Below, in pieces: positions 1 to 64,000 of a stretch of DNA of 64,000 bases (positions are counted from its first letter, which is position 1; each line of letters begins with the position of its first letter). Below the pieces are notes generated by a model, which had not been told where the DNA came from, made no database searches, and saw only the letters and a list, made by a program, of their open reading frames with translations. The position numbers and the translations under genes were made by a program. The stretch comes from Prochlorococcus sp. AG-347-B23. Its GTDB lineage: Bacteria; Cyanobacteriota; Cyanobacteriia; PCC-6307; Cyanobiaceae. The DNA is taken from assembly GCA_003281715.1 (NCBI GenBank), contig QCBE01000005.1, positions 1-64,000 of the forward strand, in the 5' to 3' direction.

Positions 1-56
1 TTTGATCTAGTTGACCCAAGACTAATTTAACTTGTAATTAGTCATGATTGTTTTAA

Positions 57-443
57 TTAATTTCTGTAATTAACCAAAGCTCCTTTCCAATCAAGTTGGA
101 TTTCTGTAGAAGTTTGCTTAGTTAATTTAAAAGCAGTTTTTAAAGGTAATTTCTTATTGCTTTCCATATATGCTTCCGCACCAATCCTTATAAAGTCAAA
201 AGCATCTGGCCATTGATCTTTCTGCCATGCAAAAGGAAGGTTTATTGATGAGAATCCTTCTTTCTTATTTCCTACTAAAAGACGCATATTTCCTCTATCG
301 TTCGAAACTTGCCAACCAGAACCAATCTTGCTCTTAATAGCGTATCTAAACTCTTTAACCCAACTTTCTGTTGCAGACATAAAACAACCTAGTGCTGTCC
401 TATTTTCTACGGAAATCCGTGGAATTACAACCTTTAAATGCAA
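57..443 (-). pseudogene. Truncated N-terminal (arm-binding) part of a probable tyrosine recombinase/integrase
   Basis: Reads GSGWQVSNDRGNMRLLV...INLPFAWQKDQWPDAFDFI...TSTEIQLDWKGALVNYR, resembling the N-terminal region of cyanobacterial island integrases; no catalytic R-H-R-Y region follows; located next to tRNA-Pro fragment copy 1. Confidence 0.5.
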
Positions 444-524
444 AAGTGTGCAGTCTCGTGCAGTCTTATTCAGAGTATGACTTTAGTTATAGCTTAAATA
501 CCTTAGTCTCACTAGAGGGGACTT

Positions 525-571
525 AGTGCTTTGGGAGCACTAGGTCGCAGGTTCGAATCCTGTCGCCCCGA
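525..571 (+). repeat. Partial tRNA-Pro(UGG) 3' fragment, copy 1 (att-like)
   Basis: agtgc-tttggga-gcact anticodon stem/loop (UGG), T-arm gcagg-ttcgaat-cctgt, acceptor 3' strand cgccccg+a; no 5' half (no cggggcg upstream). Confidence 0.92.
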
Positions 572-594
572 CTCTATAAAAACCAAGTCATAGT

Positions 595-620
595 AGCGAG
601 TTACCCAGACTCGCTTTTTT
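595..620 (+). terminator. Intrinsic terminator-like hairpin downstream of tRNA fragment copy 1
   Basis: agcgagt-tacccag-actcgct-ttttt; equivalent hairpins after copies 4, 5 and 7. Confidence 0.75.
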
Positions 621-649
621 ATTGAATAAATCTCTGTCCATAAGTGAAA

Positions 650-668
650 TGGACAAATTATGGACAAA
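650..668 (+). repeat. Direct repeat tggacaaa tta tggacaaa (arm-type-like site), left end of cassette A
   Basis: Exact 8-mer repeated with 11-bp period; same 19 bp recurs at 2903-2921. Confidence 0.8.
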
Positions 669-694
669 ATAATCTCTTCGATTAAAGTAAAATA

Positions 695-1621
695 TTGAAA
701 AAAAGTTTTCTCATGAATTTTTTTAAGAAATTAAATGAAAAAAGAAAAGAACGAAATCTCGAAATAGAAGAAAAGAATAAGGAACTTCTTATAAAAAGGG
801 AAGAGAGGTTAAAAGAGGAAGCTTTAAAAAGAAAAGAAAGAGAAAAAGAAATCGAAAATGAAAAAAAGGAAAAGGCCGATAATTGGAAAGATTTTCTTCT
901 TAGCCGATATAGAGAACATAGATTCGTCTTATATGAAGAATATGTTAATTCGAGTTCGGTTGATCAATATGGAAATGAAGATAATGATTTCTTTGACCAA
1001 GAAGAACTTCTTGAGGTTAATTTATATGATTTAAATGAATATAGCAGAGGATTTAACAGCGGATATAACTATTTTTTCAAAAGTGTAATCATGAGAGATA
1101 TGAGTGCCTCAGAGTTTATGGCTGGTTGGTATAGTTATCAAAGAATTTATAATCCTAAATCTGATGGAGAGGATGCGGTTTGGCAATGGATAGTGGTCAA
1201 ATTACTTTTTGATGTTTTTCAAGAGACAATACCTGAAGTTTATGAAAAGGAAGAACAACGAGTAAATGCAGGATTTAGCGAAGATATGAGTGGCGAGGAT
1301 TATGAGGTCTACTGTGGGAATATCCTCGAAATTGCAGGGTGGGTTGTTGAACAAACATCTAAAACCAATGATCAAGGTGTCGATTTAATTGGCGCAATAG
1401 ATGACTTAAAAGTATGTATTCAATGCAAAAGATATACAAATCCTGTAGGGAATAAAGCAGTTCAAGAAATAATTGCAGGTCAACAATTTTATGGAGGAAC
1501 TCATGCAGTAGTTGTATCTAATGCTGGTTTCACAAAATCAGCACAAACTCTTGCTTCAAAAACAGGAGTAATCTTAATAAGTGATGAGGAGTTAGAAAAT
1601 TTAGAAGACTACCTATATTGA
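695..1621 (+). CDS. Mrr-family restriction endonuclease-like protein with charged N-terminal region
   Basis: C-terminal YEVYCGNILEIAGWVVEQTSKTNDQGVDLIGAIDDLKVCIQCKRY...GTHAVVVSNAGFTKSAQTLA matches Mrr_cat motifs (D...QxK). Confidence 0.85.
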   Translation: MKKSFLMNFFKKLNEKRKERNLEIEEKNKELLIKREERLKEEALKRKEREKEIENEKKEKADNWKDFLLSRYREHRFVLYEEYVNSSSVDQYGNEDNDFFDQEELLEVNLYDLNEYSRGFNSGYNYFFKSVIMRDMSASEFMAGWYSYQRIYNPKSDGEDAVWQWIVVKLLFDVFQETIPEVYEKEEQRVNAGFSEDMSGEDYEVYCGNILEIAGWVVEQTSKTNDQGVDLIGAIDDLKVCIQCKRYTNPVGNKAVQEIIAGQQFYGGTHAVVVSNAGFTKSAQTLASKTGVILISDEELENLEDYLY

Positions 1622-1662
1622 TTGACAATCAATATAAAATAAGGGTCAATTAGTTCTTTTTT

Positions 1663-2844
1663 GTGAATTTCTTTAAAAAGCTTTCTGAAAATTTAAGGTC
1701 AAATAAAAATGAAGAATATCTAGCTGATACTACTGAAGAATATTTAGATGATATCGCTGAAGATGAAATTGAAGAGCCTATAAAAAGGCCTGAAAAATTA
1801 AATATAGATGGAATGAAAGTTAATTTAAGTATTTTTGAGTGGTTGGAAGAAAAGTTTAAAGACGAAATTCCTGAATCATGTATTAAGGCTTATGAAGAGG
1901 AATCCATAAATAATCTTCCAAAATCAATACAAAATGGATATATCAAAGATTTGATTTTACCAATTCCTTTACCTTTGGTTGGTTCAAAGTTATTTGAAAT
2001 TGTCTCTAAGTTTTCTGAAATGGCTAGTAAAGAAACTCAGGAAATTCAAGAGAGATTGGACGAAGGGTTAGAAGACCCTGAAACTGTAGATGTAACATTA
2101 CCTTTTCTTTATACAAGCGTAAGCAATTCAATTTTAAGAAGCACAGAATTTTATCCGGATTTTGATTATTTAAGTAAAGAGATTATTGAAGAATTAAAGA
2201 AAAAAGATAGTCAAAAAAGCTGGACTAAATCAATGGCAAAACATGGTTTTTTTGGGAATTGGGATGAGGTTTATAATCTTCTTTCTCCAACAGGCTTAAT
2301 GAATGCCTATACATGGATGAGAGATATAGAACTCTCAGCTAGTCATGATGATGGAAGCAGTGAAGGTGAATATCTTTTTGGAGACCTTTTTAAAGCTAAT
2401 ACTCCAAATTGGGAAGTATATATTCCAGTAACTATTTTCTCGAAATATAATTCTAATGATGAGATTGGGGAAATTTTAAATAATTATGAAATAGTAGACC
2501 TAATAAAAAAATATGCAGGAATTTCTTTTTCTTATAACCATGAAGGCTCTCCTGAAAAAGAAGTTTCCCAAGTGGAAGATTTAAGTGCAAAAGGATTTGT
2601 ATATTTAATAAGAAATAAAGATATTTATAAAATTGGAATCACAGAAAATACTCTTCGAAGGTTTGGTCAACTCAAACCAGATGAAGTTATTAATGTTGTT
2701 AAATGTTCTAATTATCGAAAATTAGAAAAAGAATTACATAAGAAATTCAAGAAGTATAGGATTCCGCAAACCGAATATTTTAGATTTAATCAGCAACAAG
2801 TCGAAGAGGTAAATAATGAGATGACTGGAGGAGCAAAGTTTTAA
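1663..2844 (+). CDS. Protein with C-terminal T5orf172/GIY-YIG-type nuclease domain
   Basis: GFVYLIRNKDIYKIGITENTLRRFGQLKP...YRKLEKELHKKFKKYRIPQTEYFRF. Confidence 0.8.
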   Translation: MNFFKKLSENLRSNKNEEYLADTTEEYLDDIAEDEIEEPIKRPEKLNIDGMKVNLSIFEWLEEKFKDEIPESCIKAYEEESINNLPKSIQNGYIKDLILPIPLPLVGSKLFEIVSKFSEMASKETQEIQERLDEGLEDPETVDVTLPFLYTSVSNSILRSTEFYPDFDYLSKEIIEELKKKDSQKSWTKSMAKHGFFGNWDEVYNLLSPTGLMNAYTWMRDIELSASHDDGSSEGEYLFGDLFKANTPNWEVYIPVTIFSKYNSNDEIGEILNNYEIVDLIKKYAGISFSYNHEGSPEKEVSQVEDLSAKGFVYLIRNKDIYKIGITENTLRRFGQLKPDEVINVVKCSNYRKLEKELHKKFKKYRIPQTEYFRFNQQQVEEVNNEMTGGAKF

Positions 2845-2902
2845 ATTAAACACTTACATCTTGAATAAAAAGAGAGCTAAGTTTTTTTACCTTCCCAAAA
2901 AA

Positions 2903-2921
2903 TGGACAAATTATGGACAAA
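2903..2921 (+). repeat. Right-end copy of tggacaaattatggacaaa
   Basis: Identical to 650-668. Confidence 0.85.
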
Positions 2922-2933
2922 TGTTGCTTAAAT

Positions 2934-3056
2934 TGTCAGGACAAACTACGCAGGACTAAGCAAAAAAATAGTCATTGCTTGAAAACCTAGTGCTGCACTA
3001 GAGCTGTTAAGTGCTTTGGGAGCACTAGGTCGCAGGTTCGAATCCTGTCGCCCCGA
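2934..3056 (+). repeat. Extended 123-bp att-like unit, copy 2 (tRNA-Pro fragment at 3010-3056)
   Basis: 47-bp tRNA fragment identical to copy 1; upstream 76 bp aligns without gaps to copies at 5356, 13663 and 19017. Confidence 0.88.
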
Positions 3057-3086
3057 TTGGGTTTTCAGCGAATGACAAAAATGCTT

Positions 3087-3105
3087 GTGGTATAAGCGTG
3101 GTATA
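3087..3105 (+). repeat. Direct repeat gtggtata agc gtggtata (arm-type-like)
   Basis: Exact 8-mer, 11-bp period, just downstream of tRNA fragment copy 2. Confidence 0.75.
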
Positions 3106-3175
3106 GCAGATAATACAAACTGGAATAAAGATAGAGGGTATACCCCTAAACCCCTTATACACCCCGATTTTTTAC

Positions 3176-3310
3176 CGATTTTCTTGCTTTTTTCTTATTT
3201 GTTCGTAAGTATGCGTATATAGGCTCTAATTTGCTCTAAATAGCTCTATTACTGGCTTATTTAGGCTTATTTTCCTCTAAAAAACTGTCACATAGGGGTT
3301 GACGATTATG
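3176..3310 (+). promoter_or_regulatory. Conserved iteron-like region upstream of 93-aa ORF
   Basis: gctctaattt gctctaaata gctctattactg gcttatttag gcttattttc ctcta; near-duplicate at 8827-8960. Confidence 0.6.
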
Positions 3311-3580
3311 AAAATTCCAATCGAAATGCTGAGAGAAATTAGAGAAAGTGGATACGATAAACAGCTTGTATATAACTACATAAAAACGCTATTAGACAGC
3401 GAGAAAAGAAAATTTCCTAATGAAAATAACAATCTGGAGCTTTTAGACAATTACTTATTAGACAAAGACATAAAAGAACCTGATGCTGAGATAGTGTTGG
3501 CGGCAGACCTTATAGACAACTACTTAGGAGATAAAAGATTTGTGAGAGAGCTCGAAGATAGGGATTATGAAGCGGCTTAA
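3299..3580 (+). CDS. Small acidic hypothetical protein (likely start at internal ATG 3308)
   Basis: ORF; N-terminus duplicated at 8958-9071. Confidence 0.65.
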   Translation: MTIMKIPIEMLREIRESGYDKQLVYNYIKTLLDSEKRKFPNENNNLELLDNYLLDKDIKEPDAEIVLAADLIDNYLGDKRFVRELEDRDYEAA

Positions 3581-3676
3581 TTTTTGACTTTATCTACATA
3601 AAAGGGTACAGGGGTTAAATCTATGTAGATTAAGTAGTTTCACGTAACCCTAATGTAGGAAAAGTCAAAAGATACG

Positions 3677-3725
3677 ATTGACAGTTAATCGTACACTAGA
3701 GGGTATAAAACCCCTCTTTTTTTGT
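3677..3725 (+). promoter_or_regulatory. Repeated leader/terminator module (gattgacagttaatc...agagggtataaaacccctcttttttt)
   Basis: Hairpin plus T-tract preceded by ttgacagt; related copies at 4764, 5284 and 9805. Confidence 0.6.
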
Positions 3726-3735
3726 CTATATTCTT

Positions 3736-4119
3736 TTATTTAGTTTCGACGAGAATGTACAGCCAGCCAAAGAAAGAAGCAAAAGCAATTATTCCGGAAA
3801 TATTCCCATTCCATTGGAGGCTATCTGTTAAAAAATATTCTATAGAAATTGGTACATAGGCGATTACAAAATACCAAAAGAGAAAGGACAGCAGTCCAAA
3901 CAACAAAGCTAGAAGAATATAAAAAGGCAAGATATATAAATTTCTTTTTTTTATTTTGTTTTCAGTTCTGTATTGAGTAAGACCAATTCTTGCCCAATAA
4001 CCACCATTTAATTGAAGAAAAAATTTTAAAAAGATTCCATAAGTATTGATTAAAAAACGAGATAATTTAAATAGTGGTTTTAATAAAACAGGTTCTTCTT
4101 TTAATAATTTTTTTCTCAT
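3736..4119 (-). CDS. Hypothetical membrane protein
   Basis: ORF with hydrophobic segments. Confidence 0.55.
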   Translation of the reverse strand: MRKKLLKEEPVLLKPLFKLSRFLINTYGIFLKFFLQLNGGYWARIGLTQYRTENKIKKRNLYILPFYILLALLFGLLSFLFWYFVIAYVPISIEYFLTDSLQWNGNISGIIAFASFFGWLYILVETK

Positions 4120-4499
4120 TAATTCATACCCTGACAGTTTCTCCAGTTTTCAACGCATCTTTTATATCCAGCTTCAATAATTTGTCTATTCTCTATCTCT
4201 GTTTGATATTTATAAAAACAAGGAATATTTTGAGCATTAGCATATCTTCCATAAGGCCAACTCATAGCTAATTTTGGATAATTATATTTATCTTCCCCGT
4301 GACCTTCTAACTGCATAGTTCTTCCTGGTTTTAATTCAACTATATGATTAGCTTTGCCATCTGCACATACAACTTTAACTCCACCTTTTTCTAAAGTTTT
4401 AATTCCATCTTTTACTGAATAATTGGGATAATAGTAAACCCCTGCATTAGCTGAAGGGATTAAACCTAATAAAAGCGGTGCAAGTAGTAAGCGTTTCAT
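4119..4499 (-). CDS. Small secreted/periplasmic hypothetical protein
   Basis: Signal peptide MKRLLLAPLLLGLIPSANAG. Confidence 0.6.
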   Translation of the reverse strand: MKRLLLAPLLLGLIPSANAGVYYYPNYSVKDGIKTLEKGGVKVVCADGKANHIVELKPGRTMQLEGHGEDKYNYPKLAMSWPYGRYANAQNIPCFYKYQTEIENRQIIEAGYKRCVENWRNCQGMN

Positions 4500-4763
4500 T
4501 TATTCAACAAGCTCGAGTTTATAAACTATATCTTTGCAGTTATTAGCTTTATCCCATTCCCTAGCCCATTCTGTATCTAACATCTTTGCAAACTCTTCTA
4601 GACTCGAAACAGTATAAAATGAATGAGACTTGTGATCATTAATTTTTACTAACTCATAATCAATTACGATTCCATCTCCTTGTTCTTTTACCCATTGCTC
4701 AACAGTCTCTTCATAATATTGAAAAGAGCAATCAAAAGTGCAAACTATAAATAACTTTTCCAT
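4500..4763 (-). CDS. Hypothetical protein, 87 aa
   Basis: ORF directly behind the leader module, abutting the next gene. Confidence 0.6.
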   Translation of the reverse strand: MEKLFIVCTFDCSFQYYEETVEQWVKEQGDGIVIDYELVKINDHKSHSFYTVSSLEEFAKMLDTEWAREWDKANNCKDIVYKLELVE

Positions 4764-4807
4764 TAAAAAAGAGAGTTTTATCTCTCTATGTTAGATCGAC
4801 TGTCAAT
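4764..4807 (-). promoter_or_regulatory. Leader module upstream of 4500-4763 ORF
   Basis: Minus strand: attgacagtcgatctaacatagagagataaaactctcttttttaATG. Confidence 0.6.
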
Positions 4808-4907
4808 TACTTTCTTTTAGTGGTGCAAGTAGTAAGCGTTTCACAAAAAAACAGTTAATGATAATAGATTTTATTTAAGATATATAAAAAATTTTAGGGA
4901 GGATTAA

Positions 4908-5285
4908 ATGTCTATCATTACCGATAATACAGTTTTAGTACATATTTACAGCGGTTTAGAATCCAAAAATAAAGTAACTTTAGGTTTATTAGTTGCCCTA
5001 ACTGCAGAAAAAAACGATCATAAAGTAACGCTTTTTCTAGCAGGAGACGGGGTACAAATATTAAATTGCAAAAAAGCTGGTGAAATAGTTGGTCAAGGTA
5101 CTGGAGATTTATACGAACATCTTCAAAATTTAAAGAAATCAAAAGTTACCATATATGTTTCAGGTATGTCTGCTAAATCTAGGGGTTACGATGAGAAGCT
5201 ATTAGATGGGTATACAGCAGAGTTTGTGATGCCGGATGTTCTAGTTGAAGAATCAATTAAAGCAGATAGCGTACTTTGCTATTAA
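4908..5285 (+). CDS. DsrE/DsrF-like family protein
   Basis: NKVTLGLLVALTAEKNDHKVTLFLAGDGVQIL...GTGDLYEHLQNLKKSKVTIYVSGMSAKSRG. Confidence 0.7.
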   Translation: MSIITDNTVLVHIYSGLESKNKVTLGLLVALTAEKNDHKVTLFLAGDGVQILNCKKAGEIVGQGTGDLYEHLQNLKKSKVTIYVSGMSAKSRGYDEKLLDGYTAEFVMPDVLVEESIKADSVLCY

Positions 5286-5326
5286 AAAAGGAGCTAATTT
5301 CTCCCTAATTAGATCGACTGTCAATC
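5284..5326 (-). promoter_or_regulatory. Leader/terminator module copy (minus strand)
   Basis: Minus strand: gattgacagtcgatctaattagggagaaattagctcctttttt. Confidence 0.5.
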
Positions 5327-5355
5327 AAAGAAATTATGTCATATGAGTGTATATT

Positions 5356-5478
5356 TGTCAGTATAAACTAAGCAAGAGTACGCAAGCTATGAGATATAGC
5401 TCGAAAACGTAGTGCTCGCTTTGGGATGTCGAGTGCTTTGGGAACACTAAGTCGCAGTTTCGAATCCTTTCGCCCCGA
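5356..5478 (+). repeat. Extended 123-bp att-like unit, copy 3 (tRNA fragment at 5432-5478)
   Basis: tRNA fragment with 4 mismatches to copy 1; upstream part aligns ungapped to copy 2 (56/81 over the first 81 bp, hand count). Confidence 0.85.
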
Positions 5479-5528
5479 TCAGTTATAGCAGTAAGTCTCA
5501 GCTAATAATAAATTACACAAAAAAACAC

Positions 5529-5547
5529 TACACCCAAAATACACCCA
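5529..5547 (+). repeat. Direct repeat tacaccca aaa tacaccca (arm-type-like)
   Basis: Exact 8-mer, 11-bp period. Confidence 0.75.
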
Positions 5548-5628
5548 ATATATTCTATTTTAAAGAGTTAAGAAGGAATTTTTTTTTTAAAAAAACTTGT
5601 TAGTTTAAATTTAATTTAATTTTTATCA

Positions 5629-6744
5629 TTGAAGCTATTTAAGTTACTCTCCTTTGCCCCATTTGCTTTGTTAACATTAACTGCAGTTGAAGCTAATGAA
5701 TACAAATTTGATAATATCAAAATTGATCATGCTGAGAAAGAGCAAAATATCTATCAACCAAAAGACAAATTAGATGAATTTATAATTAAAGGAGCAAATT
5801 ATTCAACCAAATTTGTTCCTTTAATGAATGATGGTGCAGAAGGAAGTGAGTATACCGGCATAATGGCTAATGATGTTAAAAGATTATTAGTTGATACTGG
5901 ATTTGATTTCGCGAATTCAACTGCTAATAGCCAGATTCAAAGTATTCCATTTTTTGCTCAGACTTCAGTAGATATTTCCGGAGGAACAGAATCAGATACA
6001 AGTTTTTCAATAAATAGTTTTATGAAAATTGGAGAACTTGCAAAAGATGATGAGGGTGATTTAAAAACTCTAGCATTTTCTCAGGCAAGATTCGCTACTG
6101 CCTCTAATGCAGATGGTTCCACTATTAACCTTGGTTTAGGGATTAGAAATCGTCCTAATGATATGTCGATGGTTGGGGCTAACGCTTTCTGGGATTACAG
6201 AATGACAGATTATAGTGATGCCCATAGCCGACTTGGATTGGGTGGAGAATATTTCTGGAAAGATTTTGAATTTAGGAATAACTGGTATATTTCAATAACT
6301 GATGAAAAGGATGTAACAATAAGAGGTACATCTTACAAAGAAAGAGTAGTACCAGGATGGGATGTGGAACTGGGCTATAGACTCCCGAATAATCCAGAAC
6401 TTGCATTCTTTGTAAGAGGATTTAATTGGGACTATAAAAATACCCAAGATAATTCTGGTTTAGAAGGTTCTGTTAGTTGGCAAGCTTCGCCACATATTGG
6501 CCTTGAGGCATGGGTTTCTAATGAAATTTCTGCGGCATCAACTACACTTAACTCTTCTCTTCCGGGAACAGATGAAACTTTCTTCGGATTAAGAATGAAT
6601 ATCACAGGCAGCCCAGTCAAATTTGAGAAATCAAATTATAAGAAAAATATGATTACTCAAATGACTCAACCAGTAAAACGTAAATATGACGTCCTTCTAG
6701 AGAGGTCATCAGGTACATTCCAAAATAGGGCTAAAGGTGTATGA
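5629..6744 (+). CDS. Inverse autotransporter (intimin/invasin-type) beta-barrel protein, copy 1, no passenger
   Basis: Signal peptide; MVGANAFWDYRMTDYSDAHSRLGLGGEYFWKDFEFRNNWYISIT...GWDVELGYRLP, typical IAT_beta; ends soon after VKRKYDVLLERS linker. Confidence 0.82.
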   Translation: MKLFKLLSFAPFALLTLTAVEANEYKFDNIKIDHAEKEQNIYQPKDKLDEFIIKGANYSTKFVPLMNDGAEGSEYTGIMANDVKRLLVDTGFDFANSTANSQIQSIPFFAQTSVDISGGTESDTSFSINSFMKIGELAKDDEGDLKTLAFSQARFATASNADGSTINLGLGIRNRPNDMSMVGANAFWDYRMTDYSDAHSRLGLGGEYFWKDFEFRNNWYISITDEKDVTIRGTSYKERVVPGWDVELGYRLPNNPELAFFVRGFNWDYKNTQDNSGLEGSVSWQASPHIGLEAWVSNEISAASTTLNSSLPGTDETFFGLRMNITGSPVKFEKSNYKKNMITQMTQPVKRKYDVLLERSSGTFQNRAKGV

Positions 6745-6806
6745 AGACTTAAATAAATCTTCAACGAAAAAAGTAACAACTTAAATCAAATTCAAAATTT
6801 ACAAAA

Positions 6807-7730
6807 ATGAAGTTTTTAAAATCAATCCTCACAACAAATCTCACTAAATCTCTCAATTATTTACTTTTAGGATCTGCCTTATTAGGATTATCAACATTTT
6901 CCAAACATGCTGAAGCTAGTACCCCTCCTAAGTGCACTTCAAACCTCGCCTTAGGTCCAAAAGATAGTTCAGGAAAATACCAAAGAAGTCCAGGAGATGT
7001 AGCTGGTTCTCTTAATTTTTGCACCCATACTCCAGATAGATTTGAAATAACAATTTATGAATTAGGCCTATGTGAAGATCCTCCATTCACTTCATCAAGT
7101 AAGCTTTTCAATAGAAGTACAGGCAATTGTACTATTACAATGTCTAGTTCAGGATCTGTCGCAGATATTGCTAGTGCCACTGTTTCTCTCCCCGCAATGG
7201 GTGGAAGGCCACCAAGTGCCGAATATCAATATGCCTATATCATTATTAAAAATGAATTTGGATTAAAAGGTAGTCTAAAAATGGATAATGGAGCAGGAGG
7301 AGTGTTTGAGTATTGCTCTGATAGTGATGGGGTTTCAACAGGTCAAGCGACTAGTTGCACAGCTCAGAATCATACTGAGGAACTTGATGATTTTGGAGAT
7401 TCTGATGAGGATCCAGAGAATCAAGAATTAGGTTATAGAGATTTCTTCCCTACTTCAGGCGACTGGGAAGACATGGGAGGAGGTGACGGAGTTTCTGCAC
7501 TTCTCGTTAAAGATGATTTATCACAAGCGGGGGATAGATCTGCAACAAGAAAATTAATTGGGCTCTTTAAGTCGGATTCTAATAATAAGGTTAAAATCAC
7601 GGACTCAACGAATGGATTGGAAATGCAATTAACAGTAACAGATATAGGTTACGGTATCGCATTCGACGGTAATGGCGAGCCAGAAGATTTCGGATCAATG
7701 CCTTTCAAACCTATTTTTACCACTTTTTAA
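6807..7730 (+). CDS. Secreted Cys-containing partner protein, copy 1
   Basis: Signal peptide; EITIYELGLC, ITDSTNGLEMQ and C-terminal FKPIFTTF motifs shared with 15112-16050. Confidence 0.7.
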   Translation: MKFLKSILTTNLTKSLNYLLLGSALLGLSTFSKHAEASTPPKCTSNLALGPKDSSGKYQRSPGDVAGSLNFCTHTPDRFEITIYELGLCEDPPFTSSSKLFNRSTGNCTITMSSSGSVADIASATVSLPAMGGRPPSAEYQYAYIIIKNEFGLKGSLKMDNGAGGVFEYCSDSDGVSTGQATSCTAQNHTEELDDFGDSDEDPENQELGYRDFFPTSGDWEDMGGGDGVSALLVKDDLSQAGDRSATRKLIGLFKSDSNNKVKITDSTNGLEMQLTVTDIGYGIAFDGNGEPEDFGSMPFKPIFTTF

Positions 7731-7764
7731 TTAGCTGAATATCATTAAATGTAAATAATTAAAG

Positions 7765-8028
7765 ATGAAACCAAAATCATTGCATTTGGAAGCTTATACG
7801 ATTTACGAAACAGCTAAAAGACTAGGCTATAAAAGCACTAAAACAATCTATCGACTTCTCAAAAGAGATTTATTAGAAGACTATATTTATTTAGAAAGAT
7901 CTAGAAGAGTTTATCTAGTATTAGAGCCGCAAAATCTTCCATCTTTAGGGGGAAAATTAGGGAAAATAACCTCCTTTTTAGAGGGTTTTCTTATGGTTTT
8001 CCCTAGACTTTATAAAAAATTTAATTGA
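7765..8028 (+). CDS. Small HTH (excisionase-like) DNA-binding protein
   Basis: YTIYETAKRLGYKSTKTIYRLLKRDLLEDYIYLERSRRVYL resembles a winged HTH_17/excisionase fold. Confidence 0.5.
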   Translation: MKPKSLHLEAYTIYETAKRLGYKSTKTIYRLLKRDLLEDYIYLERSRRVYLVLEPQNLPSLGGKLGKITSFLEGFLMVFPRLYKKFN

Positions 8029-8092
8029 ATTTTTTAGGATGTAAGCCTACTTCATTTAGATAAATAGAGTTGGTTGCTATCCTTATTAGTAG

Positions 8093-8434
8093 ATGGCTAT
8101 TAAATATTCATATTTAATGTTGCGACTTCTCCCTATACCTTTCTTCATTTGCGTCTATATATTCTCTTACTGGAGATGTAGAAAAAATATTGCTGCTAGT
8201 GATAAGCAACTAAAACCATGCATTGATTGGGCATATTTAAAAAATTTACCTCTTCCTCCCAAACCTTCATTCGTCGAGTTTTATATTGTTTATGTTTCTT
8301 CTTTTTTTAAATTTCCCTTTGGGATAATTATTCAAAAACTTCCTTTCGCAAAGAAAGTAAGATACTACGAAAAAGAAATGAAATTAATATTTGACAAATG
8401 GAATCTAGAAAAAATTAAAAAGATAATTAACTAA
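8093..8434 (+). CDS. Hypothetical membrane-associated protein
   Basis: ORF with N-terminal hydrophobic segment. Confidence 0.5.
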   Translation: MAIKYSYLMLRLLPIPFFICVYIFSYWRCRKNIAASDKQLKPCIDWAYLKNLPLPPKPSFVEFYIVYVSSFFKFPFGIIIQKLPFAKKVRYYEKEMKLIFDKWNLEKIKKIIN

Positions 8435-8826
8435 TTTATTGATATGTTTGCAGTAAAGATATATAAATTCCTAATAATACAAATATTGCTACACCTATTC
8501 CCATAACTAAAGTTGGTTGATTATTCCAAAGATTAGTTAAAAATTCCATTGGGAAATTTAAACTTTTTTGGCTCTATTAGCTCTATTCATTACTTTTCTA
8601 AAAATATTATTTTTAATTGATAAATCAGAAATACAATAAAGAGCTAAAAACAAAACTAACTTTGCAAAAAATGAGATTTGCATAATAAAAATAACTCTAC
8701 ACTCATAAAAGCAAATTTCATTAAAACTGCCAATTTTTTAGAAGATTTTATTAGGAGGTATTTTTAATAATTAAAAGTCGATTTAAAATAAGGGACAATA
8801 AGCTAAATGGTCCAATTCTGCTTAAC

Positions 8827-9071
8827 GGTGATTTTCTTGCTTTTTTCTTATGTCTTAGTGAGTATGCGTATATAGGCTCTAATTTGCTTTAAATATTTCT
8901 ATTACTGGCTTATTTTGGCTTATTTCCCTCTAAAAAGTCACATGGGGGTTGACGATTATGGAAATTCCAGAAGAAATTATGAAAGGAATCAGAGAAAGCC
9001 GATACGATCAAGAACTTTTATGTACCTACATAAGAGATCTATTAGACAGCGATAAAGAATATAATGATTAA
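8827..9071 (+). pseudogene. Second, shortened copy of the 3176-3415 region (ORF 8958-9071, 37 aa)
   Basis: Shared upstream box plus MEIPEEIMKGIRESRYDQELLCTYIRDLLDSDK versus MKIPIEMLREIRESGYDKQLVYNYIKTLLDSEK. Confidence 0.75.
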
Positions 9072-9476
9072 CTTTCCAATGTTTTGTAGAAGGTTTATTA
9101 ATACCTTTACTAGGTCTGTCTAGGTGTATTTGTTGTTTATAAGAGATCGAAGAGAAAGAAAAGAAAGTTTCATGCACCTCCAACCCATCAACTACCTAAT
9201 TAAGTGGAGGGAAAAGGCTTTAATGTAACTCAGGGATTAGCTTTACTATTATTGAAGCCTTTAGATTTACCTGCGAACCTAGTCCTTAAATTAATTATTT
9301 TTATAAAAGACCAAAAAAAAGATATTGGTTATTAAACAAGAAACCCTTCCAGAAATTCCAACTACTGAAAGGGTTATTAAATCGACTCGCAAACTATATT
9401 GAATCAATCTATGTCTTGCAGCAAACGTAGAGTGTGCTGACGAGGTTTCGCCTCAATTAATTTATAGCAAAAATTT

Positions 9477-9692
9477 TTAAACTCCCGCTACATTTCTTTC
9501 CGCTTGTCTTTTTTTTAGAATTGAATAAGCTTGTGAAGCCCATTTTCGAGAAATATCAAATTCAGTATCTAACTTCTCTCTAAGTAATTTGCCAATTGCA
9601 AAAACTTCTACGAAGCCTAGATAAATTATTACCAGTATCTTAGTTATGTTTACTGCACCGGTTACTATCTTTTCAATTCTTTGATCTTGCAT
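9477..9692 (-). CDS. Hypothetical small membrane protein
   Basis: ORF with one hydrophobic helix. Confidence 0.45.
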   Translation of the reverse strand: MQDQRIEKIVTGAVNITKILVIIYLGFVEVFAIGKLLREKLDTEFDISRKWASQAYSILKKRQAERNVAGV

Positions 9693-9804
9693 TTGAACTT
9701 AATCGAGTCCACTAAAATTACCAGTTGTAAGAAATTATGCAAATGTTTTTTCAAATTAAAAATAACTTCTAAATATGGAGGACCTTATTAAAGATATTTT
9801 TAAT

Positions 9805-9848
9805 GATTGACAGTCAATCTAAACTTAGAGGGATAAAACCCTTTTTTT
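9805..9848 (+). promoter_or_regulatory. Leader module immediately upstream of ATG 9849
   Basis: gattgacagtcaatctaaacttagagggataaaacccttttttt-ATG. Confidence 0.65.
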
Positions 9849-10238
9849 ATGACAGATAAAGAAACAATTGAATCGATGTTGCACAATTTAGCAACACCTC
9901 AGAATATGGGCTCATTTTTTGTAAATAATGCCACTTCAGATTTTTTATTCATCAGACCTAGTGGTAATCCAATAAGTGCAAAGGGATTCGAGGAAATGAT
10001 GAGTTCTGGAGATGTCGTTCAGGAAAAAGCAGAAATTACAAAAATTCATAAGTTTGAATTTCTTTCTGCCGATGTAGCAATGTGTGTTTTTACTCTTGGA
10101 GCAAAATTCTCTTACAAGGGGACTCCTAATGATGATTTGCCAACTGTAACTTCTATCTTTAAAAAGATTAATGGGATTTGGAAAATCCATTGGATGCAAA
10201 GATCAACAGGAGATTCAGATTTGTCTTTATGGGATTAG
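9849..10238 (+). CDS. SnoaL/DUF4440-like (NTF2-fold) protein
   Basis: SADVAMCVFTLGAKFSYKGTPNDDLPTVTSIFKKINGIWKIHWMQRS. Confidence 0.7.
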   Translation: MTDKETIESMLHNLATPQNMGSFFVNNATSDFLFIRPSGNPISAKGFEEMMSSGDVVQEKAEITKIHKFEFLSADVAMCVFTLGAKFSYKGTPNDDLPTVTSIFKKINGIWKIHWMQRSTGDSDLSLWD

Positions 10239-10626
10239 CAAGTAATTAATAGTCAGAATATGTACGGAATAGCAATTACTTATGCGGTTGCTAATTTGTT
10301 ATTACTAATTTTTTTGTATATTTTAACCTTCAAGATGACCTCTAAATAATGGAACGGTTACTAATTAAACCTCATTAAATTCTCAATTAGAAAGACTATA
10401 TAGGTTCTTGTTAGTGGTCAAAGGGAGTGATTTCAGGCCCTAAATTCTTAATAGATATAACCTCTATCATATAGGCTGACTTATAAAACCTGTTGGAGCA
10501 TTAGGCCACCTTGGGAAAAATTGGGAAAAATAAATTACTTTGCTATGAATTGTTTTTAAATACCTTATAAAACTTTTTATGTATTCATAACTTGTTTTGC
10601 CACCTTCTAAACGATAAAAGAAATAT

Positions 10627-11070
10627 ATGCGCATATTCCTTAAGAAGTTTGTTAAAAAAAGAACTAAAGGATTATCTCAGAATAGTATTAATGGAAGAAA
10701 AAATCCAACTAGAAAAAAAGTTCATTCCAAATCTAGAAAAATAATAAAAAGAAAAAATAATTATTCCTTTTCTTCATCTATTTTTTCATCATTTATTATT
10801 TTTGCTGGTTTCATAAGCCTTTCAATCACAATATTTTTTCTTATCAGACAATTACAACCAGTGATCAGAAATGAAAAATTGAAATTCTTATGTACTTATC
10901 AACTTGGTGATAAAAAAAGTCAAAGCTATAAAGAATCAAAATTAGAATTAGAAAAGCTTGTTGGAGATAGTAATAAGTATTGCAAGAATTTTCTTCTTCC
11001 AAAAGAAAAGACCAAAAAAGGATTTAGATTATTCCCAATTATGAGGAATATTCTTTTTAGATTTATTTAG
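10627..11070 (+). CDS. Basic single-TM hypothetical protein
   Basis: ORF ending 10 bp before tRNA fragment copy 4. Confidence 0.5.
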   Translation: MRIFLKKFVKKRTKGLSQNSINGRKNPTRKKVHSKSRKIIKRKNNYSFSSSIFSSFIIFAGFISLSITIFFLIRQLQPVIRNEKLKFLCTYQLGDKKSQSYKESKLELEKLVGDSNKYCKNFLLPKEKTKKGFRLFPIMRNILFRFI

Positions 11071-11080
11071 TATTTCCGCA

Positions 11081-11127
11081 AGTGCTTTGGGAGCACTAAG
11101 TAGCAGGTTCGAATCCTGTCGCCCCGA
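11081..11127 (+). repeat. Partial tRNA-Pro(UGG) 3' fragment, copy 4
   Basis: 2 mismatches to copy 1. Confidence 0.9.
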
Positions 11128-11146
11128 CTCTATTAATCGAAGTTAT

Positions 11147-11173
11147 AGACAGATTTCCCAGCCTGTCTTTTTT
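11147..11173 (+). terminator. Terminator-like hairpin after copy 4
   Basis: agacag-atttcccagc-ctgtct-ttttt. Confidence 0.7.
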
Positions 11174-11202
11174 ATTATTTAAATTTTGTCCTCAATGATT
11201 GC

Positions 11203-11220
11203 TGACAAATTGCGGACAAA
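11203..11220 (+). repeat. Direct repeat tgacaaa/ggacaaa (arm-type-like), 11-bp period
   Basis: tgacaaattgcggacaaa; related tgcgaacaaa at 13641-13650 at the opposite end. Confidence 0.6.
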
Positions 11221-11226
11221 AGATGC

Positions 11227-11640
11227 TTAATTGAAAGGGAAAGTATTCTTAGTAGGAGATATAAAAAACACTTCAAAAACAATTCCAGTCAAAGCAATAG
11301 GCAATACCCAAATAGCAATAAACCTATGATCAAAAAATCTTAAATGGTCTTCCCCTTTAAAAACACTTTTTAAAGAGGTGTACAAAGTTTCTGGTCTTTT
11401 ATAAGAAGGGCCATTTTTAATTGGAGAATATGGTTTTATAAATGCAGAGGAAGCTGCGAATTTTGCAATTTTTCTAATTAAATAAATAGGTAATACCCAT
11501 AGGGCTACATATCTTCCACCTAACCACTGTCTCGCATTAGGGAGAGCGTAGTCTTTAATAGATTTATTCTCTGGCATTCCAGATTCCAAATTCTTGTAAA
11601 TATTTTCAAATGTGGATTCTTTTTGTGATTTATTGATCAT
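11227..11640 (-). CDS. Membrane protein with internal two-fold repeat
   Basis: GRYVALWVLPIYLI and HRFIAIWVLPIALT repeated segments. Confidence 0.6.
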   Translation of the reverse strand: MINKSQKESTFENIYKNLESGMPENKSIKDYALPNARQWLGGRYVALWVLPIYLIRKIAKFAASSAFIKPYSPIKNGPSYKRPETLYTSLKSVFKGEDHLRFFDHRFIAIWVLPIALTGIVFEVFFISPTKNTFPFN

Positions 11641-11909
11641 TTATTTTTAAGAAAAAATTAACCTTAAAATAAAAATATTCCTAACTACTAAAATAACTAA
11701 AACGTAGTTAAGAATATTTTCGTTGGCTAGGTTCATAAAGACGGAATCTATACCGTTGCAGATTCGCCAAATATCTACATATTCTTTATAAATAAAAAAC
11801 TCTTTTTTAAAAAGTAAATAATATACATAAGAAGGAATAATATTTAATAATTTAGAGTTTTAATTAAGAATTTAATTTAATATTCATGACTATTAAAAAA
11901 ATATTTAAA

Positions 11910-11944
11910 CCTCATTTTCTAAGATTGCGAAAAAGAAAATGAGG
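11910..11944 (+). other. Strong hairpin, 11-bp perfect stem
   Basis: cctcattttct-aagattgcgaaaa-agaaaatgagg. Confidence 0.6.
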
Positions 11945-12096
11945 TCAAAGGGAGGTTCTCATTACGAACCGCTTTATCAAAGCTAGCGGTTAGTAGATTG
12001 CCCTAATATCTACTTATATATTTATATAATGAGTTTTAAAATACAGGAAGCTTAATTTTATACAAGTAAGTGTTTAATATTTTATGTGATTATTTA

Positions 12097-12195
12097 TTAG
12101 GAAAAACTAATTAATGTACTTACTATAGTTATTGAAAGATAAAAAAATGCATAAAGAGAAACTGCAAAAAACAAATACTGTTCTATTGGAATCAT
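12097..12195 (-). CDS. 32-aa single-TM micro-protein MIPIEQYLFFAVSLYAFFYLSITIVSTLISFS
   Basis: Own translation of minus strand; clustered with photosystem-like small ORFs. Confidence 0.45.
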   Translation of the reverse strand: MIPIEQYLFFAVSLYAFFYLSITIVSTLISFS

Positions 12196-12230
12196 GAAAA
12201 TGTATTAATTAAAAGGTTAAGTAAATTTGA

Positions 12231-12419
12231 TTAATTTTTTGTCAAAAAGATATTCTCTAAAATATAACTTTGTTCTATTGATTCATTTTTAAGAGAAATA
12301 TTTTTTGGCAAATTATTATTCGTAGAATTAAAAGCACCCCATTTTTTTAGCCAAAATAATGTATAAAAAAATGCGATTAAAAATGGTGCTCCAACAATTA
12401 AAAATCTAATGTCCATCAA
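12231..12419 (-). CDS. PsbY-like N-terminal TM micro-protein (paralogue of 12429-12725 N-terminus)
   Basis: MDIRFLIVGAPFLIAFFYTLFWLKKWGAF versus [29 protein letters not shown]. Confidence 0.5.
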   Translation of the reverse strand: MMDIRFLIVGAPFLIAFFYTLFWLKKWGAFNSTNNNLPKNISLKNESIEQSYILENIFLTKN

Positions 12420-12428
12420 AATTTCCTA

Positions 12429-12725
12429 TTAATAAGTTTTAAACTGCATTGCCAATATTGCTCCAAGGAAGAAAACGGTTGGAATCCCTAGTGCATTGAC
12501 TGCAGCGGTTCTTACAGTAAATACTGGATAACCTTCTGCTGGTCTACCAGTATCAGGAATTAATGCTGAATCTTCCCATACTTGATAATTTTTAAAAGGA
12601 GCTACTCCCTTCTTTGGTAATCCTAGTGGTGTTAATCGAAATACATCCCACCTACCTAACCAAAAGACTGTGAATATCCATGAGAATATTATTGGTGTAA
12701 TAACAAGTAAAATCCTAAAATCCAT
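12429..12725 (-). CDS. Fusion: PsbY-like N-terminal TM plus PsbF (cytochrome b559 beta)-like C-terminus with His-to-Asn at the heme-ligand position
   Basis: [32 protein letters not shown] closely matches PsbF ([30 protein letters not shown]); codon AAT in place of the His. Confidence 0.82.
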
Positions 12726-12945
12726 TTCTAAAAGTAATAATAAATGTGATTATTATTTTGTCTTTTTTAGTTAAATAAATGATTAGATCATTAACTTATA
12801 TTTAAAGAAAAACTCCTTATAACATTGTTTCTAATCATTAGTAACATCATGAAATGATTAATTGATTTATTTAAAGTATATTTTTTTGGATTGCGATATT
12901 TAGATATTTATTTTGATGTAGATTTTAGTTAATTAAAGAACAAAT

Positions 12946-13314
12946 ATGGAAACCTTTAGATTCTTACTTTTCGGTTTTGCAGGAGTTAGTGTAGTTTTTT
13001 GGGTGGCAATAATAGCTTTGTGGCATGCATATATGTTTCCAAGATTCTTCAATGAAGAAAAAGGTTTAAATGCTGTTATCAATCAAGAAATAAAAGTTTC
13101 AACAGATCCAATTTTAGGCAGTTTGGTTAATAGCAATAATTTCAAAAATAGAGACAAATATTCAATGAAAAATTTGGTTATTGCAGACTTTTCATCAACA
13201 AGTAATAATTTCAAACTAAATAAACTCTACACAACAGTAATGATTGGAGTTACTTTTGCAAGTTTTATTTTTCTCACTTATGGATTAAGTAGTTCAATAA
13301 CAACGGTAAGTTAA
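12946..13314 (+). CDS. Two-TM hypothetical protein in photosystem-like cassette
   Basis: METFRFLLFGFAGVSVVFWVAIIALWHAYMFPRFF; second C-terminal TM. Confidence 0.55.
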   Translation: METFRFLLFGFAGVSVVFWVAIIALWHAYMFPRFFNEEKGLNAVINQEIKVSTDPILGSLVNSNNFKNRDKYSMKNLVIADFSSTSNNFKLNKLYTTVMIGVTFASFIFLTYGLSSSITTVS

Positions 13315-13398
13315 ATGGAATCTATATATGTAATTGTTTTTATTACTTGCTTTGTTTATTTAATTTTTGACTCATTCAAAAATATAAATATTAAATAG
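13315..13398 (+). CDS. 27-aa TM micro-protein, weakly PsbT-like
   Basis: MESIYVIVFITCFVYLIFDSFKNINIK; ATG directly after the preceding stop. Confidence 0.4.
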   Translation: MESIYVIVFITCFVYLIFDSFKNINIK

Positions 13399-13402
13399 AT
13401 TG

Positions 13403-13564
13403 CTAATTTTTTTTGCCAGCTAATAAAATTTTTCTTCTTATATAAAAGAATACTAGTGTAGTAATTATCATTGCAGGTGGATGAAATGATATTGAGTTTA
13501 GATATTCGAAGTAATCAAATGATTCCAAATTTTTTGCTCGTAATTCCTCAAAACTATATTCCAT
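13403..13564 (-). CDS. 53-aa single-TM micro-protein
   Basis: MEYSFEELRAKNLESFDYFEYLNSISFHPPAMIITTLVFFYIRRKILLAGKKN. Confidence 0.5.
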   Translation of the reverse strand: MEYSFEELRAKNLESFDYFEYLNSISFHPPAMIITTLVFFYIRRKILLAGKKN

Positions 13565-13662
13565 CTCTCAAATTTTTATTGATTTAAATAGATCAATATC
13601 TTGTATAAAATGCTAGTCAATTTTTTCTTAACTAATATTTTGCGAACAAATATTACTTTATT

Positions 13663-13785
13663 AGTCACGACAAACTTCGCAGAACCAAGCAAATAATTAG
13701 ACATATCTTGAAAATTTAGTGCAGAACCATGTCTGTTAAGTGCTTTGGGAGCACTAAGTTGCAGGTTGGAATCCTGTCGCCCCGA
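13663..13785 (+). repeat. Extended 123-bp att-like unit, copy 5 (tRNA fragment at 13739-13785)
   Basis: 3 mismatches in the tRNA part; first 81 bp align ungapped to copy 2 (63/81, hand count). Confidence 0.88.
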
Positions 13786-13808
13786 CTCAATCAAAACCAA
13801 TCCATACT

Positions 13809-13834
13809 AGCAAGTTACACAGACTCGCTTTTTT
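13809..13834 (+). terminator. Terminator-like hairpin after copy 5
   Basis: agcaagt-tacacag-actcgct-ttttt. Confidence 0.7.
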
Positions 13835-13861
13835 ATTGCTTTTACTTGTTGGCTCATAGCG

Positions 13862-13882
13862 GCCAACAAATAGCCAACAAAT
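13862..13882 (+). repeat. Direct repeat gccaacaaat a gccaacaaat (arm-type-like)
   Basis: Exact 10-mer, 11-bp period; recurs once at 16069-16078. Confidence 0.8.
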
Positions 13883-13929
13883 ATCATTTTTTTTTTCTCT
13901 TTTTCATTTGAATATGTGGAATTATTAAA

Positions 13930-15102
13930 TTGCCAAAACAAAAAAATATTGCTATTTTTTTTAAAATATTATATTTCATACAGTTGAATTTTCAAAGAAA
14001 ATTAATTTTATTAATACCGCTAATTTTTTCTTCAATTTCATATGCATCACCTGGTGAATACAACTTTGAAGAGATCGAATTTGAAGAAGTTGAATATAAG
14101 CAGGACATATATGTACCAAAAGACAAACTAGATGAATACATAATTAGAGGAGCAACTTATTCAACCAAATTTGTTCCATTGATGAATGATGGAGCCGCAG
14201 GAATTGAATATACGAGCATTATGGCTAATGATGCAAAAAAATATTTAGTAGATACTGGATTTAACTTTGCAAATTCAACTGTCAATAGTCAAATACAAAG
14301 CATTCCATTTTTTGCGCAAACATCAGTAAATATTTCAGGTGGTACAGAATCAGATACAAGCTTCTCAATAAATAGTTTGATGAAACTTGGAGAACTTGCA
14401 AAAGATGAAGAAGGCGATTTAAAAACTCTTGCATTCTCTCAAGCAAGGTTCGCTACTGCTACAAATGCAGAGGGTTCAACTACAAATCTAGGACTTGGGA
14501 TAAGGCATCGTCCAAATGATATATCAATGGTTGGAGCCAATGCCTTTTTGGATTACAGAATGACAGACTATAGCAACGCTCACAGCAGACTTGGATTAGG
14601 TGGAGAATATTTCTGGAAAGATTTTGAGTTTAGAAATAACTGGTATATGGCAATAACAGATGAGAAATCAATTACGGTTAAAGGTGTAAATTATAAAGAA
14701 AAAGTTGTTGATGGTTGGGATTTAGAAGTCGGTTACAGATTACCTAAAAAGCCTGAACTTGCATTCTTTGTCAGAGGTTTTAATTGGGACTATAAATATA
14801 CACAAGATAATTCAGGCTTGGAAGGTGCAGTCAGTTGGCAAGCTACTCCACATGTTGGTCTAGAAGCCTGGGTTTCTAATGAAATCGCATCAGCCTCAAC
14901 CACTCTTAATTCTGAGCTCCCAGGAACAGATGAAACATTTTTTGGTTTAAGAATGAATATTACCGGCACCCCAGTAACATTTGGCAAAAAGGATTATAAG
15001 AAAAATATGATCACTCAAATGATTCAACCAGTAAAACGTAAATATGATGTTCTATTAGAAAGATCCACCGGAAAATTTCAAAATAGAGCCAAAGGAGTTT
15101 AA
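13930..15102 (+). CDS. Inverse autotransporter beta-barrel protein, copy 2
   Basis: Close paralogue of 5629-6744 over the whole barrel. Confidence 0.82.
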   Translation: MPKQKNIAIFFKILYFIQLNFQRKLILLIPLIFSSISYASPGEYNFEEIEFEEVEYKQDIYVPKDKLDEYIIRGATYSTKFVPLMNDGAAGIEYTSIMANDAKKYLVDTGFNFANSTVNSQIQSIPFFAQTSVNISGGTESDTSFSINSLMKLGELAKDEEGDLKTLAFSQARFATATNAEGSTTNLGLGIRHRPNDISMVGANAFLDYRMTDYSNAHSRLGLGGEYFWKDFEFRNNWYMAITDEKSITVKGVNYKEKVVDGWDLEVGYRLPKKPELAFFVRGFNWDYKYTQDNSGLEGAVSWQATPHVGLEAWVSNEIASASTTLNSELPGTDETFFGLRMNITGTPVTFGKKDYKKNMITQMIQPVKRKYDVLLERSTGKFQNRAKGV

Positions 15103-15111
15103 ATTTTATTT

Positions 15112-16050
15112 ATGAACTACTCACAATTTTCAAAAAAAATTTTATTACCCCTAAGTATTTTTGGGATATTATTAAATTATGAACCCTCTAAAGCTACTGA
15201 TTGGGAAGAAGATAATAGCTTAGTAACTTGTCAATCAAATCAAACAGATATGAGCGATGCTGCTGAAGGAAGTGATCATAACAAACCATTTTCATATAGT
15301 TCTACGTATACTCCTCCCCACGTAGGATGCTATACCACTCCAGAGGGTTACGAAATAACTATATATAAGCTTGGAATGTGTACATCAGATCCCTTCGATA
15401 GTACTGATGCAGATATAAACTTCTCTGACTCTTCCTGCGTTTGGACTATGGAATCTGAAGGAGGTTCTAAAGTAGATTTAGCTGCTAACTTGAACACAGG
15501 CATATCGTTACCATCTGCAAATACAAGACCTCCTAATGGGACCTATACTCATTTTGCTTTAGTTATGGGAGAAAATATAAGAATTAAGGGTTCTTACACT
15601 ACTACAGATGCAACTAATGGAGGTACTTTTTATACTAAACCCTCCCCAGATCCATCAACGACAAACTCATCTGGTTTATTTGATAAGAGTTTAAGTTCAG
15701 CTCAATTTTTTACTGAAGATTTTAATAATGGATCTGGATTTAAAGTTACAGGCTCTTGTGATTTTAATTACCAAAGAACTGTTACGGGAACAAATGCAGG
15801 TTTAGTCAGAGCAGTTGTTGCAAATAGTGCATTAGCTACATCAACCGACTGTACATCAGTATCAAGAATTGTTGGGGTTTATAAACCTAATACATCATTA
15901 GAAATTACGGACAGAACAAATGGTCTTGAGATACAATTCGTGGTTACAGGTTCAGGACTTTTTGTTGAAGGTGGAGGCCCTGGAGACTCAACTAATCAGC
16001 CAAATTGGGCTTATTCAGGTGATTTTGTTCCAACATTCAAAACGTTTTAA
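15112..16050 (+). CDS. Secreted partner protein, copy 2
   Basis: Signal peptide; EITIYKLGMC, ITDRTNGLEIQ, C-terminal FVPTFKTF; start 9 bp after the barrel stop. Confidence 0.7.
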   Translation: MNYSQFSKKILLPLSIFGILLNYEPSKATDWEEDNSLVTCQSNQTDMSDAAEGSDHNKPFSYSSTYTPPHVGCYTTPEGYEITIYKLGMCTSDPFDSTDADINFSDSSCVWTMESEGGSKVDLAANLNTGISLPSANTRPPNGTYTHFALVMGENIRIKGSYTTTDATNGGTFYTKPSPDPSTTNSSGLFDKSLSSAQFFTEDFNNGSGFKVTGSCDFNYQRTVTGTNAGLVRAVVANSALATSTDCTSVSRIVGVYKPNTSLEITDRTNGLEIQFVVTGSGLFVEGGGPGDSTNQPNWAYSGDFVPTFKTF

Positions 16051-16068
16051 AATAATTTAAAAAACATC

Positions 16069-16078
16069 GCCAACAAAT
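16069..16078 (+). repeat. gccaacaaat at right end of cassette E
   Basis: Matches 13862-13882 repeat. Confidence 0.65.
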
Positions 16079-16164
16079 TAATAAAATAAAAACTTTTAAA
16101 TAAACAAATATATCGAGACTATTTAATCAAGGTCTTTAGACATAGTACCCTACTAGGTTTGTTA

Positions 16165-16211
16165 ATTGCTTTGGGAGTACTAGGTCGCAGGTTATAATCC
16201 TATATACCCGA
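16165..16211 (+). repeat. Degenerate tRNA-Pro 3' fragment, copy 6
   Basis: 8 mismatches to copy 1; anticodon loop tttggga retained. Confidence 0.8.
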
Positions 16212-16242
16212 TTGACTTCTCAGCAATCTCAAAATTTCGAAA

Positions 16243-16261
16243 AGCGATTATATAGCGATTA
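16243..16261 (+). repeat. Direct repeat agcgatta tat agcgatta (arm-type-like)
   Basis: Exact 8-mer, 11-bp period. Confidence 0.75.
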
Positions 16262-16388
16262 TTTTATAAATTTGTACAACTTAGATCTATTGAAAGATAA
16301 AAAATTCTTGAATACTTATAATCTACTTCATAAGATATATTAAGATCATATTTTAGATACGTACTTACTAAGTAAATTATTACCTTTA

Positions 16389-17117
16389 ATGTTCTCTCCT
16401 TTAGGGATGGTTTTAACCTTCTTACTGGTTTTCATTTTTAGAAAAAAAGCAAAATTTATTTATTCAGCATTTATTTCCTTAATTATTTTTAGCAATGGAT
16501 TATTTGCTGATATTTTGTGGAGATTATTAGAATATCCATGGGAAAGGATAGATTATTCTTTAGTTGCCCCTTCAGATGGAATTGTTGTTTTGAGTAGTAT
16601 AAGGCATTTACCTCCAGGAAATACCAAAATAATTGAATGGAACGATCCAGACAGGTTTCTTGCTGGAATAGATCTTTATAAGGCGAATAAATCCAATAGA
16701 TTGATATTTACAGGAGGTATAAATCCGCTGACTGCAGATTTACCTCCTGAAGGGGATATATACATTCAGGAAGCAGTCTCGATTGGGCTTCCTAAAGAAG
16801 ATTTATATACTACATATCCTGTAAATAATACTCTTCAGGAAGCTAAAGCAATTAAGAAATTACTTAATAATGAGATACCCTTAATTCAAAAAAAAATCAT
16901 TTTAGTGACAAGTGCTTATCATATGAAAAGGGCAAAAAAAGTTTTCGAGAGTGAAGGTATAAGTGTTCAACCATATCCTGTAGATTTTAAAAGTAACAGA
17001 AGTTTTATCTCTTCATTACGAAATCCACTGAAATGGATGCCCAGTTCCTATTATTTACATCAAAGTTCTAGTGCAATTAGAGAAATTATTGGAAGAATTA
17101 TCTACCGAGCTTGGTAA
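16389..17117 (+). CDS. YdcF/ElyC-like DUF218 family protein
   Basis: DGIVVLSSI...LIFTGG...TLQEAKAIKKLL...IILVTSAYHMKRAKKVFESEGISVQPYPVDF. Confidence 0.8.
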   Translation: MFSPLGMVLTFLLVFIFRKKAKFIYSAFISLIIFSNGLFADILWRLLEYPWERIDYSLVAPSDGIVVLSSIRHLPPGNTKIIEWNDPDRFLAGIDLYKANKSNRLIFTGGINPLTADLPPEGDIYIQEAVSIGLPKEDLYTTYPVNNTLQEAKAIKKLLNNEIPLIQKKIILVTSAYHMKRAKKVFESEGISVQPYPVDFKSNRSFISSLRNPLKWMPSSYYLHQSSSAIREIIGRIIYRAW

Positions 17118-17167
17118 TAGATTTTTTTAACTAACCTCTTACTTAAATCTACTCTTATATAACCAGA

Positions 17168-18928
17168 TTATTCAAGCAGTTTATCTCTGATATCCTCTTC
17201 TCTTTTTGTATTTGCAATAATTATTTTTTGTTCCTTATTTAATTCTTTTAGAGGTACTTTAGAAATTTTTAAATTATCATCATCATCCATGCTTACTAAA
17301 CAATTAAATTGAAATAAGGGGTCAAGTAATGGGAAATCACTTCTTTGATGTGCGCCCCTACTCTCATTTCTTTGTAGTGCTGAATGAATTGTCGCTTTTG
17401 CACTAAACAAAGAAGATTGTAAATCAAAGATCAATGCTAGATCTTCGCAATTATATTGATCGATTCTTACATCTATATCACTAAATTTTGTTTTGATACT
17501 TTCAATTTTTGATAACCCCTCTAAAAGTAATGTCTCATTTTTAATCACCCCACAATATTTCCACATTATTAATCGCAATTCATTTTGAAGAGGCCTTACC
17601 AATTCATTACCATTTTTAATAAACTTATTTATATTTTCATGGGCAATGGCGATAGCTTTATTTGATCTCAATTGATGATCTATATTTTTTGAATATTTTG
17701 AAGCTGCCATACCAGCACGTCTTCCAAAAATAACAATTTCTGCCAAAGAATTACCACCCAAACGATTTGCTCCATGAAGCCCCCCTGCAACTTCCCCAGC
17801 AGCAAAAAGACCCTCTATGGAAGTAGATAAATTCTCTGGATTTACTAAAACTCCACCCATAGAATAGTGCGCAGTCGGTGCAACTTCCATTGGTGATTTT
17901 GAAATATCAAGCATTTGGGCTTCAAGAAATTGTCTGTATATGCTTGGCAGTTTTTCAATAATGAACTCTTTATTTTTATGACTTATATCAAGAAAAACAC
18001 CTCCATTTTTTGTTCCTCTGCCTTCAATTATTTCTGTATAGTTAGCAATTGCTACTCTATCTCTTGTTGATAATTCCATCCTTTTCGGATCATAATCCTT
18101 CATAAATCGTTCACCTTTATTATTTATTAACTTTCCACCCTCACCTCTTACCGCTTCAGTAACCAAAGTACCTTCAATTTCTTCAGGTAAGACCATTCCA
18201 GAAGGGTGGAATTGTACCATTTCCATATCTATTAATTCACATCCTCCTTTTAGACTTAAATAATAACCATCACCTGTATTTTCATTTTTTCTAGATGAAC
18301 TTTTTTTCCATAATCTTGTATGCCCTCCTGTACATAAGATAACCGCATCTGCTAAGTGAACAGTTCTCTCTGAAGTAGATAAATTAAATGACATTGCTCC
18401 AAAACACGTATTTTCCCTAATTAATAATTCAGTTACATATTGATTGTCATAAATAGGAATCTTTAAATCATCTGATTTTTTTAAAAGAGTTTTTAAAATT
18501 GATAATCCAGTAAAATCACCCGAATAACAAGTTCTGCGATATTTGTGTGCGCCAAAAAATCTTTGATCTAGTTTGCCACTTTTTAATTTTGCAAAGTTAG
18601 CTCCCCAGTTATCTAGTTCTTTCACTAATGATGGTGATTCTTTAGCCATTATTTCAACCTTTAAAGGATCCCCAATGCCATACCCCTCTAAATAAGTATC
18701 AATAAAATGCTGTTCCCATGAGTCTTCTTTATCTAAGTTCCCTAAAGCGGCGTTAATACCTCCTGCTGCTAAGACGGTATGAGCGTCTGTCTTCGGTCTT
18801 TTTCCCAGAATACATACATCGAGACCAGATTTTTTAATCTCAATAGCAGATCTTAAACCAGCTCCCCCACATCCAATCACGAGAACATTTGATATATGAG
18901 TGAGATGGTCTTTAACAGGCAATTTCAA
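17168..18928 (-). CDS. SdhA/FrdA-like FAD flavoprotein (fumarate reductase/succinate dehydrogenase family)
   Basis: VLVIGCGGAGLRSAIEIKKSG; DAHTVLAAGGINAALGN; MVQFHPSG; LVTEAVRGEGG; FAAGEVAGGLHGANRLGGNSLAE. Confidence 0.88.
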   Translation of the reverse strand: MKLPVKDHLTHISNVLVIGCGGAGLRSAIEIKKSGLDVCILGKRPKTDAHTVLAAGGINAALGNLDKEDSWEQHFIDTYLEGYGIGDPLKVEIMAKESPSLVKELDNWGANFAKLKSGKLDQRFFGAHKYRRTCYSGDFTGLSILKTLLKKSDDLKIPIYDNQYVTELLIRENTCFGAMSFNLSTSERTVHLADAVILCTGGHTRLWKKSSSRKNENTGDGYYLSLKGGCELIDMEMVQFHPSGMVLPEEIEGTLVTEAVRGEGGKLINNKGERFMKDYDPKRMELSTRDRVAIANYTEIIEGRGTKNGGVFLDISHKNKEFIIEKLPSIYRQFLEAQMLDISKSPMEVAPTAHYSMGGVLVNPENLSTSIEGLFAAGEVAGGLHGANRLGGNSLAEIVIFGRRAGMAASKYSKNIDHQLRSNKAIAIAHENINKFIKNGNELVRPLQNELRLIMWKYCGVIKNETLLLEGLSKIESIKTKFSDIDVRIDQYNCEDLALIFDLQSSLFSAKATIHSALQRNESRGAHQRSDFPLLDPLFQFNCLVSMDDDDNLKISKVPLKELNKEQKIIIANTKREEDIRDKLLE

Positions 18929-19016
18929 ATCTAACTAGTAATGTAATTTTAACTCTTCATTTTTACAAAATATAAATGATTTTAATATTCTAAATATTGT
19001 CAAATTTTGCTTAAAT

Positions 19017-19139
19017 TGTCCGAAAAAACCACTCAAAATTAAGCAATTAATTAGCTATTCCTTTAAAACCTTTTGTTGTACTAGAACTATTTAGTGCTTT
19101 CGGAGCACTATGTCGCAGTTTCAAATCCTGTTACCCAGA
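19017..19139 (+). repeat. Extended 123-bp att-like unit, copy 7 (tRNA fragment at 19093-19139)
   Basis: 7 mismatches in the tRNA part; first 81 bp align ungapped to copy 2 (59/81, hand count). Confidence 0.85.
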
Positions 19140-19316
19140 ATCTAATAAACCAAGTAATACTTGAAAGTTTCCCAGTCTTTCTTTTATTGTCTGCAATCTC
19201 ATATTAATAAAAGAACTCTAGGGAAGGCTCTAGTATCTAGGGAGATTCTGAAAAGGTGCATAATTAATAACAATAAAATAGAAATTTCATGGCTCGTCAA
19301 AATTAAAATTACTGAT

Positions 19317-19637
19317 TTAAAGAATTGGATATGCTATCCAACCAAATAAGCTGTAATTAATAATGACAGCCATGAAGCCTATCATTGCAAGTCTTCCATT
19401 AGTTCTTTCCGCAATAAACCAATAGCTATTTGGCCATTCAAATTTAGTGGCATTAGATATTTGATCTTCTGAAAGGGATGCCTTTTTGGGATTATTGTCC
19501 TGATCTAGATAGTAATTACTATCTGGGTAGTAGCTTTCGCTTCGGATATTGTCTTCTTTTTTTTCAATCATTTTATCAGAGATTTTAATTTTATATATCT
19601 TAAAAACTAAAAAGGCAAATAGGGTAAAAAGACACAT
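19317..19637 (-). CDS. hli: High-light-inducible (Hli/CAB-like) protein
   Basis: WFIAERTNGRLAMIGFMAVIINYSLFGW. Confidence 0.85.
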   Translation of the reverse strand: MCLFTLFAFLVFKIYKIKISDKMIEKKEDNIRSESYYPDSNYYLDQDNNPKKASLSEDQISNATKFEWPNSYWFIAERTNGRLAMIGFMAVIINYSLFGWIAYPIL

Positions 19638-19830
19638 CTATGATTGAAAATCCATCTAAAAGAAGAAGTAATTCGTTCCTTTTTGTAAATTAAAATAAAT
19701 TAATCTTCCCTTTCCGTATTCGAAGTAAGTTAATTATCAGCAAACATATTATTTGAATGTCTTCAACATTTCACATTATTCATCATGAATTCAAAGTAGG
19801 AAAATCTGTAAAATAGTGGGGGAAAGTTAA

Positions 19831-20553
19831 TTAGTCATATATTTTTGAAGAGTTTTCGAGTAAACCTTCTAATTCTAGGAGTTCTTCTTTAGTAAATTCG
19901 CGATATTTCCCGGTTGGTACGTCTAGCTTAATATTCATAATTCTTACACGCTTTAATGATCTTACTCTATAACCTAAAGACTCACACATTCTCCTAATTT
20001 GACGGTTAAGTCCCTGCGTGAGAATGATTTTAAATTTTTTTGGCCCTAATTGTTTTACAAAACAATCCTTAGTTATGGTGTCTAATATTTCAACTCCATT
20101 ACTCATTCTTTGAATAAAGTCTCCATTAATTGGACGATTAACGCATACAACGTATTCTTTTTCATGATTATTTCTTGCTCTAAGAATTTTATTTACAATA
20201 TCTCCATCGTCAGTTAAAAAAATTAATCCCTCACTAAGTTTATCCAATCTTCCAATAGGAAAAATTCTTTTTGGATATTTAATAAAATCTATAACATTAT
20301 TGGGTTCAACTCTTCTATCAGTTGTACAAACAATTCCGATAGGTTTATTAAAAGCTAAGTATATTTTTTTTTGTTTTATTGATTTATCTACTCTTTGACC
20401 TTTAACTTTTACTTGATCACCTTCTTCCACCTTGGTCCCCATTTCGGGAATTTTACCATTTATGCTCACTTTTCCTTGTTCGATAAGTTTATCAGCTTCT
20501 CTTCTAGAACAGTACCCGACTTCACTCAAATATTTATTAATCCTTATAGCCAT
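19831..20553 (-). CDS. RluF/RsuA-family pseudouridine synthase
   Basis: S4 domain RINKYLSEVGYCSRREADKLIEQGKVSING; GRLDKLSEGLIFLTDDG; GLNRQIRRMCESLGY. Confidence 0.9.
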   Translation of the reverse strand: MAIRINKYLSEVGYCSRREADKLIEQGKVSINGKIPEMGTKVEEGDQVKVKGQRVDKSIKQKKIYLAFNKPIGIVCTTDRRVEPNNVIDFIKYPKRIFPIGRLDKLSEGLIFLTDDGDIVNKILRARNNHEKEYVVCVNRPINGDFIQRMSNGVEILDTITKDCFVKQLGPKKFKIILTQGLNRQIRRMCESLGYRVRSLKRVRIMNIKLDVPTGKYREFTKEELLELEGLLENSSKIYD

Positions 20554-20858
20554 TTTGATATTTTTTTCTGCTTTAAAATAAATTAATTGACCTTATTTTA
20601 AATCGGTTGTCAATATTACTTTCCTAAGTCTTTTAACAATTAAAAATTTAAATTTAGTAGATAAACTTATAAGATTGTTAATTAAACATAAGTTATTCAA
20701 ATCGTATAAAGTAGCCTTTTTTACCAAATAAGTTTCTGTATTTACAAATGAATATTTTTGCCCTTGAAAACCTTCTAAAAAATACTTTTTCTTGAAATAA
20801 AGATTGACAAGACATTCATTAAAAAAACTTCTATAAAATATTAACTTCATTTATAGGT

Positions 20859-21167
20859 ATGTTTCTAACAAACAAAACTCGTTTGAAAATTAAAGATATC
20901 GTTAAGAGAATTTCAATAGACGAGAAAGTTTCATTAGAGGAAAGAATTTATGTAGAAAAATTTGCAAAACATAATTCAACGATATGGACGTGGCTTAAGA
21001 AAGCAAACAGCTTAAGAAGATATGGGAAGCAAAATTCAGACGGAATAAACGGGTTAATCCAATCACTTGGGCTTGATGGTTTAGAAACTGAAAATCATTT
21101 TGATCCTAAGAATGATGACATTGCTGATTGGTTTAGTGGATCGCCAGATTGGGTAAGGAGAAGCTAA
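20859..21167 (+). CDS. Conserved hypothetical protein
   Basis: ORF. Confidence 0.6.
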   Translation: MFLTNKTRLKIKDIVKRISIDEKVSLEERIYVEKFAKHNSTIWTWLKKANSLRRYGKQNSDGINGLIQSLGLDGLETENHFDPKNDDIADWFSGSPDWVRRS

Positions 21168-21430
21168 TTAACTCTTTTTTTTATCCAAACTTCATCAGTC
21201 TTCCTCCATCCCTGAGAGAGCAATCTTTCATAAATTTCTCTAGCCAAGTCTATATCTAAAGAAACTGTTGTTGTTATTACAGGTGGTTCTTTCCCAAAGA
21301 TACCAACTATTTTTCCAGTATCTATAAACATATACTCAAAAACTCCATCAATACTCTTATCGTTTTTTATAAATCTTTTAACTTCTGATTTATTTGAATT
21401 AATCAACCAATGAGACTTAGCCATTATCAA
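21164..21430 (-). CDS. Hypothetical protein
   Basis: ORF. Confidence 0.5.
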   Translation of the reverse strand: MIMAKSHWLINSNKSEVKRFIKNDKSIDGVFEYMFIDTGKIVGIFGKEPPVITTTVSLDIDLAREIYERLLSQGWRKTDEVWIKKRVN

Positions 21431-22002
21431 ATATTTGCTCTAAAATTTTTTGATTTTCTGGTTCCTCCATATGAATAATGGTTTTCTTTTGAAACAACAT
21501 ACCAACACTTTTTGCAGCAAAAAATCCAACTTTTATAGTTAACAGATTTCACTCTGTAATGAATTAAATCTAACTTTTTGCATAAATCACAATTTTTCAT
21601 TTATTAACTGAGTATTTGGTCAAGGTATTTGTTATTTAAATATTATTCATTTGTAGGCTCATGGGAAGATAAGTTAACAACATTAAAATTACTTTTTCAT
21701 CATTTTTAGAAATTACATATAGAGAATTTTGTTTCTTAATCCATAAATTACATGCTCCAAATGAGGATAATTTGGCTCTTTATCAATAATCCAATAAGCT
21801 AGCCCATTAAATAATTCTTTTTTAATTTCTTTAGTCAAAACAACAAATAATAAATATAATTCCAATACTAAAAATTAAGCCTCACCTCTGCGAGTTAACA
21901 GTCAATTAATTTATTACTCTAGTAATGCCAAATCAACCAAAATAATCCACATCAATAAACATCCCTATCAATACTATTGATGGCATTATTAATACTTTTC
22001 AT

Positions 22003-22640
22003 TTAAAACAAACTCATTTGATCAGTAGATTTTTTATTAACTTTTTCAACTAGCCATCCATCAGTCGACCAATTCATCATAATTGGAACTAACCTTTTTA
22101 GTTCATCAGAATCTTTCACCTGCGCTGTCCATAGTTCTTCGTATCCATTAGGAACAACAACTGGCATGCGGTGATGTAAAGGTTTCACTAATTCATTCGG
22201 TTTGGTTGTCAAAATACAGCAACTCTCAAGTTCTGCTCCATCTGGGGAGTTCCACTTACTCCAAATTCCTCCCAACCAAAAAGTCTCATAATTATCTTTT
22301 CGAAAAAGATATTTTTTTTCAAAAAAACCACTTGCAGGTATCAGGCACCTTTTATGTTTCCAACTTCCACTAAATATTTTTTTTCTTTTACGGTTTCTGA
22401 TCTTGCATTAAATGGTCTTGGTCTCTCTTTATCAAACGGGACTTTCGCCCAAGGGGAAATAAAGCCCCATGTCATAAAAGTAGTTTTAATTTTTCCTTCG
22501 TTTTTAATTACAAGCACAGGATCATTAGGTCTTATTAGATTTTGAGTCATGTATTTAGAATCAAGTCCTCTTGGATAGTCTTGTTTCAAAACCTTTGGCA
22601 ACTTCTCAAATTTAGTTTTCAGCTCAAATCTTCCGCACAT
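22003..22640 (-). pseudogene. HMCES/YedK-type SOS-response-associated peptidase, frameshifted
   Basis: MCGRFELK...WGFISPW...PFNARSETVKEKK then frame change in T8/A8 run (22377-22384) to IFSGSWKHKRCLIPASGFFEKK...GGIWSKWNSPDG...HHRMPVVV. Confidence 0.88.
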
Positions 22641-22812
22641 TGATTTTTAAAAACTTTTTAAAACTGACTTAAAAACAGCACATTTTCCATATTTTAAATC
22701 TACTTTAAGTTTTCTCAAATAAAAAAATAATTTTTTTGATCGTAGAAAGTCTTCATCTAAATAATTAAAAGAAAATATAGTTATTGAAAAAACTACCTCA
22801 AATTTAATTTGA

Positions 22813-22977
22813 ATGCTTCAAACTAAATTTATGGCAGATCCGATTCTCTATTTATCTATGTTACTTGGGCTTGGAGGAGTTTATGTATTAATCACTTCCT
22901 TCCATGATGATGACGATGGTGATGATGATGGAGAAAAATTTATATATAGTTTTGAACAGACTAATTTAGCAAGATAA
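22813..22977 (+). CDS. 54-aa TM micro-protein with acidic run DDDDGDDDGE
   Basis: Own translation MLQTKFMADPILYLSMLLGLGGVYVLITSFHDDDDGDDDGEKFIYSFEQTNLAR. Confidence 0.5.
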   Translation: MLQTKFMADPILYLSMLLGLGGVYVLITSFHDDDDGDDDGEKFIYSFEQTNLAR

Positions 22978-23224
22978 TTTATATGTTTATTAATAAATAG
23001 TTTTTAGATGAACTTGCTTACAAATATAGGTCTTTAGTGAAAATAATTTTATAGAAATAAATGAAATATTATTGTCCTTTGTCGTAACAAATAACATTAT
23101 ACTAATTTTTAAATTTGATTGTTGATCCTCTATCCGTATATATTTGTGCCTTAAACCGTACATTTTTATTAGTCGGTTGATAAGCATGCCTAGTTAGAAC
23201 GTATTGGTAACAGAAATAAATTAA

Positions 23225-23410
23225 ATGCCTTCAACACCGATAAAATCTTGTAATAAATATGTTTTGAGTTACAAAGATTCATCAAATAATACACATAAAG
23301 TCGGCTTCTACGCACGTGACGCATACGATTGCCTAATGCTTGCGAGAGAATTCAACTCTTACGTACATGACAATCCAGGATCTGTAATCAGAATCCAAAG
23401 AAAATATTGA
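23225..23410 (+). CDS. Hypothetical protein
   Basis: ORF. Confidence 0.5.
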   Translation: MPSTPIKSCNKYVLSYKDSSNNTHKVGFYARDAYDCLMLAREFNSYVHDNPGSVIRIQRKY

Positions 23411-23421
23411 GAAAGTTAATT

Positions 23422-23586
23422 ATGAATTTAAAAAGATCACCATTCGCAATTCAAGATAAAAATGCAAAAGATCTTGATAATGTAAAAGATTTTCCAACAA
23501 TATCGGATTTAATGAGAGAACAGAAAGTTCCACAATATGTTGGAAATACTGTTCACCATCGAAGAGATTTAGACTCTCTAGGTTAA
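23422..23586 (+). CDS. 54-aa hypothetical protein
   Basis: MNLKRSPFAIQDKNAKDLDNVKDFPTISDLMREQKVPQYVGNTVHHRRDLDSLG; close behind the previous ORF. Confidence 0.45.
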   Translation: MNLKRSPFAIQDKNAKDLDNVKDFPTISDLMREQKVPQYVGNTVHHRRDLDSLG

Positions 23587-23878
23587 TTAAAGAGAATTGT
23601 TATTTTCTTAATTTAAAAATTAATGATCATAATGAATGCCAATTGGCTTCATTCAAAAGATAAAATTTTCTTCCTCAAGTTTTTTTTTAAGCTCTATGGG
23701 CATATATGCTATATCTTTCTTTATTGCATTTATGGCATCTCCATACTTTTCAGGTTCAGCTAAAAGCATTTTTATTAAATTGTATTGACTTTCAATTTCT
23801 TGAGAAGAAAATTTTCCCATAAAAATAGGTACTACTTTTTATTTGAGATCAACGGTCAAACACTTAAAAGATTAACTA

Positions 23879-24190
23879 TTAGTTAGAGACCGCTGAAATT
23901 TCTTTATGGACGGAAAGAAATTCTTTATCCGTTAGAACTGGTGTAACTTCAATTTCTACGCCAAAATTATCGACCCAGATACTACTCCATTTCCAAATGT
24001 TCTGATGGTTTGAAGATTCAACTATTGCCCAACCATTAGCTCCCTCAGGATTTACGACTCGATTAAGAACTTTAAACCCATCAAATTCATCACCTTCGCA
24101 TCCTCCTTCCACAAAACCCGCAAAAGCTTCGGCCCCTTGCATATGACTTTCTTGATCTGGGAATTGCCAGTGTACGATGTAAGTTTGCAT
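23879..24190 (-). CDS. DUF3303-like protein
   Basis: TYIVHWQFPDQESHMQGAEAFAGFVEGGCEGDEFDGFKVLNRVVNPEGANGWAIVES. Confidence 0.65.
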   Translation of the reverse strand: MQTYIVHWQFPDQESHMQGAEAFAGFVEGGCEGDEFDGFKVLNRVVNPEGANGWAIVESSNHQNIWKWSSIWVDNFGVEIEVTPVLTDKEFLSVHKEISAVSN

Positions 24191-24408
24191 TAATAAAATT
24201 ATTTTTTTTAATTATTAATTATCGAATTTAAAAATTAAATAGAAAGTCTTTAAACACTAATAAGTTTTAGGCCTAAAAGGCAAAAATAGTGAAAAAAAAA
24301 GACTCTTACGAGCCTAGGTGATGGGGACTCCTATAATGACAAATTAAACAGAAACAAACAACCCCATCAATAGGTCATTTTTAATAATCATTAACACCAT
24401 ATGTAGTG

Positions 24409-24476
24409 CCAACCTTTTAAAAGGTTGGGTGATAAGGGTTATCCCGCTTTTTGATTAGGGCGAAGCTAAGGCCTTT
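24409..24476 (+). ncRNA. Candidate structured RNA/terminator region
   Basis: 20-bp perfect palindrome ccaaccttttaaaaggttgg followed by further self-complementary sequence and a T-run. Confidence 0.3.
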
Positions 24477-25011
24477 TTTATGGAAAATTTACTTTAATCA
24501 ATAAAGCCAGATCGAGGATTAAAGTATTTGAACCTTTTGAAGATAGTGCTTAAAAACTCTTCTACGATTAATGCAATTTTAATCTCTTATGGTTGTGTTT
24601 TTAAGCGATCCAGTAATACAGTTATAAGAGTCTCTAGGGTTGAATCTATCGAAGAAGCGATAAAAGAATATAAAAAACTATTAGAGGAAGGGTGGGGAAA
24701 ACTTATAGATTCAATAATTTTTTTTTAAAAATTGTGATTAGGTACTTTACCTAAAATTTGACATTATTAAAAATTAATTGCTAGATAAGCTTCAGAATAG
24801 AAGATTGAACATGAAAAAAGACATTTATTCAGATATTAAAGATTCAGATGCTTTGGAAAGTTTTTTTGAATGTATTACTTCTTTTAGCATCAATAGTGAA
24901 GGAGTAGATTGCACAACAGCATGTTATCTAAAACATTTAGAACCAAACAATATCGAATACCCTTTAAAATTTTCATAAGCGAAGCTTATTTATGATTATT
25001 ATTTTTTATTG

Positions 25012-25125
25012 ATGTTATTTCCTCCTCCTCAAGTTATTTTTGGACTATTGCTTTTATCTACAGCAGTAGTTCTCATTTGGGATATTAGATACAATCCTTT
25101 TGGAGAAGACGAAGACGGAATTTAA
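25012..25125 (+). CDS. 37-aa TM micro-protein
   Basis: MLFPPPQVIFGLLLLSTAVVLIWDIRYNPFGEDEDGI. Confidence 0.45.
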   Translation: MLFPPPQVIFGLLLLSTAVVLIWDIRYNPFGEDEDGI

Positions 25126-25625
25126 TCTTCAACTAGGAAGCTGATTTGTAGGTGGTGCGTGAAATTGCCTTTTCTTTCTTTTGAGTCTTTTGTAAGCGAC
25201 TAAAGAGCCTAATAATAACAATGTAATAGCTATTGAGTTAATCATATAAGGTAGTTTTATATATATGAAAACAAATATGTTATAAATATCAATGATTAAA
25301 GTTATTTATTCAAAAAGTTACTGATTATGGACTAATTTTTATATTAAGCTTTGACATTAGGTACCCAAAACAACCAAGAGAAACTGCTAATCCAACCAAA
25401 ATTAATTTCTATAGCAATAAGAATAAATCACTTTTTCTTATTTCTCATTTGATATTGCAGAACAGCTTTTAGGTGTTGTACTTCTTTTTCTAAAGTCTCA
25501 ATTCTTTTTTCTAGTTCTTCATTAGTTGCCATATTTTTTGGAGATAAATTCCTTGATATTTATACTATTAAAAAAGTGATTTGTTACCCATTGCAGACGT
25601 CAAATAAGTATTAGAGCCTATTGAT

Positions 25626-25655
25626 CTGCATAATTTATCTAGATAAATTATGCAG
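25626..25655. promoter_or_regulatory. 30-bp perfect palindrome
   Basis: ctgcataatttatct|agataaattatgcag. Confidence 0.85.
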
Positions 25656-25677
25656 AGTATAAATTTAAGGGGAATTT

Positions 25678-25821
25678 ATGAGTGGAGATTATGAGACACT
25701 AGAAATCAATCAACCTAAAATTGCATATTTTCATAAAAGATTCGAAAATAATACAGAATGGTTGGATGAATTAATCAATCAAATTGAAAATATGAAAAAC
25801 AATATATCCAAATCTGCTTAA
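25678..25821 (+). CDS. 47-aa hypothetical protein
   Basis: MSGDYETLEINQPKIAYFHKRFENNTEWLDELINQIENMKNNISKSA; stop overlaps next start. Confidence 0.5.
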   Translation: MSGDYETLEINQPKIAYFHKRFENNTEWLDELINQIENMKNNISKSA

Positions 25822-25937
25822 TGACAGAAAAAGAGTTGAAGGAATTAGAGGAATTTGCAAAAGAAAATGGATACAATGACGAGTTAAAAGATATATATTT
25901 AAGGGAAGTTATTGACAGAAATAAAGAATACGAATGA
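25821..25937 (+). CDS. 38-aa hypothetical protein
   Basis: MTEKELKELEEFAKENGYNDELKDIYLREVIDRNKEYE; ATGA overlap with next ORF. Confidence 0.5.
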   Translation: MTEKELKELEEFAKENGYNDELKDIYLREVIDRNKEYE

Positions 25938-26164
25938 GATCAAATTTTCGACCAAATATTCGACTAGCTACAAACATTCTTTTAGTTATTGGTACTTTTG
26001 CTATTGCTTTAAAGATTGCTCCAATAGCAGTGGTATATCAGGAAAAAACTTTATGTATTAAATATTTAAAACATCAAATAGATCGAGAAAAACTTATCAA
26101 AAGACTAAAAATAGTTAAACAAGCAAATCCATCTAGTATTTGTGAATCTATCCTTAAAAGTTAA
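25934..26164 (+). CDS. Hypothetical membrane protein
   Basis: ORF with hydrophobic N-terminus. Confidence 0.5.
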   Translation: MRSNFRPNIRLATNILLVIGTFAIALKIAPIAVVYQEKTLCIKYLKHQIDREKLIKRLKIVKQANPSSICESILKS

Positions 26165-26166
26165 AA

Positions 26167-26388
26167 ATGCGAATTATTCTTAGAAATTTTAAATTTTTTA
26201 TTTTTTTATTTTTCTTATATCTAAATTTCAATAATTATTCTCTTGCACATATGAGGGGTACATTCCTTTCTGAAGAGGATGCTGAAAAAAGATCTTTAGA
26301 ACTTGGTTGCGCAGGAATACATAAGAACAAGGACAAATGGATGCCATGCAAAAACGAAAAACAATTACATATTTATTTGAGGAAATAG
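26167..26388 (+). CDS. Small secreted hypothetical protein
   Basis: Signal peptide; GTFLSEEDAEKRSLELGCAGIHKNKDKWMPCKNE. Confidence 0.6.
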   Translation: MRIILRNFKFFIFLFFLYLNFNNYSLAHMRGTFLSEEDAEKRSLELGCAGIHKNKDKWMPCKNEKQLHIYLRK

Positions 26389-26649
26389 ATGGAAAGATTA
26401 AAAACCAACAAAAGAAAAATTCACAGGAAAATAACCGCAATTTCAGCAATCCCCTTACTAATTACTATTGTATCTGGGACTATTTATAGTATTCTTCAAC
26501 CATTAGGAGTAGATGCTTTTTGGTTAATAAAATGGCATACGGGTAATTTTGGCATTATTAATTTACAACCTTTTTACTCGATATTTCTTGGTATAGCTTC
26601 AATAATCTCAATAATATCTGGCATTAAAATATTACGAGAAAAACCTTAG
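26389..26649 (+). CDS. PepSY-TM-like membrane protein
   Basis: RKIHRKITAISAIPLLITIVSGTIYSI...WHTGNFGIINLQPFYSIFLG. Confidence 0.65.
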   Translation: MERLKTNKRKIHRKITAISAIPLLITIVSGTIYSILQPLGVDAFWLIKWHTGNFGIINLQPFYSIFLGIASIISIISGIKILREKP

Positions 26650-26677
26650 ATACATTCTAAGCCAAGCTAAAATCTAA

Positions 26678-26902
26678 CTAATTAATACTATTTGCTCCCC
26701 CACTTACTAAGAAAATTATCGCTCCTAGGGCCATTGTTGCTACACCCATATAAGGGTATTTCTTAATTCTTGATTTGGCAATTGGAAGCCATGAAAGGTA
26801 TCTATCAGATTTATTCAATTCAATTTTTTTTTGTCTAGGTGGCAATCCTAATTCTTCTCTTCTTTTAGCTTCACCCATGATCATAAATTTATCTATATAC
26901 AA
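26678..26902 (-). CDS. DUF2839-like protein
   Basis: MGEAKRREELGLPPRQK plus C-terminal TM. Confidence 0.75.
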   Translation of the reverse strand: MYIDKFMIMGEAKRREELGLPPRQKKIELNKSDRYLSWLPIAKSRIKKYPYMGVATMALGAIIFLVSGGANSIN

Positions 26903-27282
26903 ATATTAAAAATTATGTTCCACACCTGCAAGTTAATTTTATAAGAAAATATTTCCTTCTATAGAAGAAATTATTTAAAATTTATTTGGCCTTCTTTAAA
27001 TATAGATTCTTTGTATTTGCCTGATCTGATGTAAATAACAAAATTAATATAGTTCCAACTAAAAATGAAAAAATCATAGTTAAACCAACAACTTCAACCA
27101 TCTCACTAGGCAGATAATTTAGAAACATAATCAATAGCTCTCTTATTTTAAATTTAGCAATTGTATTTTTTATGTAAAGTAAGTATTCCTCCTTAAATTT
27201 CGAAAAGAACCTTCCAAGACTTTATAATCTTTATTTATTTTAATTTGCGGGATAAATCTAGTTCTAGCAGATCACGATTTTC

Positions 27283-27573
27283 TTACTTAGCTATTCCTAT
27301 TTTCTTAAGCAATTTCAGGTAAGGCAAGGCCCAATTACCAAAAGTAAAAGAAATTGTCGTATTTTTTGTGGCTGGCAATAATTTTTTAGAACGTATAGAG
27401 GCTATTTTAGAAAGTTTCTTGATAGTCTCTGCTTCTAGATTATCCATGTACAAATTTTTTTGAACACCTCGATTTTTCTTCTGTGGTAAAAAATTTTCTA
27501 TAAACCATAAAACTTGATCTAAATTTGATTTATTTGGTGAGGTTTTAATTTGTTTATATTTGTTTTTAAGCAT
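27283..27573 (-). CDS. Hypothetical protein
   Basis: ORF. Confidence 0.5.
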   Translation of the reverse strand: MLKNKYKQIKTSPNKSNLDQVLWFIENFLPQKKNRGVQKNLYMDNLEAETIKKLSKIASIRSKKLLPATKNTTISFTFGNWALPYLKLLKKIGIAK

Positions 27574-28121
27574 ATTTATTTATCTCTTAATTACTGTATT
27601 AAATTTGCCATTTATATAATTTAAATCAATAGTAAAAGCATCAAAATTATATTCTTTTTAATAATCGATTATTGAAAAAAATAAATTAATAATTACATCG
27701 TTTTTTAAAAAAAAGAGGGATTTAAACCCCTCTTAATTGATCATTTAGTTTCAAAAAAGAATTTAATTTTTTGAGTCTTTCAATTTTATTTCTTTTTGTG
27801 TTTTACGGATTCTCTCTTCAAAAACTGATCTCCTGTATGGAGTAACTTCTCCACTTTTAGTTGCCAAAAGTTGGGCTTCATATAGCCTGTTAGCTCTTTT
27901 GATTTTTTCTCTTATTTGTAAGAGGTTATTCATTGTTTTTTGCAGTTAATGAGAATCCCGTTCCCTACTCCCATTTCATGCGTCCAGAGATATAAACTTG
28001 GATGAACGTTAATGAACGATAACATCCTTAAAAAAATTCCGCGAGAGTAATTTTTACTAATTTTTCTCAAAAAAATAAATATTGAATAAATAGTATAAAT
28101 AAGCTTTTAATAATACGAAAA

Positions 28122-28397
28122 TTAGGACAAGAAAATTGTTTGCGACCCATCATTATTATCCTGAATCGCTATTTTTTTATTTGGGAAAATATCTAATAAT
28201 ATTCTTTTCAAATTTGAACTATCTGAAGGAATTATATTACTCATATTTTTTGAATTAATTTTCCAATTTTCATCTACAAATAGTTCTTTATCATCACCTT
28301 TTTTATTCTCCAGTGATGTCTTATTTAGAATCTTAAGTAACAGTTCTGAATCATAATCTTTAGATTCTTCAGGGATCTCTTTAAAATTCTCAATCAT
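28122..28397 (-). CDS. Hypothetical protein
   Basis: ORF. Confidence 0.45.
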   Translation of the reverse strand: MIENFKEIPEESKDYDSELLLKILNKTSLENKKGDDKELFVDENWKINSKNMSNIIPSDSSNLKRILLDIFPNKKIAIQDNNDGSQTIFLS

Positions 28398-29079
28398 TAT
28401 TTAGAAATCTAATGTTTCTAAATCTTGCATGAGAAATTTGAAGAATACAAGGTATTAATTACCTAAAAATTTCTATGAAGATAAAAAATACGAATGCAAT
28501 TAAAATAATTTTCTTTAGAAAATTTAATTCCAAAATAGCTAAAGAATGATATTTAAAAAGATTAATTAATCATTTACACTATTTATTTTCTTGTTAGGTT
28601 GCAATCAAGGGATTCAGAAAAGATGCCAAGAGTAATTAACAAAAAAATTAGACTTTTAAGATGGTTAAACTCAGGCATGATACTACCATTTATCATTATG
28701 GCTGCATCATCATCAATAATTCTTTATGGTTTTTTATTTATCCTTATAAAATAGCTTTCTTACTTAAGCAGCTAAGTTTTCCTCAGATTCAGAGATAATC
28801 ATTGCAGCTTTTTTTAATAAACTAACTACTTCTTTTCTTCCTACTGCATTATCAGCTTGACGCATTATTTCAGCATATTTTTTATTTATTTTTTTCATAA
28901 ATAGTTTTAAATTAATCTAAAATTACAACACCATATGATGGTGTCAATTGTAAATAATTATCATATATTATTTCTTTAATTATTTTTGCACAATAAAAAT
29001 TGCTCATTTATTATCTTTCAAGTTTTTTTAATTGATGATGCCAAAAAATAATAAATATCAAAATTAATAATCCTTTTAA

Positions 29080-29322
29080 TTAAGCAATATTGAAGGATTT
29101 GAAAACATAAAATAAACCTCCGATTAGAATCAATATTGCAGCTCCATAAAAAAGAAAAGGGATAATTGGATATTTATACAATGTAGACCTTACTTTTACT
29201 TGTATGGCTTTTTTATCAAGTTGAGGCAACTTTATATCTTCAGTTTTTTCTCTAGGCGGAATACCTAAGTTTTTTCTTCTCTTTGCCTCTCCCATAATTA
29301 ATACTGAGTTATTCCGATACAT
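29080..29322 (-). CDS. DUF2839-like protein, second copy
   Basis: MGEAKRRKNLGIPPREK plus C-terminal TM. Confidence 0.75.
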   Translation of the reverse strand: MYRNNSVLIMGEAKRRKNLGIPPREKTEDIKLPQLDKKAIQVKVRSTLYKYPIIPFLFYGAAILILIGGLFYVFKSFNIA

Positions 29323-29610
29323 TTTAAATAATTGTTATCAGCTAAATCTAAAATTTGATTCCATTCTTCATGAGATGTTTCCAAATTAATTTTAAAATCT
29401 TTTTCAAATTTAAGAATACATCTTTTTTCTATATTTTCTAAAGAATTATAATTTCTTAAAAAAGAAACGCTCAAATACGATAATGATGAAAAAACTATAA
29501 TTATTTTAGCAATTCTACAATTATTCATATCTTAGATGATATTGCATTATATATAAATAAGGTACTTGTTGGTTTTATAATTAATTTAATCTATTAAAAA
29601 CAATTATCAA

Positions 29611-29808
29611 ATGATAAATTCGGTGAATTTTAACCATTTGCCTATTCAGGATTTGGTTGTTTCAGGGTTAATAATCTTTATAATGTCGACGATTATTGCC
29701 AATATTTATGACCCATTATTAGGAATAACTTATGCATTTGGTAATATACTTACTCTTACTTTTTTGAGCTGGTTATACAAAGAGACTTGGATTGATCCAA
29801 GGAAATAA
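29611..29808 (+). CDS. Small membrane protein
   Basis: ORF with hydrophobic core. Confidence 0.5.
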   Translation: MINSVNFNHLPIQDLVVSGLIIFIMSTIIANIYDPLLGITYAFGNILTLTFLSWLYKETWIDPRK

Positions 29809-30077
29809 ATCTAATTAATACAAAAGATAAAAAAAACTACTTCTGTATTTTTAATTTTGAAGAATACTTTAAATTCACAATGTAAGTTGCAACAAGAGAA
29901 AGTATCAAAAAAAATAATAAGCTTTCCAAGGTAGATTGGGGCATAACCATGAGTAGTACTAAAAATGATATATCTTTAAAGAAACGAATTCTGAAAAAAA
30001 ATCAACCCTTTCATTATTTTTTTTCTCAAACTTATAAATTTAATTATCTTGTAAAAACTCTGAGATTTAGAATGATT

Positions 30078-30434
30078 TTAATTTGAAAAATATTTTTCTG
30101 CCCTCCTAAAGGCTTTTATTGCTCCTTTATAATCAAGACTTTTTAATTTTTCCTTACTTTTTTGTTCCAGCATTTTTACTATTTTATTTCTCTTTATTTC
30201 ATCAATTTTCAGCTTATGATCGAATATAAGATCAAATTTTGAGGAATACAATCTTGATAATTCTTCTCTATATTTTTCAATAATTTTTTCATCACAATAT
30301 TTAGATTTCAATATTGCATTAGCCTTCATTTTGTCATCTATTGCCCCTTTAAAATTTCCTAGTTTAAATTTATTTTCACTTGATCTAGTTAGCTTAATAA
30401 TATTTCCCAATATCAATTCATTAGAATCTTTCAT
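30078..30434 (-). CDS. Hypothetical protein
   Basis: ORF. Confidence 0.5.
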   Translation of the reverse strand: MKDSNELILGNIIKLTRSSENKFKLGNFKGAIDDKMKANAILKSKYCDEKIIEKYREELSRLYSSKFDLIFDHKLKIDEIKRNKIVKMLEQKSKEKLKSLDYKGAIKAFRRAEKYFSN

Positions 30435-30514
30435 TTATTTATCTGACCCTAGGTAAATACTATCAGAATAAAGAAAAAAACAACTTATTTTTTAATACTC
30501 AAATAATTAAATAA

Positions 30515-30814
30515 TTAACCAATAACAAGTCCTTTTTCAAGAAGTAAATCGAAAACTTCCACACTTTTCGTTTTCCCAAATTTAGGGGGCTTATGTAAAT
30601 CTAATATTTCAGCAAGGCACATAATCCAATATGTATCTTTTTTTAAATTTAGACCTTCGCAAATATGGGCGGGGGCAGATTTAAAACAGCCAAATTCTGT
30701 TGATATATTTATGTTCATAATTTGAGTTTCAAGTTCCAGACTTAAAAGTTCTATTTCTTGCTCAGAAAGGGATGTACCAAAAGAGTATGATTCAATTAAA
30801 AGCTGATAATTCAT
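30515..30814 (-). CDS. Hypothetical protein, paralogue of 36534-36824
   Basis: Shared pattern APxxICxxLxLxxxxxWxxCxAxxLDxxxPxKxGxxxVxxF. Confidence 0.6.
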   Translation of the reverse strand: MNYQLLIESYSFGTSLSEQEIELLSLELETQIMNINISTEFGCFKSAPAHICEGLNLKKDTYWIMCLAEILDLHKPPKFGKTKSVEVFDLLLEKGLVIG

Positions 30815-30875
30815 AAAAGATTTATTTTTTCAAGAAATCCATCGATTTATTTTTGTCCCCGCAATAAATATGCCC

Positions 30876-31112
30876 TCAAGCTTCAACAATAGGTTTTGTT
30901 TCAGGATTCATAAAAATATCGTATAGAACATTTTCTGGTCCTTGAAAAATTACAGTTGCCCTTTGAGGATCATCAAATGATTTACCAATATAAAATATTT
31001 TAACTCCCATTTTTTTAAACATCGACTGCTGTTCCTCAGCATTCATATGAGATTCATATTTTTCAAACATATTACTTAGTTGAAAATCTAGAATAGTCGT
31101 TTCAATAGTCAT
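30876..31112 (-). CDS. DUF3764-like protein
   Basis: GVKIFYIGKSFDDPQRATVIFQGPENVLYDIFMNPETKPIVE. Confidence 0.6.
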   Translation of the reverse strand: MTIETTILDFQLSNMFEKYESHMNAEEQQSMFKKMGVKIFYIGKSFDDPQRATVIFQGPENVLYDIFMNPETKPIVEA

Positions 31113-31251
31113 AACAGTAATAAGATATTTTTAGATTTTAAATCTTTTTGCCAAAAAAAATAATTGAATAAAGATTAGTTTTTATTAAGCAATCTATTAA
31201 CTAATTTTTATTTATGAGTTATAAATCAACTATAAAAAACAGATTTTAATT

Positions 31252-32595
31252 TTGGACTCAAAAATTTCTCCAAGAGAACAATGGACTAGTAAGTTGGGAT
31301 TCATTCTTGCAGCTGCTGGTAGCGCAGTAGGTCTCGGTAACCTTTGGGGTTTCGCCTACAGAGCCTCTCAAGGTGGAGGTGCTGCTTTTGTACTTTTGTA
31401 CATACTAATAGTTTTAATTGTATGCCTTCCGGTATTTGTTGCTGAAATGGCTTTAGGAAGAAACGCCACTGCCAGCACATTGCTTGCACCAGTAAAGTTA
31501 GCTGGAAAAAATTGGTATCCATTAGGAATTCTTTTCTTTATAGCTCCCTTGGGAATAGCATCATATTATTCAGTCATAATGGGTTGGACCGCAGATACCT
31601 TGTTCCATTCATTATTTTTTGGATTACCAAAAAATTTAAGTGAAGCAGAAACTTTCTTTGGCTCAATTAGTAGTGGTAGCAGTGTTTTATTGGGGCACCT
31701 ATTAAGTCTTGTTCTTACAGCCATAATAGTTTCATCAGGGATAAAAAAAGGAATCGAAAAGGTGACACGATTCTTTATGCCTATACTTTTTATAATTCTT
31801 CTATCGCTAGCAATATGGGCCACTTCACTTTCAGGCGCATGGGAAGGATACAAAACATTTTTGTTTAAGTTTGACTTTGATGAATTAAGAAACCCTCAAA
31901 CAATAAGAAATGCTTTTACACAAGCTTTCTTTTCTTTAAGTTTAGGAATTGGAATTATGGTGACTTATGCTTCCTATCTAAATAAAAAAAGTAATCTTCC
32001 AAAACTAAGTGTGGGAGTTGCATCATTGGATACTTTGGTGGGTCTTATGGCAGGACTTATTACTTTTCCTATTGTTTTAACATTTGGTTTAAGTGATGCT
32101 ATTTCTGAATCAACAGTTGGTACCTTATTTATATCAATTCCTACGGGCCTTGGTTCATATGGAGCGGTTGGAAGAATTGTAGCTGTTGCATTTTTTGCAC
32201 TAGCTTATATTGCAGCAATAACTTCCTCTGTTTCATTATTGGAAGTTCCAGTTTCCTCTTTAATGGATAAACTTGGTTTTAAAAGAGAAAAATCTGTTTG
32301 GCTAATAACTCTTTTCCTATTCTTAGCAGGCATTCCTTCTGCATTAAACTTAAACATTCTTGGAACTATTGATTCGATTTTTGGTGGCGTTTTACTTATC
32401 TTTGGTGGATTCTTGGTTACTTTCTTTATGGGATGGGTAGTACCTGGAAAGTTTAATGAAGAACTTAGTGATTCAAAAGTTGGAATCAAAACGACACGTT
32501 ATTTGAAATTTATGACAAGATGGGTTGCTCCCCCAATTATTGGTTTTGGACTATTTATTAGTGTGTTTGATTTGCTCAAAGGCTGGGTAAGTTAG
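31252..32595 (+). CDS. Sodium-dependent transporter of the SNF/NSS family
   Basis: REQWTSKLGFILAAAGSAVGLGNLWGFAYRASQGGGAAFVLLY. Confidence 0.93.
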   Translation: MDSKISPREQWTSKLGFILAAAGSAVGLGNLWGFAYRASQGGGAAFVLLYILIVLIVCLPVFVAEMALGRNATASTLLAPVKLAGKNWYPLGILFFIAPLGIASYYSVIMGWTADTLFHSLFFGLPKNLSEAETFFGSISSGSSVLLGHLLSLVLTAIIVSSGIKKGIEKVTRFFMPILFIILLSLAIWATSLSGAWEGYKTFLFKFDFDELRNPQTIRNAFTQAFFSLSLGIGIMVTYASYLNKKSNLPKLSVGVASLDTLVGLMAGLITFPIVLTFGLSDAISESTVGTLFISIPTGLGSYGAVGRIVAVAFFALAYIAAITSSVSLLEVPVSSLMDKLGFKREKSVWLITLFLFLAGIPSALNLNILGTIDSIFGGVLLIFGGFLVTFFMGWVVPGKFNEELSDSKVGIKTTRYLKFMTRWVAPPIIGFGLFISVFDLLKGWVS

Positions 32596-32946
32596 AAAAT
32601 TTTTACAATAATATACCGCGGAAATAAGGGGGTGGTATGAATCGATCAACAAATTAAATTGTGAAACTATTTCACATTATATTAATGCAAGTTTATAAAA
32701 AAACTCGTAAATATTTTAGTATTTGCAGTGTTTCTTGTTCAAAAAATTGATATCTTAGTAAAGTTCCTTTTTAAAGTCTAAAAATTTTTTCCAAAAAAAT
32801 GTCTTACTGCGGACCCTGTTTTTAATTAAGTATTAAACTTCAACTTATATTTAAGCTCAAACGTATCGGCAAAAAACATCCCTAATAGAATCTATATAAG
32901 ATACACTTAGGTTTTTAATTTAAAGAAATTAGAACGCCTAAAAGAA

Positions 32947-34665
32947 TTGATAACAAATTTAATGTCAACTAAATCTGATTCATTAAAGGGAAAGCTTACA
33001 GAAAATTTTTCTGAATTTTCTCAACTATCTGACTATTCTTTTATAAATTTTCTCAAAGCAGATCCTCAATCAACAAAAGATGGAAATGATCATAAGCCGC
33101 GTTCAGTATATTCAGGGCATTACGTACCAGTTGTTCCAACCGCTATTCCAGAACCAGAATATATTTCCCATAGCAACAAACTTTTTAAAGAACTAAAGCT
33201 AAGCTCAGATCTTACTAAAGACAAGAATTTTTGTCGTTTTTTCTCAGGGGATATTTCTGTTGCTAATTATCCAATGAGTCCTGTTGGTTGGGCAACAGGT
33301 TATGCATTATCAATTTACGGGACTGAATATAACCAACAATGTCCTTTTGGAACTGGCAATGGTTATGGCGATGGCAGAGCAATTTCTGTTTTTGAAGGTT
33401 TATTCAATGGGAAAAGAATGGAAATGCAACTTAAAGGAGGAGGTCCAACTCCCTATTGTCGAGGAGCAGATGGTAGAGCTGTCTTAAGATCAAGCGTTCG
33501 AGAATTTCTCGCACAGGAATTAATGGATGCCTTGGGAATCCCTACCTCAAGATCTTTAACACTTTATGTCTCACGTTCAGAAATAGTTAGAAGACCATGG
33601 TATTCCAAAGGGTCCAGATATTTTGAACCTGATATCATGATTGATAATCAAGCAGCAATTACTACGAGAGTCGCTCCATCTTTTTTACGTATAGGCCAGA
33701 TTGAACTTTTTGCAAGAAGAGTTCGCGATAATGCGCATGATGAGGCCCTCAATGAACTAAAGATGATAGTTCAACATCTAATTGATAGAAATTATAAAGA
33801 TGAAATTGAATGTGAGATTTCGATTCAAAGTAAAGTAATAAAACTGGCTTCTTTATACAGATCAAGACTTATATCACTTATAGCCAACTGGATGAGAGTC
33901 GGTTATTGCCAGGGTAATTTCAATAGTGATAATTGTGCTGCTGGAGGTTATACCTTGGATTATGGCCCCTTTGGATTCTGTGAATTATTTGATCCAAGAT
34001 TTCAACCATGGACAGGTGGAGGTGAACATTTCTCATTTTTTAACCAGCCTTCTGCAGCGGCAATCAACTTTAAAACATTCTGTTCCTCTCTTAGTCCGTT
34101 ACTTTCAGGAAACAAACAAGATCAAGAAAAGTTAGATCAAATCGAAAAAGACTTTTCTGAATTAATGAATAAGGAATTGATGAAAATGTGGGCAAACAAG
34201 CTTGGTTTAGAACATTACAACGAAACTCTAATAAATGAATTTTTTAATCTCATGGTCATTTCAAAAGCAGACTATACAATTTTGTTCCGTAAACTCTCTG
34301 AAATCCCTGATAACTTAGATTCTTTAAAAGACTGTTTCTATTTACCAATTAATGACGAGCTCAATAATAGGTGGGAAGTATGGCTTGAAAACTGGCAATC
34401 AGTGTTGAAAAAAGAGGGAAATATTAAAGCGAAATCGGCATCAATGAAATCCCTTAATCCAGTCTATACTTGGCGCGAATGGATGGTCGTTCCTGCATAT
34501 GAAGAAGCTGAAAAGGGAAATTACAAGAAAATAAAAGAGTTACAGGATATCTTTAGCAATCCATATGTAGAACAACCCGCAGAAATAGATCAAAAATATA
34601 ATCGACTAAAGCCAAGCCAGTATTTTAACTATGGAGGAGTATCTCACTACAGCTGTTCTTCATAA
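32947..34665 (+). CDS. selO: SelO-family protein adenylyltransferase (YdiU/UPF0061)
   Basis: GYGDGRAISVFEGLFNGKRMEMQLKGGGPTPYCRGADGRAVLRSSVREFLAQE. Confidence 0.92.
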   Translation: MITNLMSTKSDSLKGKLTENFSEFSQLSDYSFINFLKADPQSTKDGNDHKPRSVYSGHYVPVVPTAIPEPEYISHSNKLFKELKLSSDLTKDKNFCRFFSGDISVANYPMSPVGWATGYALSIYGTEYNQQCPFGTGNGYGDGRAISVFEGLFNGKRMEMQLKGGGPTPYCRGADGRAVLRSSVREFLAQELMDALGIPTSRSLTLYVSRSEIVRRPWYSKGSRYFEPDIMIDNQAAITTRVAPSFLRIGQIELFARRVRDNAHDEALNELKMIVQHLIDRNYKDEIECEISIQSKVIKLASLYRSRLISLIANWMRVGYCQGNFNSDNCAAGGYTLDYGPFGFCELFDPRFQPWTGGGEHFSFFNQPSAAAINFKTFCSSLSPLLSGNKQDQEKLDQIEKDFSELMNKELMKMWANKLGLEHYNETLINEFFNLMVISKADYTILFRKLSEIPDNLDSLKDCFYLPINDELNNRWEVWLENWQSVLKKEGNIKAKSASMKSLNPVYTWREWMVVPAYEEAEKGNYKKIKELQDIFSNPYVEQPAEIDQKYNRLKPSQYFNYGGVSHYSCSS

Positions 34666-34707
34666 AAGTTTAATCCTCATTCTGATAGAACAACTTTGAG
34701 AAAATTT

Positions 34708-35148
34708 TTATTTATTTATGGCCGTAGGCATTCCAACTACTGATACAACTCCTACATGAAGTATGGCCGGCTTCTTCCCCACATTTTTCACATAGTGGAA
34801 GCCCCCATTATTACTCTCTATAAATGCATCACCAGCTTTTAAGAAATTAATTTCTTCACCCCTCACATGTTTTAATCTTCCTCTGGTGACATGAATCAAC
34901 ATTGGGGAAGGATGAGTATGAATTGGAGTTTTCAAGCCAACTGGAATTTTTACTTTTAAGAGTCTTAATTCAGGCTTACCCTCGAGATAATTAAAGTTTT
35001 TACCACTTAGTCCTTTTGAACTTTGAATAATAGGTATAACTTCAATCTTTTCTTCAGCGAGAGAAGATTGTGGTAAAGCTAAAGTACCAATAAAAAGGAA
35101 ACAAAATGGAATAAATGTTTTTATTTGCATTAGATATTTAAGTTTCAC
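34708..35148 (-). CDS. Exported cupin-domain protein
   Basis: Signal peptide; PIHTHPSPMLIHVTRGRLKHV...GDAFIESNNGGFHYVKNVG. Confidence 0.8.
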   Translation of the reverse strand: MKLKYLMQIKTFIPFCFLFIGTLALPQSSLAEEKIEVIPIIQSSKGLSGKNFNYLEGKPELRLLKVKIPVGLKTPIHTHPSPMLIHVTRGRLKHVRGEEINFLKAGDAFIESNNGGFHYVKNVGKKPAILHVGVVSVVGMPTAINK

Positions 35149-35418
35149 TAATAATAGGTAGTTTGCAAAAATAATAAACTAATTTATTTCTTATATAACT
35201 TTTCTAATTGCTTAATTTCCTCTCTTAAATCCTTACCTCTTTTATTTAATTTATTATTTTTAAAAACTATTGGGATAATCCACCAGGCTTGAAGACCTAA
35301 AAAGATAAATACTAGGATCAATAATTCAAAAGTACCAGGCTGCATTTGATAAATAACCCTTCTTTGTTAATAAAATTATTCTAAAAGTTATTAAACATTC
35401 ATGAGATTTGGAATTTTT

Positions 35419-35601
35419 CTAGGCTGCCACTAATTCAATATTAAGTTCATTTCCCTTTGAAATGATTGCTTCTTTAAATTCAATAAGTTTAGAAATTATT
35501 CTTTGCTTCTCAGGATCAGTTTTGTGGATATCATCTACAACTTCCTGCATTGCAAGTGTTACTTTTTGTAGTTTGATTTCTAGATCTTCCCTGTAATTCA
35601 T
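35419..35601 (-). CDS. Small hypothetical protein
   Basis: ORF. Confidence 0.5.
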   Translation of the reverse strand: MNYREDLEIKLQKVTLAMQEVVDDIHKTDPEKQRIISKLIEFKEAIISKGNELNIELVAA

Positions 35602-35751
35602 AAGCTTAAAGAAATTATCTTATTTATTAAAAAACAAAATAATTATTAGTAAATAAGTACTTAACCTTAAAAGGATTGACAGCAAAACAAGGAGGATATA
35701 ATTTATAGTACAAACGTATTAATAATTAACCAGCCGATTATAAGATAAATT

Positions 35752-36021
35752 ATGGAGCCTAAGTACTCATTTGGTTGTAGCACTAGCAAACCCAACGGAT
35801 GTCTACTAAATCCCGAAGGAAGCAAAATGATCTTTTTCGAAGAATGCAAAAATTCTCCTAAACCTAATTTAAAAATTCATACTCATCTTTTCTACACAAA
35901 TCACCTTGGAGAACCAGGAGGGTACAAATCCTCTGAAAAACTCAACATAGATTCAGCTTGGAAAAAGTGGCACGAACTTCACCGAAAAGGATGGACAGAA
36001 GTATCGCACAATTACGGATAA
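35752..36021 (+). CDS. Hypothetical protein
   Basis: ORF preceded by ttgaca...tataat promoter-like sequence (35674-35701). Confidence 0.5.
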   Translation: MEPKYSFGCSTSKPNGCLLNPEGSKMIFFEECKNSPKPNLKIHTHLFYTNHLGEPGGYKSSEKLNIDSAWKKWHELHRKGWTEVSHNYG

Positions 36022-36282
36022 GTGATCCCTCCAATAAAAAGTATTTTTGTTTATTTGAAAACTTTCAATCCTGTTCATGTACAACTACAAATTAAATCAG
36101 GGTTTGAAAACAATGTAATCGTAGATACCAACAGCTTTTTTATTAATTGATTATAAATTAAAAACACGAGTCAACCCGTTCCAATTTGTTGACTCTGAGG
36201 TTTAACCGTTGACTCCTTATCTACTTCTAGTTTTGACTCGCTAGATTCAAGATTCAAAAACGGTATTTATATAATTTAAATC

Positions 36283-36420
36283 ATGGAAAAAAAAATCGCA
36301 AAGAAATACGCCGATCTTATAGTCCAGGCTAATAATTCAACTGGCAGAAAAGAATCTTTGTCATTAATTAAACAAGCAACAAAATTAAAAACCAAACTTG
36401 ATCAATACGAAATGATGTAG
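36283..36420 (+). CDS. 45-aa hypothetical protein
   Basis: MEKKIAKKYADLIVQANNSTGRKESLSLIKQATKLKTKLDQYEMM. Confidence 0.45.
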   Translation: MEKKIAKKYADLIVQANNSTGRKESLSLIKQATKLKTKLDQYEMM

Positions 36421-36533
36421 TTTCTTAATTATCGATAGGAGTTTCAAGATGAGGTAGAAAATAGCTCCTTTTTTTTTATCTTGCTATACAAATACTAAAA
36501 GATGATTTAACTTCTCTGCTTTAATAAAATATC

Positions 36534-36824
36534 GTGGAATTAACTGAGCTAATTAAGGATTACGTTGCTACAGAATTATTATCAAGTATTGAAATTGACT
36601 TTCTAGAAGGAGAATTATGGGAAACTACTCAACATATTGCAGAAATAAATACAGTTATAAAAGCTCCAAAAAATATATGTAAGAAATTAGGACTAGATGA
36701 AAATTCTTGTTGGCAATTATGTTGTGCAGCCGTTCTTGACTCATCAAGACCATTAAAGAATGGACAAAAAAGAGTAGATGACTTTAAAAAATTAATTAAT
36801 CGATATGAGATTAACTACATATAA
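36534..36824 (+). CDS. Hypothetical protein, paralogue of 30515-30814
   Basis: ORF and paralogy. Confidence 0.6.
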   Translation: MELTELIKDYVATELLSSIEIDFLEGELWETTQHIAEINTVIKAPKNICKKLGLDENSCWQLCCAAVLDSSRPLKNGQKRVDDFKKLINRYEINYI

Positions 36825-37134
36825 ACCAAAAGACTCAATGATACGTTTACTTATTGCATCAATTCTTTTTTTTATTCCACTAGGAGGTTTTGCTGATGAA
36901 AAGCAAAGAGAAATTGAGAATGAAGCTTTAAATCTTGTTATTAAAAAATATGGAAAAGGCTTAGAAAATAGTTTAAAAGGAACGAGAGTAACTCCCAGTT
37001 ATCGAAGTTGGTATGAAAATGATTGTTTTGTAAGTATTGCAGCAGGTACTTACCAAGAAGATACTTGGTCGGCAATGAAGTGGTTTAGCGTTAATGTCTG
37101 TTCTGAATCAGCTGAAATAATGGAAAGTGAATGA
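36805..37134 (+). CDS. Secreted hypothetical protein
   Basis: Signal peptide region LLIASILFFIPLGGFADE. Confidence 0.55.
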   Translation: MRLTTYKPKDSMIRLLIASILFFIPLGGFADEKQREIENEALNLVIKKYGKGLENSLKGTRVTPSYRSWYENDCFVSIAAGTYQEDTWSAMKWFSVNVCSESAEIMESE

Positions 37135-37868
37135 AGAAAATAAGACGCCTATTAGTTCTTCAGCATTTAGAAATAGAGGGGCCAGGTCTTTTTGAAGAAT
37201 TTGCTAAAGAAAGAGATTTAAAAATAGAAATTATTCGTTTAGATAACAAAAATGCTCTACCGCAAACAAAAAAAGGTGACTTAATTTTAATTATGGGTGG
37301 GCCAATGGGAGTTAAAGATATTGGAAGCGAAAGATATCCATGGCTTAAGTTAGAAAGAGATTTTATAAAAAAAGAATTAGAAAATGAGAGACCTATAATC
37401 GGTGTTTGCTTAGGTGCTCAGTTGCTTGCGAGTGCGGCTGGAGGAGATGTAGAAATTCTTAAATGTGGATCACCTCCAAAAGCATTACCAGAAATTGGAT
37501 GGTCTCAAATTTTTATTAATAATTCAAATAAAGACTTTAAATCACTATTTGAAGAACCTTTTCATGTACTGCATTGGCATGGAGATAGGATTTTATTACC
37601 TGATAAAGCAGTACTCATTTCTAGTAGTGCGCGTTGTAAGGAACAGTTTTTTAGGATTGGTAATTTTGCTTACGGATTACAATTCCATATAGAGACGACG
37701 GGGAGAATGATAAATAACTGGATTAAAGAAGATAAAGAGTTTGTCCTTGAGGGATTAGGATCAAATGGTCAGGAAATTTTAAAAGAAGAGAATAAAAAAT
37801 ATATTGATAAAACTTTTTTAAAAAGAAAGCTTCTAATAAGTAGATTATTTGAATTATTAGATAATTAA
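37131..37868 (+). CDS. Class I glutamine amidotransferase-like protein
   Basis: LIMGGPMGVKD...PIIGVCLGAQLLASAAGG...HWHGD...YGLQFHIE. Confidence 0.9.
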   Translation: MKKIRRLLVLQHLEIEGPGLFEEFAKERDLKIEIIRLDNKNALPQTKKGDLILIMGGPMGVKDIGSERYPWLKLERDFIKKELENERPIIGVCLGAQLLASAAGGDVEILKCGSPPKALPEIGWSQIFINNSNKDFKSLFEEPFHVLHWHGDRILLPDKAVLISSSARCKEQFFRIGNFAYGLQFHIETTGRMINNWIKEDKEFVLEGLGSNGQEILKEENKKYIDKTFLKRKLLISRLFELLDN

Positions 37869-37940
37869 AAAGGGAATAATTAATCATCCAGTAAAAAAGG
37901 GCTTGATAAAGCCCTGAAAAAAATTTAAAAAGGATTTTTA

Positions 37941-38069
37941 CTAGAAAATTCCTGGAAGAATTTGACCAGTAAAATAATAAGCTCCTACAAGAGCAAACAT
38001 TCCAAGCATTGCGGCTTTACCATTAAGCTTTTCAGCTTTTTCGGTCATGATTTTTTTTGCGAATTCCAT
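37941..38069 (-). CDS. hli: High-light-inducible protein
   Basis: MEFAKKIMTEKAEKLNGKAAMLGMFALVGAYYFTGQILPGIF. Confidence 0.88.
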   Translation of the reverse strand: MEFAKKIMTEKAEKLNGKAAMLGMFALVGAYYFTGQILPGIF

Positions 38070-38373
38070 AATAAAGTGAAATAGTTTATATCTAAAAACT
38101 AATTATTCAAATTTCAGAATGATGTAGTTTTTTCTACCAAATTGATATCTTTATAAAGATTTAAAAATTAATAATTAAAAACCGCATTGAACTCTTAAAA
38201 TCTTGCGAACCAATCTGTAAAGCGTAGCGAGCCCAAAAAACAACTATTTAACAAAATATGTAACGTATATGCTACAATAATGTAATGAATATCTTGAATA
38301 TAACTTAATTTCGGCTTAATACTTTACATTTGTTAATAGTAGTGTTACATTAGTTAACAATTACACAACTTCA

Positions 38374-38580
38374 ATGGCTAATTCAAACGTTACTACTGAA
38401 TCAGGCGGCAGACAGAACATGTTTCCTACTGAGACACGTCCTTACATAGATGAGTCTGTTTCTTACGACAGCTACCCACAAAATGCAGAAAAAGTTAACG
38501 GTCGTTGGGCAATGATTGGCCTTGTTGCGTTAGTAGGTGCTTACGTTTCAACCGGACAAATTATTCCTGGCATTTTTTAA
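38374..38580 (+). CDS. hli: High-light-inducible protein
   Basis: AEKVNGRWAMIGLVALVGAYVSTGQIIPGIF. Confidence 0.92.
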   Translation: MANSNVTTESGGRQNMFPTETRPYIDESVSYDSYPQNAEKVNGRWAMIGLVALVGAYVSTGQIIPGIF

Positions 38581-38840
38581 TGAGTCCACTTTCAGGTTTC
38601 TTAGCCGTAATTGTATTCTTTACAGCCATCCTCGTTGCTTATTTAACCAAGCAATTCCAAAACGAAAATTTAAACTATTCATCTTCTAATCAAATGAAAA
38701 ACACAAACACAAAAGTCAAAACAATCGAAAAAGAAAAAGTTGTTGCTGAAACTCTTAACGGCAGATTCGCAATGCTTGGATTAATTGCTGCTGTTGGAGC
38801 ATACCTAACAACAGGTCAAATAATTCCTGGTTTCGTTTAA
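38580..38840 (+). CDS. hli: High-light-inducible protein with extra N-terminal TM
   Basis: MSPLSGFLAVIVFFTAILVAYL...VVAETLNGRFAMLGLIAAVGAYLTTGQIIPGFV; TAATG overlap with upstream hli. Confidence 0.88.
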   Translation: MSPLSGFLAVIVFFTAILVAYLTKQFQNENLNYSSSNQMKNTNTKVKTIEKEKVVAETLNGRFAMLGLIAAVGAYLTTGQIIPGFV

Positions 38841-38875
38841 AAACCTACTATTTAACATTTCTACAAATCAGAAAA

Positions 38876-39004
38876 ATGGAAAATTCAAAACCAACTTATT
38901 GGCAAAACGCCGAGAGAACTAATGGAAGAATGGCAATGATGGGCTTATTTGCATTAGTTGTAAATTATGGCTTGTTCGGCTGGATAATCCCAGGAATTTT
39001 TTAA
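38876..39004 (+). CDS. hli: High-light-inducible protein
   Basis: MENSKPTYWQNAERTNGRMAMMGLFALVVNYGLFGWIIPGIF. Confidence 0.92.
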   Translation: MENSKPTYWQNAERTNGRMAMMGLFALVVNYGLFGWIIPGIF

Positions 39005-39005
39005 A

Positions 39006-39185
39006 ATGAATTTAGGCTTACTTTTTCTTAAAGTAAATACTTTGGGAGTTATAACTCTTTCTGAACTTGATTGGATAACTAACCATCAATCTGAATTTTC
39101 AAGGTTAGATATGGCTTTAGTAATTAAGATCGGCCGTCTTATGGATTCTGGAGTAATAGAAATTGATAATAGATTGCCTGTTTAA
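39006..39185 (+). CDS. Small conserved hypothetical protein of the hli cluster
   Basis: MNLGLLFLKVNTLGVITLSELDWITNHQSEFSRLDMALVIKIGRLMDSGVIEIDNRLPV. Confidence 0.65.
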   Translation: MNLGLLFLKVNTLGVITLSELDWITNHQSEFSRLDMALVIKIGRLMDSGVIEIDNRLPV

Positions 39186-39396
39186 TTTTAATTTAAAAAA
39201 TGATCGTCATGAGTGTTTGTCAATAGGGATACTGACAAACACTTTTTTATGAGAAAAAATATTTGTAAAAAAAGAGATTGTTTCTTAGCTAAAAACAATC
39301 TCTAAATTACCTAATTCTTACATGAAAATTTCAAGTAAGCATTCAGATCTTAACTGATTTGTTTTTATAGTAAATCCGTAAAAATGCTTTTGTAAT

Positions 39397-39612
39397 TTAT
39401 CTTTTTAAACCACCTCTTTTTATCCAAAGGTACCATGTAACCCAAATAGGAGGGAGGAATCTTATTAAAAAAGAAATTTTATATATATAAAATGGGGCAT
39501 TTTCACTTTGAAAAAAATTCATCAAAAAGGAAGATATGGTTACCCAAAGTAAAATTATTAATATATTTGCTCCCAACAAAGCGAACTTATTTTGTTTGAA
39601 TATTTTTGGCAT
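39397..39612 (-). CDS. Small membrane protein
   Basis: ORF with TM. Confidence 0.5.
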   Translation of the reverse strand: MPKIFKQNKFALLGANILIILLWVTISSFLMNFFQSENAPFYIYKISFLIRFLPPIWVTWYLWIKRGGLKR

Positions 39613-39671
39613 AAGGTAGTTTTTTTAATATTCTAAACTTTAAATAATCTCCGTATATAAATTATAAATCT

Positions 39672-39923
39672 TCAAAAAAACTTTAAATTTAAAATCCATA
39701 TCCAAATAAAAAAAGTACTAAATTTCAATCCCTCTCCAAATAACAATCCAAAAGCGATAGGAGGAGAAAATATTAAAAAAAGAATAGAGAATAAACTAAA
39801 TAACGCAAATGATCCTCTTAGAAAAAAATTCTTTCTTTTTGTTCTTCTTAGATTTTTTAAAGTATTCCACTCCCATTTGATAAACCTATAGAACTTTTCT
39901 GATAATAAAAATAAATACTTCAT
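39672..39923 (-). CDS. Small membrane protein
   Basis: ORF with TM. Confidence 0.5.
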   Translation of the reverse strand: MKYLFLLSEKFYRFIKWEWNTLKNLRRTKRKNFFLRGSFALFSLFSILFLIFSPPIAFGLLFGEGLKFSTFFIWIWILNLKFF

Positions 39924-39976
39924 TAATATTATTAATTTCTATCGGCTTTTCTTATTTATAAAATTAATTTCACCAG

Positions 39977-40267
39977 TTAGCAATAAACCTTATCCCCTTC
40001 TTCCGAAAGATAGTAAATTTTATTTTCTGAACTTACGAAGAAAGTTAATCCCTTATATTGTGATCTTTTAAATTTATCTAATCTAAGTTTGTGTAAATCC
40101 CAATTCTCAGTACTTATGTCAGGATTAAATTCTTGTTCTTTTAAGAAAGGAACATAAGTTGGACTAGATTTTGTCTTTTTGGATAGACTTTTAATTCGTT
40201 TTGAATAAAAAAATAATAAAAATAAAAGTACAAAAAAAAGAATTAATAATATATTTGTCATTGTCAA
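39977..40267 (-). CDS. Small membrane-anchored hypothetical protein
   Basis: ORF with N-terminal TM. Confidence 0.55.
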   Translation of the reverse strand: MTMTNILLILFFVLLFLLFFYSKRIKSLSKKTKSSPTYVPFLKEQEFNPDISTENWDLHKLRLDKFKRSQYKGLTFFVSSENKIYYLSEEGDKVYC

Positions 40268-40405
40268 TTTTTCTAATATAAAAAAACTTTATTTTGGAGA
40301 ATCAAGAACTTTTTACAATAAATTTCTTAGTAAGTAAAAAATCCTATTTTTATATTCTTGTATTTTTGAATACTTATCAAGGCTTTACCTAAATCTGATT
40401 ATAAA

Positions 40406-40567
40406 ATGAGTCGCACTTTCAACATGACTCAAAATTCCATGAATACTCCTTATGCAAAAAGAGTAGCTGAAAAATTTAGAGAGGCTCAAAACTATCTAAA
40501 AACAAATGGTTTTAGTAGATCAACTAAACATTTACTGGAAGATATTGAAAATTCTGTTGAAAAATAA
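40406..40567 (+). CDS. 53-aa hypothetical protein
   Basis: MSRTFNMTQNSMNTPYAKRVAEKFREAQNYLKTNGFSRSTKHLLEDIENSVEK. Confidence 0.5.
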   Translation: MSRTFNMTQNSMNTPYAKRVAEKFREAQNYLKTNGFSRSTKHLLEDIENSVEK

Positions 40568-40725
40568 TGCCAATACCCCCTCACTTACCACAATTACAAT
40601 ATGGCTACGATGATGGCTTTACAACCATTGTTTTTGGGTTAATAGGAAGTTGCTTAGGATGTATCTTAATTTTCTTAATTTCATTTTTTGAATTTAAATT
40701 CAAAAAGCAAAATAGTAAGCCTTAA
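40567..40725 (+). CDS. 52-aa TM hypothetical protein
   Basis: MPIPPHLPQLQYGYDDGFTTIVFGLIGSCLGCILIFLISFFEFKFKKQNSKP; TAATG overlap. Confidence 0.5.
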   Translation: MPIPPHLPQLQYGYDDGFTTIVFGLIGSCLGCILIFLISFFEFKFKKQNSKP

Positions 40726-40733
40726 GAGATTTA

Positions 40734-41825
40734 CTAAACATTAAATAAGAACTCCATTACATCACCTTCTTTAACAATATATTCCTTACCTTCACTTCTT
40801 AAAAGACCTTTAGTTTTTGCATTGGTAATTGAACCTGAATCAATTAAATTTTGATACGAAATAGTCTGAGCTCTTATGAATCCTTTTTCAAAATCAGTAT
40901 GAATTACTCCTGCTGCCTGTGGCGCAGTCATCCCATCTTTTATGGTCCATGCTTTTGTCTCCTTTTCTCCAGTGGTGAAATAAGTTTTTAATCCCAATAA
41001 TTTATATGTTGATCTAATTAAAGAACTTAATCCCCCTTCTTCTACTCCTAAACCAATAAGGTAGTCTTTTTTATCTTCTGGTTCTAACTCTATTAATTCA
41101 GATTCAACTTGCGCTGATATTTTTATACATTCTGTATTTTCATTGCTTGCAAAACTCTGAACTTTTGATGAGAAATCATTACCTTCAGCTAAATCATTTT
41201 CATTCAAATTTGTTGCGTAAATAATTGGTTTAGCAGTAAGGAAGCCTAGTTGCTTAATTATTAAATTTTCTTCTTCACTCAAAGATATTGATCTAACTGA
41301 AAGTCCTTTTTGTAGCTCTTCTTCAATCTTTTCCAGTAAATTATCTTCTTTTGCTGCCTCTTTACTAGTTCTAACCTGTTTTTTAATTCTTTCTCTTCTT
41401 TTTTGGAGTTGGGATAAATCAGCTAAATTCAATTCCAGATTAATAATCTCAATGTCATCCAAGGGATCTACCTTACCTGAAACATGAATTACATCACTAT
41501 CTTCAAAGCACCTCACAACATGAACTATTGCATCAACCTCCCTAATATTTGATAAAAATTTATTTCCCAAACCCTCACCTTTACTTGCTCCTTTTACTAG
41601 TCCTGCGATATCTACAAATTCAATTTTTGTTGGGATAATATTTTGGCTAGAACTTAAATCACCTAACTCTTGTAACCTTTGATCTGGGACGGAAACTATA
41701 CCTTTATTAGGTTCTATAGTACAAAAGGGGAAATTAGCCGCTTGAGCTTTAGCATTTTCTACAAGTGCATTAAATAAGGTTGATTTCCCAACATTTGGTA
41801 ATCCAATAATACCGGCTTTTAACAT
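40734..41825 (-). CDS. ychF: Redox-regulated GTP-binding ATPase YchF
   Basis: MLKAGIIGLPNVGKSTLFNALVENAKAQAANFPFCTIEPNKGIV. Confidence 0.96.
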   Translation of the reverse strand: MLKAGIIGLPNVGKSTLFNALVENAKAQAANFPFCTIEPNKGIVSVPDQRLQELGDLSSSQNIIPTKIEFVDIAGLVKGASKGEGLGNKFLSNIREVDAIVHVVRCFEDSDVIHVSGKVDPLDDIEIINLELNLADLSQLQKRRERIKKQVRTSKEAAKEDNLLEKIEEELQKGLSVRSISLSEEENLIIKQLGFLTAKPIIYATNLNENDLAEGNDFSSKVQSFASNENTECIKISAQVESELIELEPEDKKDYLIGLGVEEGGLSSLIRSTYKLLGLKTYFTTGEKETKAWTIKDGMTAPQAAGVIHTDFEKGFIRAQTISYQNLIDSGSITNAKTKGLLRSEGKEYIVKEGDVMEFLFNV

Positions 41826-41969
41826 TTGAAAAAATTTATGGAAAAATTATTCAGAAAACATCTTCTAGTAATATAGTATTTACTTAACCAATCTTGGATA
41901 AGTTAATTATAATCAACTTGATTATTTATTTAGTTCCCAAATATTCTCAATTACTTTTTTTCAAAAGAA

Positions 41970-43031
41970 ATGCTTGATTTAATAAAAAAAAATATAAATC
42001 TGAGAAGTGGAATTATTTTACTTTCTTTAACTATATTTTTCGTTTTCATAACCAATTCCTTCAAGAAAAATAAATCAAAAGACATTTCTGATTTTGTAGT
42101 CCAAGTTGAGAAAGGAATTCTATCAGATTCAATTAATACAAGTGGTGAAGTAAAAGCAATAAGGACAAGCAATATTGGGCCTCGGAAGCAAGGTGTAATT
42201 AAAGAAATCAAAGTAGATGAGGGCGATCTTGTAAAAAAAGATCAGGTTTTAGCTTCTCTCGATGATGAAGACTTTATATATAAAATTGAAGAACTAAAAT
42301 TAAATGTAGAAAAACAAAAATCTGAATTTTTAAGAAGGGAATATTTATATCAAGAAGGTGCGGTAAGTAAAGAAGATTATGAAAGTTATAAAAATAACTA
42401 CAACATTAGTAGCGCCAAACTTAATGATGCAAAAGCTGAAAAAAGTTTCTATCTAATTAAAGCTCCTTATGGAGGAAAGATAACTGCAAAATATGCGGAG
42501 ATAGGATCTTATGTCACACCAAGTACAAACTTAAGTTCAGACCCTAAAACCAAAAACTTCATTTTTGAATTATCAGAGGGTCTAGAAATCGTTGCCAAAG
42601 TTCCCGAAAGTGACATTGGCAGAATAAAAATAGGTCAAGAAGCCTCAGTAAGAATTGAGGCTTATCCCTCAAAAAAATATAGTGCCATAGTTAAAAAAAT
42701 AGCCACAAGAGCTGTAAAAGATAATAATGTAACCTCATTCGAAGTAACTTTAAATTTTAAAGATATTTCTGAAGAAATCAAAATTGGAATGACTGCAGAT
42801 CTTGAATTTAGAGTCGAAGGTAATGAAGAAAAAATCCTAGTTCCAACAGTTTCTATTGTCACAGAAAAAGGTGAAAAAGGAATTTTAAAAGTTGATAAAA
42901 ACAATTCTCCCAAATTTGAAAAAATCGAAATTGGTATTAGTAGTGGAAATAAAACTTCAGTAATTGATGGATTAGAACCTGGAGAGCAAATCTTTATTGA
43001 TATTCCACCTTGGGCTAAGAAGAGAAAATGA
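41970..43031 (+). CDS. HlyD/RND-type periplasmic adaptor (membrane fusion) protein
   Basis: GVIKEIKVDEGDLVKKDQVLASLDDEDFIYKIEEL...IKAPYGGKI. Confidence 0.85.
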   Translation: MLDLIKKNINLRSGIILLSLTIFFVFITNSFKKNKSKDISDFVVQVEKGILSDSINTSGEVKAIRTSNIGPRKQGVIKEIKVDEGDLVKKDQVLASLDDEDFIYKIEELKLNVEKQKSEFLRREYLYQEGAVSKEDYESYKNNYNISSAKLNDAKAEKSFYLIKAPYGGKITAKYAEIGSYVTPSTNLSSDPKTKNFIFELSEGLEIVAKVPESDIGRIKIGQEASVRIEAYPSKKYSAIVKKIATRAVKDNNVTSFEVTLNFKDISEEIKIGMTADLEFRVEGNEEKILVPTVSIVTEKGEKGILKVDKNNSPKFEKIEIGISSGNKTSVIDGLEPGEQIFIDIPPWAKKRK

Positions 43032-45958
43032 GTTTAAAATCTGAAAACTCTAAAAAACCAATTTTACTTTTAGTCGATGGCCATTCACTTGCTTTTAGAA
43101 GCTTCTATGCATTTAGCAAAGGGATTGATGGAGGGTTAACAACTAAAGAAGGTTTCCCAACAAGTGTCACTTATGGATTTTTAAAAAGTCTTCTGGATAA
43201 TTGCAAAAATATTAGTCCTGAGGGTGTTTGTATTACGTTTGATACCGAAAAACCAACTTTCAGACATGAATTAGATCCAAATTATAAGGCTAATAGAGAT
43301 GTAGCACCAGATGTTTTTTTTCAGGATATTGAACAACTAGAAATCATTTTAGAAGAAAGCCTTAATTTACCAATTTTTAAATCTCCAGGATACGAAGCAG
43401 ATGATCTCCTAGGCACAATTGCAAATGATGCTTCTTCTAAAGGATGGTGCGTGAATATTCTTTCTGGAGATAGGGACTTATTTCAATTAGTAGATGATCA
43501 AAAAGATATTTATGTGCTTTATATGGGTGGTGGTCCATATGCGAAAAGTGGTAATCCAACTCTTATGAATGAAAATGGAGTAAAAGAAAAATTAGGTGTT
43601 GCGCCAGAAAGAGTTGTTGATCTTAAAGCTCTAACTGGTGATAGTTCTGATAATATTCCTGGTATTAAAGGGGTAGGTCCAAAAACTGCAATTAATCTAC
43701 TAAAAGAAAACGATACACTTGATGGAATTTATCAGGCTTTGGACAAGATTCAGCAGAATAATGATAAAAAATATAAAGGATTCATCAAAGGTTCGGTTAT
43801 AGAAAAGCTCCGAAACGATAAGCATAATGCTTTTCTTTCCAGGGATTTAGCAAAAATAAATACTGAAGTGCCTTTGATATTAAGTGATGGTTATGAATTA
43901 AAAAATATAAATCAAGAACTCCTCTCAGAGTCACTGCAAAAACTTGAATTATCAACACTACTCCGGCAAATTGATATTTTCAATTCAACTTTTAGTCAAG
44001 GTGGTTTTGACAAAAATAATGTGGCTAAAGAGGAGGAGAAAGATCCAAAGGTCTCTAGTAAAAGTGAATTACAAAATAGTGAAAATACAATCCCTAAAAT
44101 CAAAGTAACTGTTGTAAATGATTTTGAATTACTTGATAAATTAATTCAAAGATTAGAAAAGACCAATGAGATAGTTTCTTTAGATACAGAGACTAATAGT
44201 TTAAATCCAATCGATGCGGAACTTGTCGGGATAGGGCTATGTCTTGGAGAAGAAACTGATGATTTATTTTATATACCTCTTGGTCATCAAACAAAAAAAG
44301 AGACCCAAAATCAATTATCGATTGAAGATGTTTTCTCAAAACTAAGAACTTGGATAGAAGATCCAAAAAAAGAAAAGGCACTCCAAAATTCTAAATTTGA
44401 CAGGCAAATATTTTTTAATCATGGACTTGATCTTAAAGGCGTAACCTTTGACACCTTGTTAGCAGACTATCTTCTAAATAATCAGGAGAAGCATGGGTTA
44501 AGTGAAATTAGTTTTAGATTATTTGGATTTAAACCTCCCTCATTTAAGGAAACAGTTGGAAAAAATAAAGACTTTTCATTTGTTGATATTGATGAAGCTA
44601 GTATTTACTGCGGTTATGATGTATTTCTAACTTTTAAGATTGTCAAAATTTTTAAAGAAAGATTTTCAACAGAAAAAAATGAATTAATCAAATTGTTCGA
44701 AGAGATCGAGCTGCCCTTAGAGCCGGTATTGTCTCAAATGGAAATGAATGGAATAACCATTGACATCCCTTATTTAGATAAACTCTCAAAAGAACTAAAA
44801 AGTACCTTAGAAGATATTGAAAATAAAGTTTATGAATTAGCAGAGGAGACTTTTAATCTATCTTCACCAAAACAACTTGGTGAGATCTTGTTTGAAAAAT
44901 TAAATTTGGATAAGAAAAAATCACGAAAAACAAAAACAGGATGGAGTACAGATGCAGTAGTTCTTGAAAGATTAGTCGACGAACATGCAATAATCCAACA
45001 TTTAATAAAACACAGAACTCTTAGCAAATTACTTAGCACCTATATTGATGCTCTTCCAAATCTTATAAATGAAAAGACAGGAAGAGTTCATACAAACTTT
45101 AATCAAGCTGCTACAGCGACTGGGAGACTAAGCAGTAGCAATCCTAATCTTCAAAATATCCCCGTTAGGACTGAATTTAGTAGGAGAATCAGAAAAGCAT
45201 TCTTGCCTGAAAAAAATTGGAAACTTTTATCAGCTGATTATTCTCAGATCGAATTAAGAATACTTGCTCACTTAGCGGATGAAGAAATACTAATTAATGC
45301 GTTTCATAAAAATGATGACATTCATTCTTTGACTGCAAGATTAATTTTCGAGAAAGAAGAAATATCATCCGACGAAAGGAGAGTTGGGAAAACAATAAAT
45401 TTTGGAGTTATCTATGGTATGGGTATAAAAAAGTTTGCCCGTTCAACAGGAGTAAGTACTCTAGAGGCAAAAGAATTCCTAATAAAATACAAAGAAAGAT
45501 ATTCTAAAATTTTCAAATTTCTTGAACTCCAAGAAAGGCTTGCCTTATCAAAAGGTTATGTAAAAACAATTTTTGGTCGAAAAAGAGAATTTAAGTTCGA
45601 TAAAAATGGACTTGGAAGATTAATAGGGAAAGATCCTTACGAAATTGACCTGCAATCTGCAAGAAGGGCTGGAATGGAAGCACAGTCATTGAGAGCCGCA
45701 GCTAATGCACCAATTCAGGGTTCGAGTGCAGATATTATTAAAATTGCAATGGTTCAACTAAATAAGAAATTTATAGAAATGAACGTTCCCGCAAAAATGC
45801 TTTTACAAGTACATGATGAATTATTGTTTGAAGTTGAACCAGATTCTTTGGAAATTACGACGAAACTAGTGAGGAAGACTATGGAAGATTGTGTAAAATT
45901 GAATGTGCCTCTTTTAGTTGATATTGGAATTGGAGACAACTGGATGGAGACAAAATAA
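43028..45958 (+). CDS. polA: DNA polymerase I
   Basis: 5'-3' exo, DTET exonuclease and ATGRLSSSNPNLQNIPVR / SADYSQIELRILAH / QVHDELLFEV motifs. Confidence 0.97.
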   Translation: MSLKSENSKKPILLLVDGHSLAFRSFYAFSKGIDGGLTTKEGFPTSVTYGFLKSLLDNCKNISPEGVCITFDTEKPTFRHELDPNYKANRDVAPDVFFQDIEQLEIILEESLNLPIFKSPGYEADDLLGTIANDASSKGWCVNILSGDRDLFQLVDDQKDIYVLYMGGGPYAKSGNPTLMNENGVKEKLGVAPERVVDLKALTGDSSDNIPGIKGVGPKTAINLLKENDTLDGIYQALDKIQQNNDKKYKGFIKGSVIEKLRNDKHNAFLSRDLAKINTEVPLILSDGYELKNINQELLSESLQKLELSTLLRQIDIFNSTFSQGGFDKNNVAKEEEKDPKVSSKSELQNSENTIPKIKVTVVNDFELLDKLIQRLEKTNEIVSLDTETNSLNPIDAELVGIGLCLGEETDDLFYIPLGHQTKKETQNQLSIEDVFSKLRTWIEDPKKEKALQNSKFDRQIFFNHGLDLKGVTFDTLLADYLLNNQEKHGLSEISFRLFGFKPPSFKETVGKNKDFSFVDIDEASIYCGYDVFLTFKIVKIFKERFSTEKNELIKLFEEIELPLEPVLSQMEMNGITIDIPYLDKLSKELKSTLEDIENKVYELAEETFNLSSPKQLGEILFEKLNLDKKKSRKTKTGWSTDAVVLERLVDEHAIIQHLIKHRTLSKLLSTYIDALPNLINEKTGRVHTNFNQAATATGRLSSSNPNLQNIPVRTEFSRRIRKAFLPEKNWKLLSADYSQIELRILAHLADEEILINAFHKNDDIHSLTARLIFEKEEISSDERRVGKTINFGVIYGMGIKKFARSTGVSTLEAKEFLIKYKERYSKIFKFLELQERLALSKGYVKTIFGRKREFKFDKNGLGRLIGKDPYEIDLQSARRAGMEAQSLRAAANAPIQGSSADIIKIAMVQLNKKFIEMNVPAKMLLQVHDELLFEVEPDSLEITTKLVRKTMEDCVKLNVPLLVDIGIGDNWMETK

Positions 45959-45981
45959 ACCTTATGAATACTTAGTTTAAG

Positions 45982-47451
45982 ATGATCAAACTTTTTAATA
46001 CTTTAAGCAAAAGAGTTGAGGTTTTTAAGCCTATTGATGATGTAGTTAAAATTTATTGTTGTGGAGTAACTGTTTATGATTTATGTCATCTTGGTCATGC
46101 TAGAAGTTATATAGCTTGGGATGTATTGAGAAGATTTCTAATTTACAGTGATTTCAAAGTAAAGTATGTTCAAAATTTTACAGATATTGATGACAAGATC
46201 TTAAAAAGAGCGAAAGAAGAAAGCAGTTCAATGAAGGAAGTATCTGAAAAGAATATTATTGAATTTCATAAAGATATGGATTCTTTAGGCATAATGCGAC
46301 CGGATAGTATGCCAAGAGCAACTAATCATATATGCAATATCTGCTCCTTCATAACAATCCTCGAGGACAAAGGTTATGCATATTCTAGAGATGGAGATGT
46401 TTATTATTCTGTTTTTAAAAATAAAAAATATGGAAAGCTAAGTAATCAAAATATACAAGAACAAAATATCAATCAGCAAGGAAGAATGGCTAATGAGGAA
46501 AATAGTAAAAAACTAAATCCGCAAGATTTTGCACTATGGAAAAAAGCCAAAGATGATGAACCATTTTTTGATTCGCCATGGGGTAAAGGTAGACCAGGAT
46601 GGCATATTGAATGTTCGGCGATGGTTAAAGATGAATTAGGAGATACTATTGATATCCATTTAGGTGGTTCTGATTTGATTTTTCCTCATCATGAGAATGA
46701 AATCGCCCAATCAGAAGCAGCCAATGGCAAAAAACTAGCAAACTATTGGTTACACAATGGGATGGTCAATGTAAATGGACAAAAGATGAGTAAATCCCTT
46801 AAAAATTTTAAAACTATCAGAGAACTAATAAAGTCAGGTATAAGCCCTATGACTTTGCGATATTTTGTTATGACTGTGAATTATAGAAAACCACTCGATT
46901 TTACTGAAGAAGCTTTAAGGAGTGCTTCAGAAGCTTGGAAAAACATTAATGTGGCTCTTTCTTTTATGGACCTTACAAAAGGTGCTTTTAGATCTATTGA
47001 AAAAAATGAATCTCTTGAAAAAGAATATAAAAAGAAAATAAGTTTTGAATTATCTCAAAAAAAGCTTAAATTTTCTGAGGCTCTTGGGAATGACCTTAAT
47101 ACAGCAGGTGCTATTGCAATTATTTACGATTTAGCGAAACCATTAAAAAACTTTTTAAACCAATTTCAAAGGGTTGAAGGTTTTAAGATAGACCTAAATG
47201 AAAAATTCTTTCTACTTGAGAATTTCAAAACTCTTGAAAAGTTGACCGAGGTACTTGGTCTTAAAAAAGAGGTTTTAGTAAAAGAAAGTAAAATAAAAGA
47301 AGACGAAATATCATCGCTTATTGATGAAAGATTGAAAGCAAAAATGGAAAAGAATTATGCGAAGGCGGATGAAATCAGGAATTTGTTAAAAGAAAAAGGT
47401 ATTGAACTTATTGATCAATCAAAGGAAATAACAAAATGGATAAGGGTCTAA
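45982..47451 (+). CDS. cysS: Cysteinyl-tRNA synthetase
   Basis: CCGVTVYDLCHLGHARSYIAWDVLRR; GWHIECSAM; KMSKSLKNF. Confidence 0.97.
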   Translation: MIKLFNTLSKRVEVFKPIDDVVKIYCCGVTVYDLCHLGHARSYIAWDVLRRFLIYSDFKVKYVQNFTDIDDKILKRAKEESSSMKEVSEKNIIEFHKDMDSLGIMRPDSMPRATNHICNICSFITILEDKGYAYSRDGDVYYSVFKNKKYGKLSNQNIQEQNINQQGRMANEENSKKLNPQDFALWKKAKDDEPFFDSPWGKGRPGWHIECSAMVKDELGDTIDIHLGGSDLIFPHHENEIAQSEAANGKKLANYWLHNGMVNVNGQKMSKSLKNFKTIRELIKSGISPMTLRYFVMTVNYRKPLDFTEEALRSASEAWKNINVALSFMDLTKGAFRSIEKNESLEKEYKKKISFELSQKKLKFSEALGNDLNTAGAIAIIYDLAKPLKNFLNQFQRVEGFKIDLNEKFFLLENFKTLEKLTEVLGLKKEVLVKESKIKEDEISSLIDERLKAKMEKNYAKADEIRNLLKEKGIELIDQSKEITKWIRV

Positions 47452-47533
47452 ATTTTAAGAAAAAAACCAATTTGAAATTTTTGTTTTTTAAATACACCTT
47501 TAAATGGGAAGATATTAGAAATATCAGAGAAAA

Positions 47534-48763
47534 TTGAAATACATTACTGTGCTCGGTTCTACTGGTTCAATTGGGACTCAAACTCTCGAAATAGCTAGTG
47601 AGCAGCCTGATAAGTTTAAAGCCGTAGCTTTTTCGGCAGGAAGAAATATTAATTTATTAACCGAACAAGTTAAAACACATAAACCAGAAGTAGTTGCAAT
47701 TGAGGATGAAAATCTTATAGAAGATTTAAAAGATAATATTAATAACTTAGGGTTGGATAGTGCTCCCTTAGTTTTAGGCGGAAAGGAGGGGATTAATGCT
47801 GTTGCAGCTTGGGATAAGGCAGATACTGTAGTAACAGGGATAGTAGGTTGTGCAGGCTTAATTCCAACAATGTCAGCAATTAATGCTGGGAAAAATATTG
47901 CCCTTGCTAACAAAGAAACTTTAATTGCGGCAGGGCCAATTGTTATTCCTGCATTAAAGAAAAATAATAGTAGGCTTTTACCTGCTGATTCAGAACACTC
48001 TGCTATCTTTCAATGTTTACAAGGATTACCTAATTATAAAAATGCAGATTTTTCAACAGGAGAGATCTCTAAGGGTTTAAAAGCAATACATTTAACAGCT
48101 TCTGGCGGTGCTTTCAGAGATTGGGCAGTTGAGGATTTAAAGCATGTCACAGTAGAAGATGCAACTTCACATCCTAATTGGGATATGGGAAAAAAAATAA
48201 CCGTAGATTCTGCAACTCTTATGAATAAAGGATTAGAAGTTATAGAAGCTCATTATTTATTTGGGACCTCTTACGAAAATATTGAAATAGTTATCCACCC
48301 TCAAAGTATTATTCATTCAATGATTGAGATGGAAGATTCCTCAGTATTAGCTCAATTAGGTTGGCCAGATATGAAACTACCTATTTTGTATGCGATGAGT
48401 TGGCCTGAAAGGTTTAAAACAAATTGGAAAAGATTAAACCTAAGCGAAATTGGGCAATTAACTTTTAAAGAACCTGACGAGTTTAAATATCCATGTATGG
48501 GACTAGCCTATGCCGCAGGAAAATCTTCTGGGACTATGCCTGCAGTCTTAAATGCTGCTAATGAAATGGCTGTTGAACAATTCCTTAAAGAAAAAATTTC
48601 TTTTCAAGAAATTCCAACATTTATAAGTAAAGCTTGTGAATCACATATGAAGAATTTGAATTTAAGTCCCGAATTGGAGGATATTCTTGAAGTAGACAAT
48701 TGGGCCAGACTTTTTGTTGAGCAAGAAATTAAAAAAAGGAAAAAATACGTAAGTATTGGATAA
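47534..48763 (+). CDS. dxr: 1-deoxy-D-xylulose 5-phosphate reductoisomerase
   Basis: [37 protein letters not shown]. Confidence 0.97.
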
Positions 48764-48765
48764 AA

Positions 48766-49110
48766 GTGAATATTAAAAAGCATCTTCTACTATGCGCAAC
48801 ACCCACAAAACAGAAATGCTTTAAAGGCAATGAAGGTCAAAAAACATGGGAATGCCTTAAAAAGACTTTAAAAAAATTTGAGAATGATCCCTCTACAAAA
48901 AACGTTCATATATTAAGGTCAAAAGCTGACTGTTTAAGGATATGTAAGAACGGCCCAATTCTTCTTATTTGGCCTGATGGTATATGGTACGAGAAAGTTT
49001 CTCCAGAAAAAATTTCTGAAATTTTTACCTCACATATTATTAACGGTAAACCAATAGAAAAATGGATTTTCAAAAAAACACCATTTTTAAATAGTCCTAG
49101 ATACTCATAA
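48766..49110 (+). CDS. Thioredoxin-like (2Fe-2S) ferredoxin domain protein
   Basis: LLCATPTKQKC...SKADCLRICKNGPILLIWPDGIWY. Confidence 0.82.
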   Translation: MNIKKHLLLCATPTKQKCFKGNEGQKTWECLKKTLKKFENDPSTKNVHILRSKADCLRICKNGPILLIWPDGIWYEKVSPEKISEIFTSHIINGKPIEKWIFKKTPFLNSPRYS

Positions 49111-50182
49111 ACCAGTTCTTTACGACTTCATCTGACCAGCAGCCATTAATCGAGTGAAAACCATTATGACCTCCTTTTTCGGTTATAAAAATAGTGAATT
49201 TATCAATAGATTCTTTTCTTAAATTAAAAGTATCCTTATATGGAACCCAAGGATCATCCTTGGCATGAATAAAAAGCATTGGAGGTAATTTTTTTATTGA
49301 GTTTTGGATTCTAAATATTGGAGAAGCTTTAATATAATAATCCTCTAAAGAATTAAATCCCCAACTAGGAGCTGTAAATTTCTGATCAAATTCTCGTATA
49401 CTTTTTAAACTTCTAATTTTTATTCTTAATTTCTCGTTATCGAGGAGTTTGCCTTCATCATTAAATCCCTCCCATAACTGATTTTTTAAGCGGTGAAGTA
49501 ACCATTTTTGGTAGATATAATTTCTAGGTTTTTCAATACAGAGACTGCATGAAGATAAATCTAAAGGGGTACTCACGCAGGCAAGACCATCTAAAAGTTT
49601 TTCTCCTTTGTTTTCATCGTAATCTAGGCAGGCATTTAAGAGAATTGTTCCGCCTAAAGATAATCCAACTCCGTAAATTGGAAGATTATGCATCTTAATG
49701 AGATCTTTAAACTCTAAATTAATGAATTTTTTAAAATAATTAATTGCTGAAATAACATCACTGGAGCATCTAGCACAATAATTGCCTTTAGCTAAATATC
49801 TCGCAGATCCAGAACCTCTTAGATTTAATTTAAGAACTCCAAAACCATTATTTGCTAATTTACTAGAGATTCTTCTTAAACCAAACCGTTTAGTTGAGCC
49901 CCCTAAACCATGTGTAACGATTACAAAACCCCTAATTAAGTCTAAGTTTTCAGGTAATTCTAAAAACCCTAAAAGATAATCAAATTCAAATTTTTTAGAA
50001 AGAATTTTATTAATCGGAAAGAATATTTTTTTATTTTTTTTTGATTTACCAAAATCAATAACAAAAGTATCTCTCAAAGTTTGTAAGTCGCCACCTATCC
50101 AAGGCAAAACTTCTCGAAATGGCTTATTTTTTATGTAATCTGAAAAACTAAAAGATATACTATTATTTCTCCCCAACTCCAA
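49097..50182 (-). CDS. YheT-type alpha/beta hydrolase
   Basis: GFVIVTHGLGGSTKRFGLRRISSKLANNGFGVLKLNLRGSG; GVGLSLGGTILLN; HAKDDPWVP. Confidence 0.85.
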   Translation of the reverse strand: MELGRNNSISFSFSDYIKNKPFREVLPWIGGDLQTLRDTFVIDFGKSKKNKKIFFPINKILSKKFEFDYLLGFLELPENLDLIRGFVIVTHGLGGSTKRFGLRRISSKLANNGFGVLKLNLRGSGSARYLAKGNYCARCSSDVISAINYFKKFINLEFKDLIKMHNLPIYGVGLSLGGTILLNACLDYDENKGEKLLDGLACVSTPLDLSSCSLCIEKPRNYIYQKWLLHRLKNQLWEGFNDEGKLLDNEKLRIKIRSLKSIREFDQKFTAPSWGFNSLEDYYIKASPIFRIQNSIKKLPPMLFIHAKDDPWVPYKDTFNLRKESIDKFTIFITEKGGHNGFHSINGCWSDEVVKNWFMSI

Positions 50183-51602
50183 GATCCTTTAATTCTCCAA
50201 TCAAATCATTCAGTACCTTTTTTGCATCACCAAAGACCATTGATGTATTTGGCAGATCAAATAAATCATTCTTTATTCCGGAGTAACCTGCACTCATACC
50301 TCGTTTAATTACAAATACCGTTCTTGCTTCCTGCACATCAAGAACTGGCATGCCATATAAAGGAGAAGAGCTATCATTTTTAGCTTGAGGATTAACCACA
50401 TCATTCGCTCCTAAAACTAAAACAACATCCGTTGCTGGAAAATCAGGATTTACAACATCCATCTCTTTAAGTTGTTCGTAGGGAACATCTGCTTCTGCTA
50501 AAAGTACATTCATATGTCCAGGCATCCTACCTGCTACAGGATGAATTGCGTAAACAACTTCAATACCATTTTGCTCTAGTTTTTTTGTCACTTCCCTTAA
50601 AGTATGTTGAGCTTGAGCTACTGCCAGACCATATCCAGGAACAATAATTACCTTGTTGGCTGCTTCTAACGTCAATGCGCATTCTTCGACACTGCAAGAA
50701 GTTATATTTGTATATTCTCCTGAACCAGAAGAGGCTGTACTTTGTGCCGATAAAGATCCTCCAAAAAGAACTGAGACCAATGATCTATTCATCCCCTTGC
50801 ACATTACTTGAGTAAGTATTAGACCTGCCGCTCCAACCATTGCGCCTGCTACTATCAAAAGCTGACTATCTACAACGAAACCTGCTGCTGCTGCTGCAAT
50901 CCCTGAATAGCTATTTAATAAAGATATTACGACTGGCATATCAGCTCCACCAATTGGCAAAGTAACTCCAATACCTAACAAAGAAGAAACTATAACTAAA
51001 AGCCAAATAGAACTTGTATTGCCATTTATCAAATCAAAAAAGGCTACCAAGGAAGCAACTGCAAAAACAATATTTACAAAATGTCTAACTTTGCTCTGAG
51101 TCCATCCTGGAGTTGACAACCAACCCTGTAACTTTGCCATCGCCACAATTGAACCTGTGAAAGTTATGGCACCAACAAATATAGAAACAGATATTGAAAC
51201 TTCGTTAATAAGTGACTTAAAAAAATCAAAATTTTGTTGGCCGCCAGATATAGGAAAAATAGCTACTCCTAAGGCCACTAAAAGTGATGACATTCCTCCA
51301 CAACCATTGAACAATGCCACTGTTTCAGGCATGGAGGTCATAGGTACTTTTTTTGCAAGTATTGCTCCGAATAAACTACCTATTATTGATCCAATTATTA
51401 TCCAAATCCAAGACTGACTAGCAATGCCAGAAGTGCCTAAATAATAAGAAAGTAATCCTACTACTGATAGCAACATTGCAAATGCAGCTAATCTATTGGC
51501 ATCCCTTGCAGACTTTACTTTTGACAAACCTTTTATTCCCAAAGCCAGTAAAAGTACTGCTAAAAGGTCAATAACGAATTTAATGATTACAGGTAGATTC
51601 AT
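50163..51602 (-). CDS. pntB: NAD(P) transhydrogenase subunit beta
   Basis: GGADMPVVISLLNSYSG; VIIVPGYGLAVAQAQH; GRMPGHMNVLLAEA. Confidence 0.95.
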   Translation of the reverse strand: MNLPVIIKFVIDLLAVLLLALGIKGLSKVKSARDANRLAAFAMLLSVVGLLSYYLGTSGIASQSWIWIIIGSIIGSLFGAILAKKVPMTSMPETVALFNGCGGMSSLLVALGVAIFPISGGQQNFDFFKSLINEVSISVSIFVGAITFTGSIVAMAKLQGWLSTPGWTQSKVRHFVNIVFAVASLVAFFDLINGNTSSIWLLVIVSSLLGIGVTLPIGGADMPVVISLLNSYSGIAAAAAGFVVDSQLLIVAGAMVGAAGLILTQVMCKGMNRSLVSVLFGGSLSAQSTASSGSGEYTNITSCSVEECALTLEAANKVIIVPGYGLAVAQAQHTLREVTKKLEQNGIEVVYAIHPVAGRMPGHMNVLLAEADVPYEQLKEMDVVNPDFPATDVVLVLGANDVVNPQAKNDSSSPLYGMPVLDVQEARTVFVIKRGMSAGYSGIKNDLFDLPNTSMVFGDAKKVLNDLIGELKDLGVGEK

Positions 51603-51610
51603 GTTAAAAA

Positions 51611-51904
51611 TTACTTCTTATTTGATGGTTTACGACTAAACATCGCGAGCATTCGATCAGTTACAAAGAAACCGCCTACAACGTTGAAAAGAGCAAATCC
51701 AAGAGAAACTGAACCAATTATTAAAAGTGGTATGTTACCTTCTGCTTTTACAATTAAAGTCAAGGCTGCAAGCATTGTTATCCCTGAAATTGCATTTGCT
51801 CCACTCATCAGAGGTGTGTGAAGAGTAGGAGGAACTTTTCCAATTAACTCGAGGCCTAATAAACTACCAAGTAAAAGAACCCAGAGAAGGCTTATAAAAG
51901 ACAT
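51611..51904 (-). CDS. pntA2: NAD(P) transhydrogenase alpha subunit, membrane part
   Basis: LLGLELIGKVPPTLHTPLMSGANAISGI; FFVTDRMLAMF. Confidence 0.92.
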   Translation of the reverse strand: MSFISLLWVLLLGSLLGLELIGKVPPTLHTPLMSGANAISGITMLAALTLIVKAEGNIPLLIIGSVSLGFALFNVVGGFFVTDRMLAMFSRKPSNKK

Positions 51905-51916
51905 AATTTTAAAACC

Positions 51917-53068
51917 TCAATTTTCGAAAACTTTATTTTGAAGAACAACTCCTTCATCGCTTAATAAACATCCAGAAATGAGTTCATCCTCTTTATCTAA
52001 TTTAATTACACCATCTTTTATAAATGGTGTAATCAAAGATGTTAAGTTCTTAGCATAAAGTGAACTTGCATCATAAGGAACTGAAGAGGGTAATTCGCCA
52101 GCTCCTATAAGTTTTACCCCACATTTAATAGTAGTTTCATTTGATTTTGTTCCTTCGCAGTTCCCTCCCTGAGAAACTGCTAAATCAATAACTACTGCAC
52201 CAGGCCTCATTTTTTCAATCATGGGAGAGTCTATTAAAACAGGGGCCTTTTTACCTAGAACTTGCGCAGTACATATAGCAACATCAGCTTCAGATAAATA
52301 TTTAGTTAAAGTTGCCTTCTGTTTTGAGAGGAATTCGGGTGTTACAGCTTTTGCATAACCTCCTGCCTCTCCAGGTTTTTCCTCAACTTCAGGAAGTTCT
52401 ATAAATCTTGCTCCCAAGGACTCTACTTGTTCTTTAACTGCAGGTCTAATATCAGATACAAATACTATTGCACCAAGTCTTTTTGCTGTCGCAACTGCCT
52501 GTAATCCTGCAACTCCTCCACCAAGAACGACTACTTTGGCAGGTTGGACTGTCCCTGCTGCAGTCATAAGCATTGGGAAATATCTATCTAACTCACTTGC
52601 CGCCAAAAGAACTGCTTTATATCCAGCAATATTGGCCTGTGAAGAGAGAACATCAGAAGATTGAGCTCTACTAATCCTCGGAAGCAACTCTAGTGATAAA
52701 GCTGAAATCCTATTACTATTTATAATCCTAAGAAGCTCCTTATTACCATATGGGTTTAGAAGACCAAGAAGAATAGCGCCTTTCTTTAATTTAATTAAAT
52801 TATCCTGTGATGGAGTTTGAACGCAAAATATTAAGTCAGCTTCACTCCAAATTTTTTGATCTAAGTTATTTAGTATTGTTCCGCCCGATTCTTCATATGA
52901 TAAGTCACTAAATCCTGATAATTTTCCTGCTGAACTTTCAATGTAAACGTCACATCCAAGGCTTTTTAATTTCTTTACCGCTTCTGGTGTAGCTGAAACT
53001 CTCCTTTCACCAGAGTTTGTTTCGGAAGGAATAAGTATCTTTGTCAATTTATTTATTTTTTTTAACAT
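51917..53068 (-). CDS. pntA: NAD(P) transhydrogenase alpha subunit, NAD-binding part
   Basis: ERRVSATPEAVKKLKSLG; RISRAQSSDVLSSQANIAGYKAV; VVLGGGVAGLQA. Confidence 0.95.
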   Translation of the reverse strand: MLKKINKLTKILIPSETNSGERRVSATPEAVKKLKSLGCDVYIESSAGKLSGFSDLSYEESGGTILNNLDQKIWSEADLIFCVQTPSQDNLIKLKKGAILLGLLNPYGNKELLRIINSNRISALSLELLPRISRAQSSDVLSSQANIAGYKAVLLAASELDRYFPMLMTAAGTVQPAKVVVLGGGVAGLQAVATAKRLGAIVFVSDIRPAVKEQVESLGARFIELPEVEEKPGEAGGYAKAVTPEFLSKQKATLTKYLSEADVAICTAQVLGKKAPVLIDSPMIEKMRPGAVVIDLAVSQGGNCEGTKSNETTIKCGVKLIGAGELPSSVPYDASSLYAKNLTSLITPFIKDGVIKLDKEDELISGCLLSDEGVVLQNKVFEN

Positions 53069-53175
53069 ACTAAATATAAATTGAAGAAAGTCAAAAGTCT
53101 TGGATTTTTGTTAAAAATATATTTTCTTTTCTATAAAAAATAGCTATCTAGAATATATAGGTACTAAATAATCCA

Positions 53176-53754
53176 ATGAGTATAAAAGCAATCGAATGTC
53201 CAGATGGAGTATGTCACAGTCATCATGGTGGTCATGCTGTTCCAAGGCAAGCTATGCAGAAAAATCTAGAAAAGCATGGTAAAGACTGGTGCGAGAAATT
53301 AGCAGAGAGAATTTATGAAATGTCAGTTGATACTTATTCACAGACAGTCATGCCTAGTCTCCACTCGGCAGGTTGGCAAAGAAGACATTTAGATTGGGAA
53401 TTTAAGCTGTCAGAAAATGATTCTGAACCTGATGAAGCTCTTGTTGAAGGAATTATTAATGCCACAGAAAGCTTCCTCAGAAGTAGTGAGGTGCATCGAT
53501 TATTTATTCAGGAATTAGTCCATGGAACATTTGAGGAGGCAAATGACAAAAAAATAATTTCTAAAGCAATAAAATCTATTATTGAAGAAGAAATTGTTAG
53601 TTCACTAAGAGAAAAGAAAGAAACTCTTTTAAAGAAAATATCCGCAAAATTAATATCCGAAGAAAAAGTTAGTGAGGAACTTGCAATAAATTCAGCTAAA
53701 GAGGGTTTTGAAGAAGTTGAAAGACTACTCGCGAATCATAGTGAGGCCGTTTAA
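53176..53754 (+). CDS. Conserved cyanobacterial hypothetical protein
   Basis: ORF. Confidence 0.7.
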   Translation: MSIKAIECPDGVCHSHHGGHAVPRQAMQKNLEKHGKDWCEKLAERIYEMSVDTYSQTVMPSLHSAGWQRRHLDWEFKLSENDSEPDEALVEGIINATESFLRSSEVHRLFIQELVHGTFEEANDKKIISKAIKSIIEEEIVSSLREKKETLLKKISAKLISEEKVSEELAINSAKEGFEEVERLLANHSEAV

Positions 53755-53875
53755 CTATATTTCTTTATATTTTCTTTATATTTTCTTCAAAAATTGGATC
53801 AAATATAAACTAAAGATTAAATTATTGTTTGGAAGTACAAAGTTGTAACTTATTAGACAATATATCTGTTCTCTG

Positions 53876-54133
53876 ATGTGTTTATCTATATACAACTTAC
53901 AACTTTCAATGGACAATTTCATTAGAAAAAGGATCGACATTGCTTCCTGTTGGGCTAATAACAGAATTTCTGCAATGGATACTCTAGAAAGATATGAAGA
54001 CAGTTATGCAATTGCAGAAGAATTTAGAGAATGGATATTACATATTGGAGAAAAGAACGAAAATTTAAAAGATTCTGTTTTAAATTTCCCAAAGGAACTA
54101 AAAAAATCATTAGATCAAAAAGTCAACGATTAA
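53876..54133 (+). CDS. Hypothetical protein
   Basis: ORF. Confidence 0.55.
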   Translation: MCLSIYNLQLSMDNFIRKRIDIASCWANNRISAMDTLERYEDSYAIAEEFREWILHIGEKNENLKDSVLNFPKELKKSLDQKVND

Positions 54134-54213
54134 AACAATAAATAGAACAAATAAAATCCGCCCTACATTATTTGGGTTTGTTTATTATTATTAAAAGTGA
54201 AGTTCGCAAATAA

Positions 54214-55590
54214 ATGGAAAATAAAGAAAAAAATTCTAATGTAGAAAATGTTGTAATTATCGGTTCAGGTCCTGCAGGTTATACGGCTGCAATTTATGCG
54301 GCAAGAGCAAATCTTCAACCATTGCTCGTAACAGGATTTAATTCTGGTGGAATACCTGGCGGGCAATTAATGACTACAACATTTGTTGAAAATTATCCAG
54401 GTTTCCCAGATGGAGTACTAGGTCCTGAATTGATGGATCTAATGAAGGCTCAAGCCGAAAGATGGGGCACTAATTTATACGAAAGTGATGTAGTCTCCAT
54501 TAATATCAATTCACATCCTTTTGAATTAAAAACTTTAGAAGGGACTATAAAATCTAACTCAATTATTATTGCAACTGGAGCAAGTGCAAATAGATTAGGG
54601 GTGATAAATGAAGATAAATTCTGGAGTAAAGGAATAAGTGCTTGTGCAATATGTGATGGAGCCACCCCACAATTTAGAGATGAAGAATTAGCTGTAATTG
54701 GAGGGGGCGACTCTGCATGTGAAGAGGCAGCATATCTCACAAAGTATGGAAGCAAAGTGCATTTAATTGTTCGATCAGAAAAATTAAGGGCTAGCGCAGC
54801 AATGGTTGATAGAGTAAAAGCCAATCCAAAGATAGAAATTCATTGGAACACAAAAGTTGATAAAGCAGATGGTTCTGAATGGCTTGAGAGAATAGAAACT
54901 ATTCACTCACAACAAGGTAAAGGGGAAATCAATATAAAAGGTCTTTTTTACGCGATAGGGCACACACCAAATACGAAGTTCTTAGGCAATAAAATTGATT
55001 TAGATAATAAAGGCTATATTGCTTGCAAATCAGGAAGGCCAGAAACATCTATTGAAGGCATCTTCGCAGCAGGTGATGTTGTTGATTCTGAGTGGAGACA
55101 AGGAGTTACCGCTGCAGGAACTGGATGCATGGCAGCATTAGCTACCGAAAGATGGTTAGCCGAGAAAAACTTAGCAAAAACTATTGTCAGGGAAACTCCC
55201 GAACCAGAAAAAAAACTTAATACATCAGATTTTAATGAAGAAGAAGTTAATGAAGATACTTTCGATTCAAATTCTGAATGGCAAAAAGGCAGTTATGCAT
55301 TGAGGAAACTTTATCACGAGAGCAAAAAACCTATCTTAGTAATTTTTAGTTCCCCTAGCTGCGGCCCATGTCATGTTTTAAAACCTCAGTTAAAAAGAAT
55401 AATTAAAGAACTTGATGGTGCAGTTCTTGGCGTTGAAATAGATATTGATAAAGATCAAGATATTGCAAAACAAGCTGGTATTAATGGCACACCAACAGTT
55501 CAACTTTTTAAAGAAAAATTATTAAAAAAACAATGGCAAGGTGTTAAACAAAGAAGTGAGTTTAAAGAAGCTATAAAAAATATTATCTAA
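54214..55590 (+). CDS. Thioredoxin reductase-thioredoxin fusion (NTRC-type)
   Basis: GSGPAGYTAAIYAARA; CAICDG; C-terminal thioredoxin motif SPSCGPCHVL. Confidence 0.95.
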   Translation: MENKEKNSNVENVVIIGSGPAGYTAAIYAARANLQPLLVTGFNSGGIPGGQLMTTTFVENYPGFPDGVLGPELMDLMKAQAERWGTNLYESDVVSININSHPFELKTLEGTIKSNSIIIATGASANRLGVINEDKFWSKGISACAICDGATPQFRDEELAVIGGGDSACEEAAYLTKYGSKVHLIVRSEKLRASAAMVDRVKANPKIEIHWNTKVDKADGSEWLERIETIHSQQGKGEINIKGLFYAIGHTPNTKFLGNKIDLDNKGYIACKSGRPETSIEGIFAAGDVVDSEWRQGVTAAGTGCMAALATERWLAEKNLAKTIVRETPEPEKKLNTSDFNEEEVNEDTFDSNSEWQKGSYALRKLYHESKKPILVIFSSPSCGPCHVLKPQLKRIIKELDGAVLGVEIDIDKDQDIAKQAGINGTPTVQLFKEKLLKKQWQGVKQRSEFKEAIKNII

Positions 55591-55599
55591 AGTAACTTT

Positions 55600-55866
55600 T
55601 TATTTATTATTTCTCTTTGGATTATTTTTATTAGTAGTAGGTTTAGCACCACCTGCATTCCTCTCTCGATAAGTTATCCTCCCTCTAGAAAGATCATAAG
55701 GACTTATTTCAACTAACACTTTGTCTCCAGCTAATAATTTAATTCTAAATTTAGTCAATTTACCTGCAGCTCTACATAAACATTGATGTCCTTCAGGTTG
55801 TTCTAAGGTAACCAAATAAAATCCATTCCCCTGCTCTTTTTCTATTACACCTGAAGTTTCAATCAT
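55600..55866 (-). CDS. infA: Translation initiation factor IF-1-like protein
   Basis: GVIEKEQGNGFYLVTLE...AAGKLTKFRIKLLAGDKVLVEISPYDLSRGRITYR. Confidence 0.88.
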   Translation of the reverse strand: MIETSGVIEKEQGNGFYLVTLEQPEGHQCLCRAAGKLTKFRIKLLAGDKVLVEISPYDLSRGRITYRERNAGGAKPTTNKNNPKRNNK

Positions 55867-55956
55867 TAATTAATCTTTTACTAAGTACATATTATCAGAA
55901 AAAGATTGGTCAAAATGAATTAAAAAAATTACATACTTAAAAATGTGAAATTCAAT

Positions 55957-56169
55957 TCAAATTGAAAATTTAATTTCATTAATAATTTGAAGTTGACCAT
56001 AGTAAAAATTTGCTTTCGCAATTTTTTCAGAATCATCTAATTGATCAAAAAAAACAAACCCAAGGCTTTCCCACAATGAAGATCCACAAACATTATTCAA
56101 TTCATTTTTTGCTTCTTTTGCAAAATTATCTAGCTTTCGTTCAAGATTTTTAGATTTAGAAACAGACAT
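55957..56169 (-). CDS. Hypothetical protein
   Basis: ORF. Confidence 0.55.
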   Translation of the reverse strand: MSVSKSKNLERKLDNFAKEAKNELNNVCGSSLWESLGFVFFDQLDDSEKIAKANFYYGQLQIINEIKFSI

Positions 56170-56225
56170 AATCGATAATAATTATATATAGTACAAATAT
56201 ACTATATAAGTCTAGGAATGCAATA

Positions 56226-57188
56226 TTAAAAAGGTAATCTCTTTTTTTCTTCAATATTAAGATCTGCTTCCATTTCCCTTAATCTTTTAAGTATTTGTTG
56301 GTAGTACTCCTTTATATAACTCTCTAGTGAGGTCATATCTTCTTTTTTAAGTTCCAATATTTCGTAAGTTTTGCTCATGTCAGCATCTAATGATTCACCA
56401 CTACTAGTTACTTCAGCAAAAGCCAATCGCTCAGCAACATTAAGAGAATCTTGGAAAAAGGATACTACTTTTTGAGTGACACTAATAAGGAAGGGAGAAA
56501 CTCTAAAAATTTTCGCCTTTTTTTCACTAAATTTTTCACATAAAGATATAACTTCGTTTGAATCCCATGCTTTGGGACCTACTAATGGCAAAGATGTTCT
56601 AAAAGTTTTTGGATTGTTAACTGCAGCTATAACAACTTTCGCCATATCTTGAGTATTCATATAAGCAATTTTAGTTGGAGTTCCACTCATCCATACTGCT
56701 TGACTATCCAAAATTGGGATAGCGAATTGACCAATAACTCCTTGCATAAAAGCTGCGCATTTGAAGATTGTATAGTCTAAAGCAGATTTCTCAAGAAGTT
56801 TTTCAGTGCAAAATTTAATATCCATCAAAGGGACATTTCTAAACTTTTCTGTTAAAAGGATAGAAAGGAATATAACCCTTTTCACATTTAAAGATTCACA
56901 AGCATTGAATAAGTTAAGTTTCCCATCCCAATCAATTTCATAAATACTTTTAGGATCATCTGGCCTGCTAGTCGCAGCATCAATAACTACTTCAATATCT
57001 TGCAATGCATATTCAATATCAGAAGAATTTAATAAATTTCCTTTGGTTAGTTCACATCCCCACTCTTGTAGAAAGGAAGCTTTTCTTGGGTTTCTGACAA
57101 AGCATCTTACTTCATGTCCATCTTCTATAGCTTGCTTTGCTATTTGTCTACCAAGTGTCCCTGTTGCTCCTACTAAAAGAATCTTCAT
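56226..57188 (-). CDS. ycf39: Ycf39-like NAD(P)-binding atypical SDR protein
   Basis: MKILLVGATGTLGRQIAKQAIEDGHEVRCFVRNPRKA. Confidence 0.9.
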   Translation of the reverse strand: MKILLVGATGTLGRQIAKQAIEDGHEVRCFVRNPRKASFLQEWGCELTKGNLLNSSDIEYALQDIEVVIDAATSRPDDPKSIYEIDWDGKLNLFNACESLNVKRVIFLSILLTEKFRNVPLMDIKFCTEKLLEKSALDYTIFKCAAFMQGVIGQFAIPILDSQAVWMSGTPTKIAYMNTQDMAKVVIAAVNNPKTFRTSLPLVGPKAWDSNEVISLCEKFSEKKAKIFRVSPFLISVTQKVVSFFQDSLNVAERLAFAEVTSSGESLDADMSKTYEILELKKEDMTSLESYIKEYYQQILKRLREMEADLNIEEKKRLPF

Positions 57189-57245
57189 ATTTAAGATTTA
57201 CTTGACTTGTAGACCATAACTCAAATTGTGATGTATTCGTGAGAA

Positions 57246-57344
57246 TCAATCTCCCTGAAATTTTAATAGCAAAGCACCACCAACCAATCCTATTGGTATC
57301 AGAATCCAAAAAACTGCTGCAATACTAAAAATTTCTTTAGCCAT
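57246..57344 (-). CDS. petM: Cytochrome b6f subunit PetM
   Basis: Own translation [32 protein letters not shown]. Confidence 0.93.
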
Positions 57345-57419
57345 AGTAAAATTTAATCATTATTATAATTTACATTCAATATACATTTATTTGTTAAAAA
57401 AGTAGATAATGCAAATATC

Positions 57420-58379
57420 TTGAAAATTTTTGAGTATATGAATAATAATTTCAAAGAAAATATAAACTTTCCTAATTACTGGATTTGGAATGGTTTTAAA
57501 ATTTGTTGGAGTGTTGCAGGCGAAGATAATAAAGTTCCAATTATCTTTCTCCATGGATTTGGCGCTAGTCGAAAACATTGGAGAAATAATTTAGAATATT
57601 TTGCGAAAAGGAATTACGCCTCATATTCTTTAGATTTGATTGGATTTGGAGATTCAGATCAACCTGGGATTAGACAAATTGGAAAACTAGATAATGAGAT
57701 TTGGTCTAATCAAGTGAGAGACTTTATTGCACAGGTGATAAGACCAAAGAATTCTGGGAAAGTAATTCTTATTGGCAATTCCCTTGGATCACTAGTTGCA
57801 TTAACATGTGCTGTTTCATTAGAGGATCAGATTGCAAAAGTTATTGCATCCCCGCTGCCAGATCAAATTCAAGAAAATAAAAAGTCGAAAACAAAAAAAT
57901 CATCATTTAAGAAATTTCAAGATAAATCCATAAGAATATTTTTTATGTTTTTTCCTTTGGAGATTATTTTATTTTTAATAACCAAATTAGGTGTTATAAA
58001 ACTGGGACTAAATTCTGCCTATTTCAAAAAAGATAATATTGATCGCGAATTAATAGATTTGGTAACAAAACCAGTCCTAAGGAGAACTTCAGCTAGATCA
58101 TTAAGAGCAATGTGTATTGGAATGTCTTCAAGAGATGAAAAATTTCAAGCTTCTTACCTTTTGAGAAAACTTAGCGCCTCAAAAAAAGTTCCTTTTTTAT
58201 TGATTTGGGGAGAAAAAGATAATTTCATACCTTTGTTTGTTGGTAAAAAGATTGCAAATTTCCATAGATGGGTAAAATTAAAAATAGTATCCAATTCAGG
58301 GCATTGTATCCATGATGAAGACCCTTCAGTATTCAATAGAATTTCTTATGAATGGATTAGAGATTTAAAAACCTTATAA
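57420..58379 (+). CDS. Alpha/beta hydrolase
   Basis: IIFLHGFGASRKHWRNNL; LIGNSLGSLVAL; SNSGHCIHDEDP. Confidence 0.85.
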   Translation: MKIFEYMNNNFKENINFPNYWIWNGFKICWSVAGEDNKVPIIFLHGFGASRKHWRNNLEYFAKRNYASYSLDLIGFGDSDQPGIRQIGKLDNEIWSNQVRDFIAQVIRPKNSGKVILIGNSLGSLVALTCAVSLEDQIAKVIASPLPDQIQENKKSKTKKSSFKKFQDKSIRIFFMFFPLEIILFLITKLGVIKLGLNSAYFKKDNIDRELIDLVTKPVLRRTSARSLRAMCIGMSSRDEKFQASYLLRKLSASKKVPFLLIWGEKDNFIPLFVGKKIANFHRWVKLKIVSNSGHCIHDEDPSVFNRISYEWIRDLKTL

Positions 58380-58382
58380 AAT

Positions 58383-58907
58383 ATGAAACATACATTATCA
58401 GTTCTTGTAGAAGATGAATCTGGAGCCTTGAGTAGAATCTCAGGTCTCTTTGCTAGAAGGGGATTCAACATAGATAGTCTTGCAGTGGGACCTGCAGAAT
58501 CTAAAGGTATTTCGAGGTTAACAATGGTTGTTGAAGGTGACGATGAAACTCTTCAACAAATGACAAAGCAACTCAATAAGTTATTTAACGTATTGGGAGT
58601 TGTAGATTTCACCAATCTCGCAGCCGTTGAAAGGGAATTGATGTTACTAAAAGTTTCATCGAAGGAAGATACCAGAAGTAATATCCTTGATATAGTTCAG
58701 ATATTCCGTGCAAAAGTTGTTGACGTTTCAGATATAGCCTTAACACTCGAAGTGGTTGGAGATCCAGGGAAATTAGTTGCTTTAGAGAAATTACTAGAGC
58801 CTTACGGCATCCTTGAGATCGCAAGAACTGGCAAGGTGGCACTTAAACGCTCTTCAGGAGTTAATACAGAAATGTTAAAAATCAATAAATATTCTTTAGA
58901 AATCTAA
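58383..58907 (+). CDS. ilvH: Acetolactate synthase small subunit
   Basis: [37 protein letters not shown]. Confidence 0.95.
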
Positions 58908-59533
58908 TTAGATATTTGGACTTCTATTATGTAGTCATTTTTATTAATTTTTTTAAGTACATCATATCCTTTAATAATCTTTCCAAAAATCGAATATCTT
59001 CCATCGAGTTCTGGGATCTTACTAGTCACAAAAAAAAATTCAGTAGATGAAGATTTATTCTGACCGCTCTTAACCATAGCAATTGAACCACTCTCAAAAG
59101 TATTAACTAGATTTTTAGTTTCATTAGGGTTTTTTATTTGATAATTATATCTTGGTTTTATTTCTTCTTTGAATTTTATTTCTAAAGGTATTGAAGGACT
59201 TCTTTTATTAAAACCTTCATTTCTTTGACTATAAAATTTCTTTTCAAGATAAATACCTCCGTGGATAAAACTTATTTGGGGATAATTTATTATTTTATAA
59301 AATTTTTGATCTACGTAAATATTATTTTCTATATTTTCCAGAAAGTTTGATACTGTTATTGGATTATCTTTACCAAATAATTTAACTTCAAAATCACCTT
59401 TTGTGGTTTTAAAATACACCACTTTATTAGTCTCAGTACAACTAAGTTTGAGTGTTTGGCAGTAATAATTTGAATCATTCTTATTTTCATAACTACAAGC
59501 TTGAAGGAAAAACAAAACCTGTATAAAAGACAA
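58904..59533 (-). CDS. Cyclophilin-type peptidyl-prolyl isomerase
   Basis: [60 protein letters not shown]. Confidence 0.87.
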
Positions 59534-59556
59534 TGATTTTAAAAAAATTTTTTTTT

Positions 59557-60114
59557 TTATTTTAAGCCCTCCAAATTAACATCCAAAAATTTGGCAAGAC
59601 GAGCTCCTTCTTCTTCAACCTGAAGCAATGGTTTAAGTTCGCCTGCTCCGCTTAAAGGCAGAGGTTTTTTTCTACCTTTTAATACTAGGGCAATTCTTCT
59701 TCTAGGATTAAATCCCTCACTTATGTCCAACTTAACCGATTTAATTTCATCGAAATTTAATTTAACTTCAATATCTTTAAATAATCCTTTTCTTTTTATT
59801 TCTACAGATTTTGATGATTTATCAAAATAATTACTTCCTGAACCAAAGTTTATGTAAACCAAATACCACAAGTAAAAATTTAATAGATTGGCTATTACTC
59901 CGTAGGCTCCCATTATTATTCCTTGAGGTATAAATAATAAAGTTGAAGGATTTCCTAAAGGTAATAAATCCCTTCCTGTGTAGCTAGATATAGAAGCCAA
60001 AAGGAAACCAATACCTCCTATCGTTAGCATTCCACCAATAATATAATTAGAAATTTTTCTTGATCCACCAATTTTTTGTTCGATTTTATCGAATGATGTG
60101 AGGTCTGAATTCAT
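59557..60114 (-). CDS. ycf4: Photosystem I assembly protein Ycf4
   Basis: GSRKISNYIIGGMLTIGGIGFLLASISSY; FIPQGIIMGAYGV. Confidence 0.93.
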   Translation of the reverse strand: MNSDLTSFDKIEQKIGGSRKISNYIIGGMLTIGGIGFLLASISSYTGRDLLPLGNPSTLLFIPQGIIMGAYGVIANLLNFYLWYLVYINFGSGSNYFDKSSKSVEIKRKGLFKDIEVKLNFDEIKSVKLDISEGFNPRRRIALVLKGRKKPLPLSGAGELKPLLQVEEEGARLAKFLDVNLEGLK

Positions 60115-60296
60115 TTTTATCTTTTTTTAGAGCCTAATCCTGATAATTTAACAAACTAAGAGAGTATTCTTACCTAATTTTTAATAAAAAAGTCAGGAAA
60201 GCTTTACAAGGCATTTCAGATATACAAATATTTCCCCACATTACTCTCAATCTTTGTTACAGTCACTGCGTATCCCGAAGCTAAAAACGATTTCTC

Positions 60297-61373
60297 ATGA
60301 CGATCGCAGTAGGTAGCGCCCCACAAAGAGGATGGTTTGATGTCCTCGATGATTGGTTGAAGCGCGACCGCTTTGTATTTATTGGTTGGTCCGGATTACT
60401 TCTACTTCCTTGTGCATATCTTGCTATAGGTGGTTGGTTTGTCGGAACAACATTTGTTACCTCTTGGTACACACACGGAGTTGCAAGTTCATACCTTGAA
60501 GGTTGTAACTTCTTAACAGCAGCTGTAAGCACCCCTGGTGATGCCATGGGACACAGTCTTCTATTTTTATGGGGTCCTGAAGCCCAAGGTAGTTTCGTAA
60601 GATGGCTACAACTTGGTGGTCTTTGGAACTTCGTTGCATTACATGGAGTGTTTGGCCTGATTGGTTTTATGCTTCGTCAGTTTGAAATTGCTGGCCTTGT
60701 TGGAATTAGACCATACAACGCACTAGCTTTCTCAGCAGTAATCGCAGTATTTACAAGCATTTTCCTTATTTACCCTTTAGGACAGCATAGTTGGTTCTTC
60801 GCACCTTCATTCGGTGTTGCAGCAATCTTCCGTTACATTCTGTTCATTCAAGGTTTTCACAATATCACTTTAAATCCATTTCATATGATGGGTGTTGCTG
60901 GAATTCTTGGTGGTGCTCTACTTTGCGCTATCCATGGAGCTACAGTACAAAACACTTTGTATGAAGATACAAGTATTTATACAGATGGTAAGGTTCAAAG
61001 TTCAACATTTAGAGCTTTTGACCCAACTCAAGAAGAAGAAACTTATTCAATGATTACAGCGAATAGATTCTGGAGCCAAATTTTCGGTATCGCTTTCTCA
61101 AACAAGCGTTTCTTACATTTCTTGATGCTATTTGTACCTGTTATGGGTATGTGGACATCTTCAATTGGTATTGTTGGCTTAGCACTAAATTTAAGAGCTT
61201 ATGATTTCGTAAGCCAAGAAATCCGTGCAGCAGAAGATCCAGAATTTGAAACTTTCTATACAAAAAATATACTTTTGAACGAAGGTATGCGAGCATGGAT
61301 GTCTTCTGTGGATCAACCACACGAAAACTTTGTATTCCCTGAGGAGGTTCTTCCACGTGGAAACGCCCTTTAA
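60297..61373 (+). CDS. psbD: Photosystem II D2 protein
   Basis: [36 protein letters not shown]. Confidence 0.98.
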
Positions 61374-62739
61374 TAATTTATTAAGAGCTCCAAACCAAAG
61401 TATTGAGGAAACTGGTTATGCCTGGTACGTAGGCAATGCTAGATTAATCAATTTATCTGGACGTTTATTAGGAGCTCACATTGCTCACTCTGGACTAATA
61501 GTCTTTTGGGCGGGAGCAATGATGCTCTTTGAGGTTAATCATTTTACTTTTGATAAACCAATGTGGGAGCAAGGTTTAATCTGTATGCCACACGTTGCAA
61601 TGTTTGGTTACGGAATAGGTCCAGGTGGTGAAGTTACTGATATCATGCCTTTCTTCCAAGCAGGCGTGGTCCACTTGATAGCTTCAGCTGTACTTGGTTT
61701 TGGTGGTATTTACCATTCATTAGCAGGTCCAGAAAAACTTGAAGAGGATTTTCCATTTTTCTCCACTGATTGGAGAGATAAAAATCAAATGACAAATATC
61801 CTTGGATATCATTTGATTGTTCTAGGTGTAGGTGCACTAGCATGGTCAGTAAACTGGTGTTTTATTGGCGGTGCATACGACACATGGGCACCAGGTGGTG
61901 GTGAAGTAAGACTTGTAAACCCAACCTTAGATCCAAGAGTTATTCTTGGTTATCTATTCAGATCTCCATGGGGAGGAGCTGGTTCAATAATCGGTGTTAA
62001 CTCCATTGAAGATATTGTTGGTGGACATGTTTACGTGGGTATTACTGCAATTATTGGAGGAATATTCCATATCTTTACCAAACCTTTTGGATGGGCAAGA
62101 AGAGCTTTTATCTGGAATGGTGAAGGACTATTAAGTTATGCTCTTGGTGGAATTTGTGTAGCAAGTTTTATTGCTTCAACATTCATCTGGTTTAACAACA
62201 CTGCTTACCCTTCAGAATTTTATGGCCCAACAAATGCTGAAGCTTCACAGGCTCAAAGCTTTACTTTCCTAGTGAGAGATCAAAGAATTGGAGCTAACGT
62301 AGGTTCAACAATGGGACCAACAGGTCTAGGTAAGTATCTCATGAGATCTCCTACTGGTGAAATTATATTTGGTGGTGAAACGATGAGATTTTGGGATTTC
62401 AGAGGACCATGGTTAGAGCCTTTAAGAGGACCTAATGGATTGAGCCTTGAGAAAATCCAAAATGATATTCAGCCTTGGCAGGTAAGAAGAGCAGCTGAAT
62501 ATATGACTCATGCTCCAAATGCTTCTATCAACTCTGTTGGTGGAATTATTACAGAGCCTAATGCTGTTAACTTCGTTAACTTAAGACAATGGTTAGCTGC
62601 AGCTCAATTCTTCCTAGGATGGTTTACATTCATTGGTCATCTTTGGCATGCTGGACGTGCTAGAGCAGCCGCTGCTGGTTTCGAAAAAGGAATCGACAGA
62701 AAGAGTGAACCAGCTCTAGAAATGCCTGATTTAGATTGA
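61357..62739 (+). CDS. psbC: Photosystem II CP43 protein (GTG start overlapping psbD)
   Basis: [38 protein letters not shown] at 61357. Confidence 0.97.
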
Positions 62740-62797
62740 TTTCTATCTCAACTAAAAAAGCCCTATCTTCGGATAGGGTTTTTTTTGCTCAATTTTA

Positions 62798-63409
62798 TTA
62801 TCTATATAAATTTTTTCTGAGCCATGGCAAACTTAAACCCATTACATTACTAAAACAACCCTCTATTTTTTCTATATATTTGCCCCCTATACCTTCCAAG
62901 GCAAATCCTCCCGCGCAATATAAAGGTTCATTTGTATCTACATAACTCTTGATTTCCCAATCTTCCAATTTAGAAAAATAAACTCTTGAACTTACTGTTT
63001 TTTTTATTATTTCAGTGATTTTAAAAATTTGGGAAGTTGAATCAAAATTCCCAATTATTAGAGTATGACCAGTATGTAAAAATCCAAATTCTCCAGACAT
63101 TTTTTTCCATCTAATAAATGCTTCCTCTTTATTAGATGGTTTTCCATAAGCTTCTCCTTTAAATTCAAAAATTGAATCGCACCCAAGTATTTCCAAAGGA
63201 GCATAACTAAATTCTTCGGGCAATGGTATGTTCTGAATATTTTCAGATAAACTATTAGCCTTTTGAAAAGATAATTCCAAAGCTAAATTTAATATATTCT
63301 TTTCTTGGATAGTAGTTTCATCAAAGTCACTAGATATTTGGATAAATTCGATTTGACAATTTTCTAGTAATTTCTTTCTAGATTGAGAAGCAGAGGCTAG
63401 AATTAACAC
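62798..63409 (-). CDS. maf: Maf-family nucleotide pyrophosphatase
   Basis: [39 protein letters not shown]. Confidence 0.92.
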
Positions 63410-63474
63410 AAATTTTTTACCAATTATAATTCAATTTAATAATTAATAAATTTTAAAATCAATATAAATAACTA

Positions 63475-64000
63475 ATGGACTTAGAAGCAAAATTAAATGA
63501 AATAAAGCAGCCAATAATGGTCCTAGGCACTTCCAGTGGAGCAGGGAAATCTTTAACGGTTACTGCTATTTGCAGGATTCTTAAAAATTTAGGAGAAGAA
63601 CCAATACCTTTTAAAGGACAAAATATGAGCAACAACGCTTGGGTTGATTGGGAAGGTGGAGAGATGGCATATTCACAAGCACTTCAAGCTTTTGCTTGTG
63701 GTATTAATCCCTCTGCAGAGATGAATCCCATTTTATTAAAACCACAAGGGAACTCAATAAGCGAGGTGATTCACCTTGGCAAAAGCATAGGGACCACTAC
63801 CGCACAAAATTACTATAAGGATTGGTTTATACCAGGATGGGAAGTAATTAAAAAAAGTTTAAAGTCTATTTACGAAGGGAATCCGAATTGCCGTTTAATT
63901 ATAGAAGGGGCTGGAAGTCCGGTAGAGATGAATTTAATTCATAGAGATCTGACTAATTTAAGAGTTGCAAAGTATTTAAATGCAAATTGCATTTTGGTCA
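63475..64000 (+). CDS. cobQ: Cobyric acid synthase, N-terminal part (cut by window end)
   Basis: [44 protein letters not shown]. Confidence 0.95.

Follow-up and report, generated by a model that had tools for sequence, protein, structure and literature searches.

Genomic islands of Prochlorococcus contain repeated 3' ends of tRNA-Pro, as was reportedly described by Coleman in 2006, and one complete genome considered here has 13 copies, the number reported in that work. Tycheposons, as summarized in the passages of PMC10872708, are elements of 4-200 kb with a recombinase (Hackl 2023), and the same passages describe flexible genomic islands of the additive kind in the Methylophilaceae, in which the 3' end of tRNA-Lys is repeated. 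The locus analyzed here shares with the Prochlorococcus islands and the tycheposons tRNA-anchored cargo, repeated tRNA 3' ends and the logic of site-specific integration, but is only about 2.5 kb long and lacks a tyrosine recombinase. The Methylophilaceae islands are similar in that recurring tRNA 3'-end repeats bound variable cargo, whereas their repeat has 20 bp and stems from another tRNA, and conserved cassette ends are not described in the passages of PMC10872708.

Regarding the cargo, a PD-QxK catalytic domain of the Mrr type is the hallmark that our first protein has in common with the modification-dependent endonucleases Mrr, MspJI and AspBHI. The ICP1 protein Gp88 joins the DNA-binding domain of a rival element to T5orf172 (PMC8263062) and modified DNA is restricted by a DpnI winged helix to which HNH or GIY-YIG domains have been joined (PMC12707154), so that natural as well as designed precedents exist for the swapping of nucleases on one reader. 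We assume that the locus is a non-autonomous cassette of a tRNA-Pro(UGG) array with modular nuclease cargo, most likely used for intracellular defence against phages or foreign DNA, and consider the chances of this explanation to be about even.

A short cassette in a genus-wide tRNA-Pro array

The window, a stretch of 64,000 bp, comprises bases 1-64,000 of a 64,528-bp contig from a high-light-type Prochlorococcus, whose single-cell-like assembly is 76% complete and consists of 48 contigs. As base 1 of the window is also base 1 of the contig, the cassette is located at one end of the draft contig, and since ARAGORN found no intact tRNA in the window, the tRNA-proximal end should lie off the contig. 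All elements that bound the cassette were identified on the plus strand. The left att core (525-571) and the right att core (3010-3056) agree in 47 of 47 positions and represent the 3' 47 bp of tRNA-Pro(UGG); the intact tRNA-Pro in locus L067 has the identical sequence in its 3' portion. The left core is followed by the left end of the cassette (572-690) with a terminator hairpin (595-615, terminator scan) and the arm AAATGGACAAATTATGGACAAA (647-668), which recurs with the same letters at 2900-2921 and is therefore present on both sides of the cassette. This second copy belongs to the right-end module (2897-3009), which contains three GGACAAA arm repeats; the motif, which was chosen after the fact, occurs 12 times on the plus strand of the window and adjoins a core in six cases. 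Further cores were located at 5432, 11081 and 13739 and weaker ones in the vicinity of 16167 and 19093, all of them pointing in one direction.

Only two genes are located between 525 and 3056. The sequence-only reading had proposed an att-flanked element of about 2.5 kb with identical 47-bp cores, identical arm repeats and two genes alone between them, and this anatomy is confirmed, with both open reading frames intact. Its further suggestion that this is the youngest-looking unit is not supported, because identity of core and tRNA is common among cassettes across the genus.

The 160 bp comprising the right end and its core (2897-3056) have matches in 243 of the 267 genus genomes (E<=1e-8), the best of them with 98% identity over 160 bp, and at the loci inspected (L129-L136) the right end borders unrelated cargo, namely DsrE-like proteins, an ECF sigma factor and unknown proteins. 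The left end is conserved in L067, where it adjoins tRNA-Pro, and is partly conserved, with other cargo, in L129-L136. As the ends of cassettes are repeated themselves, no empty site is claimed for the unit. Because the right end recurs beside unrelated cargo in so many genomes, the unit in the window can be regarded as one of the cassettes that make up a tRNA-Pro array found across the genus. Nine complete genomes contain 4-13 cores each, mostly within one island, and the arrays run in the same direction with a median core spacing of 2.46 kb (range 0.2-24 kb, window included). With cores made of tRNA 3' sequence, conserved ends and exchangeable cargo, the unit has the attributes of a tRNA-anchored integrative cassette. 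Cassettes with a single open reading frame and a length of about 650 bp also exist (L129:512-1845), and the array resembles an integron without an integrase of its own.

No recombinase or integrase gene was detected in the cassette or in the window, which sets the unit apart from an autonomous tycheposon with its own tyrosine recombinase beside the tRNA. PF00589 has a single match in the genome, of which 76% is covered: a tyrosine recombinase of 389 amino acids (L120:6171-7340, G000:C1:34170-35336), which is fixed between hemH and cobO-pyrH-frr and kept in 48 of 61 relatives. This protein is a candidate for moving tRNA-Pro cassettes in trans, or an Xer-like enzyme; it is conserved in many cyanobacteria. 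Movement of the cassette would depend either on site-specific recombination at the tRNA core of 47 bp, presumably by a recombinase acting in trans, or on homologous exchange between repeats, and the conserved ends make the mover of DNA through these islands directly testable. Repeated tRNA-Pro islands are known in outline and we do not claim the cassette system itself as new, but the conserved ends and the small integrase-less units may have been described only in part so far.

An Mrr-family nuclease with a mosaic gene

The first gene (713-1621, plus strand) encodes P0001, a predicted Mrr-family PD-(D/E)xK (QxK) nuclease of 302 amino acids (Pfam PF04471, 7e-25; AlphaFold model and Foldseek). 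Translation most likely starts at the ATG at 713 rather than at the TTG at 695, because the homologue in Prochlorococcus sp. AG-347-I19 aligns from that ATG. P0001 consists of a charged helix (residues 2-79), a middle domain (about 65-190) and the Mrr_cat domain (about 191-297), and both the domain and the catalytic D and QxK residues assign it to the Mrr family; the motifs DQGxDLI and IQCK are invariant in eight relatives (D..QCK). Foldseek matches of the confidently modelled part include AF1548, MspJI, AspBHI, Cdn1 and Holliday-junction resolvases. In contrast to MspJI and AspBHI, P0001 combines the catalytic domain with the charged helix and an unassigned middle domain, and no modified-base reader (SRA or recognized winged-helix domain) was found: Pfam gave no match of any kind outside the Mrr domain, and the middle domain was modelled at low confidence. 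Dependence on modified DNA would be suggested solely by the similarity of the modelled Mrr-domain fold to MspJI and AspBHI. The nuclease domain also resembles the Mrr-like domain of ZorD and PADLOC PDC-S02 (2e-16 and 4e-12), but the alignment is confined to the Mrr domain and the two genes between the cores include neither a helicase nor ZorA/ZorB, so that the cassette differs from Zorya with its ZorA/ZorB and ZorD helicase. A hit on ATP synthase b, obtained with the Mrr alignment, was rejected as coiled-coil similarity.

The closest named relative of P0001 is the Mrr protein of AG-347-I19 with 86% identity, which places the window in Prochlorococcus rather than in Synechococcus. Downstream of an intact tRNA-Pro(UGG) (L067:7787-7863), this strain has the terminator and the arm GGACAAATTATGGACAAA that are also present in the window, then the Mrr gene, the right end and a second core, and the DNA is 90% identical to the window from the core to the Mrr stop codon and 92% identical across the right end. 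Divergence is distributed unevenly along the gene: dS is 0.08 and 0.02-0.19 at its ends (0.02-0.19 in the catalytic domain) versus 0.61 and 0.93 for residues 61-190. Judging from the alignment of this one allele pair, the Mrr gene is a mosaic that arose by exchange of the middle domain between alleles; as dN/dS is about 0.2, the mosaic alone is no proof of diversifying selection.

The orphan domain and the link between the two genes

The second gene (1663-2844, plus strand) starts with GTG 41 bp behind the Mrr gene and encodes P0002, a protein of 393 amino acids that places an orphan N-terminal domain ahead of a T5orf172/MUG113 GIY-YIG nuclease. Pfam matches to MUG113 (3e-16) and T5orf172 (4e-14) cover the last 80 residues, the T5orf172 and MUG113 bit scores of 53.3 and 60.0 lie above the curated cut-offs of 20 and 22.3, and within the nuclease domain (residues 311-387, 2593-2823, plus strand) the pattern Y-KIG-R-E-H-E is conserved in the alignment. 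No Pfam family matches the first 300 residues or so. The orphan domain (residues 49-294, 1807-2544, plus strand) found no match as a profile against PDB sequences, and in a profile comparison with the Mrr alignment it aligned to its own fusion copy without independent similarity; the single-sequence model of P0002 reached a pLDDT of 37. ICP1 Gp88 (PMC8263062) and PADLOC PDC-S57 are likewise built of a variable N-terminal part and a T5orf172 GIY-YIG domain at the C-terminus. In P0002, the N-terminal domain shows no detected relation to RepA_N, and the match to PDC-S57 is restricted to the nuclease part (profile positions 4-89 of 212). The window genome encodes a further T5orf172/MUG113 protein on the chromosome (L108:1669-2211) with hydrophobic C-terminal segments, and relatives of the same size occur in many genus genomes.

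The presence of two nuclease domains, the long novel N-terminal region of the second protein and the absence of a methyltransferase gene from a cassette whose two genes encode the Mrr and GIY-YIG proteins had all been noted from the sequence before and are upheld here. The check for co-occurrence of the two genes in other genomes yielded a mixed picture: they do not form a conserved pair, as the exact pair was found once and the corresponding slot of AG-347-I19 contains Mrr alone, but their parts do occur in combination elsewhere. Gene 2 is therefore dispensable for the persistence of the Mrr gene and the strict pair claim is weakened, whereas the functional link is strengthened at the level of domains. 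In one other genome (G336, L097) one open reading frame of 560 amino acids encodes the orphan domain followed by the entire Mrr protein, with an intact tRNA-Pro on one side and a core on the other; residues 1-246 or so of this fusion are 54% identical to the orphan domain of P0002. A mere deletion within the arrangement of the window would not be expected to give this order, and the fusion, as read from the genome, is the strongest evidence for a connection between the two window genes. No further orphan domain was found in overlapping samples of 267 genomes from the genus, 300 from the family and 195 from the class.

Neighbouring genes in other elements also contribute to the part of the co-occurrence claim that stands. 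In 12 genomes with accessory Mrr relatives, counted apart from the window genome, a T5orf172 gene lies within 3 kb of the Mrr gene in two (G442 and G209). The pair in G442 is divergent and has a cassette edge where the contig ends, and its T5orf172 partner (P0012) is a full-length PADLOC PDC-S57 defence candidate (E=9e-76); the pair in G209 is convergent and resides on a tmRNA-anchored element with an integrase. Compared with about 0.03-0.04 expected pairs (P about 0.0005-0.0009), this enrichment is regarded as suggestive, because the test ignores that both kinds of genes favour islands. In G517 (L098:5404-7888) a tRNA-Gly, a tyrosine recombinase and an Mrr relative follow each other, which indicates that the Mrr family is carried by autonomous elements too.

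Both window proteins open with a common leader, MNFFKKLSENLRSN in gene 2 (1663-1704, plus strand), which is also present in the Mrr gene (713), in the Mrr gene of L098 and in P0003, and in no others of 2,767 open frames. The underlying pattern MNFFKKLxE, which was chosen after the fact, stands at the start of both window proteins and of the Mrr proteins of AG-347-I19 and G517. Gene 2 and G517 have an amphipathic leader, whereas that of gene 1 is less so; that the leader substitutes for the membrane helix is speculation.

These observations bear on the alternative that the two genes are independent cargo, with Mrr as the functional unit, either a type IV-like restriction or a DNA-repair nuclease, and gene 2 as a later unrelated insertion. 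The AG-347-I19 cassette with its single gene and high DNA identity and the low dS at both ends of the Mrr gene are in line with such a history, but the fusion in G336, the common leader and the adjoining Mrr and T5orf172 genes in two other elements argue for a connection, and we consider independent cargo unlikely, though it deserves serious attention.

Possible function of the nuclease cargo

Intracellular defence against phages, which had been suggested from the sequence alone, is retained as the most plausible function of the cassette, and we infer it from its parts. The cargo would comprise a soluble Mrr-family PD-(D/E)QxK nuclease with a middle domain that varies between alleles and a T5orf172/MUG113 GIY-YIG nuclease borne on the orphan domain for recognition or recruitment. 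Some feature of the invader may be recognized by the orphan domain, the Mrr middle domain or both, and the DNA could then be cut by either nuclease; the two proteins would act together and protect the cell. Among the defence models, none spans the full length of P0001 or P0002. To our knowledge, little is known about intracellular phage defences in Prochlorococcus; if our assumption is true, the cassette would provide a compact transferable nuclease defence and would show natural reshuffling of recognition and cutting parts.

The nearest broad relative of P0001 is a protein of about 290 amino acids with an N-terminal membrane helix, which is found at a fixed chromosomal site in 187 of 267 genus genomes, including the window genome. 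P0001 is a soluble relative of this nearly core membrane-anchored Mrr protein, whose wide chromosomal distribution means that a housekeeping role in DNA metabolism fits too. The cassette copies might accordingly be dispensable paralogues of membrane-associated nucleases for DNA uptake, turnover or stress response, related to the nearly core anchored Mrr protein and to the core T5orf172/MUG113 protein with hydrophobic C-terminal segments that the window genome also contains. However, accessory Mrr copies adjoin att sites, tRNA or tmRNA genes and no transmembrane helix is present in the copies on cassettes, which makes this explanation rather improbable. One example of the anchored protein is encoded at L095:8102-8974, with counterparts in 186 other genus genomes, and it is nearly core in high-light Prochlorococcus.

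Scans of viral contigs with P0001, P0002 and the orphan domain revealed no close relatives, a scan with the Mrr alignment found five distant Mrr proteins, and phage and plasmid records yielded matches to P0001 in the Mrr domain only and none to P0002. A selfish or competitive gene 2, in which T5orf172 with a captured recognition domain cuts the sites of rival cassettes with the orphan domain and Mrr or spreads cassettes in the manner of a homing-type nuclease, has a precedent in the ICP1 anti-PLE nuclease (PMC8263062) and would suit an orphan domain limited to the cassettes of the window and G336, but is rather improbable given the shared cassette, the short distance behind the Mrr gene and the lack of relatives in these collections.

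Defence by the nuclease cargo can also be extended to a broader and decidedly less probable proposal, that high-light Prochlorococcus has a genus-wide system of integron-like, integrase-less tRNA-Pro cassettes of about 0.6-6 kb with conserved ends, which are moved in trans and carry a new family of defence proteins whose orphan recognition domain sits on either Mrr or GIY-YIG nucleases.

Neither Pfam nor PADLOC confirmed the suspicion that L130 contains another cassette with two nucleases. This cassette (L130:2115-4835) encodes a protein of 155-167 amino acids and an HTH protein of 360 amino acids, and its right end is nearly that of the nuclease cassette. Directly 3' of the Mrr gene in the window, the palindrome TTGATTGACAATCAA is located at 1617-1631. 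Related palindromes of the GATTGACAGTCAATC type were observed at 3676, 4794, 5312 and 9805 as well as in L070 and L097, where they adjoin island genes, and at two sites this type directly precedes a terminator-like GGG...CCC TTTTTT stretch.
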